From Azoarcus sp. CIB (lineage in GTDB: Bacteria > Pseudomonadota > Gammaproteobacteria > Burkholderiales > Rhodocyclaceae), in NCBI RefSeq assembly GCF_001190925.1, contig NZ_CP011072.1, positions 434,001 through 498,000 on the forward strand: a stretch of 64,000 nucleotides of DNA. Direction: 5' to 3'. The notes under the pieces were generated by a model. It had not been told where the DNA came from. It did no database searches and saw nothing but the letters and a program-made list of their open reading frames with translations. Within the stretch, counting starts at the first letter, position 1. Each line of letters begins with the position of its first letter. The position numbers were made by a program, and so were the translations under genes. Shown here in pieces: positions 1-64,000 of this stretch.

Positions 1-1315
1 GCACGTTCACGCCCACCATGCCGACCTGCACGGTGTCGGTAAAATGCCGCGCGACCGCGCCGTCGCGCGTGAACACGCAGGTGCCGTTGCCGAACTCGTG
101 CGCGTCGATGAGGCGGATCGCCTCGTCGAGGCTGCGCACGCGCACGACTGCGAGCACGGGGCCGAAGATCTCCTCGCGATACACGCGCATCGACGGCTGC
201 ACGTGGTCGAACAGCGTGCCGCCGAGGAAGAAGCCCTTCTCGTGACCGGGCACCTTCAGCGTGCGTCCATCGACGACGAGCTGCGCCCCTTCCTCGGCGC
301 CGAGGTCGATGTAGCTCCTCACCTTGTCACGGTGCGGCCCGGTCACCAGCGGACCCATGTCCAGCCCGCGTTCCTTGCCGTTGCCGATCCTGAGCTCCTC
401 GACCTTGGGCTTGAGGCGCGTGACCAGTTCGTCGCCCACCGCGTCGCCGACCGCGACGATCACCGAGATCGCCATGCAGCGCTCGCCGCAGGAGCCGTAG
501 GCCGCGCCCATGATCGCGTTGACCGCGTTGTCGAGGTCCGCGTCGGGCATCACCACCGCGTGGTTCTTCGCCCCACCCAACGCCTGCACGCGCTTGCCGT
601 GCGCGGTGCCGGTCGAGTAGATGTATTCGGCGATGGGCGTCGAGCCGACGAAGCTCACCGCCTGCACGCGCGGGTCGGTCAGGAGCGTGTCGACCGCCTC
701 CTTGTCGCCATTGACCACGTTGAACACGCCCGCCGGCAGGCCCGCCTCGGTCAGCAGTTCCGCGAGGATCAGCGACGTCGCCGGATCCTTCTCCGAGGGT
801 TTCAGCACGAAGGTGTTGCCGCAGGCGATCGCCATCGGGAACATCCACATCGGCACCATCGCCGGGAAGTTGAACGGCGTGATGCCCGCGACGACGCCCA
901 GCGGCGGGAATTCCGACCACGAATCGATGTCCGGCCCGACGTCGCGGCTGTGCTCGCCCTTCAGGAACTCGGGCGCCCCGCACGCGTATTCGACGACCTC
1001 GATGCCGCGCGCGAGCTCACCGTGCGCGTCCTCCCATACCTTGCCGTGCTCCTCGACGATCGCCGCGACGACGCGGTCGGCATTGCGCTCGAGCAGCTCC
1101 TTGAACTTGAACAGCACGCGCGCGCGCTTGAGCGGCGGCGTCTTGCGCCACGCCGGGAAGGCCGCGGCCGCGGCGGCGATCGCCTGCTCGACGGTCGCCT
1201 TGGAGGCCATCGCCACCTGCCGCACGGCGTGGCCGAGGGCCGGGTTGAAGACGGGCTGAGTGCGATTGTCGTCAGTGACGCGCGCGCCGGCGATGTAGTG
1301 TCCCAAGGTTTCCAT
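1..1315 (-). CDS. mmsA: CoA-acylating methylmalonate/malonate semialdehyde dehydrogenase (3' end outside window)
   Basis: Aldehyde dehydrogenase superfamily enzyme that oxidises (methyl)malonate semialdehyde to propionyl- or acetyl-CoA with NAD and CoA, in valine or beta-alanine breakdown. The reading frame starts [13 protein letters not shown] at 1315 and stays open to the window edge, giving about 438 of the usual ~500 residues. The catalytic-cysteine block [11 protein letters not shown] is encoded near 450-500 and is characteristic of the MMSDH subfamily. The last residues seen, QVGMVGVNV, match the conserved region before the C-terminus. The gene lies 39 bp downstream of a co-directional omega-aminotransferase, so the two probably form a transaminase-dehydrogenase operon for beta-alanine or a similar amine. 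Family call is firm; substrate is inferred from context. Confidence 0.9.
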
Positions 1316-1354
1316 TTTGCGGGCTGTCTCTCTCATTGATGTCTTGTCAGGGTG

Positions 1355-2662
1355 TCAGGCGATGTTGCGCAGCGCCTGCCGCACGGTGTCGAAAATACGG
1401 CCCAGCTCGTCGGGCGTCGAATCGAGGAAGGGCGAGAACTGCAGCACGTCGCCGCCGTTGCGGATCACCACGCCGGCCTCGAAGCACTTCAGGAACACCT
1501 CGAAGCCGCGCGCACCGACCGCTCCCGGGCGCGGCGCGAGTTCGATGCCGCCCATCAGGCCGACGTTGCGGATGTCGACGACCTTCGCCTCGTCACGCAG
1601 CGAATGGATCATTTCCTCGAAGATCGGTTCCACGGTGCGGGCGCGCGCGAAACTGTCCTCCTCGCGGTAGGCGGCGAGCGTCGCTAGTCCCGCGGCCGCC
1701 GCGAGCGGGTGGCCGGAGTAGGTGTAGCCGTGGAAGAGCTCGACGACGTGCTCGGGCCCCTGCATCAACGCGTCATAGACGCCGTCGCGCACGATCACCG
1801 CGCCCATCGGCACGACGCCGTTGGTGAGCCCCTTCGCGGTCGTGATGATGTCCGGCGTGACGCCGAAGCGCGCCGCGGCGAAGGGCGCGCCGACACGCCC
1901 GAAGGCGGTGATTACCTCGTCGAAGATCAGCAGGATGCCGTACTTGTCGCAGATCTCGCGCAGGCGCTGCAGGTAGCCGATCGGCGGCACGAGGATGCCG
2001 GTCGAGCCCGCGACCGGCTCGACGATCACCGCGGCGATGTTGGAGGCGTCGTGCAGCGCGCACAGGCGCTCGAGGTCGTCCGCGAGCTGCGCGCCCCAAG
2101 CGGGCTGGCCTTTCGAGAACGCCATGTCGGCGGCGCTATATGTATGGCGGATGTGATCGACGCCCGGCAGCAGCGCCGCGCTGAACACCTTGCGGTTGCC
2201 GGGAATGCCGCCCACCGACAGACCGCCGAAGTTCACGCCGTGGTAGCCGCGCTCGCGCCCGATCAGCCGCGTGCGCTGGCCTTCGCCGCGGGCGCGGTGA
2301 TAGGCGAGCGCGATTTTCAACGCCGTGTCAGCCGATTCCGAACCGGAGTTCGTGAAGAACACCTTGCCCATGCCTTCGGGCGCCAGCGCGGCGACCTCGC
2401 GCGCGAGCGCGATCGCCTTGTCGTTGGTGACCTGGAAACCCATCGCGTAATCGAGGGTGGCGACCTGCTCCTGCACCGCCGCGACGATCTTCGGATGGCA
2501 GTGGCCGAGGCCGGAGGTCCACAACCCCGAGAAGCCGTCGAGCAATTGCCGCCCGTCGTCCGTCGTGTAGTAGTGGCCGCGCGCGCCGGTAATCACGCGG
2601 GGCGAATTCCAGAACGCGCGGTTCGCGGTGAAGGGCAGCCAGAAGGCCTGATCGTGGGACAT
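1355..2662 (-). CDS. Class III omega-amino acid:pyruvate aminotransferase (BauA-like)
   Basis: PLP-dependent class III aminotransferase of 435 residues, typical for beta-alanine/omega-amino acid:pyruvate transaminases. The start MSHDQAFWLPFTANR is preceded by AAGGAG at 8 nt; the frame remains open upstream to about 3907 but that extension runs through the divergent LysR gene and is not real. Visible motifs are the cofactor-binding GSESADTALKIAL, the LIFDEV aspartate and the PLP lysine in TTAKGLTNG. It would deaminate beta-alanine or a related omega-amine to a semialdehyde, the substrate type of the dehydrogenase encoded just downstream. Regulation by the divergent LysR protein is likely from the arrangement. 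Exact amine substrate is not readable from sequence. Confidence 0.88.
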   Translation of the reverse strand: MSHDQAFWLPFTANRAFWNSPRVITGARGHYYTTDDGRQLLDGFSGLWTSGLGHCHPKIVAAVQEQVATLDYAMGFQVTNDKAIALAREVAALAPEGMGKVFFTNSGSESADTALKIALAYHRARGEGQRTRLIGRERGYHGVNFGGLSVGGIPGNRKVFSAALLPGVDHIRHTYSAADMAFSKGQPAWGAQLADDLERLCALHDASNIAAVIVEPVAGSTGILVPPIGYLQRLREICDKYGILLIFDEVITAFGRVGAPFAAARFGVTPDIITTAKGLTNGVVPMGAVIVRDGVYDALMQGPEHVVELFHGYTYSGHPLAAAAGLATLAAYREEDSFARARTVEPIFEEMIHSLRDEAKVVDIRNVGLMGGIELAPRPGAVGARGFEVFLKCFEAGVVIRNGGDVLQFSPFLDSTPDELGRIFDTVRQALRNIA

Positions 2663-2702
2663 GCGGAGCTCCTTGTGGGGTCGCGACCATCCTACGGAGA
2701 CT

Positions 2703-2737
2703 CTTGCGTGCATGAAACGACAAGATTCGTACGCAAG
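2703..2737. promoter_or_regulatory. Inverted repeat between aminotransferase and LysR genes (candidate operator)
   Basis: The 102-bp divergent intergenic region contains CTTGCGT at 2703-2709 and its complement ACGCAAG at 2731-2737, separated by 21 nt. A LysR regulator is divergently transcribed from this spot, so an operator is expected here. The arms are only 7 bp, so the assignment is tentative. Confidence 0.35.
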
Positions 2738-2764
2738 GTTTCGGATCAGTGAAACAATGTCTGC

Positions 2765-3700
2765 ATGAAAGCCCGTGCCCTCCTTGCCAGCCTCGCCGAA
2801 GCCGACCTGCGCCTGCTGCGCGTGTTCATCGCCATCGCCGAATCCGGCGGCCTCGCGGCGGCCGAGCTGCGCCTCAACATCAGCCGCTCGGTGATCAGCC
2901 GCCACCTCAAGGATCTCGAAGTGCGCCTCGGCGTGCGCCTGTGCGAGCGCGGTCGTGCCGGTTTCGCGCTGACCGAGGAAGGCCAGGTCGTGCTCGACGC
3001 GGCACGACGCCTGCTCGCGCAGATCGAGCAGTTCCGTGGCGAAGTGGCCGAGCTGCACGCAGGCATGCGCGGCGAACTCAAGCTCGTGATGTTCGACAAG
3101 ATCGTATCCAACCCCGGCTGCCGCCTCGCCGACGCGATCGCGGCCTTCGGCGCCGAGGCCCCCGCGGTGACGCTCGACGTGTTCGTCGCCGGCAGTAGCG
3201 AGATCGAGAAGGGCCTCCTCGAAGGGCGCTTCCACGTCGCCGTCCATCCCTTCCACCGCGCGAGCGACAGCTTCACCTCGGTGCATCTGTTCGACGAATT
3301 CCTGCCGCTCTACGCCTCGCCGCGCCATCCGCTGCTCGCCGGAGGGCGCATGCCGTCGGACGACGAACTGCGCCGCGCGGCCTTCGTCGGCCTCGGCTAT
3401 CACTCGCCGAACATGGAAAGCTTCTGGCGCCTGGGCCTGCAGCCGGCCGCGCGCGCCTTCGAGCAGGAGGCGAGCGTGCTGCTGATCCGCTCGGGGCGCT
3501 ACGTCGGCTTCCTGCCGGACCACTATGCGCAGGCCTTCGAGGCGCGTGGCGAAATCGTGCGCATTCCGTCGGAAACCCTGCGCTACTCGTGCGAATGGCA
3601 GGTCTCGATCGCGCGCACGCCCCGTCCCGGACGCGTCGCGCGGCGCTTCATGGAGATTCTCGTCGCGCTGCATGGCCCTGAAACGGCCGATAGCGCCTGA
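2765..3700 (+). CDS. LysR-family transcriptional regulator
   Basis: A 311-residue LysR-type regulator. The N-terminal winged helix-turn-helix is at about residues 14-75 (RVFIAIAESGGLAAAELRLN, then SRSVISRHLKDLE), followed by a linker helix and an effector-binding domain. Start ATG at 2765 is the natural one since the HTH begins shortly after. It is divergent from the aminotransferase-dehydrogenase pair, the usual position for a LysR activator of a catabolic operon. The inducer is probably the amine or its semialdehyde, but nothing in the sequence proves it. Confidence 0.9.
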   Translation: MKARALLASLAEADLRLLRVFIAIAESGGLAAAELRLNISRSVISRHLKDLEVRLGVRLCERGRAGFALTEEGQVVLDAARRLLAQIEQFRGEVAELHAGMRGELKLVMFDKIVSNPGCRLADAIAAFGAEAPAVTLDVFVAGSSEIEKGLLEGRFHVAVHPFHRASDSFTSVHLFDEFLPLYASPRHPLLAGGRMPSDDELRRAAFVGLGYHSPNMESFWRLGLQPAARAFEQEASVLLIRSGRYVGFLPDHYAQAFEARGEIVRIPSETLRYSCEWQVSIARTPRPGRVARRFMEILVALHGPETADSA

Positions 3701-3969
3701 ATTCGACGGGGCAGCGTGGAATTTTTGCGGGTTTTGCGCCGAAAACGTCGCTCGCGCGGAAACGCCCACCGGACGGCTTGTGCCGCGTTCGGTGTTTGCC
3801 CTGATTTCCAATTCGCCACAAGGCAGCCGAAAATGTGTCCATGGCATCGAAACATGCTTTGGAATTTGTATCGTTGACGCCGATGAATGCCCCGCAAGCC
3901 GCGACAATGCTAGAATCCGGCCGTTAGATGTGCAGCACCGAACAACTCACACACCAATCGAGGTAAAGC
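3701..3969 (+). promoter_or_regulatory. Intergenic region / promoter of the HU gene
   Basis: About 270 bp without a coding signal, clearly more AT-rich than the neighbours, between the LysR stop and the HU start. A -10-like TAGAAT lies at 3911-3916 and a TTGACG element about 31 nt further upstream is too distant to be its -35 partner. The ribosome site GAGGTAAAGC precedes the HU start. I see no other gene here. Confidence 0.4.
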
Positions 3970-4245
3970 ATGAACAAAGGTGAATTCGTCGAAGCCCTGG
4001 CTGACCGTCTGGATGTTTCGCGCGCTCAGGCCGACCGTGCCCTGTCCGCCGTGCTGGACATCATCGCCGAGCGCATGGCCGCGGGCGAGAAAGTGTCGTT
4101 CACGGGCTTCGGCTCCTTTGAGGTGTCCGAGCGCGCCGAGCGTACCGGCCGCAACCCGCAGACCGGCGCGTCGATCAAGATCGCCGCTTCGCGCGTGCCG
4201 AAGTTCTCGGCCGGCGCGACGCTGAAGGGCGCCGTGAACGGCTGA
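3970..4245 (+). CDS. hupB: HU-family DNA-binding protein
   Basis: Small nucleoid protein of 91 residues, standard HU length. It bends and compacts DNA as a dimer. The helical dimerisation half (MNKGEFVEALADRLDVSRAQADRALSAV) is followed by the beta-arm signature FTGFGSFEVSERAERTGRNP and the lysine-rich end. The start ATG at 3970 follows GAGGTAAAGC. It is monocistronic: its own AT-rich upstream region and a strong terminator 28 bp after the stop isolate it. HU versus IHF cannot be settled by one motif, but the sequence is HU-like throughout. Confidence 0.95.
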   Translation: MNKGEFVEALADRLDVSRAQADRALSAVLDIIAERMAAGEKVSFTGFGSFEVSERAERTGRNPQTGASIKIAASRVPKFSAGATLKGAVNG

Positions 4246-4273
4246 TCCAGCCGTCTCGCACCGAAGTGAAGAG

Positions 4274-4304
4274 GGCCCGACGCCGGCAGGCGTCGGGCCT
4301 TTTG
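4274..4304 (+). terminator. Rho-independent terminator after hupB
   Basis: Perfect 11-bp stem GGCCCGACGCC (4274-4284) and GGCGTCGGGCC (4289-4299) with loop GGCA, followed by TTTTGATTTT. Classic intrinsic terminator. Confidence 0.9.
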
Positions 4305-4308
4305 ATTT

Positions 4309-4699
4309 TCTGCTATCCCGGAACTGCAAAATCGGCTACCATTGCGCTCGTTGTGCAATGCAGCAGTCGGTTTATCTTCAGGTCTTAACTCGCGGAACAG
4401 GATTCCGCGGACCCAGCCGAGGGACTGTATCCACAGCCCCATCGCCCCCGACCCTCCCGTCGAACTCCTCTCGTTCTCCTGATCGATAGGCATCGCGAAT
4501 GCCGGTTGGTGCCGATGCGCGGTCGCATCCGTCGTCCAAGTTTTTGCCCTTGTGCGACGGTATCCGACCGGCCCAAGCCCATCGCGCGCTTGCCGCCACC
4601 GCGTCCCCCGTGGACGGTGCGATGCCTTTTCATTGGCCCGGTAAACCGGGCCGGATCCCGTTGCGACCACCCGTCGCCGCGGAAATACAGGAAGAACCC
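4309..4699 (+). promoter_or_regulatory. Long untranslated stretch upstream of the RhlE helicase
   Basis: About 390 bp between the hupB terminator and the helicase start with no convincing gene. The helicase frame is open upstream to 4499, but that part has no helicase similarity and the start at 4700 has its own AGGAAG site. A weak promoter-like pair TTGTGC (4351-4356) and TATCTT (16 nt later) would give a leader of roughly 310 nt. Long leaders are common for cold-inducible DEAD-box helicase genes in general; that this one is regulatory is only inference. Confidence 0.3.
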
Positions 4700-6016
4700 A
4701 TGACGTTCAACGAACTCGGCCTCAACGAACTGCTGCTGAAGGCCATCGAAACCACCGGCTACACCGTTCCGTCCGACGTACAGATGCAGGCGATCCCCGC
4801 CGCGCTGTCCGGCGCCGACCTGATGGTGTCGTCGCATACCGGCAGCGGCAAGACCGCCGCCTTCACGCTGCCCACCCTCAGCCGCCTCGTCGATCGCAAG
4901 CCCGCACCCGGTGCCGGCCCGCGCGTGCTGGTGCTGACCCCGACGCGTGAACTGGCGCAGCAGGTGGAGAAGGCCGTCAAGACCTACGGTCGCAACCTGC
5001 GCTGGCTCAACACTGCCTGCCTCGTCGGCGGTGCGCCCTTCTTCGCCCAGGTGAAGCAGCTGTCGCGTCCGGTCGACGTCGTCGTCGCCACGCCGGGCCG
5101 CCTGATCGACCACCTGACCCGCCGCAAGATCAAGCTGTCGGACGTCGAAGTCCTGATTCTCGATGAAGCCGACCGCATGCTCGACATGGGCTTCGTCGAA
5201 GACATCGAAACCATCGTCGCCGCGACCCCCGCGAGCCGCCAGACCCTGCTGTTCTCGGCGACGCTCGACGGCGTGGTCGGCAATCTCGCGAGCAAGCTGC
5301 AGCGCAACCCGCAGCGCATCGAGATCGCCGCGACGGTCGAAAACCGCGGCAACATCGAGCAGCGCCTGATGATGGCCGACAACCTCGTGCACAAGACCCG
5401 TCTGCTCGAGTCGCTGCTCGGCGGCGAGGGGCGTCAGCAGGCCGTCGTGTTCACCGCGACCAAGCGCAGCGCCGAAGAAGTGTCGCTGTCGCTGCAGGAA
5501 AAGGGCTTCTCGGCGGCCGCGCTGCACGGTGACATGCACCAGACCGCGCGTAACCGCACGCTCGACAAGCTGCGCCAGGGCCGTATCGACGTGCTCGTCG
5601 CGACCGACGTCGCCGCGCGCGGCATCGACGTCGCCGGCATCAGCCACGTCATCAACTTCGACCCGCCGCGTCAGGTCGAGGACTACGTGCACCGTATCGG
5701 CCGCACCGGCCGTGCCGGCCGCGACGGCATCGCGATCACGATGTCGGGCCCCCGCGAGATGGGCATCATCCGCGCGATCGAACGCTTCACCGGCACGCGC
5801 CTCGACGTGCACACCATCGCCGGTCTCGAACCGACGCTGCGTCCGACTTCGCCGCGTCGCCCGGCGGGCGGTGGCGGTGGCAAGCCGGGCTTCGGCAGCG
5901 GTCGTCCGTCCAGCGGTTCGTCGTGGAGCCGCGATTCGCGCGACGCGCGTCCGAGCGCCGGCAAGGGCTGGTCGGCAGAAGGTCCGGGCAGCAACCGTGG
6001 CGGCGAGCGCAGCTAG
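4700..6016 (+). CDS. rhlE: DEAD-box ATP-dependent RNA helicase, RhlE type, with frameshifted C-terminal tail
   Basis: RNA helicase that remodels RNA in ribosome assembly or decay. The frame from ATG 4700 (AGGAAG just upstream) gives 438 residues: Q motif near residue 30, HTGSGKTAAF (motif I), PTRELAQQ (Ia), ILDEADRML (DEAD box), FSATLDG (SAT motif), and the second RecA domain ending in YVHRIGRTGRAGR. After about residue 385 comes a low-complexity Gly/Ser/Arg/Pro tail. The frame ends at TAG 6014-6016 inside this tail, while the same type of sequence continues in the +1 frame to 6194. Deleting the single T at 6014 joins GERS to SAPREERPG in one frame, so a one-base insertion or sequencing error is likely. 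The helicase core is unaffected. Confidence 0.9.
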   Translation: MTFNELGLNELLLKAIETTGYTVPSDVQMQAIPAALSGADLMVSSHTGSGKTAAFTLPTLSRLVDRKPAPGAGPRVLVLTPTRELAQQVEKAVKTYGRNLRWLNTACLVGGAPFFAQVKQLSRPVDVVVATPGRLIDHLTRRKIKLSDVEVLILDEADRMLDMGFVEDIETIVAATPASRQTLLFSATLDGVVGNLASKLQRNPQRIEIAATVENRGNIEQRLMMADNLVHKTRLLESLLGGEGRQQAVVFTATKRSAEEVSLSLQEKGFSAAALHGDMHQTARNRTLDKLRQGRIDVLVATDVAARGIDVAGISHVINFDPPRQVEDYVHRIGRTGRAGRDGIAITMSGPREMGIIRAIERFTGTRLDVHTIAGLEPTLRPTSPRRPAGGGGGKPGFGSGRPSSGSSWSRDSRDARPSAGKGWSAEGPGSNRGGERS

Positions 6017-6194
6017 CGCCCCGCGCGAAGAGCGTCCCGGCTTTGGCCGCAGCGAACCGCGCAGCTTCGGCGATCGCGCTGCCTTTCCGCGCGACGACCG
6101 CGCTCCCCGCCGCGAGGGCTCGCGCGACGGTGCCCGTTTCGGCGGTGACCGTCCGGAGGGCGCCCGCCGTCCGCGTCCGGCTTTTCGTGACTGA
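6015..6194 (+). pseudogene. Displaced C-terminal tail of rhlE in the +1 frame
   Basis: The frame from 6015 to the TGA at 6192-6194 encodes 59 residues of Arg/Pro/Gly/Asp-rich sequence (SAPREERPGFGRSEP, later DRPEGARRPRPAFRD) with the same composition as the end of the in-frame helicase. It has no start of its own. The simplest reading is that it was the natural end of RhlE before a one-base change created the stop at 6014-6016. Confidence 0.65.
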
Positions 6195-6236
6195 GTGATG
6201 CCAGCCCCCGCGCGAGCGGGGGCGCAATCACCGGGA

Positions 6237-6276
6237 AGGCCCGGGTCGTGCAGCGATGCACGCCTGGGCCTTTTTC
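6237..6276 (+). terminator. Terminator-like hairpin after rhlE
   Basis: AGGCCCGGGTCGTGCA pairs with TGCACGCCTGGGCCT across a short GCGA loop, with one mismatch or bulge, and runs directly into TTTTTC. It lies downstream of the displaced rhlE tail, consistent with the transcript originally extending that far. Confidence 0.75.
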
Positions 6277-6344
6277 ATTGGTGCGCGTTCGGGGCCAAAA
6301 TTGCACAACTTGACGCACACGACTGAAGGCGCGATTAGCAGGTT

Positions 6345-6443
6345 CCTTCCCCTTCAAGGGGAAGGACAGGATGGGGATGGGTTTCTTGCAGGCGCTGCGG
6401 AATCCACCCATCCCCACCCCAGCCCTCCCCTTGAAGGGGAGGG
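6345..6443. repeat. Composite palindromic repeat (CCCCTTCAAGGGG type)
   Basis: Two 21-bp palindromes, CCTTCCCCTT-C-AAGGGGAAGG at 6345-6365 and CCCTCCCCTT-G-AAGGGGAGGG at 6423-6443, face each other. Between them are inner inverted arms ATGGGGATGGGT and ACCCATCCCCAC, so the whole ~99 bp can fold as one long hairpin. A single related palindrome occurs at 21836-21860 in this window. Such elements sit between convergent genes (here rhlE and nusB) and are non-coding. Confidence 0.8.
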
Positions 6444-6459
6444 AGCTACTGCTACTAGC

Positions 6460-6906
6460 TCAGGACTTCGCGTCCTTCGCGGCGTTCACCTCGACCGCGC
6501 GCAGCTTGGCCGCGAGCTTGTCGAGCACGCCGTTCACGAAGCGGTGGCCTTCGGTGCCGCCGTAGCTCTTCGCGAGCTCGATCGCCTCGTTGATGATCAC
6601 GCGGTAAGGCGTGTCGAGGCCGATCTTCAGCTCGTGCGTCGCGAGCAGCAGGATCGCGCGCTCGACCGGCGAGAGCTCCTCGACGGAACGGTGGATGAAG
6701 GGGACGAACTCCTCCTGCAGCGACTCGACGTTCGCGAGCGTGCCGCGCAAGAGGCTCACGAAGAGTTCGCGGTCGGCCTTGTCGAAGCCGGTGACCTGGG
6801 CGATGTGCTCCTCGATCAACGGGACCGAGTTGCCCGACAGCAGCCACTGGTAGATGCCCTGGAGGGCGAATTCGCGTGCGCGGCGACGTGCCGCTTTGCC
6901 GCTCAT
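6460..6906 (-). CDS. nusB: Transcription antitermination factor NusB
   Basis: All-helical RNA-binding protein of 148 residues that joins NusE and other Nus factors on boxA RNA during rRNA transcription antitermination. Sequence starts [21 protein letters not shown] and includes the family regions [17 protein letters not shown] and [15 protein letters not shown]. Its ATG overlaps the ribH stop by the ATGA arrangement, so it is translationally coupled at the end of the riboflavin operon, a common betaproteobacterial order. Confidence 0.96.
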
Positions 6907-7373
6907 TTGAGCATCCGCAGCAGGCGCGCCATCTCGATCGCGGTGCGGGCGCAGTCGCTGCCCTTTTCCTGCATCCGCGCGAGGGCCTGGTCGTCGTCCT
7001 CGGTCGTGAGCACGCCGTTGGCGATCGGCATGCCGGAGTCGAGGCCGATGCGGTTGATGCCTGCGCCCATCTCGTTCGACACCAGCTCGAAGTGGTAGGT
7101 CTCGCCGCGGATCACCGCGCCGAGCGCGATCAGCGCGTCGTAGCGGCCGCTGCGTGCCATGGCCTGCAGCGTGAGCGGAATTTCCAGCGCGCCGGGGACG
7201 GTCGCGATGCGGATCAGGTCGGGTGCGACGCCGAGGCGCTGCAGCTCGGCGGTGCAGGCCGACAGCAGGCCTTCGCACACGTCCTGGTTGAAGCGGCTCA
7301 TGACGATGCCGATGCGCAGGCCGTGGCCGCTCAGATCGGGCTCGAATTCGGGAATGTTGTCGTAACGGGCCAT
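6903..7373 (-). CDS. ribH: 6,7-dimethyl-8-ribityllumazine synthase
   Basis: Penultimate enzyme of riboflavin synthesis: it condenses 5-amino-6-ribitylaminouracil with 3,4-dihydroxy-2-butanone 4-phosphate. The protein has 156 residues, normal for the family, with the substrate-binding stretches [38 protein letters not shown] and [14 protein letters not shown]. It lies between ribBA and nusB in the same direction; the ribBA-ribH gap is 75 bp and the nusB start overlaps its stop. Confidence 0.97.
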
Positions 7374-7448
7374 GTTCGGTTCTTTCGAAAGCGGAAAAGC
7401 CGGAAATCCGCAGGACTTCCGGCGCGGTAAAGCGTCGAGGGTACCACC

Positions 7449-8537
7449 TCAGGCCGGATCGACGAAGCCCGTGATCTCGAGGCCGAAGCCGGCCATGCTC
7501 GGAATTTTGCGCGGGCTGGAGAGCAGCCGCATCTTGCCGACCTTGAGATCGCGCAGGATCTGGGCGCCGACGCCGAACAGGCGCGCGTCCCATTTCGGCG
7601 GCTGGTAGCCGTTGCCGGTCAGGCTCGCGAGCAGTTCGCTGCCCGATTGCGGGCGGTACAGCAGCACGATCACGCCTTGCTCGGCCTGCGCGAGGCGGGC
7701 GAGCGACTGGTTGACCGGGAAGGTGTGGCGGGCGCTTTCGGCGTCGAGGAAATCGACGACCGAGATCGGCTCATGCACGCGCACGAGGGTCTCGTGCTCT
7801 GGGCGGATGTCGCCCTTGGACATCGCGAAATGCACCTCGCCGGTGGTCTTGTCCTCGAACGCGTAGAGGCGGAAGCGGCCGTGCGGGGTGTCGACGTCCT
7901 TTTCGGCGACGCGCTCGATCAGGTGCTCGTTCGACGAACGGTACTGGATCAGGTCGCGGATCGCGCCGATCTTGAGGCCGTGCTCCTTGGCGAACTCGAC
8001 GAGATCGGGCAGGCGCGCCATCGTGCCGTCGTCCTTGAGGATCTCGCAGATCACCGCGGCCGGTTCGAGCCCGGCGAGGGCGGCGAGGTCGCAGCCGGCT
8101 TCGGTGTGGCCGGCGCGGATCAGCACGCCGCCGTTCTGCGCCATCAGCGGGAAGATGTGGCCGGGCTGGACGATGTCGGTCGCCTTGGCGTTGCGCGCGA
8201 CGGCGGCTTCCACGGTGCGCGAGCGGTCGTGCGCCGAGATGCCGGTGGTGACGCCCTCGGCGGCCTCGATCGAGGTCGTGAAGGCGGTGCCGTGCGGCGA
8301 GCGGTTGTCGCGCACCATCAGCTGCAGGCCCAGCTGTTTGCAGCGCGCTTCGGTGAGCGTCAGGCAGATCAGGCCGCGGCCGTACTTGGCCATGAAGTTG
8401 ATCGCCTCGGGCGTGACGTGTTCGCCGGCGAGCACGAGGTCGCCCTCGTTTTCGCGGTCTTCCTCGTCGACCAGCACGACCATGCGGCCGGCGCGGATTT
8501 CCTCGACGATTTCGGTGATGGGGGACAGTGCGGTCAT
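7449..8537 (-). CDS. ribB: 3,4-dihydroxy-2-butanone 4-phosphate synthase with degenerate GTP cyclohydrolase II-like domain
   Basis: The N-terminal ~200 residues are a complete DHBP synthase that converts ribulose 5-phosphate to the four-carbon riboflavin precursor; [13 protein letters not shown] and [12 protein letters not shown] active-site blocks are present. The C-terminal ~160 residues align with GTP cyclohydrolase II ([17 protein letters not shown]) but the zinc-binding cysteine cluster is absent: where active RibA has a three-cysteine motif this protein reads [18 protein letters not shown]. So the second domain should not open GTP and a separate ribA is expected elsewhere. ATG at 8535-8537 overlaps the ribE stop; the track-like longer start at 8558 is less likely. 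362 residues. Confidence 0.93.
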
Positions 8538-9139
8538 TGTGCGGATTCCTCGCGCCATGCGAGCAGGCGTTCGCAGTAGCGGGCGATCAGGTCGATCTCG
8601 AGGTTCACGCGGCTGCCCGCCTCGAGGCGCTTGAGATTGGTCACCGCCACGGTGTGCGGGATCAGGTTGATGGAGAACTCGGTGCCTTCGACGCGATTCA
8701 CGGTGAGGCTCACGCCGTTCACGGTGATCGAGCCCTTGCGCGCGATGTAGCCGGCGAGTGCGGCCGGGGCGCGGATCACGAGATCGTGGCTTTCGCCTAC
8801 GGGGACGAAGCGCACGACTTCGCCGACGCCGTCGACGTGGCCGGTGACGAGGTGGCCGCCGAGGCGGTCCGCGAGGCGCAGCGCCTTCTCGAGATTGACC
8901 TCGTTGCCCGTCTCGTCGAGGCCGGCCGTGCAGTTGAGGGTCTCGCGCGACACGTCGAACTGCACGCGCGGCGCGTCCAGTGCGATGACGGTGAGGCAGA
9001 CGCCGCTGTTGGCGATGCTGTCACCGAGCTGCACGTCGGAGAGGTCGAGGTCGGCCACGTTGACCGTCAGGCGGACGCCGTCCTGCAGGGGGTCGATGCG
9101 TTCGATTCGGCCGCAGGCGGCCACGATTCCGGAGAACAT
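8534..9139 (-). CDS. ribE: Riboflavin synthase, alpha chain
   Basis: Dismutates two 6,7-dimethyl-8-ribityllumazine molecules to riboflavin. The 201 residues contain two homologous halves, each with a lumazine-binding barrel: [13 protein letters not shown] with [11 protein letters not shown], and [14 protein letters not shown] with [11 protein letters not shown]. First gene of the ribE-ribBA-ribH-nusB run; its stop overlaps the ribB start. The 113-bp upstream region does not show an FMN riboswitch fold. Confidence 0.97.
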
Positions 9140-9252
9140 TTCTTGTGGGCGGGCGAGTGGTGGAGCGCCAATTGTAGGCGAATTGCAACCAAAAGCGATC
9201 GGCAAGCAAAAGCGATCGGTTCGCCGCTCTTCTCTTTCTTGGGCTCGCGCCC
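9140..9252 (-). promoter_or_regulatory. Leader of the riboflavin operon with a short tandem repeat
   Basis: Spacer between dsbD stop and ribE start. It holds two copies of CAAAAGCGATCGG in close succession (about 9190-9219). No FMN riboswitch core was recognised. Promoter elements are not clear. Confidence 0.3.
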
Positions 9253-11109
9253 TCAGCGCAGCGCGCGGTCGAGCACTTCGCCGAAGGGCTCCGCCTGCAT
9301 GAAGCCGACGACGCGCAGGCCGTCGCGTTCCTTGCCGGCAGGGTCGAAGAAGATCGTGCCCGGCGGCCCGAACAGGTTGAAGCGCTTGAGCAGCGCCTTG
9401 TCGTCGTCGTTGTTGGCGGTTACGTCGGCCTTCAGCAGCAGCATGCGGCCCATGCGTGCGGCGACGTTCGGGTCGGTGAAGGTGAAGCGCTCCATCTCCT
9501 TGCACGAGACGCACCAGTCGGCGTAGAAGTCGAGCATCACCGGACGGTCGGCCGAGGCAAGGCGGGCGTCGAGCTCGGCGATCGAGGCGACCTTCTCGAA
9601 GCGCGGCAGCTCGGCCGCGTTCGCAGTCGAGGCCTGTGCGCGCAGCACCGCGAGCGGCTGCAGCGGGTCGCGCGAGCCGGCGAGGGCGCCGATGAGCATC
9701 GCCGAGCCGCCGATCAGCAGCACGACGCCGACGCCCTTCCAGAAGCGCTGCCAGCCTTTGGCGTGCGGCGGCAGCGGGTCGAGCGCGTGCAGGAAGATGC
9801 CGGAGAACACCAGCAGCGCGGCCCACGCGAGCATGGGCAGCAGCGGCGGCACGACCGGGGTGAGCAGCCACACGGCGACGGCCAGCAGCATCACGCCGAA
9901 GGCCTTCTTGACGCCTTCCATCCACGCGCCGGCCCTGGGCAGCACCGAACGGGCGGCGATGCCGATGATGAGCAGCGGGGCGCCCATGCCGAGCGCCATC
10001 GCGAACAGTGCCGCGCCGCCGAGCACGGCGTTGCCGGTCTGGGCGATGTAGAGCAGCGCGCCGGCGAGCGGGGCGGCGACGCAGGGGCCGACGATCAGCG
10101 CCGACAGCACGCCCATCACCGCGACCCCGCCGAGGTTGCCGCCCTGCTGGTGGCTGGCGGTGGAGGACAGGCGGCTCTGCAGCGCCGACGGCAGCTGCAG
10201 CTCGTAGAAGCCGAACATCGACAGCGACAGCAGTACGAACACCAGCGCGAAGGTGCCGAGCACCCAGGCGTTCTGCAGTGCGGCGGCCAGCATCGTGCCG
10301 GAGAGGCCCGCGGCGACGCCGGCCGCGGCGTAGGTGACGGCCATGCCCAGCACGTACACCAGCGACAGCACGAAGGCGCGTCCGCGCGAGATCTGATGGC
10401 CGTGGCCGACGATGATGCCCGACAGGATGGGGATCATCGGGAACATGCAGGGGGTGAAGGCGAGCAGCAGGCCGAAGCCGAAGAAGCTCAGCAGCACCAG
10501 CGGGCCGCTGGCGTCGCGCAGCAGGCCGGCGATGCGTCCGCTCTCGTCGTCGGATACGCCGCTGCCGGCGGTCGCCGCGGCCGTCTGCACGGGTTTGTCG
10601 TCGCGCCCGAGCAGGCCGTCGAGGAAGCTGCCACCGGTCTTGACCGGCTTGGCGAGCAGGTCGATGTCGGCGGTCTGTTCGTTGGGCGGATAGCAGATGC
10701 CGCCGTCCCAGCAGCCCTGCACGCTGCCGAGCAGGCGGAATTTCGTCGTGCCCTCCGGTGCAGTGACGGGCAGCAGGATCTTCACTTCCTTGCGGTAGGT
10801 TTCGACCTGGCCGAAGAAGTCGTCCTTCGTGACCTTGCCCGGCGGGCGCTGCGGTGCGCCGAAGGTGACGGTGTCGGGATCGGCGCGGAAGCGGAACTTG
10901 TCGGCGTAGAGGTAATAGTCCCCCGCGATCTTCACGGTGACCTCGACCGTCTGCGGATCGAGCGCCTGCGCGGAGAGCACGAAGGCCTCTTCGGGGCGCA
11001 TCGGCGTGCCGGTGACAGTAGTGGCGGCATTGGCGGGAACGGACAGCGCGAGCAGGCTGGCGAGGAGGGCGATCAGGGACAGGAGGCGGTGCATGGGGTC
11101 GGTCGGCAT
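9253..11109 (-). CDS. dsbD: Thiol:disulfide interchange protein DsbD
   Basis: Inner-membrane reductase that carries electrons from cytoplasmic thioredoxin to periplasmic thiol proteins. About 618 residues with a signal peptide (LLSLIALLASLLALSVPANA), a periplasmic N-terminal domain with the cysteine pair in CWDGGICYPP, eight membrane segments with cysteine in FTPCMFPMIPILSG and IVGPCVAAPLAG, and a C-terminal thioredoxin domain with DFYADWCVSCKEME. Start could be 11109 or the in-frame ATG at 11094; neither has a good ribosome site. It lies upstream of the riboflavin operon and downstream of cutA, all in the same direction. Confidence 0.95.
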   Translation of the reverse strand: MPTDPMHRLLSLIALLASLLALSVPANAATTVTGTPMRPEEAFVLSAQALDPQTVEVTVKIAGDYYLYADKFRFRADPDTVTFGAPQRPPGKVTKDDFFGQVETYRKEVKILLPVTAPEGTTKFRLLGSVQGCWDGGICYPPNEQTADIDLLAKPVKTGGSFLDGLLGRDDKPVQTAAATAGSGVSDDESGRIAGLLRDASGPLVLLSFFGFGLLLAFTPCMFPMIPILSGIIVGHGHQISRGRAFVLSLVYVLGMAVTYAAAGVAAGLSGTMLAAALQNAWVLGTFALVFVLLSLSMFGFYELQLPSALQSRLSSTASHQQGGNLGGVAVMGVLSALIVGPCVAAPLAGALLYIAQTGNAVLGGAALFAMALGMGAPLLIIGIAARSVLPRAGAWMEGVKKAFGVMLLAVAVWLLTPVVPPLLPMLAWAALLVFSGIFLHALDPLPPHAKGWQRFWKGVGVVLLIGGSAMLIGALAGSRDPLQPLAVLRAQASTANAAELPRFEKVASIAELDARLASADRPVMLDFYADWCVSCKEMERFTFTDPNVAARMGRMLLLKADVTANNDDDKALLKRFNLFGPPGTIFFDPAGKERDGLRVVGFMQAEPFGEVLDRALR

Positions 11110-11188
11110 TGCGCGGTGGCGCGATTGTAGGACGGCTGGGGCGGCTGGCCTTCGATATGGATCAAGACATGCGTCGGGGCACGCCGCT

Positions 11189-11545
11189 TCAGGAAGCGTC
11201 CGGGGCTGCGTCTGCGTTGTCGGGTTGCGGGGCGGTTTCCGCGGCGACCCAGTCGAGGTAGCCGGGCAGGCCGCGCATGACAGGGACCGCGATGATTTCG
11301 GGAAGTTCGTAGGGATGGTTCTCGCGGATCGCTGCCTCGAGTTCCGCGTAGCGCACGGGCGTGGTCTTGATCAGCAGCGGGACTTCGGTCGCGCTCTCGA
11401 TCCTGTCCTGCCAGCGGTACACCGAGCGGCAGGGGGCCAGGACGTTCACACAGGCCGCCAGGCGGCGTTCGACCAGCAGCGCGGCGAGCGCGTCGGCGCA
11501 GGCGGCGTCGGGACAGTTCGTGAGGACGACAAGCGCTTCGGTCAT
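11189..11545 (-). CDS. cutA: Divalent-cation tolerance protein CutA
   Basis: Small trimeric cytoplasmic protein of the CutA1 family, 118 residues, with the typical core TEALVVLTNCPD, LVERRLAACVNVL, SVYRWQDRIESATEVPLLIKT and ENHPYELPEIIAVPV. It is commonly found next to dsbD, as here (80 bp upstream, same direction). Its proposed role in copper tolerance rests on E. coli genetics; the molecular activity is unclear. Confidence 0.93.
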   Translation of the reverse strand: MTEALVVLTNCPDAACADALAALLVERRLAACVNVLAPCRSVYRWQDRIESATEVPLLIKTTPVRYAELEAAIRENHPYELPEIIAVPVMRGLPGYLDWVAAETAPQPDNADAAPDAS

Positions 11546-11670
11546 CGCAGGGCACTCCGCATGGGCAATCGCGGGATTGTCCCAGACTCCGGCGCTTCGC
11601 GCATGCGCGGCCGGGTTCTGCCCGCGGCCGCGGCGCGCTATCCTGAGATTTTCGCCGGAGTTCCGCCGTA

Positions 11671-12243
11671 ATGACCAACAGCCCCGATCCCGCCGCGCTC
11701 GCCCGCTGGCCCGACGTCCCCGCCTGCTACGATTGGCTGTCGCTCGACCGTCGCGGCACGTGGCGCCTGCAGGGCGAGGCGGTCGCGCACGCGGGGCTGG
11801 CGGGCTTCCTGAACGCCGCCTACGGCCGCGACGAAGCGGGCAACTGGCTCGTGCATAACGGGCCGCAGCGGGTGTATGTGGCGCTCGACTACGCCCCCTG
11901 GGTGTTGCGCCTGCATCCGGACGGCAGCCTGACGACGCACACCGGGGCCGGGGTCGCGGCCGTTGCGGCGGCGTACCTCGACGAGGAGGGCAATGTGCTG
12001 CTGGACACGGATCTCGGCGCCGGCCTGCTCGACGACCGCGACCTCGCGGCTTTCCTCGCCCAGTGCCGTCGCGCCGATGGCAGCGTGGCCGACGACGAGG
12101 CGCTGCTCGGCGTGATGGCGGGCGGCTCGGGGGGGGCGTGCCAGGTGAGGTGCCAAGTGAGGTGGCGGGATCTGCCGCTGCAGGCGGTCGCGCGCGCGGC
12201 GGTGCCGGCGCGCTTCGGCTTCCGGGCGCGGCCGGCGCCCTGA
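11671..12243 (+). CDS. Conserved hypothetical protein
   Basis: A soluble protein of 190 residues. Recognisable conserved-looking blocks are WPDVPACYDWLSLDRRGTWRL, GFLNAAYGRDEAGNW and GPQRVYVALDYAPWVLRL, which resemble an uncharacterised betaproteobacterial family (possibly DUF2944; name from memory). No catalytic motif seen. Near the C-terminus the DNA has a 12-bp tandem duplication (12139-12162) that creates the doubled peptide CQVRCQVR. It is followed 14 bp later by the Mut7-C gene in the same direction. Confidence 0.7.
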   Translation: MTNSPDPAALARWPDVPACYDWLSLDRRGTWRLQGEAVAHAGLAGFLNAAYGRDEAGNWLVHNGPQRVYVALDYAPWVLRLHPDGSLTTHTGAGVAAVAAAYLDEEGNVLLDTDLGAGLLDDRDLAAFLAQCRRADGSVADDEALLGVMAGGSGGACQVRCQVRWRDLPLQAVARAAVPARFGFRARPAP

Positions 12244-12257
12244 TCCGGAGTGCGGCG

Positions 12258-13001
12258 ATGGTGTCGGCGCGTTTCCGCTTCTACGAGGAACTCAACGATT
12301 TCCTCGCGCCGGAGCGCCGCTATCGCGACATCACGGTGCCGTGCGCGCGCGCCGCGACGGTCAAGCACATGATCGAGGCGCTCGGGGTGCCGCACACCGA
12401 GGTCGAGCTGGTGCTGGTGAATGGCGAGTCGGTGGGCTTCGACCGACTCATGCAGGACGGCGACCGCGTGTCGGTGTATCCGCGCTTCGAGGCCTTCGAC
12501 ATCACGCCGCTGCTGCGCGTGCGCGAACATCCGCTGCGTACGACGCGCTTCGTCGCCGACGCCCACCTCGGCGGCCTCGCGCGCCTGCTGCGCATGACCG
12601 GTTTCGACACGCTCTACGACAACAACTTCGCCGACGAGGATATCGAGGCTATCGCCGCCCACGACGGGCGAATTGTGCTCACGCGCGACCGCGCGCTGCT
12701 CAAGCGCCGCACGATCACGCACGGCTGCTACGTGCACGCGCTGAAGCCGGAGCTGCAGTTCGCGGAGATCCTCGCGCGCCTGGATCTCGCCCGCAGCGCG
12801 CGCCCCTTCACGCTGTGCCTCGCGTGCAACGCGCCGCTGCATGCGATCGACAAGGCCAGCATCGAACACCTGCTGCCGGAGGGCGTGCGCGCGCGCCACG
12901 CGCGCTTCAGCACCTGCGACGTGTGCCGGCGGGTGTTCTGGGAGGGGACGCACTGGGTCAAGATGCGGGCGCTGATCGGGCGACTCCTTCCAGGCGCTTG
13001 A
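12258..13001 (+). CDS. Mut7-C RNase-domain protein with N-terminal ubiquitin-like domain
   Basis: 247 residues with two parts. Residues ~1-85 form a MoaD/ThiS-like ubiquitin fold (RFRFYEELNDFL, LVLVNGESVGFDRLMQDGDRVSVYPRFE). Residues ~93-240 match the Mut7-C domain, a PIN-like ribonuclease fold with acidic residues (FVADAHLGGLARLLRMTGFDT, RIVLTRDRALLKRR) and a C-terminal zinc ribbon with two CxxC pairs (CLACNAPL, CDVCRRVFWEG). Predicted cytosolic RNA-acting protein; biological substrate unknown. Start ATG 12258 is 14 bp after the preceding gene, suggesting co-transcription. Confidence 0.85.
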   Translation: MVSARFRFYEELNDFLAPERRYRDITVPCARAATVKHMIEALGVPHTEVELVLVNGESVGFDRLMQDGDRVSVYPRFEAFDITPLLRVREHPLRTTRFVADAHLGGLARLLRMTGFDTLYDNNFADEDIEAIAAHDGRIVLTRDRALLKRRTITHGCYVHALKPELQFAEILARLDLARSARPFTLCLACNAPLHAIDKASIEHLLPEGVRARHARFSTCDVCRRVFWEGTHWVKMRALIGRLLPGA

Positions 13002-13192
13002 GCGCGATCACGGTCGGGCATGCCAGTGGGGAAAGGGTGTTGCCGGTGTGAAATATCCGTGTTTCGGGGATGGCATACTCCGATGTAAAGTTTTGTTGCC
13101 TACGGCATACGGGCCCGCGACGGTGCGACACTAAGGCACGCAACGGGCGACTCTTGCGTTCGGCCGCAGCGAAGCAAAGGAATACACACCAT

Positions 13193-13642
13193 ATGCTCCC
13201 GTCCGACCTCCCTTCCGGTATCGATACGCTGGTGCGCTACGGAGAGCTTCTCTCCGGGCTCGACATCGGGATCCTGTCGCATTCGTCGGACGGTATCGCG
13301 GAGTACGCGAACGACGCTGCGCGCACCTGGCTCGGCTTCGGGGGCTTGTCCGGACTGGGGCTCGACAACACGTGGTCCCTGCTGGGCACCGATGGTAGCC
13401 ACCTGGCGTTGTCGGAGCTCCCCGCGGTGCAGGTCTTGTGCGCCGGCAGCCCCGTGACGGGGCGCGTCGTCGCGCGCCTGGTCGGTGGCGAAGTGCACCT
13501 GCTGCGCATGGATGCGATCCCCATTCCGGGCTCCGACGGCCGCCTCGAGCGCGTCGTGACCGCGTTCCGCGACGTCAGTGCCGGTCGGCTGGCTCCGGGG
13601 GCGGACGAGTGCGGGAGCACCGGAGACTCATCGGCCGCGTAG
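13193..13642 (+). CDS. Small PAS-like sensory protein
   Basis: 149 residues, start ATG 13193 preceded by AAAGGA. The centre (LSGLDIGILSHSSDGIAEYANDAARTWLGF, later VHLLRMDAIPIPGSDGRLERVVTAFRDVS) has the pattern of a PAS fold: a sensing core beginning with an I-L-x-S-DG block and closing with a beta-strand about response modification. There is no attached kinase, cyclase or DNA-binding domain, so it is either a stand-alone sensor or a regulator that works with a partner. It converges on an orphan periplasmic binding-protein gene. Similarity is by pattern only, so function is open. Confidence 0.6.
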   Translation: MLPSDLPSGIDTLVRYGELLSGLDIGILSHSSDGIAEYANDAARTWLGFGGLSGLGLDNTWSLLGTDGSHLALSELPAVQVLCAGSPVTGRVVARLVGGEVHLLRMDAIPIPGSDGRLERVVTAFRDVSAGRLAPGADECGSTGDSSAA

Positions 13643-13668
13643 CCCCCGTCCCTGCCCTGTGGCAAGGC

Positions 13669-14868
13669 TCAGCGCCTTGCCGGCCTCGCGAGCGGAACAA
13701 GCACGTCCTGCGCCGTGTAGCGCGCCATGAACACCTGCTCGGGACCGAGCGCGTCATGGCGATCGGGTGTGAACGGGCGCTCGTAGTGGCGTACCAGACC
13801 CGGATAGGGGGGCAGTTTTTCCATCGCATCGCGCACTTTTGCGCGGTCGGCCGAGCCGGCGCGCGCGATCGCCTGCGCCAGCAGGTGTGTCAGGTCGTAG
13901 GCATGGGCGACACCGGCCGGCGCACGGACCTGTTCCGCGCCGCCAATTCCGTAGCGGGTCTTCAGCGCCGCGAGCACGCGCTTCGCGGCGGGCGTGTCCA
14001 GGCCGATGAAGCTGAAGGTCTGGATCACCGCGAAATCGACCTGGTCGAGTGCCGGGCCGGTCAATTCGGCGAATGCTCCGCCGGTGACCCCCCAGTGGCT
14101 GACGATCGGCAGCCGTTCGGACGGCGGCAGTGCGGCCACCTCGCGCACGAGCAACGCGCCTTCGGCTTCGTTGGCGACGAAGATGATCGCCTGGGCGCCG
14201 GCTGCGCGCAGGCTGCGATATTGTTCCATCAGCGACGGGTCGCCCCAGTTGTACCAGTGTTCGCCGACGATGCTGACGCCGGCCGCCGTGGCCGCGGTGA
14301 CGAGCGCGTTGCGGTTGCTGCGCCCCCAGCCGGTGTTGGGCAGGAGGATGCCGACGCGGCTTGCCCCGCGCTCCTTGCGTGCGAACTTGAGCATCGCGGG
14401 CGCGGCCCACGCATCCTTCAGTGATAGACGGAAGCTGTAACTGGGGCGATAGGCGTTTTCGGTGATCGGATCGGCGGAGCCCCACGGGTCGAGCATCAAT
14501 ACGCCGAGCTGGTGAGCGACGGGCAGCCATTCGAGGAACACGGGACTGAACTTGCCGCCGAACACGCCCACGAGATCGGGCATGGCGGCGAGTTCGCGCA
14601 GGTTGTCGACGGCGACGGCCGGTAGCGCGCGGTTGTCGCGCGTCACCAGCGCGAGCTTGCGACCGCCCAGCACGCCGCCCGCAGCGTTGATTTCATCGAT
14701 CGCGATCTCGATGCCCTGCTGGATGGCCTGTGCCGACGTGCTGGTCTTGTGGCCGAACTCGGCGTCGAGGCCGATCAGGACCGGGGGTTGTCCGGCGGCG
14801 GGGGCGGAAACGAGGCTCGCGAGCAGCGTGAGCGCGGCGAGTAGCGCGCCCATGGTCTTGGAAAACAT
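13669..14868 (-). CDS. Periplasmic binding protein of the branched-chain amino-acid (LivJ-like) family
   Basis: 399 residues with a signal peptide (MFSKTMGALLAALTLLASLVSAPAAG) and a two-lobed Peripla_BP_6 fold: PVLIGLDAEFGHKTSTSAQAIQQG, DEINAAGGVLGGRKLALV, NTGWGRSNRNALV and VIQTFSFIG. Proteins of this type deliver amides, amino acids or aromatic acids to Liv-type ABC transporters. No permease or ATPase gene lies beside it, so it may serve a transporter encoded elsewhere or act in sensing. Ligand unknown. Confidence 0.87.
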   Translation of the reverse strand: MFSKTMGALLAALTLLASLVSAPAAGQPPVLIGLDAEFGHKTSTSAQAIQQGIEIAIDEINAAGGVLGGRKLALVTRDNRALPAVAVDNLRELAAMPDLVGVFGGKFSPVFLEWLPVAHQLGVLMLDPWGSADPITENAYRPSYSFRLSLKDAWAAPAMLKFARKERGASRVGILLPNTGWGRSNRNALVTAATAAGVSIVGEHWYNWGDPSLMEQYRSLRAAGAQAIIFVANEAEGALLVREVAALPPSERLPIVSHWGVTGGAFAELTGPALDQVDFAVIQTFSFIGLDTPAAKRVLAALKTRYGIGGAEQVRAPAGVAHAYDLTHLLAQAIARAGSADRAKVRDAMEKLPPYPGLVRHYERPFTPDRHDALGPEQVFMARYTAQDVLVPLARPARR

Positions 14869-14968
14869 CGGGACGGGAGCCGGTTCGCAGTGCCGGTGGT
14901 GTCGGAAGAGCGGCTATTGTGTCCGTCCGGCAAGCGTTCTGGCAACCCGGATGCCATGTGCTCCGGGA

Positions 14969-16114
14969 TCAGCGTGCTGCTGAGGGCATCGATTCGCGAC
15001 TGACCATCACCTCGGTGGCGACGAGGTAGTAGACGACGCCTTTGGCGTCGATCGTGCGGATCAGCACGGGCAGGCCGAAGTGGTCGGTGGCGAGCCAGAC
15101 GTCGGTCATCTCGCGCGCGCTACCGTAGCGGGCGCGGATGTGGCGGGCACGCCAGGCCTGGCCGAAGGGCAGGTGCACGGTCTCTTCGCCGATCGTTTCG
15201 AGCTGGAAGCTGCGCAGCGCGCCGCCCGCGGTGACGGGCAGCGTGCCGCTGGCCGTGGCGCCGGGGTAGCCGAGCTGGTAGAGCAGCGACAGCATGTCCT
15301 GCGCATTGTCGGGCAGGGAGTCCGTGGTGCCGGCGCTGCGGAATTCGCCTGCAGTGCGGTCGAGCTCGGCGAGGACTTCGCCGGGGCGTCCGTCCTCGCG
15401 TTCGGTGAAACGCTCGGGGCGCAGGCCGGTCTCGGTGATCCGGCCGGTGCTTTCGCGCAGCTTGCGCCCCGGACGGAACCACGGGATCGCCGCCACGGCG
15501 GTCGGCTCCACGAGCTCGGAGATGCGGTAGTTGCCGTCGTCGGCGACTTCCCACTGGTGCGTCGCCTTGCCCATGGGGAGCTGCTTCTCGCCCATCAGCG
15601 CCATGTACGCGATGCGGCCGGCGCGCGGCCAGGCTTGGCCTCCGCTGCCGGCGACCGGTGTGGCTTCGGCGGCTTGCGCGGCTTCCGCGGTGGTGGGCGA
15701 TTCGGTTGCCGGCTCTGCGGCGTCCGTCGCGGTTTCGGGGGCGGCTTCGGCAACCGGTTCGGGTGCCGGCTCAGGCTCGGGGGCGGGCGGCGGCTCGGCT
15801 GCGACGGGTTCCGGCGCGGTCTCGGGCTGCTCGACCGGCTTGTCCGAAATGTTCGCCTGCGCCGTCTTCGGCTCCGCGGGCGGACGCGGCGGCTTCTTCT
15901 TCGCGGGCGGCGGTGCGGGCGGGGGCGACTCGCTCACTGCGATCTGCGGCGCCGTGCGCACGAGCGTCACGTCGAGCCGTTGCAGGTCGGGCAGGGGGCG
16001 CAGATCGACCTGCGGGCCGATCAGCACCGCGAGATGCAGCGCGAGCGACAGCGCGATCCCCAGCAGCAGGGGGCGCGACAGCACGGGAGAGGGGGCAGGC
16101 GTCGGTTGGGTCAT
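14969..16114 (-). CDS. DUF3108 protein with a proline-rich TonB-like N-terminus
   Basis: 381 residues. An N-terminal membrane anchor (LLLGIALSLALHLAVLIG) is followed by a long Pro/Ala/Glu-rich stretch (residues ~60-155), as in TonB, then a globular C-terminal domain of the DUF3108 type (GRIAYMALMGEKQLPMGKATHQWEV, SLLYQLGYP, VWLATDHFGLPVLIRT). Likely periplasmic and membrane tethered. The proline-rich linker could span periplasm. No biochemical role is known for the family. Confidence 0.78.
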   Translation of the reverse strand: MTQPTPAPSPVLSRPLLLGIALSLALHLAVLIGPQVDLRPLPDLQRLDVTLVRTAPQIAVSESPPPAPPPAKKKPPRPPAEPKTAQANISDKPVEQPETAPEPVAAEPPPAPEPEPAPEPVAEAAPETATDAAEPATESPTTAEAAQAAEATPVAGSGGQAWPRAGRIAYMALMGEKQLPMGKATHQWEVADDGNYRISELVEPTAVAAIPWFRPGRKLRESTGRITETGLRPERFTEREDGRPGEVLAELDRTAGEFRSAGTTDSLPDNAQDMLSLLYQLGYPGATASGTLPVTAGGALRSFQLETIGEETVHLPFGQAWRARHIRARYGSAREMTDVWLATDHFGLPVLIRTIDAKGVVYYLVATEVMVSRESMPSAAR

Positions 16115-16215
16115 TGATTGCTGCCCGCCACGGCCGCGAGCCGGATGACGACCGCATTGATTGGGCGGGCGGCCGCAATTCTAGCGCGACTTCGCCGTCC
16201 GTGCCGCGGGGGCGC

Positions 16216-16240
16216 AAAAAAGCGCCCGCTTCAAGCGGGA
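16216..16240 (-). terminator. Terminator of the VOC gene overlapping its stop codon
   Basis: On the minus strand CCCGCTT-G-AAGCGGG is followed by CGCTTTTTTG. The stem contains the stop codon of the VOC gene. The T-run is itself the loop of a second small hairpin (GGGCGC/GCGCCC). Confidence 0.65.
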
Positions 16241-16635
16241 ACAGCGTCCGGTTCCATGTAGACGAGCTCCCAGGTGTGGCCGTCGAGGTCCTCGAAGGCG
16301 TGTTCGTACATGAAGCCGTGGTCCTTTTCCTCGCGCGCGATCGTGCCGCCCGCGGCAACCGCCTTCGCGACCAGATCCTTGACGTGCTTGCGGCTGTCGC
16401 AGGACAGGCAGATCAGCACCTCGGTGCTCTGCTTGGTGTCGCAGATGGTTTTCCGTGTGAAGCCGCGGAAGAAGGGCTCAACGAGCAGCATCGCGAAGAT
16501 GTTTTCCGCGATAACCATGCACGCCCCATTGTCGTTGCTGAACTTTGGTTCGAAGGTGAAGCCGAGTGCGGAAAAGAACTCACGCGTCCGCGGCAGGTCG
16601 CGCACCGGGAGATTCACGTAGATCTGTCTGGCCAT
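16231..16635 (-). CDS. VOC (glyoxalase/bleomycin-resistance fold) family protein
   Basis: 134 residues with the paired beta-alpha-beta units of the vicinal-oxygen-chelate fold: IYVNLPVRDLPRTREFFSALGFTFEPKFSN at the start and HAFEDLDGHTWELVYMEP at the end. The latter carries the usual metal-ligand glutamate. Start MARQIYVNL (16635) is chosen because the domain begins there; an upstream in-frame ATG adds 13 residues without similarity. Substrate cannot be predicted. Confidence 0.85.
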   Translation of the reverse strand: MARQIYVNLPVRDLPRTREFFSALGFTFEPKFSNDNGACMVIAENIFAMLLVEPFFRGFTRKTICDTKQSTEVLICLSCDSRKHVKDLVAKAVAAGGTIAREEKDHGFMYEHAFEDLDGHTWELVYMEPDAVPA

Positions 16636-16713
16636 GTCGGCATCCTTGGGACGAACATGGTTCAACATAGTCAAGGCGAAGTGATTTGCAATTGCAGTTA
16701 CGCGTCGTGATGG

Positions 16714-17685
16714 TCACGTTTCGGGCCTGTCTGCGCCGTTCGCGAGCGCCGTTGCAGGGGGCGTGCCGAAGCATTGTTCGAGCCGTTGCTGCAAGCGGCG
16801 GCGGTAGAAGTCGACGAACTGCCGCGCGTGCGCGGGCTGGTGCCGGCCCGGCGCATACACCGCGTACAGACCGCCGCCGGGCGGCGTCCATTCGGGCAGC
16901 AGGCGCACCAGCCGGCCGCTCTCGATGGCCGGCCGGGCGCTGAACTGGTCGAGCGCGGAAATGCCGGCGCCGCCTTCGAGCAGCGCACGCAGCGCCGCGG
17001 CAGAATCGGCGCGCAGGTGCCCGCGCGTGCGCACGCTGCAGCTTTCCCCGTCGGCATGGGTGAAGGTCCAGGTCAGCGGCGTCGGCAGCAGCGTCAGGGC
17101 GACCCATTCGTGGCGCGCGAGCTCTTCGGGGTGCTGCGGCTGTCCGGCGCGTGCAAGATAGTCCGGGGCGGCGACGATGTACTGCGCGAAATCCGCGAGC
17201 TTGAGCGCGCGCATCGACGAGTCGCGCAGCCAGCCCATGCGGAAGCTCACGTCCAGGCCTTCCTCGACGAGATCGACGACCTGGTCGCTGGTGCGCAGGT
17301 CGATATGCAGCTGCGGGTGCCGTGCCGCGAACTCGGCGACGACCCGGCCGAGGGATTGCTCCGCGTGATCGACGGTGCAGCCGATGCGCAGGGTGCCGGT
17401 CAGCTCCGCGGACGGGCTGCCGAGCTGCACGAGGGCTTCCTCGATGCCACGCAGCCGCGGCACGCATTCGGCGTAGAGCGTGTGGCCGGCCTCGGTGAGG
17501 GCGACGCGGCGCGTGGTGCGGCTGACGAGGCTGATCCCGAGCTGCGTCTCGAGGCGGCCGATCTCGATGCTGACCTTGGCTTTGGCGATGCCGAGCCGGT
17601 CGGCCGCAGCGGTGAAGCCGCCGGCTTCGGCGACGGCGGCGAAGATCAGCAGTCCGTTGAGGTCGATGCGGTCCGCGACAGCCAT
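16714..17685 (-). CDS. LysR-family transcriptional regulator
   Basis: 323 residues, N-terminal HTH (LLIFAAVAEAGGFTAAADRLGIAKAKVSIEIGRLE) and LysR effector domain of the CrgA-like subgroup (TGTLRIGCTVDHAEQSLGRVVAEFAARHPQLHIDLRTSD). Start MAVADRIDLNGLL at 17685 is preceded by AGAAGG. Divergent from an NmrA-like oxidoreductase gene, which it probably controls through the palindrome at 17732-17753. Confidence 0.9.
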   Translation of the reverse strand: MAVADRIDLNGLLIFAAVAEAGGFTAAADRLGIAKAKVSIEIGRLETQLGISLVSRTTRRVALTEAGHTLYAECVPRLRGIEEALVQLGSPSAELTGTLRIGCTVDHAEQSLGRVVAEFAARHPQLHIDLRTSDQVVDLVEEGLDVSFRMGWLRDSSMRALKLADFAQYIVAAPDYLARAGQPQHPEELARHEWVALTLLPTPLTWTFTHADGESCSVRTRGHLRADSAAALRALLEGGAGISALDQFSARPAIESGRLVRLLPEWTPPGGGLYAVYAPGRHQPAHARQFVDFYRRRLQQRLEQCFGTPPATALANGADRPET

Positions 17686-17731
17686 GTGATGCCTTCTTTG
17701 TCTGTTAATTGAAAACAGTGAATTCTGAACT

Positions 17732-17753
17732 GGATTGTTTTTGAAAACAATCC
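17732..17753. promoter_or_regulatory. Palindromic operator between LysR gene and oxidoreductase gene
   Basis: GGATTGTTTT (17732-17741), TG, AAAACAATCC (17744-17753): perfect 10-bp arms in an AT-rich divergent spacer. It contains the T-N11-A pattern favoured by LysR proteins (ATTGTTTTTGAAAACAAT). Likely binding site of the divergent LysR protein. Confidence 0.7.
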
Positions 17754-17822
17754 GCAGTGTGATGATGGCGCCGTTGCAGCAATCGACCTCCACTTGCATC
17801 GCTCTCTACCAAGGTGACATCC

Positions 17823-18461
17823 ATGAACATCGTTCTCATCGGCGCATCCGGTTATGTCGGCTCGGCCCTGCTGAAGGAGGCCCTCGCGCGCGGCCATCGC
17901 GTGACCGCCGTCGTCTCCAATCCCGCAAGGCTCGTGGGCCAGCCCGGCCTCGAAATCGTCCAGGCCGACGTGCTCGACGGCGCGGCGCTCGCGCCGCAGC
18001 TGCAGGGTCACGACGCGGTCGTGAGCGCCTTCAGCGGCCACGCGCAGGCGGACGTGTATGGCTACTACGTGCAGGGCATGCGCGCGATCATCGCCGCGGC
18101 GAAGCAGGCGCGCGTGCCGCGGCTGCTGGTCGTCGGCGGGGCGGGGAGCCTCGAGGTGGCGCCGGGCGTGCAGCTCGTCGACACGCCCGAATTCCCGGCG
18201 CAGTGGAAGGGCACGGCCGAAGGGGCGCGCGAGGCGCTGACGCTGCTGCGCGCCGAGCCGGAACTCGACTGGACGATGCTGAGTCCCTCGGCCCACCTGG
18301 AGCCGGGCGAGCGCACCGGCCGTTTCCGCCTCGGTACCGACCAGCTGCTCGTAGATGCGCAGGGCGAGAGCCGCATCTCGGTCGAGGACTACGCGGTCGC
18401 GATGATCGACGAGCTGGAGCGCCCGGCGCACTCGCGGCGGCGCTTCACGGCCGGCTACTGA
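17823..18461 (+). CDS. NmrA/YwnB-like NAD(P)-binding oxidoreductase
   Basis: 212-residue atypical SDR. The Rossmann glycine motif GASGYVGSALL is at residues 7-17 and later blocks VVSAFSGHAQ, RLLVVGGAGSLEVAPG and WTMLSPSAHLEPGERTGRFR fit the YwnB/NmrA-like group. ATG 17823 follows AAGGTG. Regulated probably by the divergent LysR protein, a frequent pairing for stress-inducible reductases or redox sensors of this group. Its end overlaps the convergent TIR-ankyrin gene by 7 bp. Confidence 0.83.
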   Translation: MNIVLIGASGYVGSALLKEALARGHRVTAVVSNPARLVGQPGLEIVQADVLDGAALAPQLQGHDAVVSAFSGHAQADVYGYYVQGMRAIIAAAKQARVPRLLVVGGAGSLEVAPGVQLVDTPEFPAQWKGTAEGAREALTLLRAEPELDWTMLSPSAHLEPGERTGRFRLGTDQLLVDAQGESRISVEDYAVAMIDELERPAHSRRRFTAGY

Positions 18462-20278
18462 TCGCGGGCGGGCCGCGCCGGCGGAGCGCCCAGGGTGCGC
18501 AATACGCCGTTGTGCCCGCCCTTCGCGGCGAGGCTGGCGGCGCTCGCGCCGTCCTCATTGAGGGCGCGCGGATTGGTGCCGCGGGCGAGCAGTGCGCGTA
18601 CGTAATCGTCGTTGCCGACCTGTGCGGCAACCATGAGTGCGGTCCAGCCGTTCTTCGTCGTGGCCTTGGCGTCGGCGCCGCGCTCCAGCAGCAGGGGCAG
18701 CACCTCGTTCCTGCTGCCGGCGGCGCGGATCAGCGGTGTCGCGCCGGAGTCGCTGCGCGCATCAAGCTCAGCGCCGGCGTCGAGCAGGCGGCGTGCAATC
18801 GTCGCCTGCGCGCTGCCGTAGCCGCCCGCGGCGGCCATCAGCGCGGTCTCGCCGCGGCCGTTGCGCGCGCCGATCGCAGCGCCTTTCGCCAGCAGGGCGT
18901 CGACGACCGCCGCATGGCCCCCCGCGGCGGCGGCCATCAGGGCCGTGTGCTCGCGGATGCCGCTCGGATCGGCGGTCGCGGCATTCACGTCGGCCCCCTT
19001 CTCGATCAGGAACAGCGCAACTTCGGGTGCGGGTTTGTGGAGCGCGAGCAGCAGCGGCGTCGGTTGCCAGTCCGCCATCGAGCGCGTGCGTGCTTCGACT
19101 TGCGCGCCCTTGTCGAGCAGGAGCTGCACGAGTTCGAGCTGCCGCTTGAGGTCTTCGCCCTCCTGACGGCTCGCGTCGACCGCGCGGTGCAGCGGCAGCC
19201 AGCCGTCAGGCTTGTCGGGGTTGGGGTTCGCGCCGCGCGCGAGCAGTTCGCGCACGGCGTCGAGCTTCAGCGCGCCGGCGGCAAGACCCAGTGCCGTATC
19301 GCGGTTTTCCTCGCGGTAGTCGACCTCCGCGCCGAGCTCGAGCAGGCGTTTCATGACCGCGAGATCGGTGTCGGCGGCGGCGACCATCGCGCGGTTGACG
19401 GCTTCGTGCGAGGGCTTTTGCGCGAGCAGCATCTCCAGCACCTCGGCCCGGCCGGCGCCGGCGGCCCACGGCAGGGCGCGATCCACGCCCGCACCGGCCT
19501 TCACGAGTTGCTGCGCGAGGGCGAGGTGGCCCGCGCCCGCTGCGCGCATCAGCGCCGTGACGTCGCCCGCATCCACGCTGTCGACCGGCATGCCGGCGCG
19601 CAGATACAGCGCGACCGCGTCGGCGTCGTTCTTCTCGGCGAGCTCGACGAAGGTCGCGGGATCCCACGCGAGGCCCATCTGGTTGATGCGCACGCGCACC
19701 TTGTCGGGCGTGTCGACGACCAGCGGGTAGGCCCACAGGCCGACGAGGAGTGCCGCCACGAGCGCGACCGCCGCCTGCAGCGGGCCCTGGCGCAGCAGGC
19801 GGAAGAGGGTGTGGCGCCAGCCCGGCGCGAGGATGCGGATGAGCTCGGTGAGGTCGCGGTCGAAGCTCGTGTTGCGGATCTCGAAGGCGTTGCGCTGGGC
19901 GAGCGGCGCGAGTCCGCCGGGCAGGTCCTGCGCGCGCGGCATTGCGGCGTCCTGCAGCAGCACCGGGATCACGCGCATGCCGCGCTTGAGCGCGCCGAGG
20001 ATTTCGATGCGCACGAAGTCGCCGTCGTCGGCCAGGCGCCAGCGTCCCTCGTCGTCGGTCGCGGTGAGCCAGCGCGGGCCGATCAGCACCAGCAACACGT
20101 CGGCCTGGCGGATCCTGTGCCGGATCGCCTCGACGAAGTCCTCGCCGGCGGGAATCGCGTCGACGTCGCGGAACACGCGCTCCCGGCCGAACTGCCCGAC
20201 GAGGCGGTCGAAGATGCGGCCCGCGTCGCCGCTGGCGTCGTCCCGCCGGTAGCTGATGAAGATCGCCGGATTCGCCAT
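18455..20278 (-). CDS. TIR domain - membrane segment - ankyrin repeat protein
   Basis: 607 residues, start MANPAIFISYRRDDA preceded by GGGGGCGAAGCG. Residues ~4-140 are a TIR domain: FISYRRDD, FRDVDAIPAGEDFVEAI, VLLVLIGPRW. Glu92 in DFVRIEILGAL occupies the position of the catalytic glutamate of TIR NADases. One hydrophobic segment lies at ~167-187. Residues ~205-600 form roughly eleven ankyrin-type repeats (DVTALMRAAGAGHLALAQQLVKAGA, NGWTALMVAAQVGNDDYVRALLARG). With the TIR inside, the ankyrin part would be periplasmic; if the segment is not membrane-spanning, both are cytosolic. Role unknown; signalling or defence is possible. It follows the MoaD-like gene by 83 bp in the same direction. 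Confidence 0.88.
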   Translation of the reverse strand: MANPAIFISYRRDDASGDAGRIFDRLVGQFGRERVFRDVDAIPAGEDFVEAIRHRIRQADVLLVLIGPRWLTATDDEGRWRLADDGDFVRIEILGALKRGMRVIPVLLQDAAMPRAQDLPGGLAPLAQRNAFEIRNTSFDRDLTELIRILAPGWRHTLFRLLRQGPLQAAVALVAALLVGLWAYPLVVDTPDKVRVRINQMGLAWDPATFVELAEKNDADAVALYLRAGMPVDSVDAGDVTALMRAAGAGHLALAQQLVKAGAGVDRALPWAAGAGRAEVLEMLLAQKPSHEAVNRAMVAAADTDLAVMKRLLELGAEVDYREENRDTALGLAAGALKLDAVRELLARGANPNPDKPDGWLPLHRAVDASRQEGEDLKRQLELVQLLLDKGAQVEARTRSMADWQPTPLLLALHKPAPEVALFLIEKGADVNAATADPSGIREHTALMAAAAGGHAAVVDALLAKGAAIGARNGRGETALMAAAGGYGSAQATIARRLLDAGAELDARSDSGATPLIRAAGSRNEVLPLLLERGADAKATTKNGWTALMVAAQVGNDDYVRALLARGTNPRALNEDGASAASLAAKGGHNGVLRTLGAPPARPARDQ

Positions 20279-20361
20279 CGCTTCGCCCCCGTCTGTGCGT
20301 GCGCCTGCACCGGTCGTGGCGGCGGCCCGATGCGACCGGAATGTGCCCGACAGTATGCAGC

Positions 20362-20628
20362 CTAGCCGCCGCTCAGCGCGCCGACAACGAGGAGTTCGTC
20401 GCCGTCGGCGAGCGCGTGCGACAGCGCGAGGGCGGGCTGGCGGTTGATGAAGAAGCGCACGTGCGGACGGATCGCGCCGTGTTCGTCGACCACGCGGAAG
20501 CGCAGGCCGGGATGGCGGCGGTCGAGGTCGTCGAGGACTTCGCCCAGCGTCGTGCCCTCGGCGACGAGTTGCGACTGGCCGCCGGTGTAGCTGTAGAGCT
20601 GGCCGGGGACGACGACGCGGATGCTCAT
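20362..20628 (-). CDS. MoaD/ThiS-like ubiquitin-fold protein ending in Gly-Gly
   Basis: 88 residues: IRVVVPGQLYSYTGGQSQLVAEGTTLGEVLDDLDRRHPG, then NRQPALALSHALADGDELLVVGALSGG. The beta-grasp pattern and terminal Gly-Gly match sulfur-carrier proteins activated by an E1-like enzyme. Its ATG overlaps the stop of the BNR gene (TGATG), so translation is coupled. No moaE, moeB or thi gene is near, so it is not part of standard molybdopterin or thiamine synthesis here. Coupling with a BNR-propeller protein is seen in other genomes, function unknown. Confidence 0.82.
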   Translation of the reverse strand: MSIRVVVPGQLYSYTGGQSQLVAEGTTLGEVLDDLDRRHPGLRFRVVDEHGAIRPHVRFFINRQPALALSHALADGDELLVVGALSGG

Positions 20629-21746
20629 CACGCGGGCGCGGCGAACTCGACGGAGAAGATTTCCGGCAGGTGCTCGGCGAGGCACAGCCAGGTGTCGCCC
20701 TCGTCGTGGCTGCCCCACAGCTCGCCACAGGTGGTGCCGAAATACAGCCCGAGCGGCTTGCCGGCGTCGGCGCAGAAGGCCTGGCGCTTCACCGTCCACC
20801 AGGCGTGGCCGCGCGGCAGGCCGTTGTCCTGGCGCTCCCAGCTTTCGCCGCCGTCGCGGCTGCGATACACGGCAGGCTTGCCGCCGGGCGAGGTGCGCGG
20901 CCAGTTCTCGTTGCCGTCCATCGGGAACACCCACAGCGTGTCGGGGTCGCGCGGATGGAGCACGATCGGGAAGCCGATGTCGCCGATCTCGGCGGGCATC
21001 GCGCGGCCGATGCGTTGCCAGCGGTCGCCGGGGCGGTCGAGGCGGTAGATGCCGCAGTGGTTTTGCTGGTACAGGCGGTCCGGGGCGAGCGGATGCAGCG
21101 CGACGCGGTGCGGATCGTGGCCGACGTCGGCATCGGGGTCGGGGAGGAAGTCGGCGGCGATGCCGCGGTTGAGTGCGCGCCAGTTCGCGCCGGCGTCGGT
21201 GCTCTCGAAGGTGCCGCCGGAGGACACTGACACGTACAGGTGGCGTGCGTCGCGCGGGTCGATGCAGATCGAGTGGAGCGGCGGGCCGCCCGGAATCGGG
21301 CCGATGACCTCGCGCAGGTTGGGCAGCAGTTCGTGGTTGAAGCCCGGTACTTCCTGCCAGGTGTCGCCGCCATCCTCCGAGCGGAAGAGCCCCGGCGGCA
21401 CGGTGCCGGCATACCATACGCCCGGCTCCGAGGCGTGGCCCGGGGCGAGCCAGAAGACGATGTCCACGCTCGCCGCCTTGGGGTCGGCCGACGGCGCGAA
21501 GGCGGGCGGTCTGGTCGCCTCCTGCCAGCGCTCACCGAGGTCGGTCGAGCGGAACACCGTGGGGCCCAGGTGCCCCGGACGCGTGCCCAGCAGCAGCGTC
21601 TTGCGGTCGCGCGGGTCGAGCACCATGTGGTGTACCGCGGAGCCGAGGAAATGCGGCCCGGTGAGGCGCCACTCGCGCCGCCCGGCGTCGCTGTGCAGGA
21701 GGAACGCACCCTTGCGCGTTCCGATCAGCAATACGATCTGGTCCAT
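20628..21746 (-). CDS. BNR/sialidase-like beta-propeller protein
   Basis: 372 residues, cytosolic (no signal peptide). Repeated Asp-box motifs SxDxGxxW mark a propeller of the sialidase/glycosyl hydrolase BNR type: STDLGERWQ, SEDGGDTWQEV, STDAGANWRAL, SRDGGESWERQ, SHDEGDTWLCL. No sialidase catalytic triad is apparent, so enzymatic activity should not be assumed. First gene of a co-directional set with the MoaD-like and TIR-ankyrin genes. Confidence 0.85.
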   Translation of the reverse strand: MDQIVLLIGTRKGAFLLHSDAGRREWRLTGPHFLGSAVHHMVLDPRDRKTLLLGTRPGHLGPTVFRSTDLGERWQEATRPPAFAPSADPKAASVDIVFWLAPGHASEPGVWYAGTVPPGLFRSEDGGDTWQEVPGFNHELLPNLREVIGPIPGGPPLHSICIDPRDARHLYVSVSSGGTFESTDAGANWRALNRGIAADFLPDPDADVGHDPHRVALHPLAPDRLYQQNHCGIYRLDRPGDRWQRIGRAMPAEIGDIGFPIVLHPRDPDTLWVFPMDGNENWPRTSPGGKPAVYRSRDGGESWERQDNGLPRGHAWWTVKRQAFCADAGKPLGLYFGTTCGELWGSHDEGDTWLCLAEHLPEIFSVEFAAPA

Positions 21747-21835
21747 GCGCTCGCCCTCCTAAGACTCTCAGGATAGTCGCTGAGGATGACGAAACAAGCA
21801 CGACGGCGTTAGGGGTTTTGCGCTCGCTGCCGTTG

Positions 21836-21860
21836 TTCCTCCCCCTTGAAGGGGAGGAAG
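21836..21860. repeat. Palindrome of the CCCCTTGAAGGGG family
   Basis: TTCCTCCCCC-TTGAA-GGGGAGGAA in the spacer between the BNR gene and the PsiF-repeat gene. Same core as the composite element at 6345-6443. Confidence 0.7.
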
Positions 21861-21892
21861 CAACCGTGCCGGGGTCGGGAGCGCGTGTCTTC

Positions 21893-22177
21893 TTACTTGG
21901 CTGCCTTCATGTCGGCCTGGCACTTCTTCATGAAGGAGTTCTTCGCTGCGCCGGCGAGCGCCTTGCCGTTCTTGTCGAGGGCCTTCGCCGAGCATTCGGT
22001 GTTCACGGCCTCGGTGTGGCACTTCTTCATGAAGGACGACTTGGCGGCGCCGACGAGCGCCTTGCCGTTCTTGTCGATGGCCTTGGATTCGCACATCGAA
22101 TCGCCGGCGGGGGCCTGCGCGAAGGCCGAACCGGCGACGAACAGGCTGGCGAGAACGGCGGTGATCAAGCGGGACAT
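21893..22177 (-). CDS. PsiF-repeat periplasmic protein
   Basis: 94 residues with a signal peptide (MSRLITAVLASLFVAGSAFA) and two tandem copies of a ~35-residue unit: CESKAIDKNGKALVGAAKSSFMKKC and CSAKALDKNGKALAGAAKNSFMKKC. Each unit has a cysteine at either end, as in the PsiF phosphate-starvation repeat. AAGGAG precedes ATG 22177. A pho-type promoter is not obvious. Function of PsiF proteins is unknown. Confidence 0.85.
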   Translation of the reverse strand: MSRLITAVLASLFVAGSAFAQAPAGDSMCESKAIDKNGKALVGAAKSSFMKKCHTEAVNTECSAKALDKNGKALAGAAKNSFMKKCQADMKAAK

Positions 22178-22365
22178 GCGGGTATCTCCTTGTTGTACGG
22201 GGTACGTCGCACGGAGCATATGCGTCCTGCCGCCAGCGGCGTTCCGTAGTGGTTGTGTCGAGAGCTGCGGTCATGCACCTGCGTGCATCAATATAACGCG
22301 CGATTACCCGATGCGGGTGACAACGATTGCCGACGAGCGATGCGCGCCGCGCCGCTGAAAAAGCG

Positions 22366-22390
22366 AAAGGGCGCCGGAGCGCCCTTTTGG
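22366..22390 (-). terminator. Terminator of fpr
   Basis: AAAGGGCGC (22366-22374), CGGA, GCGCCCTTT (22379-22387): perfect 9-bp stem just downstream of the fpr stop, and the minus strand continues CGCTTTTTC. Confidence 0.8.
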
Positions 22391-22412
22391 TCCTGCCGCC
22401 GGTTGGGCAGGA

Positions 22413-23189
22413 TTACTTTTCGACGAAGGCGTGTTCGATGACGTAGTCGCCCGGCTCGCCGATGCGCTTCGACATCTTGAAGCCGCGGCGGTCGAGCAGC
22501 TCGCGCGAGCTCTTGAGCATCGCGGCGCTGCCGCAGATCATCACGCGGTCGACGGCGGGGTCGAGCGGGGGCAGGCCGATGTCCTCGAACAGCTTGCCGC
22601 TTTCGATCAGGTCAGTGAAGCGGCCCTGGTTGCGGAAGGGTTCGCGCGTCACGGTGGGGTAGTAGATCAGCTTCTCGCGCACCGCTTCGCCGAGGAATTC
22701 ATGCTGCGGCAGTTCGTGCGTGATGTAGTGCTCGTAGGCAACTTCGCTGACGTGGCGCACACCGTGGATCAGGACGACCTTTTCGAAGCGGTCATACACG
22801 TCGAGGTCGCGGATCACGCTCATGAAGGGGGCGAGGCCGGTGCCGGTCGAGAACAGGTACAGATGCTTGCCGGGTAGCAGGTCGTGCAGCACCAGTGTGC
22901 CGGTCGGCTTGCGCGAGACCAGGATGTCGTCGCCGGGCTGCACCTTTTGCAGGCGCGAGGTGAGCGGGCCGTCGGCCACCTTGATGCTGAAGAACTCGAG
23001 GTTCTCCTCGTAGTTCGCGCTGGCGATCGAATAGGCGCGCATCAGCGGTCGTCCCTCGACTTCGAGGCCGATCATCACGAACTGGCCGTTCTCGTAGCGC
23101 AGCGCGCGGTCGCGCGTCGTGGTGAAGGAGAACAGCGTGTCGTTCCAGTGATGCACGCTGACGATCTTTTCGGTGATGAAGGCGGCCAT
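22413..23189 (-). CDS. fpr: Ferredoxin/flavodoxin--NADP+ reductase
   Basis: 258 residues. Soluble FAD enzyme exchanging electrons between NADPH and ferredoxin or flavodoxin. FAD site: RAYSIASANYEENLEFFSIKV; NADP site: LYLFSTGTGLAPFMSVIRD; C-terminal CGSAAMLKSSRELLDRRGF. It ends with AFVEK, as in the bacterial Fpr group. Monocistronic with its own terminator; roles in oxidative stress or FeS maintenance are typical. Confidence 0.94.
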   Translation of the reverse strand: MAAFITEKIVSVHHWNDTLFSFTTTRDRALRYENGQFVMIGLEVEGRPLMRAYSIASANYEENLEFFSIKVADGPLTSRLQKVQPGDDILVSRKPTGTLVLHDLLPGKHLYLFSTGTGLAPFMSVIRDLDVYDRFEKVVLIHGVRHVSEVAYEHYITHELPQHEFLGEAVREKLIYYPTVTREPFRNQGRFTDLIESGKLFEDIGLPPLDPAVDRVMICGSAAMLKSSRELLDRRGFKMSKRIGEPGDYVIEHAFVEK

Positions 23190-23280
23190 GTCCGGTCTTT
23201 CGATTCAGGGATGTGAGGTGCGAATTTTACTGTTGCACTGCAGCGTGCGGGGCTATATGGACTAGCGAATAAGTTATATG

Positions 23281-23331
23281 GACGGGGTTAGTCGCCAAAG
23301 ATTAAGAAGATTTAATTCCTTGGCCCCGTCA
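23281..23331. repeat. Nested AT-cored inverted repeat
   Basis: GACGGGG at 23281-23287 and CCCCGTC at 23325-23331 enclose CCAA/TTGG and ATTAA/TTAAT arms. The core is strikingly AT-rich for this genome. It lies upstream of the SagB gene in a 279-bp spacer without a clear gene. On the minus strand a stretch at ~23311-23400 reads MFIDLGRLKAFKGSQNYPLPAG, possibly a gene scrap, but I cannot assign it. Confidence 0.45.
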
Positions 23332-23468
23332 CCGCGCCGGCCGGAAGCGGGTAGTTCTGGCTGCCCTTGAACGCCTTGAGCCGGCCGAGGTCGATGAACA
23401 TGCTGCGCGACGCCGCTGTCGGACTCCTGTGCCGAGGCGGTGGCGCGATGAATTGCTAGGGAGACGGG

Positions 23469-25103
23469 ATGGCGCACGAGCCTGCAGCATCGTCGACGGA
23501 CAGCGGGAAGGTCGCCGCCGTGCTCGCCTACCATGAGCATAGCAAGCATCGGCCGGAGCGCTACGCGCCGGGGCCGGGACGGCTTGATTGGGCGAACCAG
23601 CCGGATCCGTGGCGCCATTGGGACGGTGCCGCGCGCACGATCCTGCCGCTCGCGGCGGACGGCCTCGCGATGCGCTACGCCGCCTTGCGCCGCGGCGAGC
23701 CGCCGCCACCCGCGCCCTTCGATCTCGAGCATCTGGGCATCCTGTTCGAGCTCTCGCTCGCGTTGTCGGCATGGAAGGAGTTCGGCGGCGCGCGCTGGGC
23801 GCTGCGCTGCAACCCGTCGAGCGGCAACCTGCATCCGACCGAGGGCTACCTGATCGCACCGGCGCTGCCCGGCATCCCGGCCGGCGTGCACCATTACCTG
23901 AGCCGCGAGCACGTGCTGGAGCAGCGTGCGGCGCCGCCCGAGGGATGGGATGCAGCCTTCGGCGGGGAGGGGGTGCTGGTCGCGCTGAGCTCGATCCACT
24001 GGCGCGAGGCATGGAAGTACGGCATGCGCGCGTGGCGCTACTGCCAGCACGACTGCGGCCATGCGGTGGCCGCGCTGACGCTTGCAGCCGCGGCGCTCGG
24101 CTGGCCGGCGCGGGTGCTCGACCGCGTCGGCGACGCCGATATCGCTCAGCTGCTGGGGCTGGATCGTGCGGCGGACTTCGGCGGCGCCGAGCGCGAGGCG
24201 CCCGAGGTGCTACTGCAGCTCGGCGCGGCGGGGGGCGGAATCGACGTCGCTGCGCTGCTCGCGTTCGCGGCGCAGGCCGGTTGGCACGGACGCGCCAACC
24301 GCCTGAGTTCGGCGCATGTCGACTGGCCGGACATCGCCGTCGTCGATGCCGCCGCGCGCAAGCCGCGCACGGCCGCGGCGGATGCTCCGGTACCTGCGGC
24401 GTTGCCTCCGCCCGCCGCGCCGGTGCTGGACCTGTTGGTTGCGACGCTCGCGCGCCAGCGCCGCAGCGCGGTCGCCTTCGACGGTGTGACGACGATGGCT
24501 GCCGAAGCCTTCTTCGCCGCGCTCGATGCGTTGCTGCCGCGTGCGGGCGTGCCGCCGTGGTCGGCCTGGCCGTGGCCGCCGCAGGTGCATCCGGCGCTCT
24601 TCGTGCATCGCGTCGACGGGCTGGAGCCGGGGCTCTACGTGCTGGTGCGCGATCCGGCGGCACTCGCCGGGCTGCGCGGGGCGATGCGTGCGGACTGGCT
24701 GTGGCACAAGGTGGGTCCGGCGCACCTGCCGCTCTACCTGCTGATCCCCTACGACCTGCGTGAAACGGCGCAGCTCGTCAGCTGCCATCAGGAGATCGCG
24801 GCTGAGGGGTGCTTCGCGCTCGGCATGCTGGCGCGCACGGGGCTGGTCGCGCGCGAGCCGTGGCGCTATGCGCAGCTCTTCCGCGAATGCGGCATGCTCG
24901 GCCACGTGCTGTACCTGGAGGCCGAGGCGGCGGGGCTGCGCGGCACCGGCATCGGCTGCTTCTTCGACGACACGATGCACGAGCTGCTGGGCCTCGCCGG
25001 CGGCGAATGGCAGAGCCTCTACCACTTCACCGTCGGCGGGCCGGTCGAGGATGGGCGCCTTAGTTCCTTGCCGCCGTATGCTGGGCGCGGCTCCGGAGCC
25101 TAG
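23469..25103 (+). CDS. SagB/ThcOx-type nitroreductase-fold oxidoreductase
   Basis: 544 residues with two nitroreductase-like halves. The first has YHEHSKHRPERYAPGP, ALRCNPSSGNLHPTEGYLI and GVHHYLSREHVLE; the second includes LARQRRSAVAFDG, HPALFVHRVDGLEPGLYVLVRD and GLRGTGIGCFFDDTMHELLGL. These are features of SagB-like FMN dehydrogenases, which in azol(in)e peptide clusters oxidise azolines. There is no cyclodehydratase or precursor peptide gene alongside, so it belongs to the stand-alone type of unknown substrate. The stop shares the CTAG tetranucleotide with the convergent ferritin-like gene. Confidence 0.85.
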   Translation: MAHEPAASSTDSGKVAAVLAYHEHSKHRPERYAPGPGRLDWANQPDPWRHWDGAARTILPLAADGLAMRYAALRRGEPPPPAPFDLEHLGILFELSLALSAWKEFGGARWALRCNPSSGNLHPTEGYLIAPALPGIPAGVHHYLSREHVLEQRAAPPEGWDAAFGGEGVLVALSSIHWREAWKYGMRAWRYCQHDCGHAVAALTLAAAALGWPARVLDRVGDADIAQLLGLDRAADFGGAEREAPEVLLQLGAAGGGIDVAALLAFAAQAGWHGRANRLSSAHVDWPDIAVVDAAARKPRTAAADAPVPAALPPPAAPVLDLLVATLARQRRSAVAFDGVTTMAAEAFFAALDALLPRAGVPPWSAWPWPPQVHPALFVHRVDGLEPGLYVLVRDPAALAGLRGAMRADWLWHKVGPAHLPLYLLIPYDLRETAQLVSCHQEIAAEGCFALGMLARTGLVAREPWRYAQLFRECGMLGHVLYLEAEAAGLRGTGIGCFFDDTMHELLGLAGGEWQSLYHFTVGGPVEDGRLSSLPPYAGRGSGA

Positions 25104-25567
25104 GTCGGCCGCGCCGGCGCAAAGGTCGACAGGTCGCCCGGCTTGCGCAGCATCTTGTCGACTTCCGCGAGATGCAATTCCTCGGTTTGGACCATCTGGC
25201 GCGCATATTCCTCGAGCGCGACCGAGCGGTCCGCGACCAGGGCGAGCAGTTCGTCGTAGAGCTTCAGCGCGCCGCGTTCCGCTTCGAGCGATTCGCGCAG
25301 CATCGCGCCGATGTCGTGCTGGTGCGAGTCGAGCAGCGGTCCGATCGCGAGCGAGGGGTGCGCGCCCAGCGTGGTGACCCATTCGCCGGCCATGCGCGCG
25401 TGTTGCAGCGATTCTTCCGCCTGCGCGTTCAGCCACGACACGATCGGAATGCGCCCGAAGCCGAATACGAGGAAGGAGTAATGCGTGTAGCGCACGACTC
25501 CGGCCAGTTCCGCCTCGAGGATATGGTTCAGCGCTGCAACGACCGCTTCCTTGTCGAGTTCCGCCAT
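25100..25567 (-). CDS. Ferritin-like (bacterioferritin-type) di-iron protein
   Basis: 155 residues with a four-helix ferritin fold. Di-iron ligands are present: EAELAGVVRYTHY, EESLQHARMAGEW, ESLEAERGALKLY and QTEELHLAEVDKML. In haem-binding Bfr an EMKHA motif supplies the haem methionine; here it reads ESLQHA, so haem binding at that site is unlikely. ATG 25567 follows AGGAG. It could store iron or protect against oxidants; size suggests a shell-forming protein. Confidence 0.85.
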   Translation of the reverse strand: MAELDKEAVVAALNHILEAELAGVVRYTHYSFLVFGFGRIPIVSWLNAQAEESLQHARMAGEWVTTLGAHPSLAIGPLLDSHQHDIGAMLRESLEAERGALKLYDELLALVADRSVALEEYARQMVQTEELHLAEVDKMLRKPGDLSTFAPARPT

Positions 25568-25669
25568 GATGTCCGCTCCTGTGCTTGTCGCCGTGCGATG
25601 CGGCACGGCGTTGCTACCCCACTCTAGACCACTGCGACCGCGGCTGCAGAGAGGGGCGGGGTCGGCGGA

Positions 25670-26107
25670 TCAGGCGGGCGGGAGGGGCTTCACGAGGGTC
25701 ACGGGGACCGGCGACCGCTCCAGCACCGCGTGAGCGACGGAGCCGAGCAGCGCCTGCAGCAGCGCGCCGCGGCCATGCGTGCCCATGACGATCTTGTCGA
25801 AGCGGTGCTCGGTTGCGTAGCGGACGATGGTGTCGGCGACGTGGCCGATCGCGATGTGTTGCGTGTAGGGCATGCCGGCCGCGTCGAGCGCCGCCCTGGC
25901 GGTGGCCAATGCGGCGAGGCCTTCCTCGCGGTGCCAGGTTTCGAGTTCGTCGTGGCTGACGAAGCTGCGGGCGTGGCCGTCCACGGGGATCTGCACGTTG
26001 AGCAGGTGGATGTCGAGCTCGCCGCTGAGCGCGGGTAGCTTCATGAGGTGGTCGAGCACGCGGTTGGCGTTCTCCGAGCCGTCGAGGGGTACGAGTACCT
26101 TGAGCAT
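25670..26107 (-). CDS. Universal stress protein, UspA family
   Basis: 145 residues, single Usp domain: MLKVLVPLDGSENANRVLDHL at the start, GHVADTIVRYATEHRFDKIVMGTHGRGALLQALLGSVAHAVLERSPVPVTLV at the end. The G-2x-G-9x-G(S/T) ATP-binding motif is visible (GTHGRGALLQALLGSVA). AAGGAG precedes ATG 26107 by 6 nt; the GTG one codon earlier is too close. 23 bp after the TerC gene, same direction. Confidence 0.9.
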   Translation of the reverse strand: MLKVLVPLDGSENANRVLDHLMKLPALSGELDIHLLNVQIPVDGHARSFVSHDELETWHREEGLAALATARAALDAAGMPYTQHIAIGHVADTIVRYATEHRFDKIVMGTHGRGALLQALLGSVAHAVLERSPVPVTLVKPLPPA

Positions 26108-26129
26108 CACGATCTCCTTGTCAGCACGG

Positions 26130-26876
26130 TCAGTTGCGGCGGGCGCCGCCGTCGCCGGTGTCTTCGACCGCGAGTTCGACCAGCGGCGCCGCTTCGTCGC
26201 CCTGGCGCCGCGCGAGCCACGCGCCCAGGCCGACGACGAACGCCGCGCCCGCGACCGAGGTCACGTAGTGCAGCCAGCCGGGCAGCCCTTCCACGTAGGG
26301 CTTCACGACCACGTCGCCGATCAGCATGCCACCGGCGATCCAGCCGAGCAACGCGGCGCCCAGCGTGATCACGACCGGGAAGCGGTCCATCAGCTTGAGC
26401 ACGAACTTGCTGCCCCACACGATGATCGGAATGCTGACGACAATGCCGAAGACCACGAGGCCCAGGTCGCCCTTCGCGGCGCCCGCGACCGCGATCACGT
26501 TGTCGAGGCTCATCACCGCGTCGGCGACGACGATGGTCTTGATCGCGCCGAGCAGATGCGTCGAGCCCTCGACGTTGCCGTGGCCGTCGTCGTCCTCGGG
26601 TTGCATCAGCTTCACGCCGATCCACAACAGCAGCAGCGCGCCGACGACCTTCAGGAAGGGCAGCGCCAGGAGCTGCAGCGCGAAGAAGATCAGCACGATG
26701 CGCAGCGCGATCGCGCCGACGACGCCCCACGCGATGCCCTTGTTGCGCTGGTGCTCGGGCAGCTTGCGACACGCGAGCGCGATCACGACGGCGTTGTCGC
26801 CGCCCAGCAGGATGTCGATCGCGATGATCTGCAATACCGACACCCAGAAGGCGGCGTTCGACATGGTTTCGAGCAC
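26130..26876 (-). CDS. TerC/YjbE-family integral membrane protein (probable Mn exporter)
   Basis: 248 residues with about seven membrane segments. The two family signatures with acidic residues in membrane helices are present: IDILLGGDNAVVIAL and VVADAVMSLDNVIAVAG. Members of this group are implicated in metal efflux, especially manganese, and tellurite resistance. A Usp gene follows closely. Riboswitch-type yybP-ykoY leader was looked for in the short upstream region but not recognised. Confidence 0.88.
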   Translation of the reverse strand: MLETMSNAAFWVSVLQIIAIDILLGGDNAVVIALACRKLPEHQRNKGIAWGVVGAIALRIVLIFFALQLLALPFLKVVGALLLLWIGVKLMQPEDDDGHGNVEGSTHLLGAIKTIVVADAVMSLDNVIAVAGAAKGDLGLVVFGIVVSIPIIVWGSKFVLKLMDRFPVVITLGAALLGWIAGGMLIGDVVVKPYVEGLPGWLHYVTSVAGAAFVVGLGAWLARRQGDEAAPLVELAVEDTGDGGARRN

Positions 26877-27057
26877 TGCTCGTTCTCCTTTTCAAGCACG
26901 GATGATGGGGCCGAAGGCGGCCATTGTCGCCAAGAACGGCATTGTGCGACAGTGGCAGTCGCCGACAACCGCTGGTGCGAACGATACGGTGGCGCCCTTT
27001 CGGTCCGCTTTCAGCCTCTGCCCCGCGGCGATGCGCCCCCCTGCTAACATCGCCCGC

Positions 27058-28470
27058 ATGAGCCGCTACCAGGACCTTGCCGAGCAGACGGAAAAGCTCA
27101 TCGCCGACGGCGTGCTGCGCGCCGGCGACCGGCTGCCGTCGGTGCGCCAGGCCTGCCGCACGCACAAGGTCAGCCCGATCACCGTGACGCAGGCCTATTA
27201 CCTGCTGGAAGGGCGCGGCCTGATCGAGGCGCGGCCAAAGTCGGGCTACTTCGTGCGCGCGCGCCTCGGCCGCAATCTGCCCGAGCCGGACATGACGCGC
27301 CCGCTCGGCGGCTCGACGCAGCTCGAGGTCAGCGACTTCATCTTCCAGATCCTCGACAGCGTGCGCGACCCCGCGATCGTGCCGCTGGGGTCGAGCTTCC
27401 CCAGTCCCTACCTGTATCCGCTCGACAGGCTCGGGCGCTTCCTCGCGAATGCCGCACGCCGGCTCGATCCGCTCGCGACGGTGACCGACCTGCCGCCGGG
27501 CAACGAGGAGCTGCGCCGGCAGCTCGCGCTGCGCTACCTCGCGCACGGTGCGCCGGTGTCGCCGCAGGAGATCGTCATCACCTCGGGCGCGATGGAGGGG
27601 CTCAACCTGTGCCTGCAGGCGGTCACGCGCCCCGGCGACCTGATCGCGATCGAGTCGCCGACCTTCTATGCCGGACTGCAGGCGAGCGAGCGGCTGGGGC
27701 TCAAGGTCATCGAGATCCCGACCCATCCGCGCGAAGGCGTGAGCCTGCCGGCGCTGGAGGACGCGCTGCGCCACCATCCGGTGAAAGCCTGTCTCCTGAT
27801 GCTGAACTTCGCCAACCCGACCGGCAGCCTCGTGCCGGACGAGCGCAGGAAGGCGCTGGTCGAGCTATTGCGCCGCTTCGAGGTGCCGCTGATCGAGGAC
27901 GACGTCTATGCCGAGCTGTACTTCGGCCGGCAGGCGCCGCTATGCACGAAGGCGGTGGATGCGGACGGCCTGGTGATGCACGTGTCCTCATTCTCGAAGT
28001 GCCTCGCGCCCGGCTACCGCGTCGGCTGGGTCGCGGCGGGGCGCTACGCCGGGCGCATCCAGCGCCTGAAGCTCGCGACCAGCCTCGCGACCACGGTGCC
28101 GGTGCAGATCGCGCTGGCGGACTACCTGAAGCACGGCGGCTACGAGAACCACCTGCGCCAGCTGCGGCGCAAGCTAGCCGAACAGGAGGTCGCGCTGATC
28201 GCCGCGATCGAGCAGCATTTCCCGCCCGGCACGCGGCTCGCGCGGCCGCAGGGCGGCTATTTCCTGTGGCTGGAGCTGCCGCGCCAGGTCGACACGCTGC
28301 TGCTGCACCAGCAGGCGCTCGCGCACGGCATCAGCATCGCGCCGGGGCCTATTTTTTCCGCGAAGCGCGAATTCGGCCACTGGCTGCGGCTCAACTTCGG
28401 CCATCCCGACTCGGAGCGCCAGCAGGCGGCGATGGCGACGCTGGGGCGGCTCATCGCGCAGCAGCTATAG
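27058..28470 (+). CDS. MocR-type regulator (GntR HTH fused to class I aminotransferase fold)
   Basis: 470 residues. GntR winged helix at residues ~1-70 (MSRYQDLAEQTEKLIADGVLRAGDRLPSVRQACR, then SPITVTQAYYLLEGRGLI). Residues ~100-465 are an aminotransferase class I domain with the PLP lysine in SSFSKCLAPGYRVGW. MocR proteins are PLP-dependent regulators, often of amino-acid or vitamin B6 genes. The frame is open far upstream through the terC shadow; ATG 27058 is the sensible start. Divergent from terC and overlapping the convergent norF-like gene by 6 bp. Confidence 0.9.
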   Translation: MSRYQDLAEQTEKLIADGVLRAGDRLPSVRQACRTHKVSPITVTQAYYLLEGRGLIEARPKSGYFVRARLGRNLPEPDMTRPLGGSTQLEVSDFIFQILDSVRDPAIVPLGSSFPSPYLYPLDRLGRFLANAARRLDPLATVTDLPPGNEELRRQLALRYLAHGAPVSPQEIVITSGAMEGLNLCLQAVTRPGDLIAIESPTFYAGLQASERLGLKVIEIPTHPREGVSLPALEDALRHHPVKACLLMLNFANPTGSLVPDERRKALVELLRRFEVPLIEDDVYAELYFGRQAPLCTKAVDADGLVMHVSSFSKCLAPGYRVGWVAAGRYAGRIQRLKLATSLATTVPVQIALADYLKHGGYENHLRQLRRKLAEQEVALIAAIEQHFPPGTRLARPQGGYFLWLELPRQVDTLLLHQQALAHGISIAPGPIFSAKREFGHWLRLNFGHPDSERQQAAMATLGRLIAQQL

Positions 28471-28773
28471 CGTCGCCCAGCGCGCGAACTCGCGGCCGAA
28501 GAAGGCGATCAGCACCAGCGCGAGCGGCGCGAAGGCGACGAAGCCCTTCAGCACGCGGCGGATGAAGGGATGGGCGAGCTCCGCCTCGATGAAGCGCTCG
28601 GCGATCAGCATGCCCTTCGCCCACACGATCGCCGCGACCACCACCGGCAGCCACGCCGCGCCGTGGAACCACTGCCCCAACAACAGGCTCAGCAGGGTCA
28701 GCGCGACGAGGATCAGCCAGGCCGCGGTCAGCGGGGCCAGTGTGGTGGCGGGTTTCCGTTCGGTCGGGCTCAT
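28465..28773 (-). CDS. norF: NorF-like / cytochrome c oxidase subunit IV-type membrane protein
   Basis: 102 residues with about three membrane segments (AAWLILVALTLLSLLLGQWF, WLPVVVAAIVWAKGMLIAERFIE, GFVAFAPLALVLIAFFG). The AAIVWAKGMLIAERFIEAEL block is typical of the subunit IV/NorF family. It follows a NorE-like gene by 3 bp. NorE and NorF support nitric oxide reductase activity in denitrifiers. No norCB is in the window, so assignment rests on family and pairing. Confidence 0.75.
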   Translation of the reverse strand: MSPTERKPATTLAPLTAAWLILVALTLLSLLLGQWFHGAAWLPVVVAAIVWAKGMLIAERFIEAELAHPFIRRVLKGFVAFAPLALVLIAFFGREFARWATL

Positions 28774-28776
28774 GGG

Positions 28777-29382
28777 TCAGGCCAGCACGTAGAAGAAGGG
28801 GAAGAGGACCAGCCAGATGATGTCGGTGGCGTGCCAGTAGCTCGCCAGCGCCTCCAGCCCGCTGTGCTCGTCGGCCGAGTAGGCGCCGGCGACGTGGCGT
28901 GCGAGCACCCACAGCATGCCGAGGATGCCCCAGGTCGCATGCACCAGGTGGTTGATCGTCAGGTAGTAGTAGACGGTGAAGAAGATGCCCGCTTCGCCGT
29001 CGATGCCGTGCGCGAGGTTCCAGCGGATCTCGAGGAACTTTGCCACCGGATAGCCGAGCGCCACGACCAGCCCGGCGACGAGCCACCACAGCGAGCGCCG
29101 GCGCTGGCCGGCGCGCATCGTCACGACCGACGCGGCAATGAAGAAGCTGCTCGTCACCATCAGCAGCGTGATGACGGTGCCGGAAATCCGCGACAGGCGC
29201 TCCGAACCATGCTCGAAGGCCTCGGGGAAATGCGCGCGGGCGACGAAATAGACGATGAAGAGCACGGCGAACTCGACGAATTCGCAGCTGATGCCCACCC
29301 AGATGCCGCTGTTGCCGGGGACCCGCCCGGCCTGCCCGGCGTCCTGCCGCGGCAGGGGAGCGGGAATCGCGATCGTCGTCAT
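28777..29382 (-). CDS. norE: NorE-like / cytochrome c oxidase subunit III family protein
   Basis: 201 residues, five or so membrane segments: GISCEFVEFAVLFIVYFVARA, VITLLMVTSSFFIAASVVTM, LWWLVAGLVVALGYPVAKFLE, NHLVHATWGILGMLWVLARHV, SYWHATDIIWLVLFPFFYVLA. The closing YWHATDIIWLVLFPFFYVLA is the hallmark of subunit III proteins and NorE. It is 3 bp before the NorF-like gene. Likely accessory to NO reductase; a terminal oxidase subunit is the alternative. Confidence 0.82.
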   Translation of the reverse strand: MTTIAIPAPLPRQDAGQAGRVPGNSGIWVGISCEFVEFAVLFIVYFVARAHFPEAFEHGSERLSRISGTVITLLMVTSSFFIAASVVTMRAGQRRRSLWWLVAGLVVALGYPVAKFLEIRWNLAHGIDGEAGIFFTVYYYLTINHLVHATWGILGMLWVLARHVAGAYSADEHSGLEALASYWHATDIIWLVLFPFFYVLA

Positions 29383-29622
29383 GGCTGTGCGCCTATTGTG
29401 CAATCTGCTCATTGTCGTCCGATCCGGCCGGTGATCACAGACACAGCCGATCGCGTTTCGGATCGGCACAGATCCGCTCCGCTTTCCGCCGCAGGATGAA
29501 ATCTGTTCCTGTCGGAAATGTGCTTTTCTGGAGCTGTTCCTGTCGGTCGCCCGGTGATGTACTCGCCTCCGGCGTCGACCGGGGAATTGTCTCCCCCGGC
29601 CCGCATCCGGAGGAAGGCAGGA
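29383..29622. promoter_or_regulatory. Divergent spacer between norE and ccoG
   Basis: 240 bp without a gene, containing promoters for both directions. I looked for an FNR/Anr/DNR-type TTGAT-N4-ATCAA box and did not find a good one. GGAGGAAGG precedes the ccoG start. Confidence 0.35.
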
Positions 29623-31002
29623 ATGGGCAAGTCCGTCAGCAAGGTGCGCGAGGCGAAGCTGGAGCTGTACCGCAAGCAGGGAAAGATCCACGCGCGGGCC
29701 GTCGCGGGCCGCTTCAACACGCTGCGCTGGGCAGTTGTGTGGCTCACGCAGATCGTCTTCTATGGCGGCTGCTGGCTCACGTGGGAGGGCAACGGCGCGC
29801 TGCGGCAGGCCGTCCTCTTCGACATCGCGGACGAGAAGTTCTACCTCTTCGGCCTCGTGCTGTGGCCGCAGGACGCGCTGCTGCTCGCGCTGGCGCTGAT
29901 CCTCGCGGCGACCGCGCTGTTCCTCGTCACCGCGCTCGCGGGGCGCCTGTTCTGCGGCTTCGCCTGTCCGCAGACGGTGTACACCACGATTTTCACGTGG
30001 GTCGAGGCGAAGGTCGAGGGCGACCACCTCGATCGCCTGAAGCTCGACCGCAGCCCGATGAGCGCACGCAAGCTCCTGCTCAAGGGCGCCAAGCACGGCC
30101 TGTGGCTGCTGATCGCGGCATGGACGGCGATCACCTTCGTCGGCTACTTCACGCCGATCCGCGCGCTGCTGCCGGCGCTCGCCGTCGGCGCCACCGGCCC
30201 GTGGGAGAGCTTCTGGCTGATCTTCTACGGCCTCTTCCTGCACGTGCAGGCCGGCTTCGCACGCGAGGCCGTGTGCCAGCACATGTGCCCGTACTCGCGC
30301 TTCCAGGGCGTGATGTTCGACCGCAACACCGCGACCGTCAGCTACGACCTCCGCCGCGGCGAGCCGCGGCAGGCACGCGGCCGGGCCGAGGGCGGCGGCG
30401 ACTGCATCGACTGCGGCATCTGCGTGGAAGTGTGTCCCACCGGCGTCGACATCCGCGAGGGCCTGCAACTCGGCTGCATCAACTGCGGCCTGTGCATCGA
30501 TGCCTGCGACACGGTGATGACGCGCGTCGGCACGCCCAGCGGCCTGATCCGCTTCGCCTCGGAGCGCGAGCTCGCCGGGGCGGCGGCGGGCGGGAGGGCT
30601 CGCCTCGCCGTGTATGGCGGGCTGTCGCTGGCGGTCGTCGCGCTCGGGGCGTGGTCGTTGGGCCAGCGTTCGCTGCTGCAGGTCGACGTGCTGCGTGACC
30701 GCGGCGCCCTGCTGCGCGAGACCGCCGCCGGGCGGATCGAGAACGCCTACACGCTGAAGCTGAAGAACCTCGACGACGCCCCGCGCGAGTTCGTCGTCGA
30801 TGTCAGCGGCGTGCCGGGCATCGAGGTCGTCGGCGAACGCGCGTTCGCGGTCGCGGCGGGCAGCGTGCGCCCGGTGTCGCTGACCCTGTCCGCGCCCGCC
30901 GGCACGCCGCTGTCGGGCGTGCGTCCGATCACCTTCCGCATCGCGGCAGGGCACGACGCGGCGCGCAGCGTGCAGGAGCCGAGCAGCTTCATCCTGCCCT
31001 GA
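29623..31002 (+). CDS. ccoG: CcoG-type cytochrome c oxidase assembly ferredoxin
   Basis: 459 residues. Membrane-bound protein with two 4Fe-4S clusters, involved in Cu handling for cbb3 oxidase assembly. Membrane segments at ~37-57, 83-110, 158-180 and 195-215 surround FCGFACPQTVYT and CQHMCPYSRFQGVMFD, then the ferredoxin signature CIDCGICVEVCPTGVD and CINCGLCIDACD, a further membrane helix and a C-terminal Ig-like domain (IENAYTLKLKNLDDAPREFVV). ATG 29623 has a GGAGGAA site. In denitrifiers it often lies apart from ccoNOQP, as here. Confidence 0.93.
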   Translation: MGKSVSKVREAKLELYRKQGKIHARAVAGRFNTLRWAVVWLTQIVFYGGCWLTWEGNGALRQAVLFDIADEKFYLFGLVLWPQDALLLALALILAATALFLVTALAGRLFCGFACPQTVYTTIFTWVEAKVEGDHLDRLKLDRSPMSARKLLLKGAKHGLWLLIAAWTAITFVGYFTPIRALLPALAVGATGPWESFWLIFYGLFLHVQAGFAREAVCQHMCPYSRFQGVMFDRNTATVSYDLRRGEPRQARGRAEGGGDCIDCGICVEVCPTGVDIREGLQLGCINCGLCIDACDTVMTRVGTPSGLIRFASERELAGAAAGGRARLAVYGGLSLAVVALGAWSLGQRSLLQVDVLRDRGALLRETAAGRIENAYTLKLKNLDDAPREFVVDVSGVPGIEVVGERAFAVAAGSVRPVSLTLSAPAGTPLSGVRPITFRIAAGHDAARSVQEPSSFILP

Positions 31003-31135
31003 GCCGCGGCGTAAGCTCAGGGGGTGTAAGGGGAAGGCCGAGTTTGCCAGCTGTGCCGTCGCATGATCGGCTGCGCCAGCGCAACCGCTGTGTGGCGGAA
31101 GGCGCGGCGCTTTTCCGCCCTACGATCCGGCGTTG
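31003..31135. repeat. REP-like element in the ccoG / ABC permease spacer
   Basis: GTGGCGGAAGG-CGCGGCGC-TTTTCCGCCCTAC at 31092-31123 is an imperfect hairpin with the terminal GTAGGGCGGA motif (minus strand) found in widespread proteobacterial intergenic repeats. A related motif occurs at 61513-61545. The genes on either side converge. Confidence 0.6.
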
Positions 31136-31933
31136 TCAGCCCAGCAGGCGCCGGCGCGTGAGGCCCAGCGCGACCCAGAAGCCGCCCGCGCCGTAGGCCC
31201 CGAGCACGCCCACATGCAGCGCGATCGCATCGGGCACGCGGCCGAGCAGCAGTGGCCGCGCGAGCTCCACCGCGTGCGACAGCGGCAGCAGCGACGCGGC
31301 CACCTGAACCGCCGCGGGCAGCTGTTCGGCGGGGAAGAATACGCCCGAAATCAGCGTCATCGGCGTGATGAAGAGGGTGAAGTAGTACATGAAGAAGTCG
31401 TAGCTCGGTGCGACCGACGTCATCACCAGCCCGAGCGCGCCGAAGCTCAGCCCGACGAGGAAGATCAGCGGCAGCAGCCAAAGCACGTAGCGGCTGTCGA
31501 CGAGGCCGAACACGGCGATCACGATGAGGATCGCGACGCCCGACAACAGCGCCTTCGACGCCGCCCACACCAGCTCCGCGAACACGATGTCGTCGAGATC
31601 CACGGGCGCGTTCATGATCGCGTCCCAGGTCTTCTGCACGTGCATGCGCGAGAAGGACGAGTACAGCACCTCGAAGGAGGCGCTGTTCATCGTCGACGAG
31701 CACACCATGCCGGCGGCGAGGAAGCTGATGTAGGACACCCCTCCGATCTCGGGCACCAGCATGCCGATGCCGAAACCCAGGCCGAAGAGGTAGATCATCG
31801 GGTCGGCGAGGTTGCCCAGCACCGAGGGCAGCGCGAGCTTGCGCCACACGAGAAAATTGCGCTGCCAAACCGGCACGAAGCGGTGCGACAGGCGCGGGGC
31901 GCGGAAGGTCGAGCGGAGGGTGGTGGTCGTCAT
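31136..31933 (-). CDS. ABC-2 type exporter permease (NodJ-like)
   Basis: 265 residues with six membrane segments. The sequence RNFLVWRKLALPSVLGNLADPMIYLFGLGFGIG and SFLAAGMVCSSTMNSASFEVLYSSFSRM matches the NodJ/ABC-2 group. It follows the ATPase gene by 13 bp. In rhizobia this pair exports Nod factor; in other proteobacteria it is a generic drug or polysaccharide exporter of unknown substrate. No nod genes are present. Confidence 0.88.
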   Translation of the reverse strand: MTTTTLRSTFRAPRLSHRFVPVWQRNFLVWRKLALPSVLGNLADPMIYLFGLGFGIGMLVPEIGGVSYISFLAAGMVCSSTMNSASFEVLYSSFSRMHVQKTWDAIMNAPVDLDDIVFAELVWAASKALLSGVAILIVIAVFGLVDSRYVLWLLPLIFLVGLSFGALGLVMTSVAPSYDFFMYYFTLFITPMTLISGVFFPAEQLPAAVQVAASLLPLSHAVELARPLLLGRVPDAIALHVGVLGAYGAGGFWVALGLTRRRLLG

Positions 31934-31946
31934 CGGAGCGGTCTTC

Positions 31947-32918
31947 TCAGTCGCGCAGGTCGCGCCCGGTGAGCTTGAGGAACACGTCCTCGAGGTTCGC
32001 CGGCCGGCGCAGGTAGCGCAAGCCGGACTGTTCTGCGAGGTGGGCCATCAGCGGCGCCGCATCGTCGAGGTAACAGAAGGCGGTCTCGCCGCTCACCTCG
32101 TAACGGCGTGCGAACGCGCCGGCGTGCGCCTCGGCCCAGGCCTGCGCGCCACTGATGCCGTTGCGGGCGGTGCCGTTCCAGTCGCCATACACCTCGACGA
32201 CCTGGGTCTCGATCTGTGCCGCGATGACGTCGCGCGGGCTGCCTTCGGTGAGGATGCGGCCGGCGTCGAGGATCGCGAGGCGGTCGGCGAGGCGCTCGGC
32301 CTCGTCCATGAAGTGCGTCGTCAGCAGCACCGTGGTGCCGTTGCGGATCAGCTGCTTGAGGCGCTCCCAGATCAGGTGGCGCGCCTGCGGGTCGAGGCCG
32401 GTCGTCGGTTCGTCGAGGATCAGCAGGTCGGGGCGGTTCACGAGCGCGCGCGCGAGCGTCAGGCGCCGCTTCATGCCGCCCGACAGCGACTGGATGCGTG
32501 CGTCGCGCTTGCTTTCGAGGCCGGCGAAGGCCAGCAGCTCCGGGATGCGCGCGGTGATGGTCGCGTCGTCGAGGCCGAAGTAGCGGCCATAGACGAGCAG
32601 GTTCTCGGCGCAGGTGAAGTCCGGGTCGAGGTTGTCCTGCTGCGGCACAACGCCCACATGCATGCGCGCCTCGCGCGCGCGCTCGGGCACCGGCAGGCCG
32701 GCGAGGAATATCTCGCCCGCCGACGGGCGCGTCAGGCCCAACGCACAGCGCAGCGTCGTGGTCTTGCCCGCGCCGTTGGGGCCCAGCAGCGTGAAGCATT
32801 CGCCCGCGTTCAGGCGGAGGTCGACGCCGGCGACGACCTCGTTGTCGCCATAGCGCTTGCGCAGCCCGCGGATCTCCAGCGGGCTCGCGAGGGCGAGGCC
32901 GCGCGGCGTGGCGTCCAT
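31947..32918 (-). CDS. ABC transporter ATP-binding protein (NodI-like)
   Basis: About 323 residues. Walker [11 protein letters not shown], signature [15 protein letters not shown], Walker [14 protein letters not shown] and the H-loop TTHFMDEAE are all present, and the C-terminal ~80 residues follow the NodI/DrrA pattern ([28 protein letters not shown]). The start may be ATG 32918 or GTG 32927; no clear ribosome site distinguishes them. Pairs with the downstream NodJ-like permease. Confidence 0.9.
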
Positions 32919-32931
32919 GCCGGTCACAACA

Positions 32932-33543
32932 TCAGCCGACCGGCGGCTTCGTCGTGGTGAAGCTCGGGCGCGCGAACATGCGCCGCGCGAGCGCCGCCAG
33001 CGAGGGGTGCTCGCGGCGCCATTCGTGTTGCGGGAAGCGCAGATCGAGGTAGCCGAGGGCGACGGCGACGGCGATGTCGCCCAGGCTCAGTGCGTTGCCG
33101 TACATCCAGTCGCGCCCGCTCGCGCGCGCTTCCAGCGCGTCGAGCGCACGGTCGATCTTGTCCATCTGGCGGTCGATCTCGGGTTCGCTGCGCAGGCCTT
33201 CGGGGCGGCGCGATTCGAGCAGCGCCGTGACGGCAGCGTCGGTCACGCCGTCGGCGAGGGCTTCGATCTGGCGCACGCGCACGCGCTCGAGCGGGTCGGC
33301 CGGCAGCAGCTTCGGCCCGCCTTCGATGATCTCGAGGTAGCCCGCGATCACCGGCGAATCGAAGAAGATCTCGCCCGCGTCGGTCTCCAGCGCCGGGACC
33401 TTGCCGAGCGGGTTCACGCTCGGGACGCGCGTGTTCGCCTCCCACGGCGAATCGACGATGAGCTCGCAGGGCAGGGACTTTTCCGCGAGGATGATGCGGA
33501 TCTTGCGTGCGTAGGGGCTGGTCAACGAGGCGAAGAGCTTCAT
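32932..33543 (-). CDS. Glutathione S-transferase family protein (YibF-like)
   Basis: 203 residues: thioredoxin-like N-terminus with [28 protein letters not shown] and the cis-proline region [20 protein letters not shown], then the helical C-terminal domain ([25 protein letters not shown]). The active site is Ser or Thr based (SPYARK). Located 28 bp after a hydrolase gene and immediately before the ABC ATPase. Probable detoxification enzyme, substrate unknown. Confidence 0.88.
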
Positions 33544-33571
33544 GGCATTCTCCGGTGAAGTGGCGCGCCGT

Positions 33572-34219
33572 TCACAGCGGCGCCCAGTTGCGCAGGATGA
33601 TGTCGCGGATGATGGTGAGGCGGGCGTGGAAGAAGTGGTCCGCGCCGGGCACGACGACGACCGGCAGGTTTTGCGGCCGCGCCCACTCGAGCACGTTCGC
33701 GAGCGACACCGTGTCGTCTTCCTCGCCGTGGATCAGCAGCGTGTCTTTCGGCACCGGGCCGGTCGCGTAGCTGCGCGCGCCGCTGACTTCGCCGGTCGCG
33801 GTGCCGACCAGCACGATGCGGTGCGCCGGCGTCATGCCGTCGGCGAGCCGCGCAGCGACGCGCGTCTGCACGTGGGCACCGAAGGAGAAGCCGCCCAGCG
33901 CGAGCGGCAGCGTGCCCCAGCGCGACTGCATCCACGCGATCACCGAGAGCATGTCCTCGGTCTCGGCGTTGCCATGGTCGTGCTCGCCGTCGCTCTTGCC
34001 GACGCCGCGGAAGTTCGGGCGCACGACCGCGTAGCCCAGCTCGCGCAGCGTGCGCGCCAGCGTGTGCACGATCTTGTTGGTGTTGGTGCCGCCGAACAGC
34101 GGGTGCGGATGGCACACCAGCGCGATGCCGCGCACCGTGTCGGGGGTGTCGATCAGCGCCTCGATCGCGCCGTCGCGTCCGCGCAGCAGGACGCTCTCGG
34201 GAGCCTGCGGCCGGGTCAT
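33572..34219 (-). CDS. Alpha/beta hydrolase
   Basis: 215 residues with oxyanion motif CHPHPLFGGTNTNKIV, the nucleophile elbow GGFSFGAHV (GxSxG), acid in HGEEDDTV and histidine in PGADHFFHARL. This matches small dienelactone-hydrolase-like or YuxL/CocE-type esterases found in many betaproteobacteria next to ferredoxin-like genes. Stop of the ferredoxin-like gene is 3 bp upstream, so the two are probably co-translated. Confidence 0.87.
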   Translation of the reverse strand: MTRPQAPESVLLRGRDGAIEALIDTPDTVRGIALVCHPHPLFGGTNTNKIVHTLARTLRELGYAVVRPNFRGVGKSDGEHDHGNAETEDMLSVIAWMQSRWGTLPLALGGFSFGAHVQTRVAARLADGMTPAHRIVLVGTATGEVSGARSYATGPVPKDTLLIHGEEDDTVSLANVLEWARPQNLPVVVVPGADHFFHARLTIIRDIILRNWAPL

Positions 34220-34222
34220 GGC

Positions 34223-34537
34223 TTAATCCGGCAGGCGCAGGCGCTCGACGATGCGGCCGTGCACGAGATGCTCGTTGATGATCTCGTCGACGTCTTCCTT
34301 GTCGATGTAGGTGTACCAGACGTTGTCCGGATACACGACCAGCACCGGGCCGTCGTCGCAGCGGTCGAGGCAGCCGGCCTTGTTGATGCGGATCTTGCCG
34401 CGGCCCTTGAGCCCCAGCGCGGCGATGCGGTCCTTGGCGTAGGTCTGCATCACCGTCGCCTTGTGGTCGTTGCAGCAGGTGTTGCCGGGTTCGCGCTGGT
34501 TGCAGCAGAAGAACACGTGGTGCTTGAAATAGCTCAT
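34223..34537 (-). CDS. Thioredoxin-like [2Fe-2S] ferredoxin
   Basis: 104 residues. Cysteines in VFFCCNQREPGNTCC and INKAGCLDRCDDGPVLVVYP match the thioredoxin-fold [2Fe-2S] ferredoxin family (Shethna/Fdx2 type). Electron carrier; partner unknown. Start MSYFKHHVFFC at 34537, with a GGAG-type site upstream. In the same direction as the hydrolase and GST genes. Confidence 0.88.
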   Translation of the reverse strand: MSYFKHHVFFCCNQREPGNTCCNDHKATVMQTYAKDRIAALGLKGRGKIRINKAGCLDRCDDGPVLVVYPDNVWYTYIDKEDVDEIINEHLVHGRIVERLRLPD

Positions 34538-34610
34538 CAGGGACTCCGGGAGGGGGCGGGGGCGGCGCCGGGCCGCTCCGCAATGCGACCGATTATAGCC
34601 GCGGGGTCGT

Positions 34611-35690
34611 TCAATGCCGCGTGAGATGCTCCCCGCGCCACAGGCCCACCGCCGACAGGTAGGCGAGCGCGAGGAAGGGCCACAGGTTGGCGCTGAGTTC
34701 GGTGAGGCCGTGGAAGTTGAGGAAGTTGCCCTGGCCGAGCATGCGCTGGCCGACCTCGAAATAGGGGTTCTCGGGCAGCAGGTTGGTGAGGCTGGTCGCG
34801 GCGAGCAGCGCGACGCCCGCCAGCGCATGCTGCAACACGCTCGCCAGCAGCAGCGCGGCTGCGAGCACCAGCAGGCCCAGCAGCAGCCCCTGGCGTGTGC
34901 CGGGCGTGAGCCATAGCAGCGCTTCGCCGGGGATATAGAAGGACGCGGTCGCGATCGACTTAGCGCCGATGCCCAGCAGCAGGAGCAGCGCGACTGGCCA
35001 CGGCGAGGCGCTGCGCATCATGCAGCGCGCGAACAGGCCCACGCCGACGATCGTGATCGCGACCTGCACGGTCTCGAGCAGGATGTAGCGTTCCGGTTCG
35101 AAGTGCAGCGGCGTCGGCAGGCCCAGCAGCTGGCGCAGGTCGCCGCTGCCGAACAGCACGCGGTCGGGCGTGAATTGCGCGAGCAGCCACAGCCCCAGCA
35201 GGATCAGTCCGAGGTCGCCCATGTGCCCGGGGATGACGCGCGCCGAGCGCCAGCGGTGCAGCCAGCCGCTCTGGTCGAACAGCGGGTGGCCCCAGCGGGC
35301 GCCGGCGAGCGCGCCGAGCAGGGCGCCGGCGGTGTTGCAGGCGAGATCGACGTTCGACGGGACGCGCGTCGGCAGGAAGTTCTGCGTCACTTCCATGCCG
35401 AAGGACAACAGCGCCGCGACCAGCGTCGCGACCGCGACGCCCGTGCCGCGCCCGATGCGCAGCGGCAGGGACGGCGCGAGGACGAAGCCGAAGGGCAGGA
35501 AGCCGAGCACGTTGAGCACGATGTCGGCGCCACGGTAGTACTTGGGCCAGGGCGCGGCGAGGAAGTCCAGCAGCGGCAGCCCCGTTGGCCGCCAGCCGGT
35601 CAGCGGGTGCAGGCAGGCATAGACGACCAGCAGTCCGTAGGCGACGGCGAGATGGCGCGGCAGGGATGAAACGGCACGCGCGTGGGGCAT
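34611..35690 (-). CDS. VanZ-like family membrane protein
   Basis: 359 residues with about ten membrane helices. The N-terminal ~130 residues carry the VanZ pattern: DIVLNVLGFLPFGFVLAPSL, LSFGMEVTQNFLPTRVPSNVDLACNTAGALLGALAG. The rest is a hydrophobic extension with more helices. VanZ is linked to teicoplanin resistance; for this longer betaproteobacterial form the role is unknown. Confidence 0.83.
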   Translation of the reverse strand: MPHARAVSSLPRHLAVAYGLLVVYACLHPLTGWRPTGLPLLDFLAAPWPKYYRGADIVLNVLGFLPFGFVLAPSLPLRIGRGTGVAVATLVAALLSFGMEVTQNFLPTRVPSNVDLACNTAGALLGALAGARWGHPLFDQSGWLHRWRSARVIPGHMGDLGLILLGLWLLAQFTPDRVLFGSGDLRQLLGLPTPLHFEPERYILLETVQVAITIVGVGLFARCMMRSASPWPVALLLLLGIGAKSIATASFYIPGEALLWLTPGTRQGLLLGLLVLAAALLLASVLQHALAGVALLAATSLTNLLPENPYFEVGQRMLGQGNFLNFHGLTELSANLWPFLALAYLSAVGLWRGEHLTRH

Positions 35691-35783
35691 CGGCGGGTCC
35701 GGGGTGCTAGAGTCGGGATCCCCGATTCTAGCCCGGATGCGGCGTGCGGGGCCCGGCGGTGTCGCCGGCGCTCCGTGCGTGCG

Positions 35784-36287
35784 TCAGTGCGCGCCGAGCG
35801 ACTGCTGCGGACGGCTGCGCGTGAGCGGGTTCAAGCGGCGCAGCACGCTGGCGGGTGCATATTCGGCGTGCAGGGCGTCCCAGTCGACCGCATCCAGCGT
35901 GTTCTTGACCAGCAGGCCGAGGTCGGTCGCGCCTTCCATCAGCAGGCGGCGGCCGAAGAACAGCGTGTCGGGGTCTTCCTCGCGCAGCGCCAGTGCGATG
36001 TAGTCGCGCACGTTGGCGGTCAGCGTGAGGTCGGGCTCGCCGCCGCTCGACAGCGGCACGAAGCCGCGCGGGCCGAGCGTGAAGTCGAGCGTCAGGCCGG
36101 CGTCGCGCACGCGCATGCGCAGGTGGCGGCCGGTCAGCGGTTCGAGGTCCTCGCGCGACAGCACGCGGCCGAGCGCGAGGTTCAGCGCCGTGGTCAGCGC
36201 AAGGGTCGGCGGACGCTGCGGCAGGTGCGACGCGATGCGCGCGAGCGGCGCGGGGAGCGTGAAGGCCGGGATGCGGAAGCTGCTCAT
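35784..36287 (-). CDS. ubiT: Ubiquinone biosynthesis accessory factor UbiT (SCP2 domain)
   Basis: 167 residues with a sterol-carrier-like domain: RHLRMRVRDAGLTLDFTLGPRGFVPL, EPDLTLTANVRDYIALALREEDPDTLFFGRRLLMEG. UbiT binds isoprenoid quinone intermediates and is required with UbiU and UbiV for oxygen-independent ubiquinone synthesis. Third gene of the ubiU-ubiV-ubiT order on the minus strand, 25 bp after ubiV. Confidence 0.9.
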   Translation of the reverse strand: MSSFRIPAFTLPAPLARIASHLPQRPPTLALTTALNLALGRVLSREDLEPLTGRHLRMRVRDAGLTLDFTLGPRGFVPLSSGGEPDLTLTANVRDYIALALREEDPDTLFFGRRLLMEGATDLGLLVKNTLDAVDWDALHAEYAPASVLRRLNPLTRSRPQQSLGAH

Positions 36288-36312
36288 CGGTGTGTACTCC
36301 AGGAAGACGGAT

Positions 36313-37209
36313 TCAGGCGGAGACGTACTGTTCGACGCCGGGGCGGCCGTGCCAGAAGCCGTTGCACGGTGCTTCGACCATCAGCGCCTTGCTCTGGCCG
36401 AAGGCGTCCTGCGGCGACAGCGTGCCGGCGATCGCGTCGCGGAAGAGTTCGAGCACGGGCACGGTGTCGTCGCCCTGCGGGCTGACGCGCAGCACCTGCG
36501 CCGTGTCGCGCAGCTGCGGCAGGTCGCCGAGCAGGTTGTGCACGCGGGCGGATTGCGTCTGCACGCCGTTGAGCGTCAGGAAGGGCTCGCCCTCGCGGGT
36601 GCGCAGCACCAGGCCGTCCTTCATGCCCAGGCAGCGGAACTCGCAGGTGTCCTTCTGCAGGTTGAAGTGGCGCGCGGTGAAGCAGCGCGCCGAGTGCGCG
36701 AGCGGCAGGCGGCCCCAGGCGAGCACTTCGGTCTCGATCGCGGGGGCGCCGGAGGCGAGGAGTTCGGCGAGCACCGCGCCCGACATCTCGGGCGGCACCA
36801 TCCAGCGCGTCGCCCCCGCTTCGGCCAGCATCGACAGCGTCTGCGGGTTGAAGATGTTGAGCGTCGGCCCGGCGATCCAGTCGCGGCGTCCGGCTTTCGA
36901 CAGCAATTGCACCGCGGACATGTCGTTGGCTTCGACGCGGAATTCGTCCTGCGCGACGATGCGGCGCAGGGCCTTGAGGTCGGATTCGGACTCGATCAGC
37001 GACTGCGAGGACAGCACAGCTTCCTTGCCGGCAGCCTTGAGCATCGCGGCGACTTCGAGCCAGTCGTCGGCGCGCAGTTCGTGGCGGCGCGAGCACACCG
37101 TTTCGCCGAGATATACGATATCGGCGGGGCTTTGCGCGATCTGCGCGTAGAAGTCGAGCGTTTCCTGGCGCGACCAGTAGTAGAGCAGGGGACCCAGTGC
37201 GATTTTCAT
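36313..37209 (-). CDS. ubiV: Ubiquinone biosynthesis protein UbiV (U32 family)
   Basis: 298 residues. Smaller member of the O2-independent ubiquinone hydroxylation pair. Cysteines that bind a 4Fe-4S cluster are in the expected places: [11 protein letters not shown] near residue 39 and [17 protein letters not shown]...FRCLG near 175-195. Starts [14 protein letters not shown] at 37209, 8 bp after ubiU. Needed to hydroxylate ubiquinone precursors when oxygen is absent, fitting denitrifying growth. Confidence 0.93.
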
Positions 37210-37217
37210 GGTGGTGT

Positions 37218-38231
37218 TCACTTCCACGGCCGGTAGTACGCGCCGAGCGTATGGCTGCGGCCTTCGGAGACCTTGTCGAGTTCGGCGATCCACGCCGGCT
37301 GCACGGCGAAGCTGTCGGCGTCGCGCATCACGCGATCGATCGCCTCGCGCCACACGCGCGTGACCTGCGCGACGTAGGCGGGGCTGCGCTGGCGGCCTTC
37401 GATCTTGATCGCGCGCACGCCGGCACGGGCGAGGTCGGGCAGCAGTTCCAGCGTGTTGAGGCTGGTCGGCTCCTCGATCGCGTAGTAGGTCTCGCCGTTC
37501 ACGTCGAAGCGGCCCTTGCACAGCGTCGGGTAGCCGGCGCGCTCGCCGTCGTCGAAGCGGTCGATGAGGATGCCGTTGAGGCGGGTTTCCATGCCCTTCG
37601 GCGTCTGTTCCCAGCGCACGTGCTTGCCCGGCGAGCAGGCGCCGTTGCAGTTGGGCGATTCGCCGGTCGCGTAGGCGGACAGCGCGCAGCGGCCTTCGAC
37701 CATCACGCACAGGCCGCCGAAACCGAACACTTCGATCTCGACCTGGGTGTTGGCGATGACGTGCTGCACCTGCGGCAGCGACAGTACGCGCGGCAGCACG
37801 GCGCGCTGGATGCCGAAGCGCTCGGCGTAGAAGTTGATCGCCTCGTAGGTGGTCGCCGAGCCCTGCACGGACAGATGCAGGCGCAGCTGCGGATGCTTCT
37901 TCTGCGCGTAGGCCATCAGGCCGGGGTCGGCGACGATGATCGCGTCGATGCCGAGATCGGCGGCGCGGTCTACCGCGGCGGTCCAGCCGGACCAGTTGCC
38001 GGCCTGCGGGTAGGTGTTGAGGGCAACCAGCACCTTGCGCTTGCGGTCGTGGGCGTAGCGCACGCCTTCGGTCATCGCCTTGGCGTCGAAGTTCAGGCCG
38101 GTGAAGTTGCGGGCGTTGGTCGCGTCCTTGAAGCCGAGGTAGACGCAGTCGGCTCCATGGTCGACGGCCGTCTTTAGCGCCGGCAGGCTACCTGCCGGGC
38201 AGACGAGTTCGATTTTCGTATTGGAGGTCAT
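37218..38231 (-). CDS. ubiU: Ubiquinone biosynthesis protein UbiU (U32 family)
   Basis: 337 residues of the YhbU/UbiU subgroup of peptidase family U32: [34 protein letters not shown], and the cysteine block [15 protein letters not shown], then [14 protein letters not shown] with CKGRF. These cysteines bind 4Fe-4S. Forms a complex with UbiV. Start at 38231 is the start of similarity; an in-frame ATG 11 codons upstream is possible but less likely. Confidence 0.93.
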
Positions 38232-38328
38232 GGCGGGGGTTGGGGAAAAAAGCTCCGCAACCATAGTGCCGCGGCGTCCGGCCCGCGTTGACGCGAATCA
38301 AGGGGCGTGCCCGTCGGCGGCACAAATC

Positions 38329-38361
38329 GCCGCGGGCACGGCCGGTGCGCGTGCCCGCGGC
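38329..38361 (-). terminator. Stem-loop after tupA
   Basis: GCCGCGGGCAC (38329-38339) and GTGCCCGCGGC (38351-38361) form a perfect 11-bp stem right after the tupA stop. No T-run follows, so it may act as a stabilising hairpin or weak terminator. Confidence 0.5.
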
Positions 38362-38370
38362 GTGTCGCCG

Positions 38371-39192
38371 TCACTGCGCGGCGTTGGGGAAGAAGAGCTG
38401 CTCGCCGCCGATCGTGTACTCGGCAATGGCCTTCTGTCCGGTGGGCGAGACGATCCAGTCGATGAACTGCTGACCGAGCTCGCGCTTCACGTGCGTGTGC
38501 TTCGCGGGATTCACGAGGATCACGCCGTACTGGTTGAACAGGCGCTTGTCGCCTTCGACGGCGATCACGAGGTCCTGGCGGTTCTTGAACGACAGCCAGG
38601 TGCCGCGGTCGGCGAGGATGTAGGCGCCGAGCGAGGCGGCCATGTTGAGCGCGGGGCCCATGCCGGAACCGGAGTCGCGGTACCACGGGCCCTTCGCCTG
38701 TTCGAGGTCGATGGCGGCGAGCTTCCACAGCCGCAGCTCGGCCGCGTGGGTGCCGCTCTTGTCGCCGCGCGACACGAAGGGCGCCTTCGCGGCCGCGACC
38801 TTCTTCAGCGCCTCGACGATGTCGCGCCCGCCGGTGACCGTGGCCGGATCCGCCTTCGCGCCGACGAGGATGAAGTCGTTGTACATCACGTCCTTGCGCT
38901 CGACGCCGAAGCCGTCGGCGACGAATTTCTCCTCGGCGGCGCGGTCGTGCACGAACACCACGTCGGCGTCGCCGCGGCGCGCCGTGTCCAGCGCCTGCCC
39001 GGTGCCGAGCGCGACGACGCGCACCTTGACGCCGGATTGCTGCTCGAAGCGCGGCAGGATGTGGCCGAAGAGGCCGGACTGTTCGGTCGAGGTCGTCGAG
39101 GCGACGGTGATGAACTTGTCTTCGGCATGGGCGCCGGCGATGCCGAGCAGGCAGGCGCAGGCGAGCAGCAGGGGGCGGAACAGACTTGCCAT
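38371..39192 (-). CDS. tupA: Tungstate/molybdate-binding periplasmic protein (TupA-like)
   Basis: 273 residues with a signal peptide (MASLFRPLLLACACLLGIAGAHA). The mature start FITVASTTSTEQSGLFGHILPRFEQQSGVKVRVVALGTGQAL is the TupA signature, including the TTSTEQSG oxyanion site; FVHDRAAEEKFVADG and FVSRGDKSGTHAAELRLW also match. It supplies tungstate or molybdate to an ABC importer. No tupB or tupC follows; the next minus-strand genes are ubiU onward. Divergent partner was evidently the ModE-like regulator, now separated by the island. Confidence 0.9.
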   Translation of the reverse strand: MASLFRPLLLACACLLGIAGAHAEDKFITVASTTSTEQSGLFGHILPRFEQQSGVKVRVVALGTGQALDTARRGDADVVFVHDRAAEEKFVADGFGVERKDVMYNDFILVGAKADPATVTGGRDIVEALKKVAAAKAPFVSRGDKSGTHAAELRLWKLAAIDLEQAKGPWYRDSGSGMGPALNMAASLGAYILADRGTWLSFKNRQDLVIAVEGDKRLFNQYGVILVNPAKHTHVKRELGQQFIDWIVSPTGQKAIAEYTIGGEQLFFPNAAQ

Positions 39193-39506
39193 GAAGGGTC
39201 TCCGTGGTTCTTTATCGATCGCGCCTCGCGCGCGGGTGCAGGAATCCTTGTATCAAAACGTGCGCGGGCGGGTGCGGATGGCGTGGTGTGTGATTCGGCG
39301 ACTTATGCATGGTCGTGCATAGGTGGGTTCGTCGCCACGTCGGGTGCGGCAGCGGTCGCGGATCGGGGAATCGTGTGATCCGTCTGGCGCGGCATAGGCC
39401 GGTCCGGCAGAAATGCATGTTGCTTTTTGTGCAGGCGCTGTCGGCGCGCACGGGCACGCGCAGCGCCGCAGCCAGGGGGGCGGGGATTTTCGGTTAAGCT
39501 CGATGC
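39193..39506. promoter_or_regulatory. Original tupA/regulator divergent spacer with a palindrome
   Basis: About 314 bp between tupA and the truncated regulator copy. TATGCA (39304-39309) and TGCATA (39316-39321) form a perfect 6-bp-arm inverted repeat with 6-nt spacer, a candidate binding site for the ModE-like regulator. No gene recognised; antisense open frames here are shadows. Confidence 0.4.
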
Positions 39507-39631
39507 ATGGGCGTGACACTTGATTACCGTTTCGTCGCCGGCTGCGAGGATGCGCAGCCGGGCGGCCCCCTGCAGCTGAGCAATCCGCTGACGGCGATGC
39601 TCGACGCGATCCGTGTGCAGGGCTCGATCGC
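39507..39631. repeat. Left 125-bp direct repeat bounding the accessory island
   Basis: Identical except one base to 42347-42471, offset exactly 2840 bp. It begins at the regulator ATG and ends at ...GGCTCGATCGC. No recombinase gene lies between the copies. Confidence 0.9.
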
Positions 39632-39650
39632 CCGGCATGCGTCACCGTAA
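39507..39650 (+). pseudogene. Truncated 5' copy of the ModE-like regulator gene
   Basis: ATG 39507 begins the same reading frame as the intact regulator at 42347 and matches it through SIA at codon 42, then runs into RHASP and a stop (47 residues total). DNA identity to 42347-42471 covers 125 bp with one mismatch (T at 39521 versus C at 42361). The remnant lacks most of the HTH and is not functional. It marks the left edge of the inserted segment. Confidence 0.85.
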
Positions 39651-39857
39651 TCGATCCGCCAACAGTCGAATCCCTTCCAATGCGCCGAGCCGTAAACTGA
39701 TGGCGCTTGGCTTTCCAATCTGAGGTTCGGTGGGGTTGATGCGAATCAGCGTGCCATTGGCGCGTTCGCCAAAGCCGCGTACCGTCGGAATCGCTGTGCC
39801 CGCGCCGAGTTCGATGATCACCGAACTTTCAACCGGACCCAGCCATTGCTCCAGTGA
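39642..39857 (-). pseudogene. 3' fragment of a Sir2-family NAD-dependent deacylase gene
   Basis: On the minus strand the frame ending at TGA 39642 reads SLEQWLGPVESSVIIELGAGTAIPTVRGFGERANGTLIRINPTEP... GALEGIRLLADRLR. This is the C-terminal ~70 residues of a Sir2/CobB-like protein, including the V-x-E-x-GAGTAIPTVR core and the INP segment that closes the NAD site. The catalytic His region is missing, and upstream of residue ~70 the sequence becomes unrelated (nuclease promoter region). Non-functional remnant. Confidence 0.75.
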
Positions 39858-39873
39858 TTCATGAGTTTGAGAT

Positions 39874-40752
39874 ATGCTCTTGGAGCAAAATTTGTTCACG
39901 CATATAGACAATTCGAGGATGGCTGCAAATATGCAATATGCAAATACGGCGGCTCTGGGCGGATTCTTTAGACGCTGGCGAAGTTGCTATCCACATCCTC
40001 TGCCTGTTGTGGAAGGCTCGACCTTTTTCAACGAACGAATCTCGTGCTTTCTCGCCGCGTTGCGTGGCCATTTGGGTGTGAGCGTAGGTGGCAGGACAGC
40101 GGCTGAGATCACGTCTGGTCCCGATTCGAACAGACTGAGTGCATGGTTCGATTCGTTGCGCGAACCCATGTCACGGGTCCGGGCCAGTGGGGTCTTCTGC
40201 AATCCGTGGAAACAAGCGAGACTCGGGCGCGATGAGGTGCGCAATGCCGCTGTCCTCGCCTGGCTTCTCGATCCGGTTGGCGATCACGGGTTGGGTGCGG
40301 TGTTTCTTCGCGGGCTTCTTGACGAGGTACACCGTTGCCAGTCGGACCTGCGACCATCTTTTGCCGCCGATCGCGTAGTCGTCCAACGCGAAAGCTATCC
40401 GGAGAACGATCAAAGTAATCGCGTCGACATCGAGATCGATTCCTCGCAGTTCTACCTTCTGATTGAAGTGAAGATTGATGCTCCAGAGGGGGCCGGGCAG
40501 TTGGAGAGCTATGGTGAAATCGCCGAAAGGCAGGCCGGAAAGCGGCCATGGGCGATTGTGTTCCTGACCAGGAACGGGGGGAAGTCGGTTACCGCCGCCA
40601 AGTATGAATCACGAATTGTGTCATTGTCATGGCGAAAACTTGCTGCGAAGCTCCGGCGCGCACTGAATCGAGGCATGGAACATAGCGGTGCTGATGACGG
40701 TTTTGCCAGGCGGCTAGCGGAAATGTACGTGCGCCATGTATGTGACTTATAA
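39874..40752 (+). CDS. PD-(D/E)XK nuclease superfamily protein
   Basis: Up to 292 residues. The centre has the nuclease core NRVDIEIDSSQFYLLIEVKIDAPEGAGQLESYGE: Asp in RVDIEI and E-V-K with the following Gln are the PD-(D/E)XK metal and catalytic residues. The preceding part (WKQARLGRDEVRNAAVLAWLLDP, AVFLRGLLDEV) resembles the PDDEXK_4-like family of unknown function found in defence-type islands. Three starts are possible: 39874, 39919, 39931; the promoter at 39880-39908 argues for one of the later two. Lower GC than the chromosome. The next gene begins 15 bp downstream with AAGGAG, so the two form an operon. Confidence 0.75.
   Translation: MLLEQNLFTHIDNSRMAANMQYANTAALGGFFRRWRSCYPHPLPVVEGSTFFNERISCFLAALRGHLGVSVGGRTAAEITSGPDSNRLSAWFDSLREPMSRVRASGVFCNPWKQARLGRDEVRNAAVLAWLLDPVGDHGLGAVFLRGLLDEVHRCQSDLRPSFAADRVVVQRESYPENDQSNRVDIEIDSSQFYLLIEVKIDAPEGAGQLESYGEIAERQAGKRPWAIVFLTRNGGKSVTAAKYESRIVSLSWRKLAAKLRRALNRGMEHSGADDGFARRLAEMYVRHVCDL
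39880..39908 (+). promoter_or_regulatory. Sigma-70-like promoter for the nuclease operon
   Basis: TTGGAG (39880-39885), 17 nt, TATAGA (39903-39908). Both boxes are close to consensus and the spacing is ideal. It would place the start of transcription at about 39914-39916, which favours nuclease starts at 39919 or 39931 over 39874. Confidence 0.55.
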
Positions 40753-40767
40753 ACAAGGAGTCAATGA

Positions 40768-41409
40768 ATGAGCAAGAACAGGGATGCAGGGCGGTTGATT
40801 CTGGAAGAACTCCCGATGTTCAACGAAGCTGCGCGCCTCTTCGAGAACGAGATTCAGCCTGATATACAGGACGCTTTCAACGACACCGTGAAGGAATGGG
40901 CGATACAGCACAATTGGTCTTCAAATGTTGAGTGGGACTGGACTCCTGACAGCAAGACGTCGCTGTGGCTCGCTCCGCCGGGGTGGAGTTTCAAGGATCA
41001 AGACGGAGATGACGACGCGAACCCGTGCTTTTGGTTCGGGTGGTCCAATAGGATTGGATCCGAGAATTATCACCTTGTTGACCTTTGCGGCTTGAGCACG
41101 GATGGCATGGCCTTCTGGTTCTGGCTGGATCCAAAGGCCTTCAGCGGTGTACGTGCACTGAAGTCAGCAGTGAAGCCCCTCGTTGCCGAATATGAGAAGC
41201 GGCTTGCGCAGCTCGGATTTGTTGTCGACGATGTAAATTTCTATCTCCCCGTCCGTCTGGACCCTGCAAAGTTAGCCGATGCGTGGGGCGACGACGCATA
41301 CGATGAGCTCTTTGCACCGCTGAAAGACGCTCTCGACAAGTTGAAAGAGGCGCAGCCGATGTTCAATGAGCTTGTCGCTAAGATTCCGGGTAGAAAAACC
41401 ATGGCCTGA
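40768..41409 (+). CDS. Unknown partner protein of the nuclease
   Basis: 213 residues, acidic and rich in Trp (SNVEWDWTPDSKTSLWLAPPGWSFKDQDGDDDANPCFWFGWSN). No signal peptide, no membrane segment and no recognised domain. C-terminal third has Leu-rich heptad-like helix (LKDALDKLKEAQPMFNELVAKI) that could be a coiled coil. ATG 40768 follows AAGGAG. Its tight linkage to the nuclease suggests a specificity, inhibitor or target-recognition role, but that is inference. Confidence 0.7.
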   Translation: MSKNRDAGRLILEELPMFNEAARLFENEIQPDIQDAFNDTVKEWAIQHNWSSNVEWDWTPDSKTSLWLAPPGWSFKDQDGDDDANPCFWFGWSNRIGSENYHLVDLCGLSTDGMAFWFWLDPKAFSGVRALKSAVKPLVAEYEKRLAQLGFVVDDVNFYLPVRLDPAKLADAWGDDAYDELFAPLKDALDKLKEAQPMFNELVAKIPGRKTMA

Positions 41410-41536
41410 CGAATGCGCTACATCCAATAGCACCCGCGGGGCGTCGGAGATTGTCGATTCTCCGGCGCCCTCAGCTCCGAGTCGTCTCGTCCATGATCGA
41501 GTGCATTGTCTCGTATTCCGTAGTGCTCCTCGCCCG

Positions 41537-42217
41537 TTACACCCGAATCGAATAGGCTTCGACCAGCCGAAAAAAGGCCTTTGCGTGCCCCTTGTCATCG
41601 CCTCCGTGCCAGCGGAAGGAAAGCGACTCGGTTTCGATTGCTTCATCGATGAGAATCATCGGCATGCAGCTGTATCGTATTGCTTGAGAGAGAGTTTTTT
41701 CGAGCGCCAGCGCAATGTGCTGCCAGCGTTCGGTACGAATTGGCGGCAATCGAAGCAGCCGTGAAAAATCGGCGTCGCCACCGAACCGGGGCGGAGCTTC
41801 AGTGGGTTCCTGATCCGGTGCGGTCTCCGCGTGCAGGGAGCAGAGCGCCTTCATCCGTTCTTTACTTGGCGTAACTCCCGGTAGGCCGCATTCTTCGCAG
41901 ACGGATTGAGACAGTGAACCAGCCATCCCGATCAGGCCACGAATGTAGTCGTCGCCGCCGTGGATGTGGACGCGTAGGCTGCCGAATTTCTCTTTGACCT
42001 GAACAGCTACGGCATCGAGACCGGTTTCGCGAGCGTGCCGCTCGATCTCCGCACACAACACGTCGAGCAGATCAAACCAGCCGTCGCCGCAGGTGAAGCC
42101 CCAGCACATCGCGGTCGTCTGCGCGGTTCCGTGACGGTCGCGGAAAATGCCGGGGTAACGGCTGCACAGTAGGTCATCGAGTTCCTGCCTCATTGCCCTC
42201 GTCTCCACATAAGGCAT
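41537..42217 (-). CDS. Conserved hypothetical protein of the island
   Basis: About 226 residues from MPYVETRAMRQELDDLLCSRYP. Striking blocks are AMCWGFTCGDGWFDLLDVLCAEIE, QVKEKFGSLRVHIHGGDDYIRGLIGMA and a CEECGLPGV zinc-type pair. I have the impression of a widely scattered accessory-genome family but cannot name a function. The frame is open to 42289; starts at 42217 and 42193 are both plausible. Codon use and GC match the other island genes. It converges on the nuclease partner gene. Confidence 0.7.
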   Translation of the reverse strand: MPYVETRAMRQELDDLLCSRYPGIFRDRHGTAQTTAMCWGFTCGDGWFDLLDVLCAEIERHARETGLDAVAVQVKEKFGSLRVHIHGGDDYIRGLIGMAGSLSQSVCEECGLPGVTPSKERMKALCSLHAETAPDQEPTEAPPRFGGDADFSRLLRLPPIRTERWQHIALALEKTLSQAIRYSCMPMILIDEAIETESLSFRWHGGDDKGHAKAFFRLVEAYSIRV

Positions 42218-42346
42218 TGCCGGAAACCGGGACGCCTGACTGCAATGATCGCTCAAGGAGCCGTTGACCGGCAAAGCTACAGGAGGCAACGTCCTAAGTT
42301 AGAACCGCATGGAAAGGGTGGCATTTTTTTCGGGTAAGCTGTCCCG

Positions 42347-42471
42347 ATGGGCGTGACACTCGATTACCGTTTCGTCGCCGGCTGCGAGGATGCGCAGCCG
42401 GGCGGCCCCCTGCAGCTGAGCAATCCGCTGACGGCGATGCTCGACGCGATCCGTGTGCAGGGCTCGATCGC
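42347..42471. repeat. Right 125-bp direct repeat (5' end of the intact regulator)
   Basis: Second copy of 39507-39631 with a single mismatch. It is the start of the complete regulator gene, so the insertion rebuilt an intact gene on its right side. Upstream of it the sequence (ending TTTTTTTCGGGTAAGCTGTCCCG) is only partly like the region upstream of the left copy. Confidence 0.9.
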
Positions 42472-43450
42472 GAAGGCGGCGGAGCAACTCGGGGTGTCCT
42501 ATCGCCATCTGTGGGGCGTGCTGCGGCGGCACGAGGCGGCGTTCGGCCAGGCGCTGATCGCCGGCGGGCAGGGGCGCGCGGCGCGGCTGTCGGCCTTCGG
42601 CGAGCGCCTGTTGTGGGCCGAGAAGCGGGCGCTGGCGCGGCTGCTGCCGCAGGCGGAAACCCTCGCGGGTCTGCTCGACCGCGAGCTGCTGCTGGCGGTG
42701 GATCCCGGACTCGACGTGCTGCCGACCGCCGCGAGCCACGATCTGCTGTTCGGCGGGCTGCGCGACGCGATGTTGCGCGATGCGCGGGTGCTGCTGGACG
42801 TGGAGTACGTCGGCAGCACGCAGGCGCTGCAGCGGCTCAACGCGGGCGGATGCACGCTCGCCGGCATCCACCTGCCGCTCGACGACGACAAGCTGTGCCG
42901 GCGCGGATCGCTGATCCACGCTGCGATCGGACGCGAGCTGCGCCTGGGCGTGCACAAGCTGATCCGCTTCGCGCGGCGCGAGCAGGGCCTGATCGTCGCG
43001 CCCGGCAACCCGCATGGGCTGGCGGCGCTGGCGGATCTGGCGCGGACGGACATCGTGTTCGTGAATCGGCTGAAGGGTTCCGGCACGCGCCTCGTGTTCG
43101 ACGAGCTGCTGGCGCGGGCGCGCATGGCGCCGGGCGCGATCGCGGTGTATGCGACCGAGGAGCACACGCACCTGTCGGTCGCGGCGCACGTCGCGGCGGG
43201 GAGTGCCGACTGCGGCTTCGGGCTGCGCGCGGCGGCGCAGCGTTTCGGCCTCGACTTCGTGCCGCTGGTGCACGAACAGTATTTCCTCGTGTGCCTCAAG
43301 GATGGGTTGGAACTGCCGGGTATGCGCGCGGTGCTTGCGGCCCTGCGCGGCGAGGGGTTTCGTCGCCTCGCGGAGGCGCAGCCAGGCTATGACGCGAGCG
43401 GCGCGGGCGAGATCGTGTCGTTGCGGCGCACGCTGCCCTGGTACAAGTAG
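42347..43450 (+). CDS. ModE-like HTH regulator with PBP-type ligand domain (molybdate/tungstate response)
   Basis: 367 residues. The N-terminus (PLTAMLDAIRVQGSIAKAAEQLGVSYRHLWGVLRRHE) is a ModE/LysR-type winged helix. The C-terminal ~220 residues are a periplasmic-binding-protein-like domain (LLLAVDPGLDVLPTAAS, RLNAGGCTLAGIHLPLDDDKLCRR, NRLKGSGTRLVFDELLA, ATEEHTHLSVAAHVAAGSADCGFGLRAAA). Such regulators sense Mo or W oxyanions or the cofactor and control uptake genes. In the ancestral order it would be divergent from tupA. The island has replaced its original upstream DNA, so its own promoter may differ. Confidence 0.88.
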   Translation: MGVTLDYRFVAGCEDAQPGGPLQLSNPLTAMLDAIRVQGSIAKAAEQLGVSYRHLWGVLRRHEAAFGQALIAGGQGRAARLSAFGERLLWAEKRALARLLPQAETLAGLLDRELLLAVDPGLDVLPTAASHDLLFGGLRDAMLRDARVLLDVEYVGSTQALQRLNAGGCTLAGIHLPLDDDKLCRRGSLIHAAIGRELRLGVHKLIRFARREQGLIVAPGNPHGLAALADLARTDIVFVNRLKGSGTRLVFDELLARARMAPGAIAVYATEEHTHLSVAAHVAAGSADCGFGLRAAAQRFGLDFVPLVHEQYFLVCLKDGLELPGMRAVLAALRGEGFRRLAEAQPGYDASGAGEIVSLRRTLPWYK

Positions 43451-43462
43451 GGGCCGGAGCGG

Positions 43463-43807
43463 CTAGTACAGTTCGGGGAAGCGTTCCAGCCACAGCCAGT
43501 CGACGGCGAGCACGAGGGCGACGAGGAGCGTCCAGGTGGCGAAGATGAAACAGCCGGCAGCGGGGATGGCCAGGCCGACCTGCTCCAGTGCGCTGCCGGC
43601 GGCCATCGCGAACACCGTCAGGAAGGTCCATTTGGCGATGAAGCCGGGAAGGTAGCGGCGCATCGCGCGGTTGTGGCGGTAGGCCTGCTGGCGTTCCATG
43701 CGGCCCCCGCGGGTGACGTCGCGGAAGTACTGGAAGGGCCAGAGGTAGCGGTAAAGCAGGTATGGGAAGGATGGCGCCGCGTCGTGCCCGTCGATCTCCG
43801 TGCCCAT
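43463..43807 (-). CDS. Small membrane protein of unknown function
   Basis: 114 residues, start MGTEIDGHDAAPSFPYLLYRYLWPFQYFRDV preceded by GGAGGGG. Two hydrophobic segments near the C-terminus (WTFLTVFAMAAGSALEQVGLAIPAAGCFIFATWTLLVALVLAVDWLWLE). N-terminal half is basic and cytoplasmic. No domain recognised. It sits between the regulator and xdhC, 169 bp from the latter. Confidence 0.65.
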   Translation of the reverse strand: MGTEIDGHDAAPSFPYLLYRYLWPFQYFRDVTRGGRMERQQAYRHNRAMRRYLPGFIAKWTFLTVFAMAAGSALEQVGLAIPAAGCFIFATWTLLVALVLAVDWLWLERFPELY

Positions 43808-43976
43808 GTTCCCCTCCCCCGGTCGCGCTGCCGTCGGCGAATGCCTACTTTGATCCCATCTGCGGCAAACGTCACCGTCCTGCGGAGGAAATTTACGCTT
43901 TTTGGGCAATGCCGCACGTCGGGCGCAAGGTGGAACCCGCAACGCATGGCGCGTCACGGGGGCTGCGAACGCCCGT

Positions 43977-44969
43977 TCAGAGCGTCGGGCAGGCGTCGCC
44001 GACCGTTGCGGGGCGCGTTTCGGCAGCGATCAGCGTGACGCCGTTGCGGCGTGCGGTGACGTCGGCGAGGATCGCGAGCGCGATTTCGGGCGGGGTGCGG
44101 CTCCCCAGCGGCAAACCGACGGGGCCGTGCAGGCGGTCGACGTCGGCGTCGCTGAGGTCGAAGAGCTTGAGGCGTCCGCGCCGCCGCTCGCTGTTCGCGC
44201 GCGAGCCGATCGCGCCGACGTAGAAGGCGTTGGTCCTGAGCGCGTCGATCAGCGCGAGGTCGTCGAGCTTGGGGTCGTGGGTGCCGCCGATGATCACGGT
44301 GCGGCGGTCGGGGCGCAGCGCCGTCACGGCGTCATCGGGCATCTCGGTCGTCAGCGCCGCGCCGGGCACGGACCAGCTGTCCCGATACTCCTCGCGCGGT
44401 TCGCAGATCGTGACCTGGTAATCGAGCGCCAGCGCGAATTCGGCGAGGTAGCGCGAGAGCTGGCCGGCGCCGATGATCAGCATGCGCCAGCGCGGGCCGA
44501 AGGCGGACACCAGCGTGCGGCCGTCGAACACGACAGCGCTGTCGGGGACGTCGCCGAGGAGATCGACCGCGCCGCTCGCCAGATCCAGCCGGCGCGCGAC
44601 CATCTCGCCGCGCTCGATCGCGGCGAGCGTGTCGGCGAGGCGATTGCCGCGGGCGACCGGTTCCAGCACCAGTTCCAGTTTGCCGCCGCAGGGCAGGCCG
44701 AAGCGGCGCGTCTGGTCGGCGGTGATGCCGTAGGTGACGTGCTCGGGTTGCGTCGGGCGCTCGCTGCGCAGGCGGTCGAGGAGGTCGTCCTCGATGCAGC
44801 CGCCGGACACCGAGCCGACGAGCCGCCCGTCGCCGGCGATCGCGAGCAGCGCGCCTTCGGGCCGCGGCGACGAGCCCCAGGTGCGCACGACGGTTGCGAG
44901 CGTGACCGGCACGCCAGCAGCGTTCCACGCGACCGCCTGGCGCAGCACTTCGAGATTGACGCTGTCCAT
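43977..44969 (-). CDS. xdhC: XdhC-family molybdenum cofactor insertion/sulfuration factor
   Basis: 330 residues. XdhC proteins bind Mo cofactor, protect it and help insert it into xanthine-oxidase-family enzymes. N-terminal block VTLATVVRTWGSSPRPEGALLAI and GSVSGGCIEDDLLDRL, then Rossmann fold RMLIIGAGQLSRYLAEFAL and C-terminal YVGAIGSRANSERRRGRL. It starts 1-2 bp after the hcrB stop, so it is the dedicated chaperone for 4-hydroxybenzoyl-CoA reductase. Confidence 0.93.
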   Translation of the reverse strand: MDSVNLEVLRQAVAWNAAGVPVTLATVVRTWGSSPRPEGALLAIAGDGRLVGSVSGGCIEDDLLDRLRSERPTQPEHVTYGITADQTRRFGLPCGGKLELVLEPVARGNRLADTLAAIERGEMVARRLDLASGAVDLLGDVPDSAVVFDGRTLVSAFGPRWRMLIIGAGQLSRYLAEFALALDYQVTICEPREEYRDSWSVPGAALTTEMPDDAVTALRPDRRTVIIGGTHDPKLDDLALIDALRTNAFYVGAIGSRANSERRRGRLKLFDLSDADVDRLHGPVGLPLGSRTPPEIALAILADVTARRNGVTLIAAETRPATVGDACPTL

Positions 44970-44970
44970 G

Positions 44971-45975
44971 TCAGGCTCCTTGCCGGGCTTCGTTCCACAG
45001 GCGGCGCACGAGCCGCTTCGCCAGTGCCGGTGTTGCGCGGCGGCGGTAGGGCACGCTCACCAGCGTCGTCTCCATCGGCTGGATGCCGCGCTTGAGGTGA
45101 CGTTCCAGCGTAGCCAGCGCCGCGTCGTCGAGCGGCTTGCCGACCAGCTCGTCGAGTCCGGCGATGAACTCGGGGCGCGAGGACACGCCGGTGCAGGCGA
45201 CGCGCAACTCGCCGATCAGCTCGCCGTCGCGGCGCAGCGCCACGGCGACACCGGCGAGCGGGAAGTCGATCGCGCCGCGCACGCGGATCTTTTCGTAGGC
45301 GCTCGCGCGCGCCGGGACAAGCGGCACGGTGACGGCGACGAGCAGCTCGTCGGGGCCCAGCGCGAGCCAGCGCATGCCGTCATCGACGTAGAAGTCCGCG
45401 AGCGGCAGGCGGCGCAGCCCCTGCGGGCCGAGGAGCTCGACTTCGGCGCCGAGCGCGAGCAGCGCGGGTGCGACGTCGCCGCTGAAGGCCGCGTAGCAGC
45501 GGCTCGACTTCGGCGCGACGCGGCAGACGTCGCCGGAACGCTTCATGCAAAAGTCGTTGCCGCGACGCCAGTCCTCGCTCTGGTTGTAGTACTGGCAGCG
45601 GGTGTCGAGACACAGGTTGCCGCCCAGCGTCGCCGCCCGGCGGTGGGTCGGCCCGGCGACGGCGAGGGCGGCCTGGGCGAGTGCGGGCAGGCGGGCAACG
45701 ACGGTCGGGTCGGCGGCGAGCGTCGCGAGCGTCACCCCGGCGCCGATGCGCAGGGTGTCGCTGTCATGGCGCAACTCGCGGCGCATTTCTGCAAGTTCGC
45801 CGACGCTGCCGAGGTCGATCAGGACCTCGGCGCCGACCAGCCCGCGGCGCATGTTCGGCAGCAGGTCGGTGCCGCCGGCGATGAAGCGGCTCGCCGGGAA
45901 TTCGCCGCGCAGGCGCACCGCGTCGGCGGCGCTCGCCGGACGCATCAGACGGAATTCGGACAGTGCGCCCATCAT
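44971..45975 (-). CDS. hcrB: 4-hydroxybenzoyl-CoA reductase, beta (FAD) subunit
   Basis: 334 residues. FAD domain motif [15 protein letters not shown] and [21 protein letters not shown]. The diagnostic extra loop for 4-HBCR is present: cysteines at 127, 143, 151 and 160 with spacings 16, 8 and 9, the same as the extra 4Fe-4S cluster ligands of the Thauera enzyme. This separates it from ordinary xanthine dehydrogenases. ATG 45975 (or 45972) overlaps the hcrA stop. Part of hcrC-hcrA-hcrB-xdhC. Confidence 0.95.
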
Positions 45976-48362
45976 GCCTCTCCTTTGACGGTCGCCGGCG
46001 TGGCGGCGCCGGGACGGGGTTTGCGGTTGAGCGCGTCGAAGACGCGATCCGGGGTGAAGGGGAGCTGGCGGATGCGGGTGCCGGTCGCGTCCTCGATCGC
46101 GGCGGCGATCGCGGGCATGACCCCGGCGAGCGGGCCTTCGCTCGCTTCCTTGGCGCCGAAGGGGCCGTTGGGGTCCATGCTCTCGACGATATGCACGTCG
46201 ATGTCGGGCGACTCGGCCATCGTCGGCACGCGGTAGTCGAGCAGGCTGACCGCCTTGTGGCGGCCGTTCTCGTACACCGTCTCCTCGGACAGCGCCTGGC
46301 CCATGCCCATCCACACCGCACCCTGCACCTGGCCTTCGACCGACATCGGGTTGATGGCGAAGCCGCAGTCGATGGCTGCCCACACTTTCTCGACGGTGAC
46401 GGTGCCGAGCTCGGTATCGACCGCGACCTGGACCGCCTGCGCGGCGTAGGAGAAGCCCATCGTCGAGCCGACCGCACCGCCGCGCTGCTTGCCACCCTGG
46501 AACTCGATCGGGCAGGTGAAGGTGCCCTTGACGGTGAGCATGCCGGTGTCGACCAGCGCTTCCTCGACGATCTCGTGGAAGCCGATCTGCCGTGCCGGAT
46601 CGCCGACGACCGCAGCCGCCTCGCCGAGCCAGTCGACCTCGTCCTCGGTGACTTGCAGGCGCTTCGCCGCCGCGGTGACGAGAACGCACCTAAGATTGCG
46701 CGCGGCGTCGGCCGCGGCGTTGCCGACCATGAAGGTCACGCGCGAGGAATACGAGCCGTTGTCCTTGGGCGTGAGCGCCGAGTCGGTGGCGATGAGGCGC
46801 AGGCGGCGCTGATCGACGCCCAGCACTTCGGCGACGACCTGGCTGATGATCGTCGACGAGCCCTGGCCGATGTCGGAGGCGCCGGTCAGGATCGTGATCG
46901 CGGCGTCGAAATCGACGCGCAGCGCGATCGTCGCGTGCGGCTGACCGGTGAAATGCACGGGCTTGGCGGAGCCGCTGACGAAGTGCGAGCAGGCGATGCC
47001 GATGCCGCGGCGGATCGGGCCGTCGTCGCGGGGGCGCGCGTTGCGCTCGTGCCAGCCCGACGCCTGCTCGACCCAGTCGAGGCATTCGGGCAGGCCGTAG
47101 CTCATCACCTTCAGGCCGTTGATGGTCTCGGTCGGCGCGACGAGCAGGTTCTTGCGGCGCACCGCGAAGGCGTCGAGGCCCAGCTCCGCGGCCATCGTGT
47201 CGAGCAGCGATTCGAAGGCGAAACGCACGTTGACCGTGCCGTGGCCGCGCATCGCGCCGCAGGGCGGGGTGTTCGTATACACGCGGTAGCCGTCGTACTT
47301 CACCGCGGGCAGGTCGTACAGGCCGTTGAGCAGCGCGCCCGAATACAGGATCGTCACGAGGCCGTAGCCGCCGTAGGCGCCGCCGCGCTGCATGACTTCG
47401 GCCGCGCAGGCGGTCATGCGGCCGTCGCGGGTGAGGCCGAGTTTCATGCGGATGTGGGTCTGCGGCCGGCCGCGGTGGGTCAGGAAGGCCTCCTCGCGGC
47501 TCTGCAGCAGGCGCACGGTGCCGCGTGCGGCGCGGGCGAGCAGCGCACAGATGATCTCGAAATTGAGCGTCTCGACGCGGTGGCCGAAGCCGCCGCCGAC
47601 GAAGGGCTTGATCACGCGGATGTAGGCCGCGTCGAGGTTCATGCAGCGGGACAGCGATTCATGCACGTAGTAGGGCACCTGGGTCACCGACCACAGGGTC
47701 AGGTGGCCGCGTTCGGTGTCCCACGCGGCAAGCGAGGCGTTGGGCTCCATCATCGCGTGATGGACCTCGGCGCACTCGAAGACCTCCTCGCGGATCAGGT
47801 CGGCGGCGGCGAAGCCGGCGGCGGTGTCGCCGAACTCGTTATGCACCTCGCGTTCGATGTTGCCCTTCTTGTTGTCGTGCAACAGCACCGCATCGGGCTT
47901 GCGCGCGTTGGCGGCTTCGAAATACGCCGGCAATTCGCGCACGTCGAAACGGATCAGCGCGAGCGCCGCGTCGGCGGTCGCCTCGTCGACCGCGGCGACG
48001 GCGGCAATGGGCTCGCCGATGTAGCGGATGCGGCCGCGTGCGAGGGGAAATTCGTTCTGCGCGATGGGGATCACGCCGTAGGGCGTGTCGCATTCCTCGC
48101 CGGTGATCACCGCGCGCACGCCGGGCAGTTTGAGCGCCGCGGCGATATCGACGGCGAGGATCTCGGCATGCGCCCAGGGGCTGCGCAGGATGCGGCCGAC
48201 GAGCGCCCCCTGGGCGGGCAGGTCGGCGGTGTAGCGGGCGCTGCCGGTGACCTTGTCGACGCCGTCGATCAGCGGCATGCGGGCGCCGACGCCTTGCGCC
48301 CTGTCGGGGGCCTGCCCGGTGTGCGGCAGGGCGCGCGGCAGGGTACGTTCGGGCGCGTTCAT
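45972..48362 (-). CDS. hcrA: 4-hydroxybenzoyl-CoA reductase, alpha (molybdenum) subunit
   Basis: 796 residues. Large Mo-binding subunit of the xanthine oxidase family: [103 protein letters not shown]. The enzyme reductively removes the para-hydroxyl of 4-hydroxybenzoyl-CoA to give benzoyl-CoA under anaerobic conditions. Start overlaps the hcrC stop (ATGA) and its stop overlaps the hcrB start. Confidence 0.95.
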
Positions 48363-48844
48363 GCCGCCACCCCCGCGGCATCTTCGCAGCGCGCAGCGGC
48401 TTCGACGGAATCGAGGATCTTCACGTAGCCGGTGCAGCGGCACAGGTTGCCGGCGAGCGCCGCGCGGATCTCGTCGCGCGAAGGCTGCGGATTGCGCCGC
48501 AGCAGCGCCTCGGCCGCCATGATCATGCCCGGCGTGCAGAAACCGCACTGGGCGCCGAGGTGTTCGTGGAAGGCGCGCTGCAGCCGCGACAGGTTGCCCT
48601 CGGTGCTCAGCCCCTCGATCGTCTCGATGTGGTGCCCGGCGACGCTGTGCGCCAGCGTGCTGCACGCGAGCCGCGGCTCGCCGTCGACCAGCACCGTGCA
48701 CGCGCCGCATTCGCCGCCGTCGCATCCCTGCTTGGTGCCGGTCAGGCCCAGGGCGTCGCGCAGGTAGTCGATCAGCAGCGCATTCTCGGCGACCGCGTCC
48801 TCGCGCAGCCGGCCATTCACCGTCAGTGTCAGCAGTTTCTTCAT
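48359..48844 (-). CDS. hcrC: 4-hydroxybenzoyl-CoA reductase, gamma ([2Fe-2S]) subunit
   Basis: 161 residues. Two [2Fe-2S] sites: [15 protein letters not shown] with a following cysteine in LACSTLAH, and [16 protein letters not shown] with [12 protein letters not shown]. Passes electrons from ferredoxin to the Mo site in the reverse of the usual xanthine dehydrogenase direction. First gene of the operon; a Shine-Dalgarno AAGGAGG precedes [11 protein letters not shown]. Confidence 0.95.
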
Positions 48845-48894
48845 GTCGCCTCCTTCGCCTCAGCCGACCTTTACCGGCCGGCATGCATTGTTTG

Positions 48895-48913
48895 ACGTAA
48901 AACAATTTAACGT
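48895..48913. promoter_or_regulatory. Candidate operator in the hcr promoter
   Basis: ACGTAAA-ACAA-TTTAACGT upstream of hcrC in an AT-rich patch, near-palindromic. It would fit a MarR-type or similar regulator of aromatic degradation operons. The regulator is not next to it. Confidence 0.35.
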
Positions 48914-49094
48914 GAAGCGATGCTAGCACCGCCCGGCGCGGAGGGAAATATGAATGCAACTGCATACGCCGCGCGCTTGGTGCGCGGTGCAAGGCATTGA
49001 AACAATTGTGTTTCGATGGGAGAAAGGCGGCCGCTGCGAGGCGTGCCGAGCACGTTGGCGCGCGAATTTGTGCACGGCCCGCGTGCCGTGCGTG

Positions 49095-49120
49095 TCGCCG
49101 GGGGCTGACGCCCCCGGCGA
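49095..49120 (-). terminator. GC-rich stem-loop after the symporter gene
   Basis: TCGCCGGGGGC (49095-49105), TGAC, GCCCCCGGCGA (49110-49120): perfect 11-bp stem directly downstream of the symporter stop. No strong T-run. The remaining bases between here and hcrC (48914-49094) hold no gene I can recognise. Confidence 0.55.
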
Positions 49121-49130
49121 TACAGGATTT

Positions 49131-50600
49131 TCAGCGTCCGGAGTGAGGGTGCTGGTGCGCGATGTGCAGGTGTTCGGCGACGTGGCCGTGGGTCGGCTTC
49201 ACCAGGGTCTGCGGCAGCAGCGAGCCGGCGAGCATCGCGACGATGCCGGCCAGCATGCCGGCAAAGTGCGGCGGCACGTCGGCTTCCGGCGCGACGATCT
49301 CGAGCAGCACCCAGGTGACGAGGCCGATGAAGATCGACGCCAGCGCGCCCTGCGTGGTCGCGCGTTTCCAGTACAGGCCGAAGGCGAGCGGCACGAAGGC
49401 CGTCGCCAGCGTGACCTTGTAGGCGTTCTCGACCATGCCGTGGATGCTCTCGCTAGTATGCGTCGCGTACCAGGTGATCAGCAGCGCGAACACGACGACG
49501 ACACCGCGGGTGAGCCACAGGAACTTGTGGTCGCTCATCCTCGGGAAGGTGCCGCGCAGGATGTTTTCGGAGAAGGTCACCGACGGGGCGAGCAAAGTGC
49601 CCGAGGCCGTACTCATGATCGCGGACAGCAGCGCACCGAAGAACATCACCTGCGCGAAGATCGGCGTGTGCTGCAGGATCAGCTGCGGCAGGACCTGCTG
49701 GCTGTCGCTCTCCTGGTACTGCGCGACCAGTGCGGGGTCGATCAGCGTGGCCGAGTAGGCGATGAAGAGCGGCACGAAGGCGAACACGAAGTAGCCCGAG
49801 CCGCCGAGCAGCGTGCCGCGCACGGCGGTCTTTTCGTCGCGCGCCGAGTTCAGGCGCTGGAACACGTCCTGCTGCGGGATCGAGCCGAAACCCATGGTCA
49901 GGATGCCGGCGAGGAAGGCGATCATGTCCTTCGCGTCGAAGGCCGGCAGGAAGTTGAGCTTGCCCGCCTCGTTCGCATGGGCGACGACGGTGCCGACGCC
50001 GCCCGCCATGTCGCCGACCAGCCACGCGATGTAGAACAGGCCGACGATGATGATGGTCATCTGCATGAAGTCGGTCAGCGCCACCGACCACATGCCGCCG
50101 AACAGCGTATACACCAGCACGATGCCGGCACCGATCAGCATTCCCGCCTCATTGGGGATCGAACCGTCGGACAGGATGTTGAACACCAGGCCCAGCGCGG
50201 TGATCTGCGCGGCGACCCAGCCGAGGTAGGAGATCACGATCGCGCTCGAGCACAGCACTTCGACCGTGCGGCCGTAGCGCAAGCGGTAGTAGTCGCCCAG
50301 CGTGAGCAGGTTCAGGCGGTAGAGCGGGCGCGCGAAGAACAGACCGACGAGGATCAGGCACAGCGATGCGCCGAAGGGGTCGGACCACAGGCCGCGCAGG
50401 CCTTCGTCGAGGAAGGTCGCCGAGATGCCGAGCACGGTCTCGGAGCCGAACCAGGTCGCGAACACCGTCGCGGTGACGATGTACAGCGGCAGGTGGCGGC
50501 CGGCCGCGACGTAGTCCGAGGTGTTCTTGACGCGGGTGGCGGCGTACAGGCCGACGCCGATCGAGAGCAGGAGATAAGCGATGACGAAGCCGACCAGCAT
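49131..50600 (-). CDS. Sodium:solute symporter (SSS family)
   Basis: 489 residues with about 13 membrane helices: VGFVIAYLLLSIGVGLYAA, YVAAGRHLPLYIVTATVFATWFGSETVLG and GILTMGFGSIPQQDVFQRLNSARDEKTA (the SSS signature region). The extreme C-terminus is histidine-rich (THGHVAEHLHIAHQHPHSGR). Located upstream of hcrC on the same strand, so it may import an aromatic acid such as 4-hydroxybenzoate, but family members also carry acetate, proline and other solutes. Confidence 0.88.
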   Translation of the reverse strand: MLVGFVIAYLLLSIGVGLYAATRVKNTSDYVAAGRHLPLYIVTATVFATWFGSETVLGISATFLDEGLRGLWSDPFGASLCLILVGLFFARPLYRLNLLTLGDYYRLRYGRTVEVLCSSAIVISYLGWVAAQITALGLVFNILSDGSIPNEAGMLIGAGIVLVYTLFGGMWSVALTDFMQMTIIIVGLFYIAWLVGDMAGGVGTVVAHANEAGKLNFLPAFDAKDMIAFLAGILTMGFGSIPQQDVFQRLNSARDEKTAVRGTLLGGSGYFVFAFVPLFIAYSATLIDPALVAQYQESDSQQVLPQLILQHTPIFAQVMFFGALLSAIMSTASGTLLAPSVTFSENILRGTFPRMSDHKFLWLTRGVVVVFALLITWYATHTSESIHGMVENAYKVTLATAFVPLAFGLYWKRATTQGALASIFIGLVTWVLLEIVAPEADVPPHFAGMLAGIVAMLAGSLLPQTLVKPTHGHVAEHLHIAHQHPHSGR

Positions 50601-50746
50601 GCTTGGGCCTTTGCGCGGAGATGGGTGGAGGTTGAACAAAAACGGCGGGCGCAAAGTTTAGCAACGAATGCGGCCGCGCGGGAACCGGAATCCCTTGCGC
50701 GGCGTGGCATTGGCGCACCTTTCTGGTGCGGCGGACGGCGCCCGCT

Positions 50747-52903
50747 TCAGCGCTGCAGCGGCTCCTGCCCGCGATGCGCGCAGGCGGCGGCGAGCGTGTC
50801 GATCACGACGTCCGCGGCCGCGTCGAGCTCGGCCTCGGTGATCACCAGCGGCGGCGCGAAGCGCAGCACCGTGTTGTGCGTGTCCTTGGTCGCGATGCCG
50901 CGCGCGAGCAGCAGTTCGGCCGCAGTCGGCGCGCGCAGCTGGGCCGGGTCGAGCTCGATGCCCACCAGCAGGCCGCGCCCGCGCACCTCGCGCACGCACG
51001 GCAGCCTCGCGTCGCGGAATCGGGCCATCAGGCGTTCGCCCAGGTGTGCGGCATGTTCCCACGGGCGCGTCTCTTCGAGGATGGCGAGCACTTCCAGCGC
51101 GACGGCCGCGCCCAGCGGGTTGCCGCCGAAGGTCGAGCCGTGGTCGCCCGGCCGCAGCACGTCCATCACCGCGGCGTCGGCGAGGAAGGCCGACACCGGC
51201 AGCAGGCCGCCGCCCAGCGCCTTGCCGAGGATCAGCCCGTCCGGATGCACGCCCTCGTGGTCGCAGCCGAGCAGGCGCCCGGTGCGGCCCAGTCCGGTCT
51301 GGACTTCGTCGGCGATCAGCAGCACGTTGTGGCGCCGGCAGATCTCCGCGCAGCGCGCGAGGTAGCCCGCCTGCGGCACGAGGATGCCGCCCTCGCCCTG
51401 CACCGGTTCGACGAGGAAGGCCGCGGTGTCCGGCGTGATCGCCGCTTCGAGCGCGTCCGCGTCGCCGTAAGGAATGCGTCGGAGTCCGGCGGGGAAGGGG
51501 CCGAAGCCGTCGCGGTACTGCGCTTCCGACGACATGCCGACGATGGTGATCGAGCGGCCGTGGAAGTTGCCTTCGCAGGCGATGATCTCCGCCTTGTCGG
51601 TGGCGATGCCCTTGACCTTGTAGCCCCACTTGCGCGCTGTCTTGAGCGCGGTTTCGACCGCCTCGAGGCCGGTGTTCACTGGCAGCATGCGGTCGTAGCC
51701 GAGCAGGCCGCACAGGCGCTCCATCAGCAGCGGCAGGCGGTCGTTGGAATACGCGCGCGAGGTCAGTGCGAGGCGCTGCGCCTGGTCGTTGAGCGCGTGC
51801 AGCAGGCGCGGGTTGGCGTGCCCGAAGCTCACCGCCGAGTAGGCGCTCATCATGTCGAGATAGCGCCGCCCCTCGACGTCCCACAGCCAGATGCCCTTGC
51901 CGTGATGGAACACGACGGGTAGCGGCGCATAGTTGTGCGCGCCGAACTCGCGCTCCTTCGCGCGCAGCAGATAGGTCGACGGCCCCAGCGCCGCACCGGC
52001 GAAGTTCGCGACCCAGTCCGCGCACATCCCGCCGGGGTCGCGATCGGGCAGGTATTCGACGATCTCCATCGCGACGAAATCGCCGCAGCCGCGCAGTGCG
52101 AGCAGCGCCGCGCACAGCTCGTCGGGCGCGATGCCCTCGGGTTCCGGGCAGGTCACGGCGGGGAAGGCAGCGGCGTCGAGCGCGTCGAGGTCGATGCTGA
52201 CGCCGAAGCCCGCGGTGCGCTCGCGCACGACGCTGAGCGCGTCGCAGAACACGGCGGCCATGCCGCGTTCGCGCACTTCCGCCATGTCGAAGACCTGCAC
52301 CCCGAGGCGCGTCAGGCGGTCGTGTTCCTCGTGCTCCCACGCGCGCGCGCCGATGATCACGACGTTCGCCGGGTCGAGCTTCGGTCCGCCGACACCCGTC
52401 AGCGCCGCGTCGCCTTCGCCGAGCAGCGCGGCGAGCGGCATGCCGTGGATGTTGCCCGAGTGCGTGCTGCGCTCGGTGTGGCTGTCGAGGTGGGCGTCGA
52501 TCCAGATCAGGCCCAGCGCGCCGCGCGACGCGAGGCGGCTGGCCATCCCGCGCCACGTGCCGATGCCCACCGCATGGTCGCCGCCGATCACGAGCGGAAA
52601 TACGTCGGGCGCGAGGGCGGTCAGGCGGTCAGCGACGCGTTGCGCGAGTCCGCCGACCGCATCCAGGCGCTCGCGCATCAGCGCGCCGGGCGCAGGTGTC
52701 GTGACGGGCTGGAGCGTTTCGTGCCAACTCGCCGCGATGCCGGTTCCCTTCAGCCGCTGCAGCAGGCCGTGGCGCTCGAGCGCGGCCGGGCCGCGGGCCG
52801 GACCGTCGCCGGGAGCCCCCAGCGCGGACGCGACGCCGATGACGTGCACGACGGCGCGCATGTCGGCATGCGGCGGGACGTGAAGCGGCGCGGAGTGAGT
52901 CAT
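50747..52903 (-). CDS. Arginase - ornithine aminotransferase fusion protein
   Basis: 718 residues combining two enzymes of arginine catabolism. Residues ~1-305 are an arginase: GGDHAVGIGT (His110), DAHLDSHTERSTHSGNIHGM (Asp136, His138, Asp140), SIDLDALDAAAFPAV (Asp238, Asp240), so all Mn ligands are in place. Residues ~312-718 are a class III ornithine aminotransferase: LLIADEVQTGLGRTGRLL and the PLP lysine LGKALGGGLLP (Lys561). Arginine would go through ornithine to glutamate-5-semialdehyde. ATG 52903 is 6 nt after GGGAGG; an in-frame ATG at 52909 touches that site and is unlikely. The domains are joined with no linker gap or stop. Confidence 0.92.
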   Translation of the reverse strand: MTHSAPLHVPPHADMRAVVHVIGVASALGAPGDGPARGPAALERHGLLQRLKGTGIAASWHETLQPVTTPAPGALMRERLDAVGGLAQRVADRLTALAPDVFPLVIGGDHAVGIGTWRGMASRLASRGALGLIWIDAHLDSHTERSTHSGNIHGMPLAALLGEGDAALTGVGGPKLDPANVVIIGARAWEHEEHDRLTRLGVQVFDMAEVRERGMAAVFCDALSVVRERTAGFGVSIDLDALDAAAFPAVTCPEPEGIAPDELCAALLALRGCGDFVAMEIVEYLPDRDPGGMCADWVANFAGAALGPSTYLLRAKEREFGAHNYAPLPVVFHHGKGIWLWDVEGRRYLDMMSAYSAVSFGHANPRLLHALNDQAQRLALTSRAYSNDRLPLLMERLCGLLGYDRMLPVNTGLEAVETALKTARKWGYKVKGIATDKAEIIACEGNFHGRSITIVGMSSEAQYRDGFGPFPAGLRRIPYGDADALEAAITPDTAAFLVEPVQGEGGILVPQAGYLARCAEICRRHNVLLIADEVQTGLGRTGRLLGCDHEGVHPDGLILGKALGGGLLPVSAFLADAAVMDVLRPGDHGSTFGGNPLGAAVALEVLAILEETRPWEHAAHLGERLMARFRDARLPCVREVRGRGLLVGIELDPAQLRAPTAAELLLARGIATKDTHNTVLRFAPPLVITEAELDAAADVVIDTLAAACAHRGQEPLQR

Positions 52904-53042
52904 GGCCATCCTCCCTGCCCGCAGTGGGTGCGGACGAATAGTCGATGCGCTTATGCGTTCGACGCAGGCGGCAGGGATTCGTTCGGGCGCAGTCGGTGCG
53001 CGTGCACGGACGCGTGACGGATTTCGCGCCCGCGGGCGGCGG

Positions 53043-54572
53043 TCAGCCGAAGATGCGGTACAGCTCCAGCCCGACCAGCGCCGCGAGCAGCGCGCCGACG
53101 AGCCACAGCGCCCGCCCTTGCGTGCGCTGCGCGCTGGCGAGGCGTTCCAGCTCGCCGCTCTGCACCTCGTGGCGGTGCGCGGTCGCGTCGAGCACGCGAT
53201 GCACCAGGCGGGGGATCTGCGGCAGCGTGCCGGCCCAGGACGGGGCCTCGTCCTTGAGGTTGCGCAGCAGGCCGCGCCAGCCCATCTGCTCGTCCATCCA
53301 CCGCTCGAGGAAAGGCTTGGCGGTCTTCCACAGGTCGAGGTCGGGGTCGAGCTGGCGGCCGAGCCCCTCGATGTTGAGCAGCGTCTTCTGCAGCAGCACG
53401 AGCTGCGGCTGCACTTCCATCTCGAAGCGGCGCGCGGTCTGGAACAGGCGCAGCAGCGTCTTGCCGAAGGAGATGTCCTTCAGCGGGCGGTCGAAGATCG
53501 GCTCGCACACCGCGCGGATCGCGCTCTCGAACTCGTCCACGCGGGTGTGCGCCGGCACCCAGCCGGCCTCGATGTGGGCGCGCGCGACGCGGTTGTAGTC
53601 GCGCTTGAAGAAGCCGAGGAAGTTCTGCGCGAGGTAGCTCTTGTCCACCTCGGTGAGCGTGCCGACGATGCCGAAGTCGAGCGCGATGTAGCGTCCGTCG
53701 GCATGCACGAAGATGTTGCCGGGGTGCATGTCGGCATGGAAGAAACCGTCGCGGAACACCTGCGTGAAGAAGATCTCGACGCCCGCGCGCGACAGCGCCT
53801 TCAGGTCCGTGCCCTGCGCGCGCAGCGCATCGAGCTGCGAGATCGGCACGCCGCGCATGCGCTCCATCACCATCACCGACTTGCCGCACCAGTCCCAATA
53901 CACCTCGGGCACCTGCAGCAGCTTCGAGTTCGTGAAGTTGCGCCGCAGCTGCGAGCAGTTCGACGCCTCGCGCATCAGGTCGAGCTCGTCGTGCAGGTAC
54001 TTGCTGAATTCGGCGACGACTTCGCGCGGCTTCAGGCGCCGCGCCTCGGGCCACAGCTTCTCGAGCAGCGTCGCCGCGGTGTCGAGCAGCGCGAGGTCGT
54101 GCGCGATCACCGGTTCGATGCCGGGGCGCAGGATCTTCACCGCGACTTCGGTGCCGTCGGGCAAGCGCGCGAAATGCACCTGCGCGACCGACGCCGAGGC
54201 AACCGGCGTGCGCTCGAAGTCGACGAAGACCTTGTCGACCGGCTTGCCGTAGAAGTCCTCCAGCACCTTCAGCGCCTGGTCGGAGGGGAAGGGCGGGACG
54301 CGGTCCTGCAGCATCGCGAGCTCGTCGGCGAGGTCGGGCGGCAGCAGGTCGCGGCGCGTCGACAGCATCTGGCCGAACTTGACGAAGATCGGGCCCAGCG
54401 ATTCGAGCGCCCGGCGCAGGCGTTCGCCGCGCGGCGCCTTGGGGTGGCGCCAGAAGAACACCACGTGCCACAGCTTCGTCAGGCGTCCGCTCGAGTCGGC
54501 TTCGAGCACCATCTGGTCGAGGCCGAAGCGCAGGCCGACGGTGATGATCTTGGCAAGACGAAAAAGACGCAC
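53043..54572 (-). CDS. ubiB: Ubiquinone biosynthesis kinase-like protein UbiB
   Basis: 509 residues of the ABC1/ADCK/UbiB family. The KxGQ motif region [16 protein letters not shown], alanine-rich loop [13 protein letters not shown], catalytic [11 protein letters not shown] and DFGIVGTL motifs are present, as is a C-terminal membrane anchor ([21 protein letters not shown]). UbiB is needed for ubiquinone synthesis, probably extracting precursors from the membrane. It is separated from ubiTVU and is monocistronic or linked to unknown genes. Confidence 0.94.
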
Positions 54573-54614
54573 TTTGGATTGCCGGGCGGGGGAAAGGGCG
54601 GACTTTAGCCGGAA

Positions 54615-54660
54615 GGCGCGCGCGAGGAAAGTGCAGCAGGGCGCTTTCCTCGCGCGCGCC
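54615..54660 (-). terminator. Very strong hairpin after the TonB receptor gene
   Basis: GGCGCGCGCGAGGAAAG (54615-54631) and CTTTCCTCGCGCGCGCC (54644-54660) form a perfect 17-bp stem with a 12-nt loop, starting five bases after the receptor stop. No T-run on the minus strand, but it is placed as a transcript 3' end or attenuation stem between the receptor and ubiB. Confidence 0.6.
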
Positions 54661-54665
54661 TGCGC

Positions 54666-56711
54666 TCAGAACGGCACGCGCACGCCCAGCGTCAGGTTGC
54701 GCCCCATCAGCGGCGCTGCGTTCTTGATGAAGGACGTGTGGCTGAACGCGAGTTCGTCGCCGAGGTTCGTCGCCTTCACGTAGACCTGGAAGGGTTGCGC
54801 GCCGAAGCGCCCGCTGTAGCTCGCGGCGAGGTTCACCATGGTGTAGCCGGGCGTGCTGCTTTCGAATGCGGCGACCTGGTCCTGACGGCCGACGCGGTAC
54901 CACTCCAGCTCCCCGTCCCAGCCCTGCCAGCGGGCGTCGAGGCGCATGCCGACGCGATGCGCGGGGATGCGCGGCAGGTCGCGATCGCCGGCGCCGCCGT
55001 CGAAGCGCGCGCGCACGTAATCGCCGAACAGCGTCACGCCGAAGATCGCATCGAGGCGCTGGCGGATCTGCCCTTCGACGCCGGTGAACACCGCGTCGCG
55101 CTGTGCGTACTCGACCAGCTGCAGGCCTTCGAGCGCATCCAGCGTGCGCGCGAAGATGAAGTCCGACACGCGATTGCGGTAGACGGCGGCGCTGAAGGTC
55201 GTATCGCCGGCCGTCTTGCGCAGGCTGAGGTCGATGTTGTGCGAGGTCTCGGCCTTCAGGTCGGCGTTGCCGCGCTCGAAGGTCGCGGTGGCCAGGTGCA
55301 GGCCGTCGGCGTACAGCTCCTCGGCGGTCGGCAGGCGCTGCGCACGCGACAGCGACAGGCCCAGCGCGTAGCCCGGCACGACGTTCCACACCGTGCCGAG
55401 CGAGAGCGAGCTGCCGTCGTGGCTGCGGTCGCGCGCGGCGGCATCGACGTCGATATCCTGCCATTCGCGCCGCAGGCCGGCCTCGAAGCGCCAGTCGCCA
55501 GCCGTGTACTCCTCGACCAGGAAGGCGCCGTCCTTGCGCGTGAGCGTAGGCGGCACGTAGGCCTCTTCGCCCAGCGCGCGGAAGTCGCGCCGCGAGGTCT
55601 GCAGGCCGAGCACTCCGCGCCATCCCGCGAGGGGAGCGTGCTCGAGCTCGATGCGGCCGTCGTGGGCGCGGTTGCGGAAGGTCGTCGCGATGGTGTCTTC
55701 CTCGACTTCGTGATGGCGGTAGTCGGTGTGGCTCGCACGCAGGCGCAGGCGCGTGAAGCCGGCGAAGGGCTCCAGATATTCGCCGCGCAGGTCCCAGCGC
55801 TCGCTGTCGAGCTTCACGACCGGCACGCCGCCTTCTTCCTCCTCTTCTTCCTCGTGTTCGGGGCACACGAGTGCATTGCCGTCCGTCGCGCATTCCTCGA
55901 TGCCGTGGGCGTGGCCGGGCAGGCCGTAATCGTTGCGCTGGTGCGTGTACGCGAGTCCGAGATAGCCGCGCGCGCCGACCCACGACAGGCCCAGGCTGCC
56001 GGTTTCCGTCTCGTTGAAGCTGCCGTCGACGCGGCGTCCGCCGACCCAGCCGTCGCCGACGCGGTAGTCGCGCGCGTCGCGCTTCAAGCCTTCGGCATGG
56101 ACGGCGAAATTGCCGCTACCGGCGGTCAGTTCGAACGCGCCCGCGGCTTCCCGCGCCGCGCTGTTGCCGCGCAGCTCCACGCTGCCCTCGACGCCGCGGG
56201 CGGGGATCGCCATCGGGATCTTGCGGTCGAGCACGTTCACGACGCCGCCGATCGCGCCGCCGCCATAGGCGAGCGCCGACGGGCCGCGCAGCACCTCGAT
56301 CTGTTCGGCGAGCATCGGCTCGGATGCGATCGCGTGGTCCGGGCTCACCGTCGAGGCGTCGATAATCTCGGCGCCGTCGGACAGCACCTTCACGCGCGCC
56401 GCGTCCATGCCGCGGATCACCGGCCGACTCGCGCCGGCGCCGAAGGGGCTGGCACTGATGCCGGGCTCGCGCGCGAGCGTCTCGCCCAGCGTGGCGTCGC
56501 GCCGCAGCACGAGTTCCTTGCCTGCGAGCACGGAGACGGGCGTGCTCATCGCATCGCTGCCGAGAGAGAGGGCGCTCGCCGAGACCGTCACGGTCGGCAG
56601 TTCGGTCGTTTCCGCGGCAGCCGCGGCGAACGGCAGCCCGCCGAAGGCGAGCAGCAGCGACAGCGCGACTGGGCGGCGCAGGGGGAGTGCAGGATTCTGT
56701 CTGGTGTTCAT
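54666..56711 (-). CDS. znuD: TonB-dependent outer-membrane receptor, ZnuD-like (zinc uptake)
   Basis: 681 residues, signal peptide (SLLLAFGGLPFAAAAAE). Plug domain residues ~35-165: ELPTVTVSASALSLGSDAMSTPVSVL and GLRGPSALAYGGGAIGGVVNVLDR; the rest is a beta-barrel ending in a C-terminal Phe (NLTLGVRVPF). Residues ~265-294 form an insertion rich in His, Cys and Glu (GHAHGIEECATDGNAL, then CPEHEEEEEEEGG), the kind of metal-binding loop found in ZnuD zinc receptors. ATG 56711 follows GGAAAG. Substrate assignment as zinc is an inference from the loop and group similarity. Confidence 0.85.
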   Translation of the reverse strand: MNTRQNPALPLRRPVALSLLLAFGGLPFAAAAAETTELPTVTVSASALSLGSDAMSTPVSVLAGKELVLRRDATLGETLAREPGISASPFGAGASRPVIRGMDAARVKVLSDGAEIIDASTVSPDHAIASEPMLAEQIEVLRGPSALAYGGGAIGGVVNVLDRKIPMAIPARGVEGSVELRGNSAAREAAGAFELTAGSGNFAVHAEGLKRDARDYRVGDGWVGGRRVDGSFNETETGSLGLSWVGARGYLGLAYTHQRNDYGLPGHAHGIEECATDGNALVCPEHEEEEEEEGGVPVVKLDSERWDLRGEYLEPFAGFTRLRLRASHTDYRHHEVEEDTIATTFRNRAHDGRIELEHAPLAGWRGVLGLQTSRRDFRALGEEAYVPPTLTRKDGAFLVEEYTAGDWRFEAGLRREWQDIDVDAAARDRSHDGSSLSLGTVWNVVPGYALGLSLSRAQRLPTAEELYADGLHLATATFERGNADLKAETSHNIDLSLRKTAGDTTFSAAVYRNRVSDFIFARTLDALEGLQLVEYAQRDAVFTGVEGQIRQRLDAIFGVTLFGDYVRARFDGGAGDRDLPRIPAHRVGMRLDARWQGWDGELEWYRVGRQDQVAAFESSTPGYTMVNLAASYSGRFGAQPFQVYVKATNLGDELAFSHTSFIKNAAPLMGRNLTLGVRVPF

Positions 56712-56884
56712 CGTTCTTTCCAAAAAATGGGCGTTCGCCGTGCGCAGGCGAACGCGGCCGACGCGCGCCGCATGCGGTCGCGTGCCGGGGACTGCTGTTC
56801 AGGCGGCAGGCCGTATCCGGTCGTGCCGAACCCCCTGGCTGCGCGCAGGGCGGGCTCGGTCCGGGCGGCTACGGGGCGGCCGGG

Positions 56885-57346
56885 CTACGAAAGGTGAAAG
56901 GGGGATGGGGCCCAGGCCCGAGGGATGGCTGCGGGCGGGGCGCGGCAGCGCGGCGCAAGGTCGTCGCAGGCGGGGCTGTCGACCGAACGGAACGCGGCCG
57001 GGGCAAGGGCTGCGCCGGACGCGACGGGTGGCTTGTCGCGGTCGGCGAGCGGAAGGTCGATGCCGCCGAAGGACAGGCAGTCGACGCAGTAGGCGAGGTG
57101 GCGCGCGCCGTCGTCGGTGTCGAAGCGGGCGCGCTCCCCGCTGCGGGCCGCGGAGACTTCCGCGGTGTGGCTGATGACGTGCGTGAGGGCCGCGCCCTGC
57201 ACGAGCACCAGCGCCAGCGCGAGGCACAGCCGGAGCGCGAACGCCAGCGGCGCGCGCGCGAAGCTTCGGCGAGCGGCGGACGGGCGCGACAGGAGGCCGG
57301 CAGGCGTCCTGCCCGTCGAGGCGGACGGCGCGGGGCGGACGGGCAT
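56885..57346 (-). CDS. DUF2946-like small membrane-anchored protein
   Basis: 153 residues. One N-terminal hydrophobic segment (LAFALRLCLALALVLVQGAALTHVISH) followed by a Cys/His-containing part (HLAYCVDCLSFGGIDLPL), the typical pattern of DUF2946 proteins. They often accompany metal TonB receptors, as here with the ZnuD-like gene downstream in the same direction (173 bp). A metal-related role is inferred only from that association. Confidence 0.7.
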   Translation of the reverse strand: MPVRPAPSASTGRTPAGLLSRPSAARRSFARAPLAFALRLCLALALVLVQGAALTHVISHTAEVSAARSGERARFDTDDGARHLAYCVDCLSFGGIDLPLADRDKPPVASGAALAPAAFRSVDSPACDDLAPRCRAPPAAIPRAWAPSPFHLS

Positions 57347-57463
57347 GGGCCGGCGATTCTAGGGGGTGCCGTCGATCGCTGCAACTATGTTGCGTTTGTG
57401 AGTATCGTGCGGCGCAAATCCGTGCCGCGGTGCATGCGCGTCGGGTGTCGTCGGGTGATCCGC

Positions 57464-57469
57464 TATAAT
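57464..57469 (+). promoter_or_regulatory. -10 box upstream of argS
   Basis: Perfect TATAAT about 28 bp before the argS ATG, preceded by CCGC. No good -35 was identified 17 nt upstream. It lies in the 151-bp divergent spacer between the DUF2946-like gene and argS. Confidence 0.5.
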
Positions 57470-57497
57470 CGCGCGTTTAGTTTCTTCTCCGAGTGCC

Positions 57498-59276
57498 ATG
57501 AGCGCCGATCCGAAAGTCTCCGATCCCAAAGTCCTGCTCGCCGACCTGCTGCGTGCCGCGCTGAAAAGCGTCGCCCCCGATCTGACCGAAACCCCGATCC
57601 AGCTCGAACGCCCCAAGCAGGCCGGTCACGGCGACTTCGCCACCAACCTCGCGCTGCAGCTCGCCAAGCCGCTGCGCCGCAGTCCGCGCGACCTCGCGAA
57701 CATGCTGCTCGCCGAGTTGCCGGCCTCGCCGCTGGTCGCGAAGACCGAGGTGGCCGGCGCCGGCTTCATCAATTTCACCCTCGCCTCGGGCGCGAAGACC
57801 GCCGTCGTCGCCGACGTGCTCGCGCGCGGCGCGGAATTCGGCCGCGGCGCGCGACTCGGCTCCAAGGTGCAGGTCGAGTTCGTGTCGGCCAACCCGACCG
57901 GGCCGCTGCACGTCGGCCACGGCCGCGGTGCGGCCTACGGCGCCTCGCTGTCCGCGGTGCTCGACTTCGCCGGTTTTGATGTCACGCGCGAGTACTACAT
58001 CAACGACGCCGGCCGGCAGATGGACATCCTTGCGCTGTCGACCTGGCTGCGCTACCTCGCCTTCCACGGCATCGAGATCGACTTCCCGCCGAACGCCTAC
58101 CAGGGCGACTACGTCATCGACATGGCGCGCGAGATGCACGAAGGGCACAAGGACCGCTTCGCCAAGGTCACGATTGCCCAGATCCTCGACGGCGCGCCGG
58201 GCCTGCCCGCGCCCGAGCGCAAGGACGACGAGGCCAAGGAGCAGCGCGAGACGCACCTCGATGCGCTGATCGCCAACGCCAAGCGGCTGCTCGGCGAGGA
58301 CTACCCCTTCGTGCATGGCTTCGCGCTCAACGAGCAGCTCGGCGACGGCCGCGAGGACCTGCACGAGTTCGGCGTGCATTTCGACAAGTGGTTCTCCGAG
58401 CAGAGCCTGTTCGACACCGGCCTGGTCGAACGCGTGGTGACCGAGCTCGAGAAGCGCGGCCACATCTACGCGCAGGACGGCGCCAAGTGGTTCCGCTCCA
58501 CCGCCTTCGGCGACGAGAAGGACCGCGTCGTGCAGCGCGACAACGGCCTGTATACATACTTCGCGTCCGACATCGCCTACCACCTGAACAAGTACGAGCG
58601 CGGTTTCGATCGCGTCATCGACATCTGGGGCGCCGACCACCACGGCTACATCCCGCGCGTGAAGGGTGCGATCGCCGCGCTGGGCCTGCCACCGGAGAAG
58701 CTCGACGTGTCGCTGGTGCAGTTCGCGGTGCTGTACCGCAACGGCCAGAAGGCCGCGATGTCGACCCGCTCGGGCGAATTCGTGACGCTGCGCGAGCTGC
58801 GCCGCGAAGTCGGCAACGACGCGTGCCGCTTCTTCTACGTGCTGAGGAAGAGCGACCAGCACCTCGACTTCGACCTCGACCTCGCCAAGAGCCAGAGCAA
58901 CGAGAACCCGGTGTACTACGTGCAGTATGCGCACGCGCGCGTCTGTTCGGTGCTGCAGCAGTGGGGCGGCGAAGTCGGCGAGCTGGCCGCGGCCGACCTC
59001 GCGCGTCTGGAGAATGAGCGCGAACTGGCCCTGTGCGCGCGCCTGGGCACCTTCGCCGAGCTGATCCAGAGCGCCGCTGCCGACTACGCGCCGCACCAGA
59101 TCGCGTTCTACCTCAAGGACCTCGCCGGTGAGTTCCACAGCTGGTACAACGCCGAGCGCATGCTGGTCGACGACGAGGCCGTGAAGCTCGCGCGCCTGGC
59201 GCTCGCCGCCGCCGTGCGTCAGGTGCTCGCCAACGGCCTCGCGCTGCTGGGCGTGTCGGCGCCGCAGTCGATGTGA
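57498..59276 (+). CDS. argS: Arginyl-tRNA synthetase
   Basis: 592 residues, class I tRNA synthetase. N-terminal additional domain, then the HIGH-type motif in NPTGPLHVGHGRGAAYG, the KMSK equivalent in KAAMSTRSGEFVTLREL and the C-terminal anticodon domain ending LALLGVSAPQSM. It attaches arginine to tRNA-Arg. Start ATG 57498. It leads a group with the SPOR protein gene 15 bp later, possibly co-transcribed. Confidence 0.97.
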   Translation: MSADPKVSDPKVLLADLLRAALKSVAPDLTETPIQLERPKQAGHGDFATNLALQLAKPLRRSPRDLANMLLAELPASPLVAKTEVAGAGFINFTLASGAKTAVVADVLARGAEFGRGARLGSKVQVEFVSANPTGPLHVGHGRGAAYGASLSAVLDFAGFDVTREYYINDAGRQMDILALSTWLRYLAFHGIEIDFPPNAYQGDYVIDMAREMHEGHKDRFAKVTIAQILDGAPGLPAPERKDDEAKEQRETHLDALIANAKRLLGEDYPFVHGFALNEQLGDGREDLHEFGVHFDKWFSEQSLFDTGLVERVVTELEKRGHIYAQDGAKWFRSTAFGDEKDRVVQRDNGLYTYFASDIAYHLNKYERGFDRVIDIWGADHHGYIPRVKGAIAALGLPPEKLDVSLVQFAVLYRNGQKAAMSTRSGEFVTLRELRREVGNDACRFFYVLRKSDQHLDFDLDLAKSQSNENPVYYVQYAHARVCSVLQQWGGEVGELAAADLARLENERELALCARLGTFAELIQSAAADYAPHQIAFYLKDLAGEFHSWYNAERMLVDDEAVKLARLALAAAVRQVLANGLALLGVSAPQSM

Positions 59277-59291
59277 TCGCCGGAGAGCTCC

Positions 59292-59873
59292 GTGAGTCGT
59301 GACCGCAAGCCCAGCAGGAAATCGAACCGGCCGGCGAAGAGCCGTGGCGGCGTAGTCGTCGGCATCTTCATCGGACTGGTGCTCGGCGCATTGTTCGCAG
59401 CCGGCGCGGCGTGGTATTTCACGCGCAATTCGCCCTTCCAGACGCCCGCTGCGCCGGCGCCCGCTGCGGCACGTCCGCCTGCGGCCGATCAGTCGCCGGC
59501 CTCGTTGCCGGGCAAGCCGGGTGACCGTCCGGTCGTGAAGCCGGACTTCGAGTTCTACAAGATCCTGCCGCAGGGCGAAGGCGCGCCGACCGAGAGCAAG
59601 CCCGCGACGCCCGCCGCCGCAACACCGGCCGCGCCCGAGAAGCTCTACCTGCAGATCGGGGCATTCGAAAATCCGGCCGAGGCTGACAACCTGAAGGCCA
59701 AGCTCGCGCTGAGCGGCATCGAGGCGAGTGCCCAGCGCGCGCAGCTGGCCGACGGCCGCACGATGCACCGCGTACGCATCGGCCCCTTCGCCAAGCCCGA
59801 AGACATGAACCCGGTGCGCGCGCGCCTGTCCGAAGCCGGCTTCACCGCGACGGTCGTGAAGGCCAACCCGTGA
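59292..59873 (+). CDS. SPOR-domain cell-division/peptidoglycan-binding protein
   Basis: 193 residues. Short cytoplasmic basic end, one membrane helix (GGVVVGIFIGLVLGALFAAGAAWYF), a Pro/Ala-rich linker and a C-terminal SPOR domain (KLYLQIGAFENPAEADNLKAKLALSG, MHRVRIGPFAKPEDMNPVRARL). SPOR domains bind denuded septal glycans. Start is GTG 59292 with GGAG upstream. FtsN-like topology, but not long enough to call FtsN. Confidence 0.9.
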   Translation: MSRDRKPSRKSNRPAKSRGGVVVGIFIGLVLGALFAAGAAWYFTRNSPFQTPAAPAPAAARPPAADQSPASLPGKPGDRPVVKPDFEFYKILPQGEGAPTESKPATPAAATPAAPEKLYLQIGAFENPAEADNLKAKLALSGIEASAQRAQLADGRTMHRVRIGPFAKPEDMNPVRARLSEAGFTATVVKANP

Positions 59874-59972
59874 GGGTTCGCCGGTGCGTAACGTCGGATA
59901 TGCTGAAAAGATTTCGGGAACAACTTGCAGGGTCTGCCGTCTGAGACCCTGTCATCCACTCGGGAGTATTGA

Positions 59973-60614
59973 ATGAATCGTCGTGCCGCACTCAAGCAAC
60001 TGTCCGCCCTGTCCGCCCTCTCCGTTCTTGGCGGCGCTGCCTGGGCCCAGAAGTCCGGCCAGCCGTTCCAGACCCTGGCGACCAAGGTGGCGACCGAAGT
60101 CCCGGGCAAGATCGAGGTGATCGAGTTCTTCTCGTACGGCTGCCCGCACTGCCACGACTTCGAGCCGCTGCTCAACACCTGGACGAAGTCGCTGCCGGCC
60201 GACGTCAATTTCATCAAGGTGCCGATCACCTTCAACCGCGCCGAATGGACCAACCTCGCGCGCATCTACTACACGCTCGACGCGATGGGCGAGGCGGGCA
60301 AACATGGCGCGGCCGTGTTCGCCGCGATCCATGAACAGAAGCGCCAGCTGCAGAAGGAAGACGTGCTGCTCGAATGGATCGGCAGCGTCACCGACTCGAA
60401 GCGTTTCAGCGACACCTGGAAGTCCTTCGGCGTGCAGTCGCGCCTGCAGCGCGCGAACCAGATCGCCGCCGCCTACCGCGTCAGCGGCGTGCCGATGATG
60501 GCCGTCGACGGCCGCTTCATGGTCTCGGCCTCGACCGCCGGCAGCCACGAGGGCATGCTCAAGACCGTCAGCGAGCTGGTTGCGCGCGCGCGCTCGGAGA
60601 AGGGCAAGGGCTGA
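59973..60614 (+). CDS. dsbA: Thiol:disulfide interchange protein DsbA
   Basis: 213 residues, signal peptide MNRRAALKQLSALSALSVLGGAAWA with two arginines near the start. Active-site SYGCPHCHDFEP and cis-proline loop SGVPMMAVDGRF. Oxidises cysteine pairs of exported proteins. ATG 59973 follows CGGGAG. The signal has a twin-arginine look but lacks the full motif. Confidence 0.95.
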   Translation: MNRRAALKQLSALSALSVLGGAAWAQKSGQPFQTLATKVATEVPGKIEVIEFFSYGCPHCHDFEPLLNTWTKSLPADVNFIKVPITFNRAEWTNLARIYYTLDAMGEAGKHGAAVFAAIHEQKRQLQKEDVLLEWIGSVTDSKRFSDTWKSFGVQSRLQRANQIAAAYRVSGVPMMAVDGRFMVSASTAGSHEGMLKTVSELVARARSEKGKG

Positions 60615-60658
60615 TCGGCCCGTCGCGGGACGCTTTCGCGCCCGCGCTGCCCATATTC

Positions 60659-61471
60659 GTGAAGCACGCTACCCGACCTGCTTCCTGCGCAAGTCCGGCT
60701 CCGGCCGGACTTCGCGTTTTTCTGACCGGCGCGTCCAGCGGCCTCGGCCAGGCCTTCGCGCGCCATTACGCCGCGCGCGGAGCACAACTGGGTCTCGTCG
60801 CACGGCGCGCGGATGCGCTGGCGCAACTGGCCGCCGAGCTGCCCGGCGAGCATCTCGCGCTGCCGGCCGACGTCGGCGATGGCGATGCCTTGGCACGGGC
60901 GGCGGAAACCTATCTCGCGCAGGTCGGCGTGCCCGACATCGTCATCGCCAATGCGGGCGTGTCGGTCGGCACGCTCACCGAATGCCCCGAAGACCTGCAG
61001 GCCTTCGAGCGCGTCATGCGCACCAATGTGAACGGCATGGTCGCGAGCTTCCAGCCCTTCGTCGAGGCGATGCGCCGGCGCGGCTCGGGGCGGCTCGTCG
61101 GCATCGCCTCGGTCGCCGGCATCCGCGGCCTGCCCGGGGCGGGTGCGTACAGCGCGTCCAAGGCCGCCGCGATCGCCTACCTCGAAAGCCTGCGCGTCGA
61201 ACTGCGCGGCAGCGGCGTGCGCGTGGTGACGCTCGCGCCCGGCTACATCGCGACGCCGATGACCGCCGTGAACCAGTATCCGATGCCCTTCATGCTGCAC
61301 GCCGACGAGGCCGCGCGGCGCATGGCGAAGGTCATCGATGCGGGCCGCGGCTATGCCGTCGTGCCGTGGCAGATGGGCGTCGTCGCGCGCGTGCTGCGTG
61401 CGCTGCCGAACCCGGTGTTCGACGCCCTGTTCGCCCGCGCCGGACGCAAGCCGCGCGGGCTGCCGCTGTAG
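60659..61471 (+). CDS. Short-chain dehydrogenase/reductase
   Basis: About 270 residues. NAD(P) motif LTGASSGLGQAFARHYAARG, NAGVSVGTL, catalytic Ser in GIASVAGIRG and YSASKAAAIAYLESLRVELR (Tyr-x3-Lys). Start is a GTG at 60659 (KHATRPASCASP follows); the first clear similarity begins at LRVFLTGAS, so the start is uncertain. Downstream of dsbA by 44 bp, same direction. Substrate unknown. Confidence 0.85.
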   Translation: MKHATRPASCASPAPAGLRVFLTGASSGLGQAFARHYAARGAQLGLVARRADALAQLAAELPGEHLALPADVGDGDALARAAETYLAQVGVPDIVIANAGVSVGTLTECPEDLQAFERVMRTNVNGMVASFQPFVEAMRRRGSGRLVGIASVAGIRGLPGAGAYSASKAAAIAYLESLRVELRGSGVRVVTLAPGYIATPMTAVNQYPMPFMLHADEAARRMAKVIDAGRGYAVVPWQMGVVARVLRALPNPVFDALFARAGRKPRGLPL

Positions 61472-61512
61472 CGGCCCTACAGGCACTTCCGCCAAGGCAA
61501 CCGCACGCGCTT

Positions 61513-61625
61513 CCGTAGGGCGGGAGGAGCGCAGCGCATCCCGCCAAAACTGCGCGTGGTCACGCCCGACGTTCGCGTGGCGGCTCAGTTGACACATTCG
61601 GCCTTCGGCTCCTCCCGCCCTACGG
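61513..61625. repeat. Paired REP-like inverted elements
   Basis: CCGTAGGGCGGGAGGAGC at 61513-61530 and its exact complement GCTCCTCCCGCCCTACGG at 61608-61625: perfect 18-bp arms separated by 77 nt. The left copy continues as GCAGCGCATCCCGCC to make a REP-type hairpin by itself. This fills the 260-bp gap between the SDR and gdhB; nothing else was recognised there. Confidence 0.75.
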
Positions 61626-61731
61626 GCCTTCCCCGCGGCACGCGATGCGGGTATGGTTGCCCGGATAAGGTGGGCGGTTGCCCGACTGGTCGGCCTGTCG
61701 CGGCGCAGCCCCCGTCACGCGGGAGACAGCG

Positions 61732-64000
61732 ATGCAGACACGCCACATAGAAAGCGGTGCCGCAAGTTTCGAAGCGATCCTGGAGCAGATCGAACTCAAG
61801 CTGCCCGCCGACCAGGCAGCGTCCGTAGGCGCCTTCGCCCGGCGCTGGTTCGGTCAGGTCGCGCCCGAGGATATCGCCGATTACACGCTCGACGACCTGT
61901 ACGGCGCGGTGCTCAGCCACTGGCACTTCGCGCGCAAGCACCGCGGCGGCACGCGCCTGAAGGTCTACAACCCCAAGCTCGAGGAACACGGCTGGGAATC
62001 GACCCACACCGTGATCGAGATCGTCAATGACGACATGCCTTTCCTCGTCGACTCGATCGCGATGGAGGTCAATCGCCAGGGGCTCACGCTGCACCTGATC
62101 ATCCACCCGGTGATGCGCGTCGTGCGCGACGCCGAGGGCATTTACCAGGGCATCGCCGACGACGCGGACGCGGGGCGCTACGAATCCATCATCCACGTCG
62201 AAGTGGACAGGCGCACCGATGCGGCCGACCTTGATGCGCTGCGGGCCGGTCTGGAACGCGTGCTCGCCGACGTGCGCGTGGCGGTGGCCGACTGGCCGGC
62301 GATGCAGCAGCGCGTGGCCGATGTCATCGCCGAGATCGAGCACAGTCCGCCGCCGGTTCCCGCAGAGGAAATCGACGAGAGCGTCGCCTTCCTGAAGTGG
62401 CTGATGGACGACAATCTCGTCCTGCTCGGCTGCCGCGACTACGCGCTGGCCGCAGCCGACGGTGGTACCCCCGAATTGTCGATCGTCGCGGGCTCGGGCC
62501 TCGGGCTGCTGCGCGAGAAGGAGGGCGAAAAGCAGTCGCGCTCGTTCGGCGCCCTGCCGGCGGAACTGAAATCGACCCTGCCCAATCTGCCGGTCCTGCT
62601 CACCGTCACCAAGTCCAACACGCGCTCGACCGTGCATCGCGTCGGCTACATCGACCGCTTCAGCATCAAGCGCTTCGACGCAGACGGCCACGTGTGCGGC
62701 GAACACCGCGTCATCGGCCTGCTCGCATCCACCGCCTACAGCGCCAGCCCCAAGCTGATTCCCTTCCTGCGGCGCAAGGTCGACGCGGTGATCGCGCGCG
62801 CCGGCCTGATGCCGAAGAGCCACGCGGCGAAGGCGTTGCTGACCATCCTCGAACGCTATCCGCGCGACGAGCTGTTCCAGATCGACACCGAAGAGCTCTT
62901 CCATCAGGCGATGGGCATCCTGCACCTGGGCGAACGCCAGCGTACGCGGCTGTTCGTGCGCAGCGACCCCTTCGCGCGCTTCGTCTCGTGCCTGATCTAC
63001 GTGCCGCGCGAGCACTACAACACCGACCAGCGCCTGCGCATGCAGGCCGTGCTGATGGAGGCCTTCAACGGCGCGAGTTCGGACTTCGACGTGCAGTTCT
63101 TCGAGTCGGCGCTCGCGCGCGTCTTGATCATCGTGCGTACTCGCGACTCGGTGATCCCGCCCTTCGAGGTGCATGAGCTCGAACAGCGCATCGTGCGCGC
63201 GACGCGGCGCTGGGAGGACGAGCTGCAGCGTGTGCTGCTCGAACACTGCGGCGAGGAGCGCGGCATGGCCCTGCTGCGCCGCTACGGCGGCGCCTTCCCG
63301 GCGGGCTACCGCGAGGAGTATTCGCCGCGGGTGGCGGTGTTCGACGTCGAGCAGATGGAGTCGGTCGCCGGCGACGGGCTGGCGATGAGCCTCTACATTC
63401 CGCTCGAGGCGCCCGCCGGCCGGCTCAACTTCAAGATCTACCGCGTCGGCGCGCCGGTGCCGCTGTCGCAGAGCCTGCCGATGCTCGAACGCATGGGCGT
63501 GAAGGTCATCGACGAGCGTCCGTCCGAGATCGCGCGTCAGGACGGCGAATGCGTGTGGATCCACGACTTCGGGCTGGCCTACGCGGGGGCGGAGGAGCTC
63601 GACGTCGATACCCTGCGCCCGCTCTTCCACGACGCCTTCCTGCGCGCGTGGCGCGGCGAGATCGAGAGCGACGACTTCAACCGCCTGACCCTGCTCGCCG
63701 GCCTCACCTGGCGCGAGATCACGGTGCTGCGCGCCTACGCGAAGCACATGCGGCAGGCGGCGTTCACGTTCAGCCAGGCCTACATGGAGCAGACCCTCGC
63801 GGCCTGGCCGCGGCTCGCACGCCAGCTCATCGAACTTTTCTCGTTGCGCATGGATCCTGCCCGCGCCGGCGAGCGTGCCCGCCACGAGGCGAAGGTGCTC
63901 GCGGGGATCGACGACGCGCTCAACGGCGTCGCGAACCTCGACGAGGACCGCATCCTGCGCCAGTTCCTCGCGATGGTGAAGGCGACGCTGCGCACGAACT
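61732..64000 (+). CDS. gdhB: NAD-specific glutamate dehydrogenase, large type (3' end outside window)
   Basis: 756 codons of a protein that is normally ~1600 residues. N-terminal segment HTVIEIVNDDMPFLVDSIAMEVNRQGLTLHLIIHPV contains the ACT-like signature of the large NAD-GDH family, followed by KWLMDDNLVLLGCRDYALA, FIDRFSIKRFD-like regions and ERYPRDELFQIDTEELFHQAMGI. It converts glutamate to 2-oxoglutarate, mainly for catabolism. ATG 61732 follows GGGAGACAGCG. Together with the arginase-OAT fusion it indicates active arginine/glutamate use. Confidence 0.93.
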   Translation, partial: MQTRHIESGAASFEAILEQIELKLPADQAASVGAFARRWFGQVAPEDIADYTLDDLYGAVLSHWHFARKHRGGTRLKVYNPKLEEHGWESTHTVIEIVNDDMPFLVDSIAMEVNRQGLTLHLIIHPVMRVVRDAEGIYQGIADDADAGRYESIIHVEVDRRTDAADLDALRAGLERVLADVRVAVADWPAMQQRVADVIAEIEHSPPPVPAEEIDESVAFLKWLMDDNLVLLGCRDYALAAADGGTPELSIVAGSGLGLLREKEGEKQSRSFGALPAELKSTLPNLPVLLTVTKSNTRSTVHRVGYIDRFSIKRFDADGHVCGEHRVIGLLASTAYSASPKLIPFLRRKVDAVIARAGLMPKSHAAKALLTILERYPRDELFQIDTEELFHQAMGILHLGERQRTRLFVRSDPFARFVSCLIYVPREHYNTDQRLRMQAVLMEAFNGASSDFDVQFFESALARVLIIVRTRDSVIPPFEVHELEQRIVRATRRWEDELQRVLLEHCGEERGMALLRRYGGAFPAGYREEYSPRVAVFDVEQMESVAGDGLAMSLYIPLEAPAGRLNFKIYRVGAPVPLSQSLPMLERMGVKVIDERPSEIARQDGECVWIHDFGLAYAGAEELDVDTLRPLFHDAFLRAWRGEIESDDFNRLTLLAGLTWREITVLRAYAKHMRQAAFTFSQAYMEQTLAAWPRLARQLIELFSLRMDPARAGERARHEAKVLAGIDDALNGVANLDEDRILRQFLAMVKATLRTN

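Follow-up and report, generated by a model that had tools for sequence, protein, structure and literature searches.

Genes and features at the locus

A tupA-like gene and an intact regulator gene flank an insert of lower GC, which is bounded by two direct copies of the regulator's 5' end. Coordinates are those of the window, that is, the whole 64-kb stretch of DNA that was analysed, and the features are as follows.

38371..39192, minus strand: tupA-like tungstate ABC transporter substrate-binding protein (Pfam PBP_like_2)
39487..39506, plus strand: regulator promoter segment of the left copy, local type, the last 20 bases before the ATG
39507..39631, plus strand: left copy of the 125-bp block, a truncated regulator 5' end fused to insert DNA
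39642..39911, minus strand: ORF with a Sir2-family C-terminal remnant (about 39642-39855, by tblastn to Sir2 genes)
39874..40752, plus strand: PD-(D/E)XK nuclease-like protein of 292 aa, opening a two-gene pair
40768..41409, plus strand: partner protein, 213 aa, immediately following the nuclease gene at each of the 5 loci compared
41537..42193, minus strand: accessory protein, about 218 aa (the ORF reaches 42289)
42327..42346, plus strand: promoter segment of the right copy, probably of other-clade type (TTTTCGGGTAAGCT...CCG), at a hybrid junction with a local coding region
42347..42471, plus strand: right copy of the 125-bp block, the 5' end of the intact regulator
42347..43450, plus strand: intact regulator, 367 aa, with an HTH_1 / weakly ModE-like N-terminus and a PBP_like domain (Pfam)

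The 125-bp duplication is genuine. The two copies are a direct repeat at an offset of 2840 bp and match at 124 of 125 bases, as an earlier sequence-only reading of this DNA had described; the sole mismatch is T at 39521 and C at 42361. Similarity begins slightly further upstream, at 39487 and 42327, giving 145 bp at 94.5% identity. When the whole window was compared with itself (E 1e-10, matches of at least 60 bp), this was the sole near-identical pair; a second direct pair (74 bp, 88%, at 21912/22011) and a palindromic self-match (6336-6454, 75%) were also recorded. The left copy is truncated, opening a frame of just 47 codons (39507-39650, with TAA at 39648-39650) against the 367-aa regulator on the right, and the intervening DNA has a GC content of about 0.52-0.61 compared to about 0.65-0.74 outside the insert (400-base windows); the truncation and the lower GC had both been noted from the sequence alone. 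The genome is a single contig of 5,257,030 bp and each copy has its own, different flanks. The possibility that the duplication arose in assembly is therefore unlikely, and we give it next to no weight; elsewhere in this genome the sole reported match to the insert covers about 240 bp at 70% identity.

The flanking genes are assigned by family resemblance. The tupA-like protein scores 230 bits against NCBIfam NF041772 (TupA), under the 400-bit cut-off, and the regulator scores 32.6 bits against TIGR00637, under the 98.5-bit cut-off. The tupA gene is the conserved left neighbour, adjoining the regulator in 13 of the 15 other genus genomes that carry one, and the regulator is 95% identical in DNA to those of G001 and G016. 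The regulator is tied to metal uptake, and the host is a soil bacterium.

Within the insert, the Sir2-remnant ORF has its stop 10 bp from the left junction. This 89-aa ORF itself gave no match to Pfam; the remnant shares 76% amino-acid identity over 54 residues with a gene in genome G247, the best among the Sir2 loci compared, and that gene matches Pfam SIR2. The 292-aa protein scores 66.8 bits against Pfam PDDEXK_4 (cut-off 22.3), and its residues D185, E198 and K200, which we take to be the catalytic residues of a PD-(D/E)XK nuclease, are invariant across 5 aligned sequences. With a profile score over the cut-off and the D...ExK residues in place, it is predicted to be a member of the PDDEXK_4 family. 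Residues 110-269 also match PADLOC PDC-S26 models, the best at E 1.9e-20 and covering model positions 31-188 of 400 alone. The plural "nuclease-type genes" of the sequence-only reading thus comes down to this one recognised nuclease, with none among the other three of the four insert ORFs tested.

No known domain was found in the 213-aa partner, and its single-sequence structure prediction had a mean pLDDT of 42. The nuclease-partner pair is present in four loci besides the insert; two of the other genomes have it in the neighbourhood of type I restriction genes, and a third has it on a plasmid. No match to the island nuclease was found in phages, nor were relatives of nuclease or partner found in viral contigs by a search reaching close relatives only. 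The accessory protein comes from a sparsely represented family, which has further paralogues in this genome outside the insert. It had no match at E 0.1 in Pfam, PADLOC, NCBIfam or PHROG, and its relatives include proteins in G077 (61% over 111 aa) and G247 (57% over 104 aa). Sequence matches to solved structures were marginal and set aside, the lowest E value (0.0095) being that of the accessory protein against aminodeoxychorismate synthase, a partial match. Promoter and terminator scans gave no more than in shuffles. Judged by neighbourhood and family, a small defence cassette of nuclease plus partner is the most likely identity of the cargo.

Empty sites and a mosaic right copy

The locus was compared with the 15 other regulator-bearing genomes of the genus. 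An empty site, with tupA beside one intact regulator, is found in 13 of them, the closest relatives included; the remaining two have a different insert at the site, without a repeat. The duplicated block was seen in this genome alone, no second copy being found among the candidates scored in the other 15, up to 7 a genome in one search and up to 40 in another. The expectation that some relatives would have a single block and no insert is thus borne out, and close relatives do not all share the two copies. A further idea, that other cargos might be flanked by the same block, found no support among the candidates scored in the 15 relatives, in phage and plasmid collections, or with two exact patterns in IMG/VR. 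Short matches to the block, too short for second copies, occur at G012:C1:2365055 (25 bp) and in L033, L034, L037 and L040 (25-28 bp). A phage or plasmid attachment site was also considered and rejected: 42290-42480 is unmatched in phages and plasmids and gave no exact-pattern match in IMG/VR. As to the proposal of an integration that regenerates the 5' end of its target, the regulator's 5' end is indeed complete after insertion. No reuse of site and block by other elements was seen among the candidates scored in the 15 relatives.

The two copies are not equally alike along their length. They differ at 7 of the 20 bases upstream of the ATG but at only 1 of the 125 coding bases (Fisher p = 2.5e-6). 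Against the eight closest relatives, the left copy's 20 promoter bases differ at 0-2 positions. Those of the right copy match these same relatives at only 11-14 positions, compared to 18 of 20 at the gene starts of G004, G006, G007 and G011 and 17 at that of G008. We searched for this promoter pattern in 297 family genomes, which include 12 of the 17 genus genomes. With 0 mismatches it occurred at the gene starts of G004, G006, G007 and G011 and at the right copy, and nowhere else; up to 2 mismatches brought four further places, one of which is the G013 regulator start, and the reversed pattern, used as a control, had one match. The coding part tells of a different ancestry: T37 is common to both copies and missing from the eight closest relatives, so the duplicated coding part is local sequence.

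The right copy therefore reads as a mosaic, its coding part local and its last 20 promoter bases apparently of the other-clade type. A switch of ancestry at one boundary within homologous sequence, as expected of capture by recombination, is present here. Upstream of -20 the right copy has no resemblance to any of the 15 relatives, so the link to the other clade is carried by these 20 bases; the missing similarity further upstream says little, since the left copy's own upstream sequence also failed to match G008 and G014. At the other boundary, past 39631, the insert is unlike the native continuation of the regulator, and it may have been joined there without homology.

Origin of the insert

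We consider it probable that recombination at the 5' end of the regulator captured imported DNA, through a single crossover or one-sided (homologous or illegitimate) joining. The imported fragment would have been about 2.7 kb long, with the beginning of a related regulator gene at its end, the 5' end of the chromosomal regulator serving as the homology for capture. Along one route the fragment would have circularised and entered by one crossover; along the other its right end would have paired by homology and, 125 bp inside the gene, its left end would have been joined in the absence of homology. Both would lead to the same outcome: a truncated left copy, the cargo between, and on the right an intact regulator with an imported promoter. 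We infer the donor, the circular or one-sided route, and the way in which both coding copies came to be local. Three options had been offered by the sequence-only reading, namely a passenger element, recombination with imported DNA and a new type of integration site. The second of these fits best, given a right copy with a promoter of the other type and a coding part that is local, and a new integration site is less favoured. The insertion is most simply seen as ordinary recombination with imported DNA and not as a new kind of mobile element.

A weak hint of a circle comes from gene order. In G247, 34 bp separate a Sir2 gene from the gene after it, which encodes an accessory-protein relative; in the insert the Sir2 remnant and the accessory gene lie at opposite ends, in an order that would revert to that of G247 if the insert were closed through the block. 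Accessory-protein relatives were found at nine loci outside the insert and have a Sir2 gene at G247's only, so the hint comes from one genome, whose version is not plainly the closest of these relatives. That the insert represents a recombinase-less mobile cassette, travelling as a circle equipped with the promoter and 5' end of a regulator, entering at this conserved gene start by host homologous recombination and giving the gene a working new promoter, we regard as a long shot.

The coding sequence speaks against an other-clade donor. Blocks of the other clade are 78-81% identical to this one, and such a donor should leave one copy with some 20% of its coding bases divergent; none were seen. 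This can be accounted for only if the copy was repaired to the local type, if the crossover fell almost at the ATG, or if the donor is one not yet sampled. A donor with the insert, the other-type promoter and the regulator together was not found in 297 family genomes or 17 genus genomes, sampled at one genome per species. Insert DNA had matches in 20 of the 297 family genomes, two candidates being scored in each genome listed; the full match was to this genome only, and the others were short (up to about 250 bases) and fell in the Sir2 or accessory-gene part. A ComEC-type gene is present in this genome, which says little, since the same holds for 10 of the 14 control genomes, among them E. coli.

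The main rival is a decayed site-specific element, the remnant of a tyrosine- or serine-recombinase element that integrated at the regulator's 5' end, preserved the N-terminus, supplied its own promoter, and had its recombinase lost or acting in trans. Some Streptococcus ICEs in rbgA and one in ebfC, which according to PMC4701971 leave the N-terminus unchanged and replace the promoter, have a similar anatomy; the nuclease-partner pair lies beside a tyrosine recombinase on the Azotobacter plasmid pAcX50d, and the circle that would restore the G247 order is equally at home in such an element. Nevertheless, we judge it unlikely, though worth serious attention. No recombinase family was matched by the four insert ORFs when they were searched against Pfam, PADLOC, NCBIfam and PHROGs, in line with the sequence-only reading. 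The search for second blocks among the candidates scored in the 15 relatives came up empty, as did those of phages and plasmids and, by exact patterns, of IMG/VR. The repeat, at 125-145 bp, exceeds the 2-60 bp usual of recombinase sites according to PMC4701971, though a shorter core may lie inside it, and an arm identical to the strain's own coding sequence, T37 included, is hard to obtain without later gene conversion.

The near-identity of the coding copies would also suit a recent tandem duplication, in which unequal exchange or slippage doubled the start of the regulator and foreign DNA entered between the copies separately. This is improbable: it needs two rare events at one place, a cargo-free tandem duplication was not seen among the candidates scored in the 15 relatives, and pure duplication leaves the other-clade type of the right copy's 20 upstream bases unexplained. 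Transposition with target duplication would likewise place direct repeats around a cargo, but it is scarcely credible here, being contradicted by the mosaic right copy, as a plain target duplication leaves the clade-specific difference at 7 of 20 bases unexplained. The four insert ORFs include no transposase family and the insert ends have no inverted repeat; with neither of these present, a tandem or simple repeat, or a transposon, was ruled out as a description of the repeat pair. Nor is the repeat the short, exact target duplication expected of a transposon.

The locus is a clean and recent case, found in nature, of a way in which foreign cargo that has no recombinase may reach a chromosome. 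Empty site, duplication and the point at which other-type sequence gives way to local sequence are all legible here, and the promoter of a host regulator would have been replaced during the insertion. In addition, the two-gene cassette of a PD-(D/E)XK nuclease and its partner becomes a candidate defence pair that is directly testable.

Comparison with known systems

PAIusp, a small island that occupies about 4 kb between aroP and pdhR and is set against large islands having integrases and direct repeats in PMC7142922, is only loosely parallel to the insert. Integrative elements at gene 5' ends are closer in form. PMC4701971 describes Streptococcus ICEs in rbgA, ebfC and ftsK and SpyCI in mutL, and for some ICEs in rbgA and one in ebfC an unchanged N-terminus with a replaced promoter. 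Like the insert, these elements keep the N-terminus, sometimes replace the promoter and have a direct repeat at their boundaries; they are recombinase-bearing or decayed, whereas here the four ORFs tested match no recombinase family, and there is a longer repeat and no observed reuse of the site. On pAcX50d of Azotobacter chroococcum the nuclease and partner stand in the same order at a spacing of 14 bp, compared to 15 bp in the insert (amino-acid identity 47% for the nuclease and 42% for the partner). Unlike the insert, that pair is plasmid-borne, adjoins a tyrosine recombinase and lies near toxin-antitoxin genes.

Homology-facilitated illegitimate recombination is reported for three competent species in PMC3240628, and is proposed for Vibrio T6SS immunity arrays in PMC5361080. 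There, too, one end is homologous and the other joined without evident homology, genes without a recipient homologue are added, and the displaced part of the old locus is kept. However, such one-sided capture usually deletes recipient DNA according to PMC3240628, whereas host sequence is duplicated here, a point against capture by recombination. E. coli conjugation offers a duplication of the same kind. In the conjugation results of PMC3240628, of 60 recombinants that were looked for as one-sided events, 56 turned out to be partial duplications; the 14 that were sequenced spanned 109-950 bp and were explained by a single crossover of a shortened circular molecule. The conjugation system used a laboratory plasmid, whereas ours is a natural insert with a divergent promoter, for which no donor was found in the genomes searched. 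In both, a partial duplication of the homologous locus flanks the insert (109-950 bp there, 125-145 bp here) and integration proceeds, or in our case would have proceeded, without a dedicated recombinase.

The duplicated regulator start and its interval in relatives

The first 125 bases of a regulator gene occur twice beside tupA (38371-39192, minus strand), at 39507-39631 and 42347-42471, as a direct repeat of 124/125 identity with an offset of 2840 bp, and the window lies within one 5,257,030-bp contig. The similarity reaches 20 bases 5' of the ATG (to 39487 and 42327), giving 145 bp at 94.5%, and self-comparison of the whole 64-kb window revealed no other near-identical repeat of such size. 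The window also holds a 74-bp direct repeat of 88% identity (21912-21985 and 22011-22084, starts 99 bp apart). As the sequence-only reading had it, the left copy is a truncated regulator, which retains the usual upstream sequence, is cut after codon 41 and reads into insert DNA to a stop at 39648, and the right copy begins an intact gene (42347-43450, plus strand; 367 aa, HTH_1 and PBP_like domains). Of the proposed ModE likeness, only a weak match remains, at 32.6 bits and below the 98.5-bit cut-off.

The regulator was present in 16 of 17 genus genomes, the host counted; the 17th (G010) gave weak partial matches only. The empty sites that had been predicted were indeed found, with tupA and the regulator 282-376 bp apart and a single block in 13 of the 15 other regulator-bearing genomes. 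Eight of the nine loci from named relatives belong to Aromatoleum species and the ninth to Azoarcus sp. Aa7. In the remaining two genomes, G008 (A. anaerobium; L041 1503-6000) and G014 (L066 5103-8701), other genes of about 4.5 kb and 3.6 kb separate tupA from the regulator; both intervals encode TetR-type regulators (Pfam match in G008) and pyruvate-phosphate-dikinase-like proteins (Pfam match in G014), and that of G008 presumably also a nitrilase-like protein. No second block lies beside either insert. Thus, separate lineages have acquired additional genes in this interval. Among these 15 relatives and the host, the block was seen twice in the host only: no second copy was among the matches listed (up to 7 and 40 candidates per genome), where one of equal strength would be expected to appear.

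Of their 125 bases, the two coding copies differ from each other at 1; relative to G016, the closest genome, the left copy has 3 differences and the right copy 2, and G016 has the interval without the insert; the duplication is probably younger than the split from G016. Across the intact regulator, divergence from G016 is 1.6% in the first 125 bases and 5.8% in the remainder; from another close relative, G001, it is similar in both parts (5.6% and 4.9%). The insert is a real, recent and lineage-specific acquisition, ordinary in kind and with an unusually legible junction; its chief points are a mosaic promoter and a conserved nuclease-partner pair.

Gene content of the insert

The insert is indeed lower in GC (about 0.52-0.61) and holds four open reading frames.

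Open reading frames of the insert, from left to right
39642-39911, minus strand: frame containing the end of a Sir2-family gene, leftmost, its stop 10 bp from the left junction
39874-40752, plus strand: PD-(D/E)XK nuclease-like gene, second from left
40768-41409, plus strand: partner gene, 213 aa, third from left
41537-42193, minus strand: gene of about 218 aa (accessory protein), rightmost

Nuclease-type cargo had been proposed, and this held for one gene; the other three are not nucleases by any recognised match. None of the four matched a recombinase in Pfam, PADLOC, NCBIfam or PHROGs, in line with the first reading.

The nuclease and partner genes (39874-41409) are adjacent in four more loci (L086, L087, L088 and L089), five in all, and the D...ExK residues are invariant across the five aligned nucleases. 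The pair adjoins a tyrosine recombinase on Azotobacter plasmid pAcX50d, hsdM in G040 and a serine-hydrolase gene in G373; in Proteus mirabilis H63 there are partial type I restriction genes at a distance of about 1 kb, so that type I restriction genes are near it in two of the five loci. The partner gene occurs in 3 of 250 order genomes, the host counted, and in three plasmid-collection records, two being Proteus entries of equal scores. We infer from this gene context that the pair is a small candidate defence cassette.

The accessory protein had no family match in the libraries searched and its relatives are sparse (6/150 family genomes at E 1e-10; 3/321 class genomes at E 1e-15; host counted in both). 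Several paralogues lie elsewhere in the host genome, at G000:C1:1586257-1588858 and 1950004-1950741 (L070, L113), and in G066 (L112) a relative lies near what we take to be TniB-like and TniQ-like genes. The best match to the Sir2 remnant among the Sir2 loci compared, a subset of those matched, is in G247 (76% over 54 aa; others at most 56%). There, 34 bp after the Sir2 gene and on the same strand, follows a gene whose product is related to the accessory protein (57% over 104 aa). The two genes stand at opposite ends of the insert; closing it through the block makes them adjacent, in G247 order. This order, based on one genome, is a hint that the DNA passed through a circular form. Relatives of the accessory protein were compared at nine loci beyond the insert, and the Sir2 gene was present at that of G247 alone; the nearest accessory protein is not clearly that of G247, as G077 reaches 61%.

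A mosaic right junction

Immediately before the ATG, 7 of 20 bases differ between the copies, six of them consecutive, whereas the 125 coding bases differ at 1 (Fisher p = 2.5e-6). On the left, this 20-base stretch is of the local-clade type: each of the eight closest relatives departs from it at 0-2 positions. Its right-hand counterpart matches those relatives at only 11-14 positions, but match four genomes of another clade (G004, G006, G007 and G011) at 18 and G008 at 17. We searched 297 family genomes, including 12 of the 17 genus genomes, for a pattern of the right-copy type: at 0 mismatches it occurred at the four other-clade gene starts and the right copy and nowhere else, and at up to 2 mismatches in four further places, one being the G013 regulator start; the reversed pattern gave one match. 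T37 is in both coding copies and absent from the eight closest relatives. Together with the contrast between upstream and coding bases, this marks the right copy as an other-type promoter on a local coding region, the switch as judged from these bases falling near the start codon.

Farther upstream than -20, no similarity links the right copy to any of the 15 relatives, other clade included. The left copy's own upstream likewise fails to match G008 and G014, so the region evolves fast and this comparison does not fix the length of imported regulator sequence. Position 15 is T on the left and C on the right; the eight closest relatives all have C there, as do, judged by eye, the remaining aligned ones, so the left copy, freed to decay, may simply have mutated. 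A 14-base motif, TTTTCGG(T/G)TAAGCT, lies six bases 5' of the ATG at 39487-39500 and 42327-42340; conserved with at most 2 changes in 15 aligned relatives, it is perhaps a promoter element or operator.

Route of entry

Of the three origins that the sequence-only reading had left side by side, we rank recombination with imported DNA first and consider it reasonably probable. The main rival, a decayed site-specific element, we regard as unlikely, even though integrative elements in gene 5' ends are described as keeping the N-terminus and sometimes replacing the promoter (PMC4701971), much as seen here. The repeat is long for such an element, the four reading frames tested include no recombinase, and the expected other cargos flanked by the same block did not emerge: the matches listed for the 15 relatives show no reuse of the site, and phage and plasmid records lack the block. 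As these collections represent each species by one genome and comprise, for phages and plasmids, named entries, such absence is weak evidence.

For recombination with imported DNA, the incoming fragment would have carried the cargo plus the start of a related regulator. It could have circularised and entered by one crossover; alternatively, one end may have paired while the other was joined illegitimately. No donor locus was found in the 297 family genomes or the 17 genus genomes, and as both coding copies are of local type, this origin needs an exchange point very close to the ATG, a repair that restored local sequence, or a donor from outside the genomes sampled. Comparable products are known from E. 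coli conjugation: a study that sought one-sided events obtained partial duplications instead in 56 of 60 recombinants; these measured 109-950 bp in the 14 sequenced and were explained by a single crossover of a shortened circle (PMC3240628).
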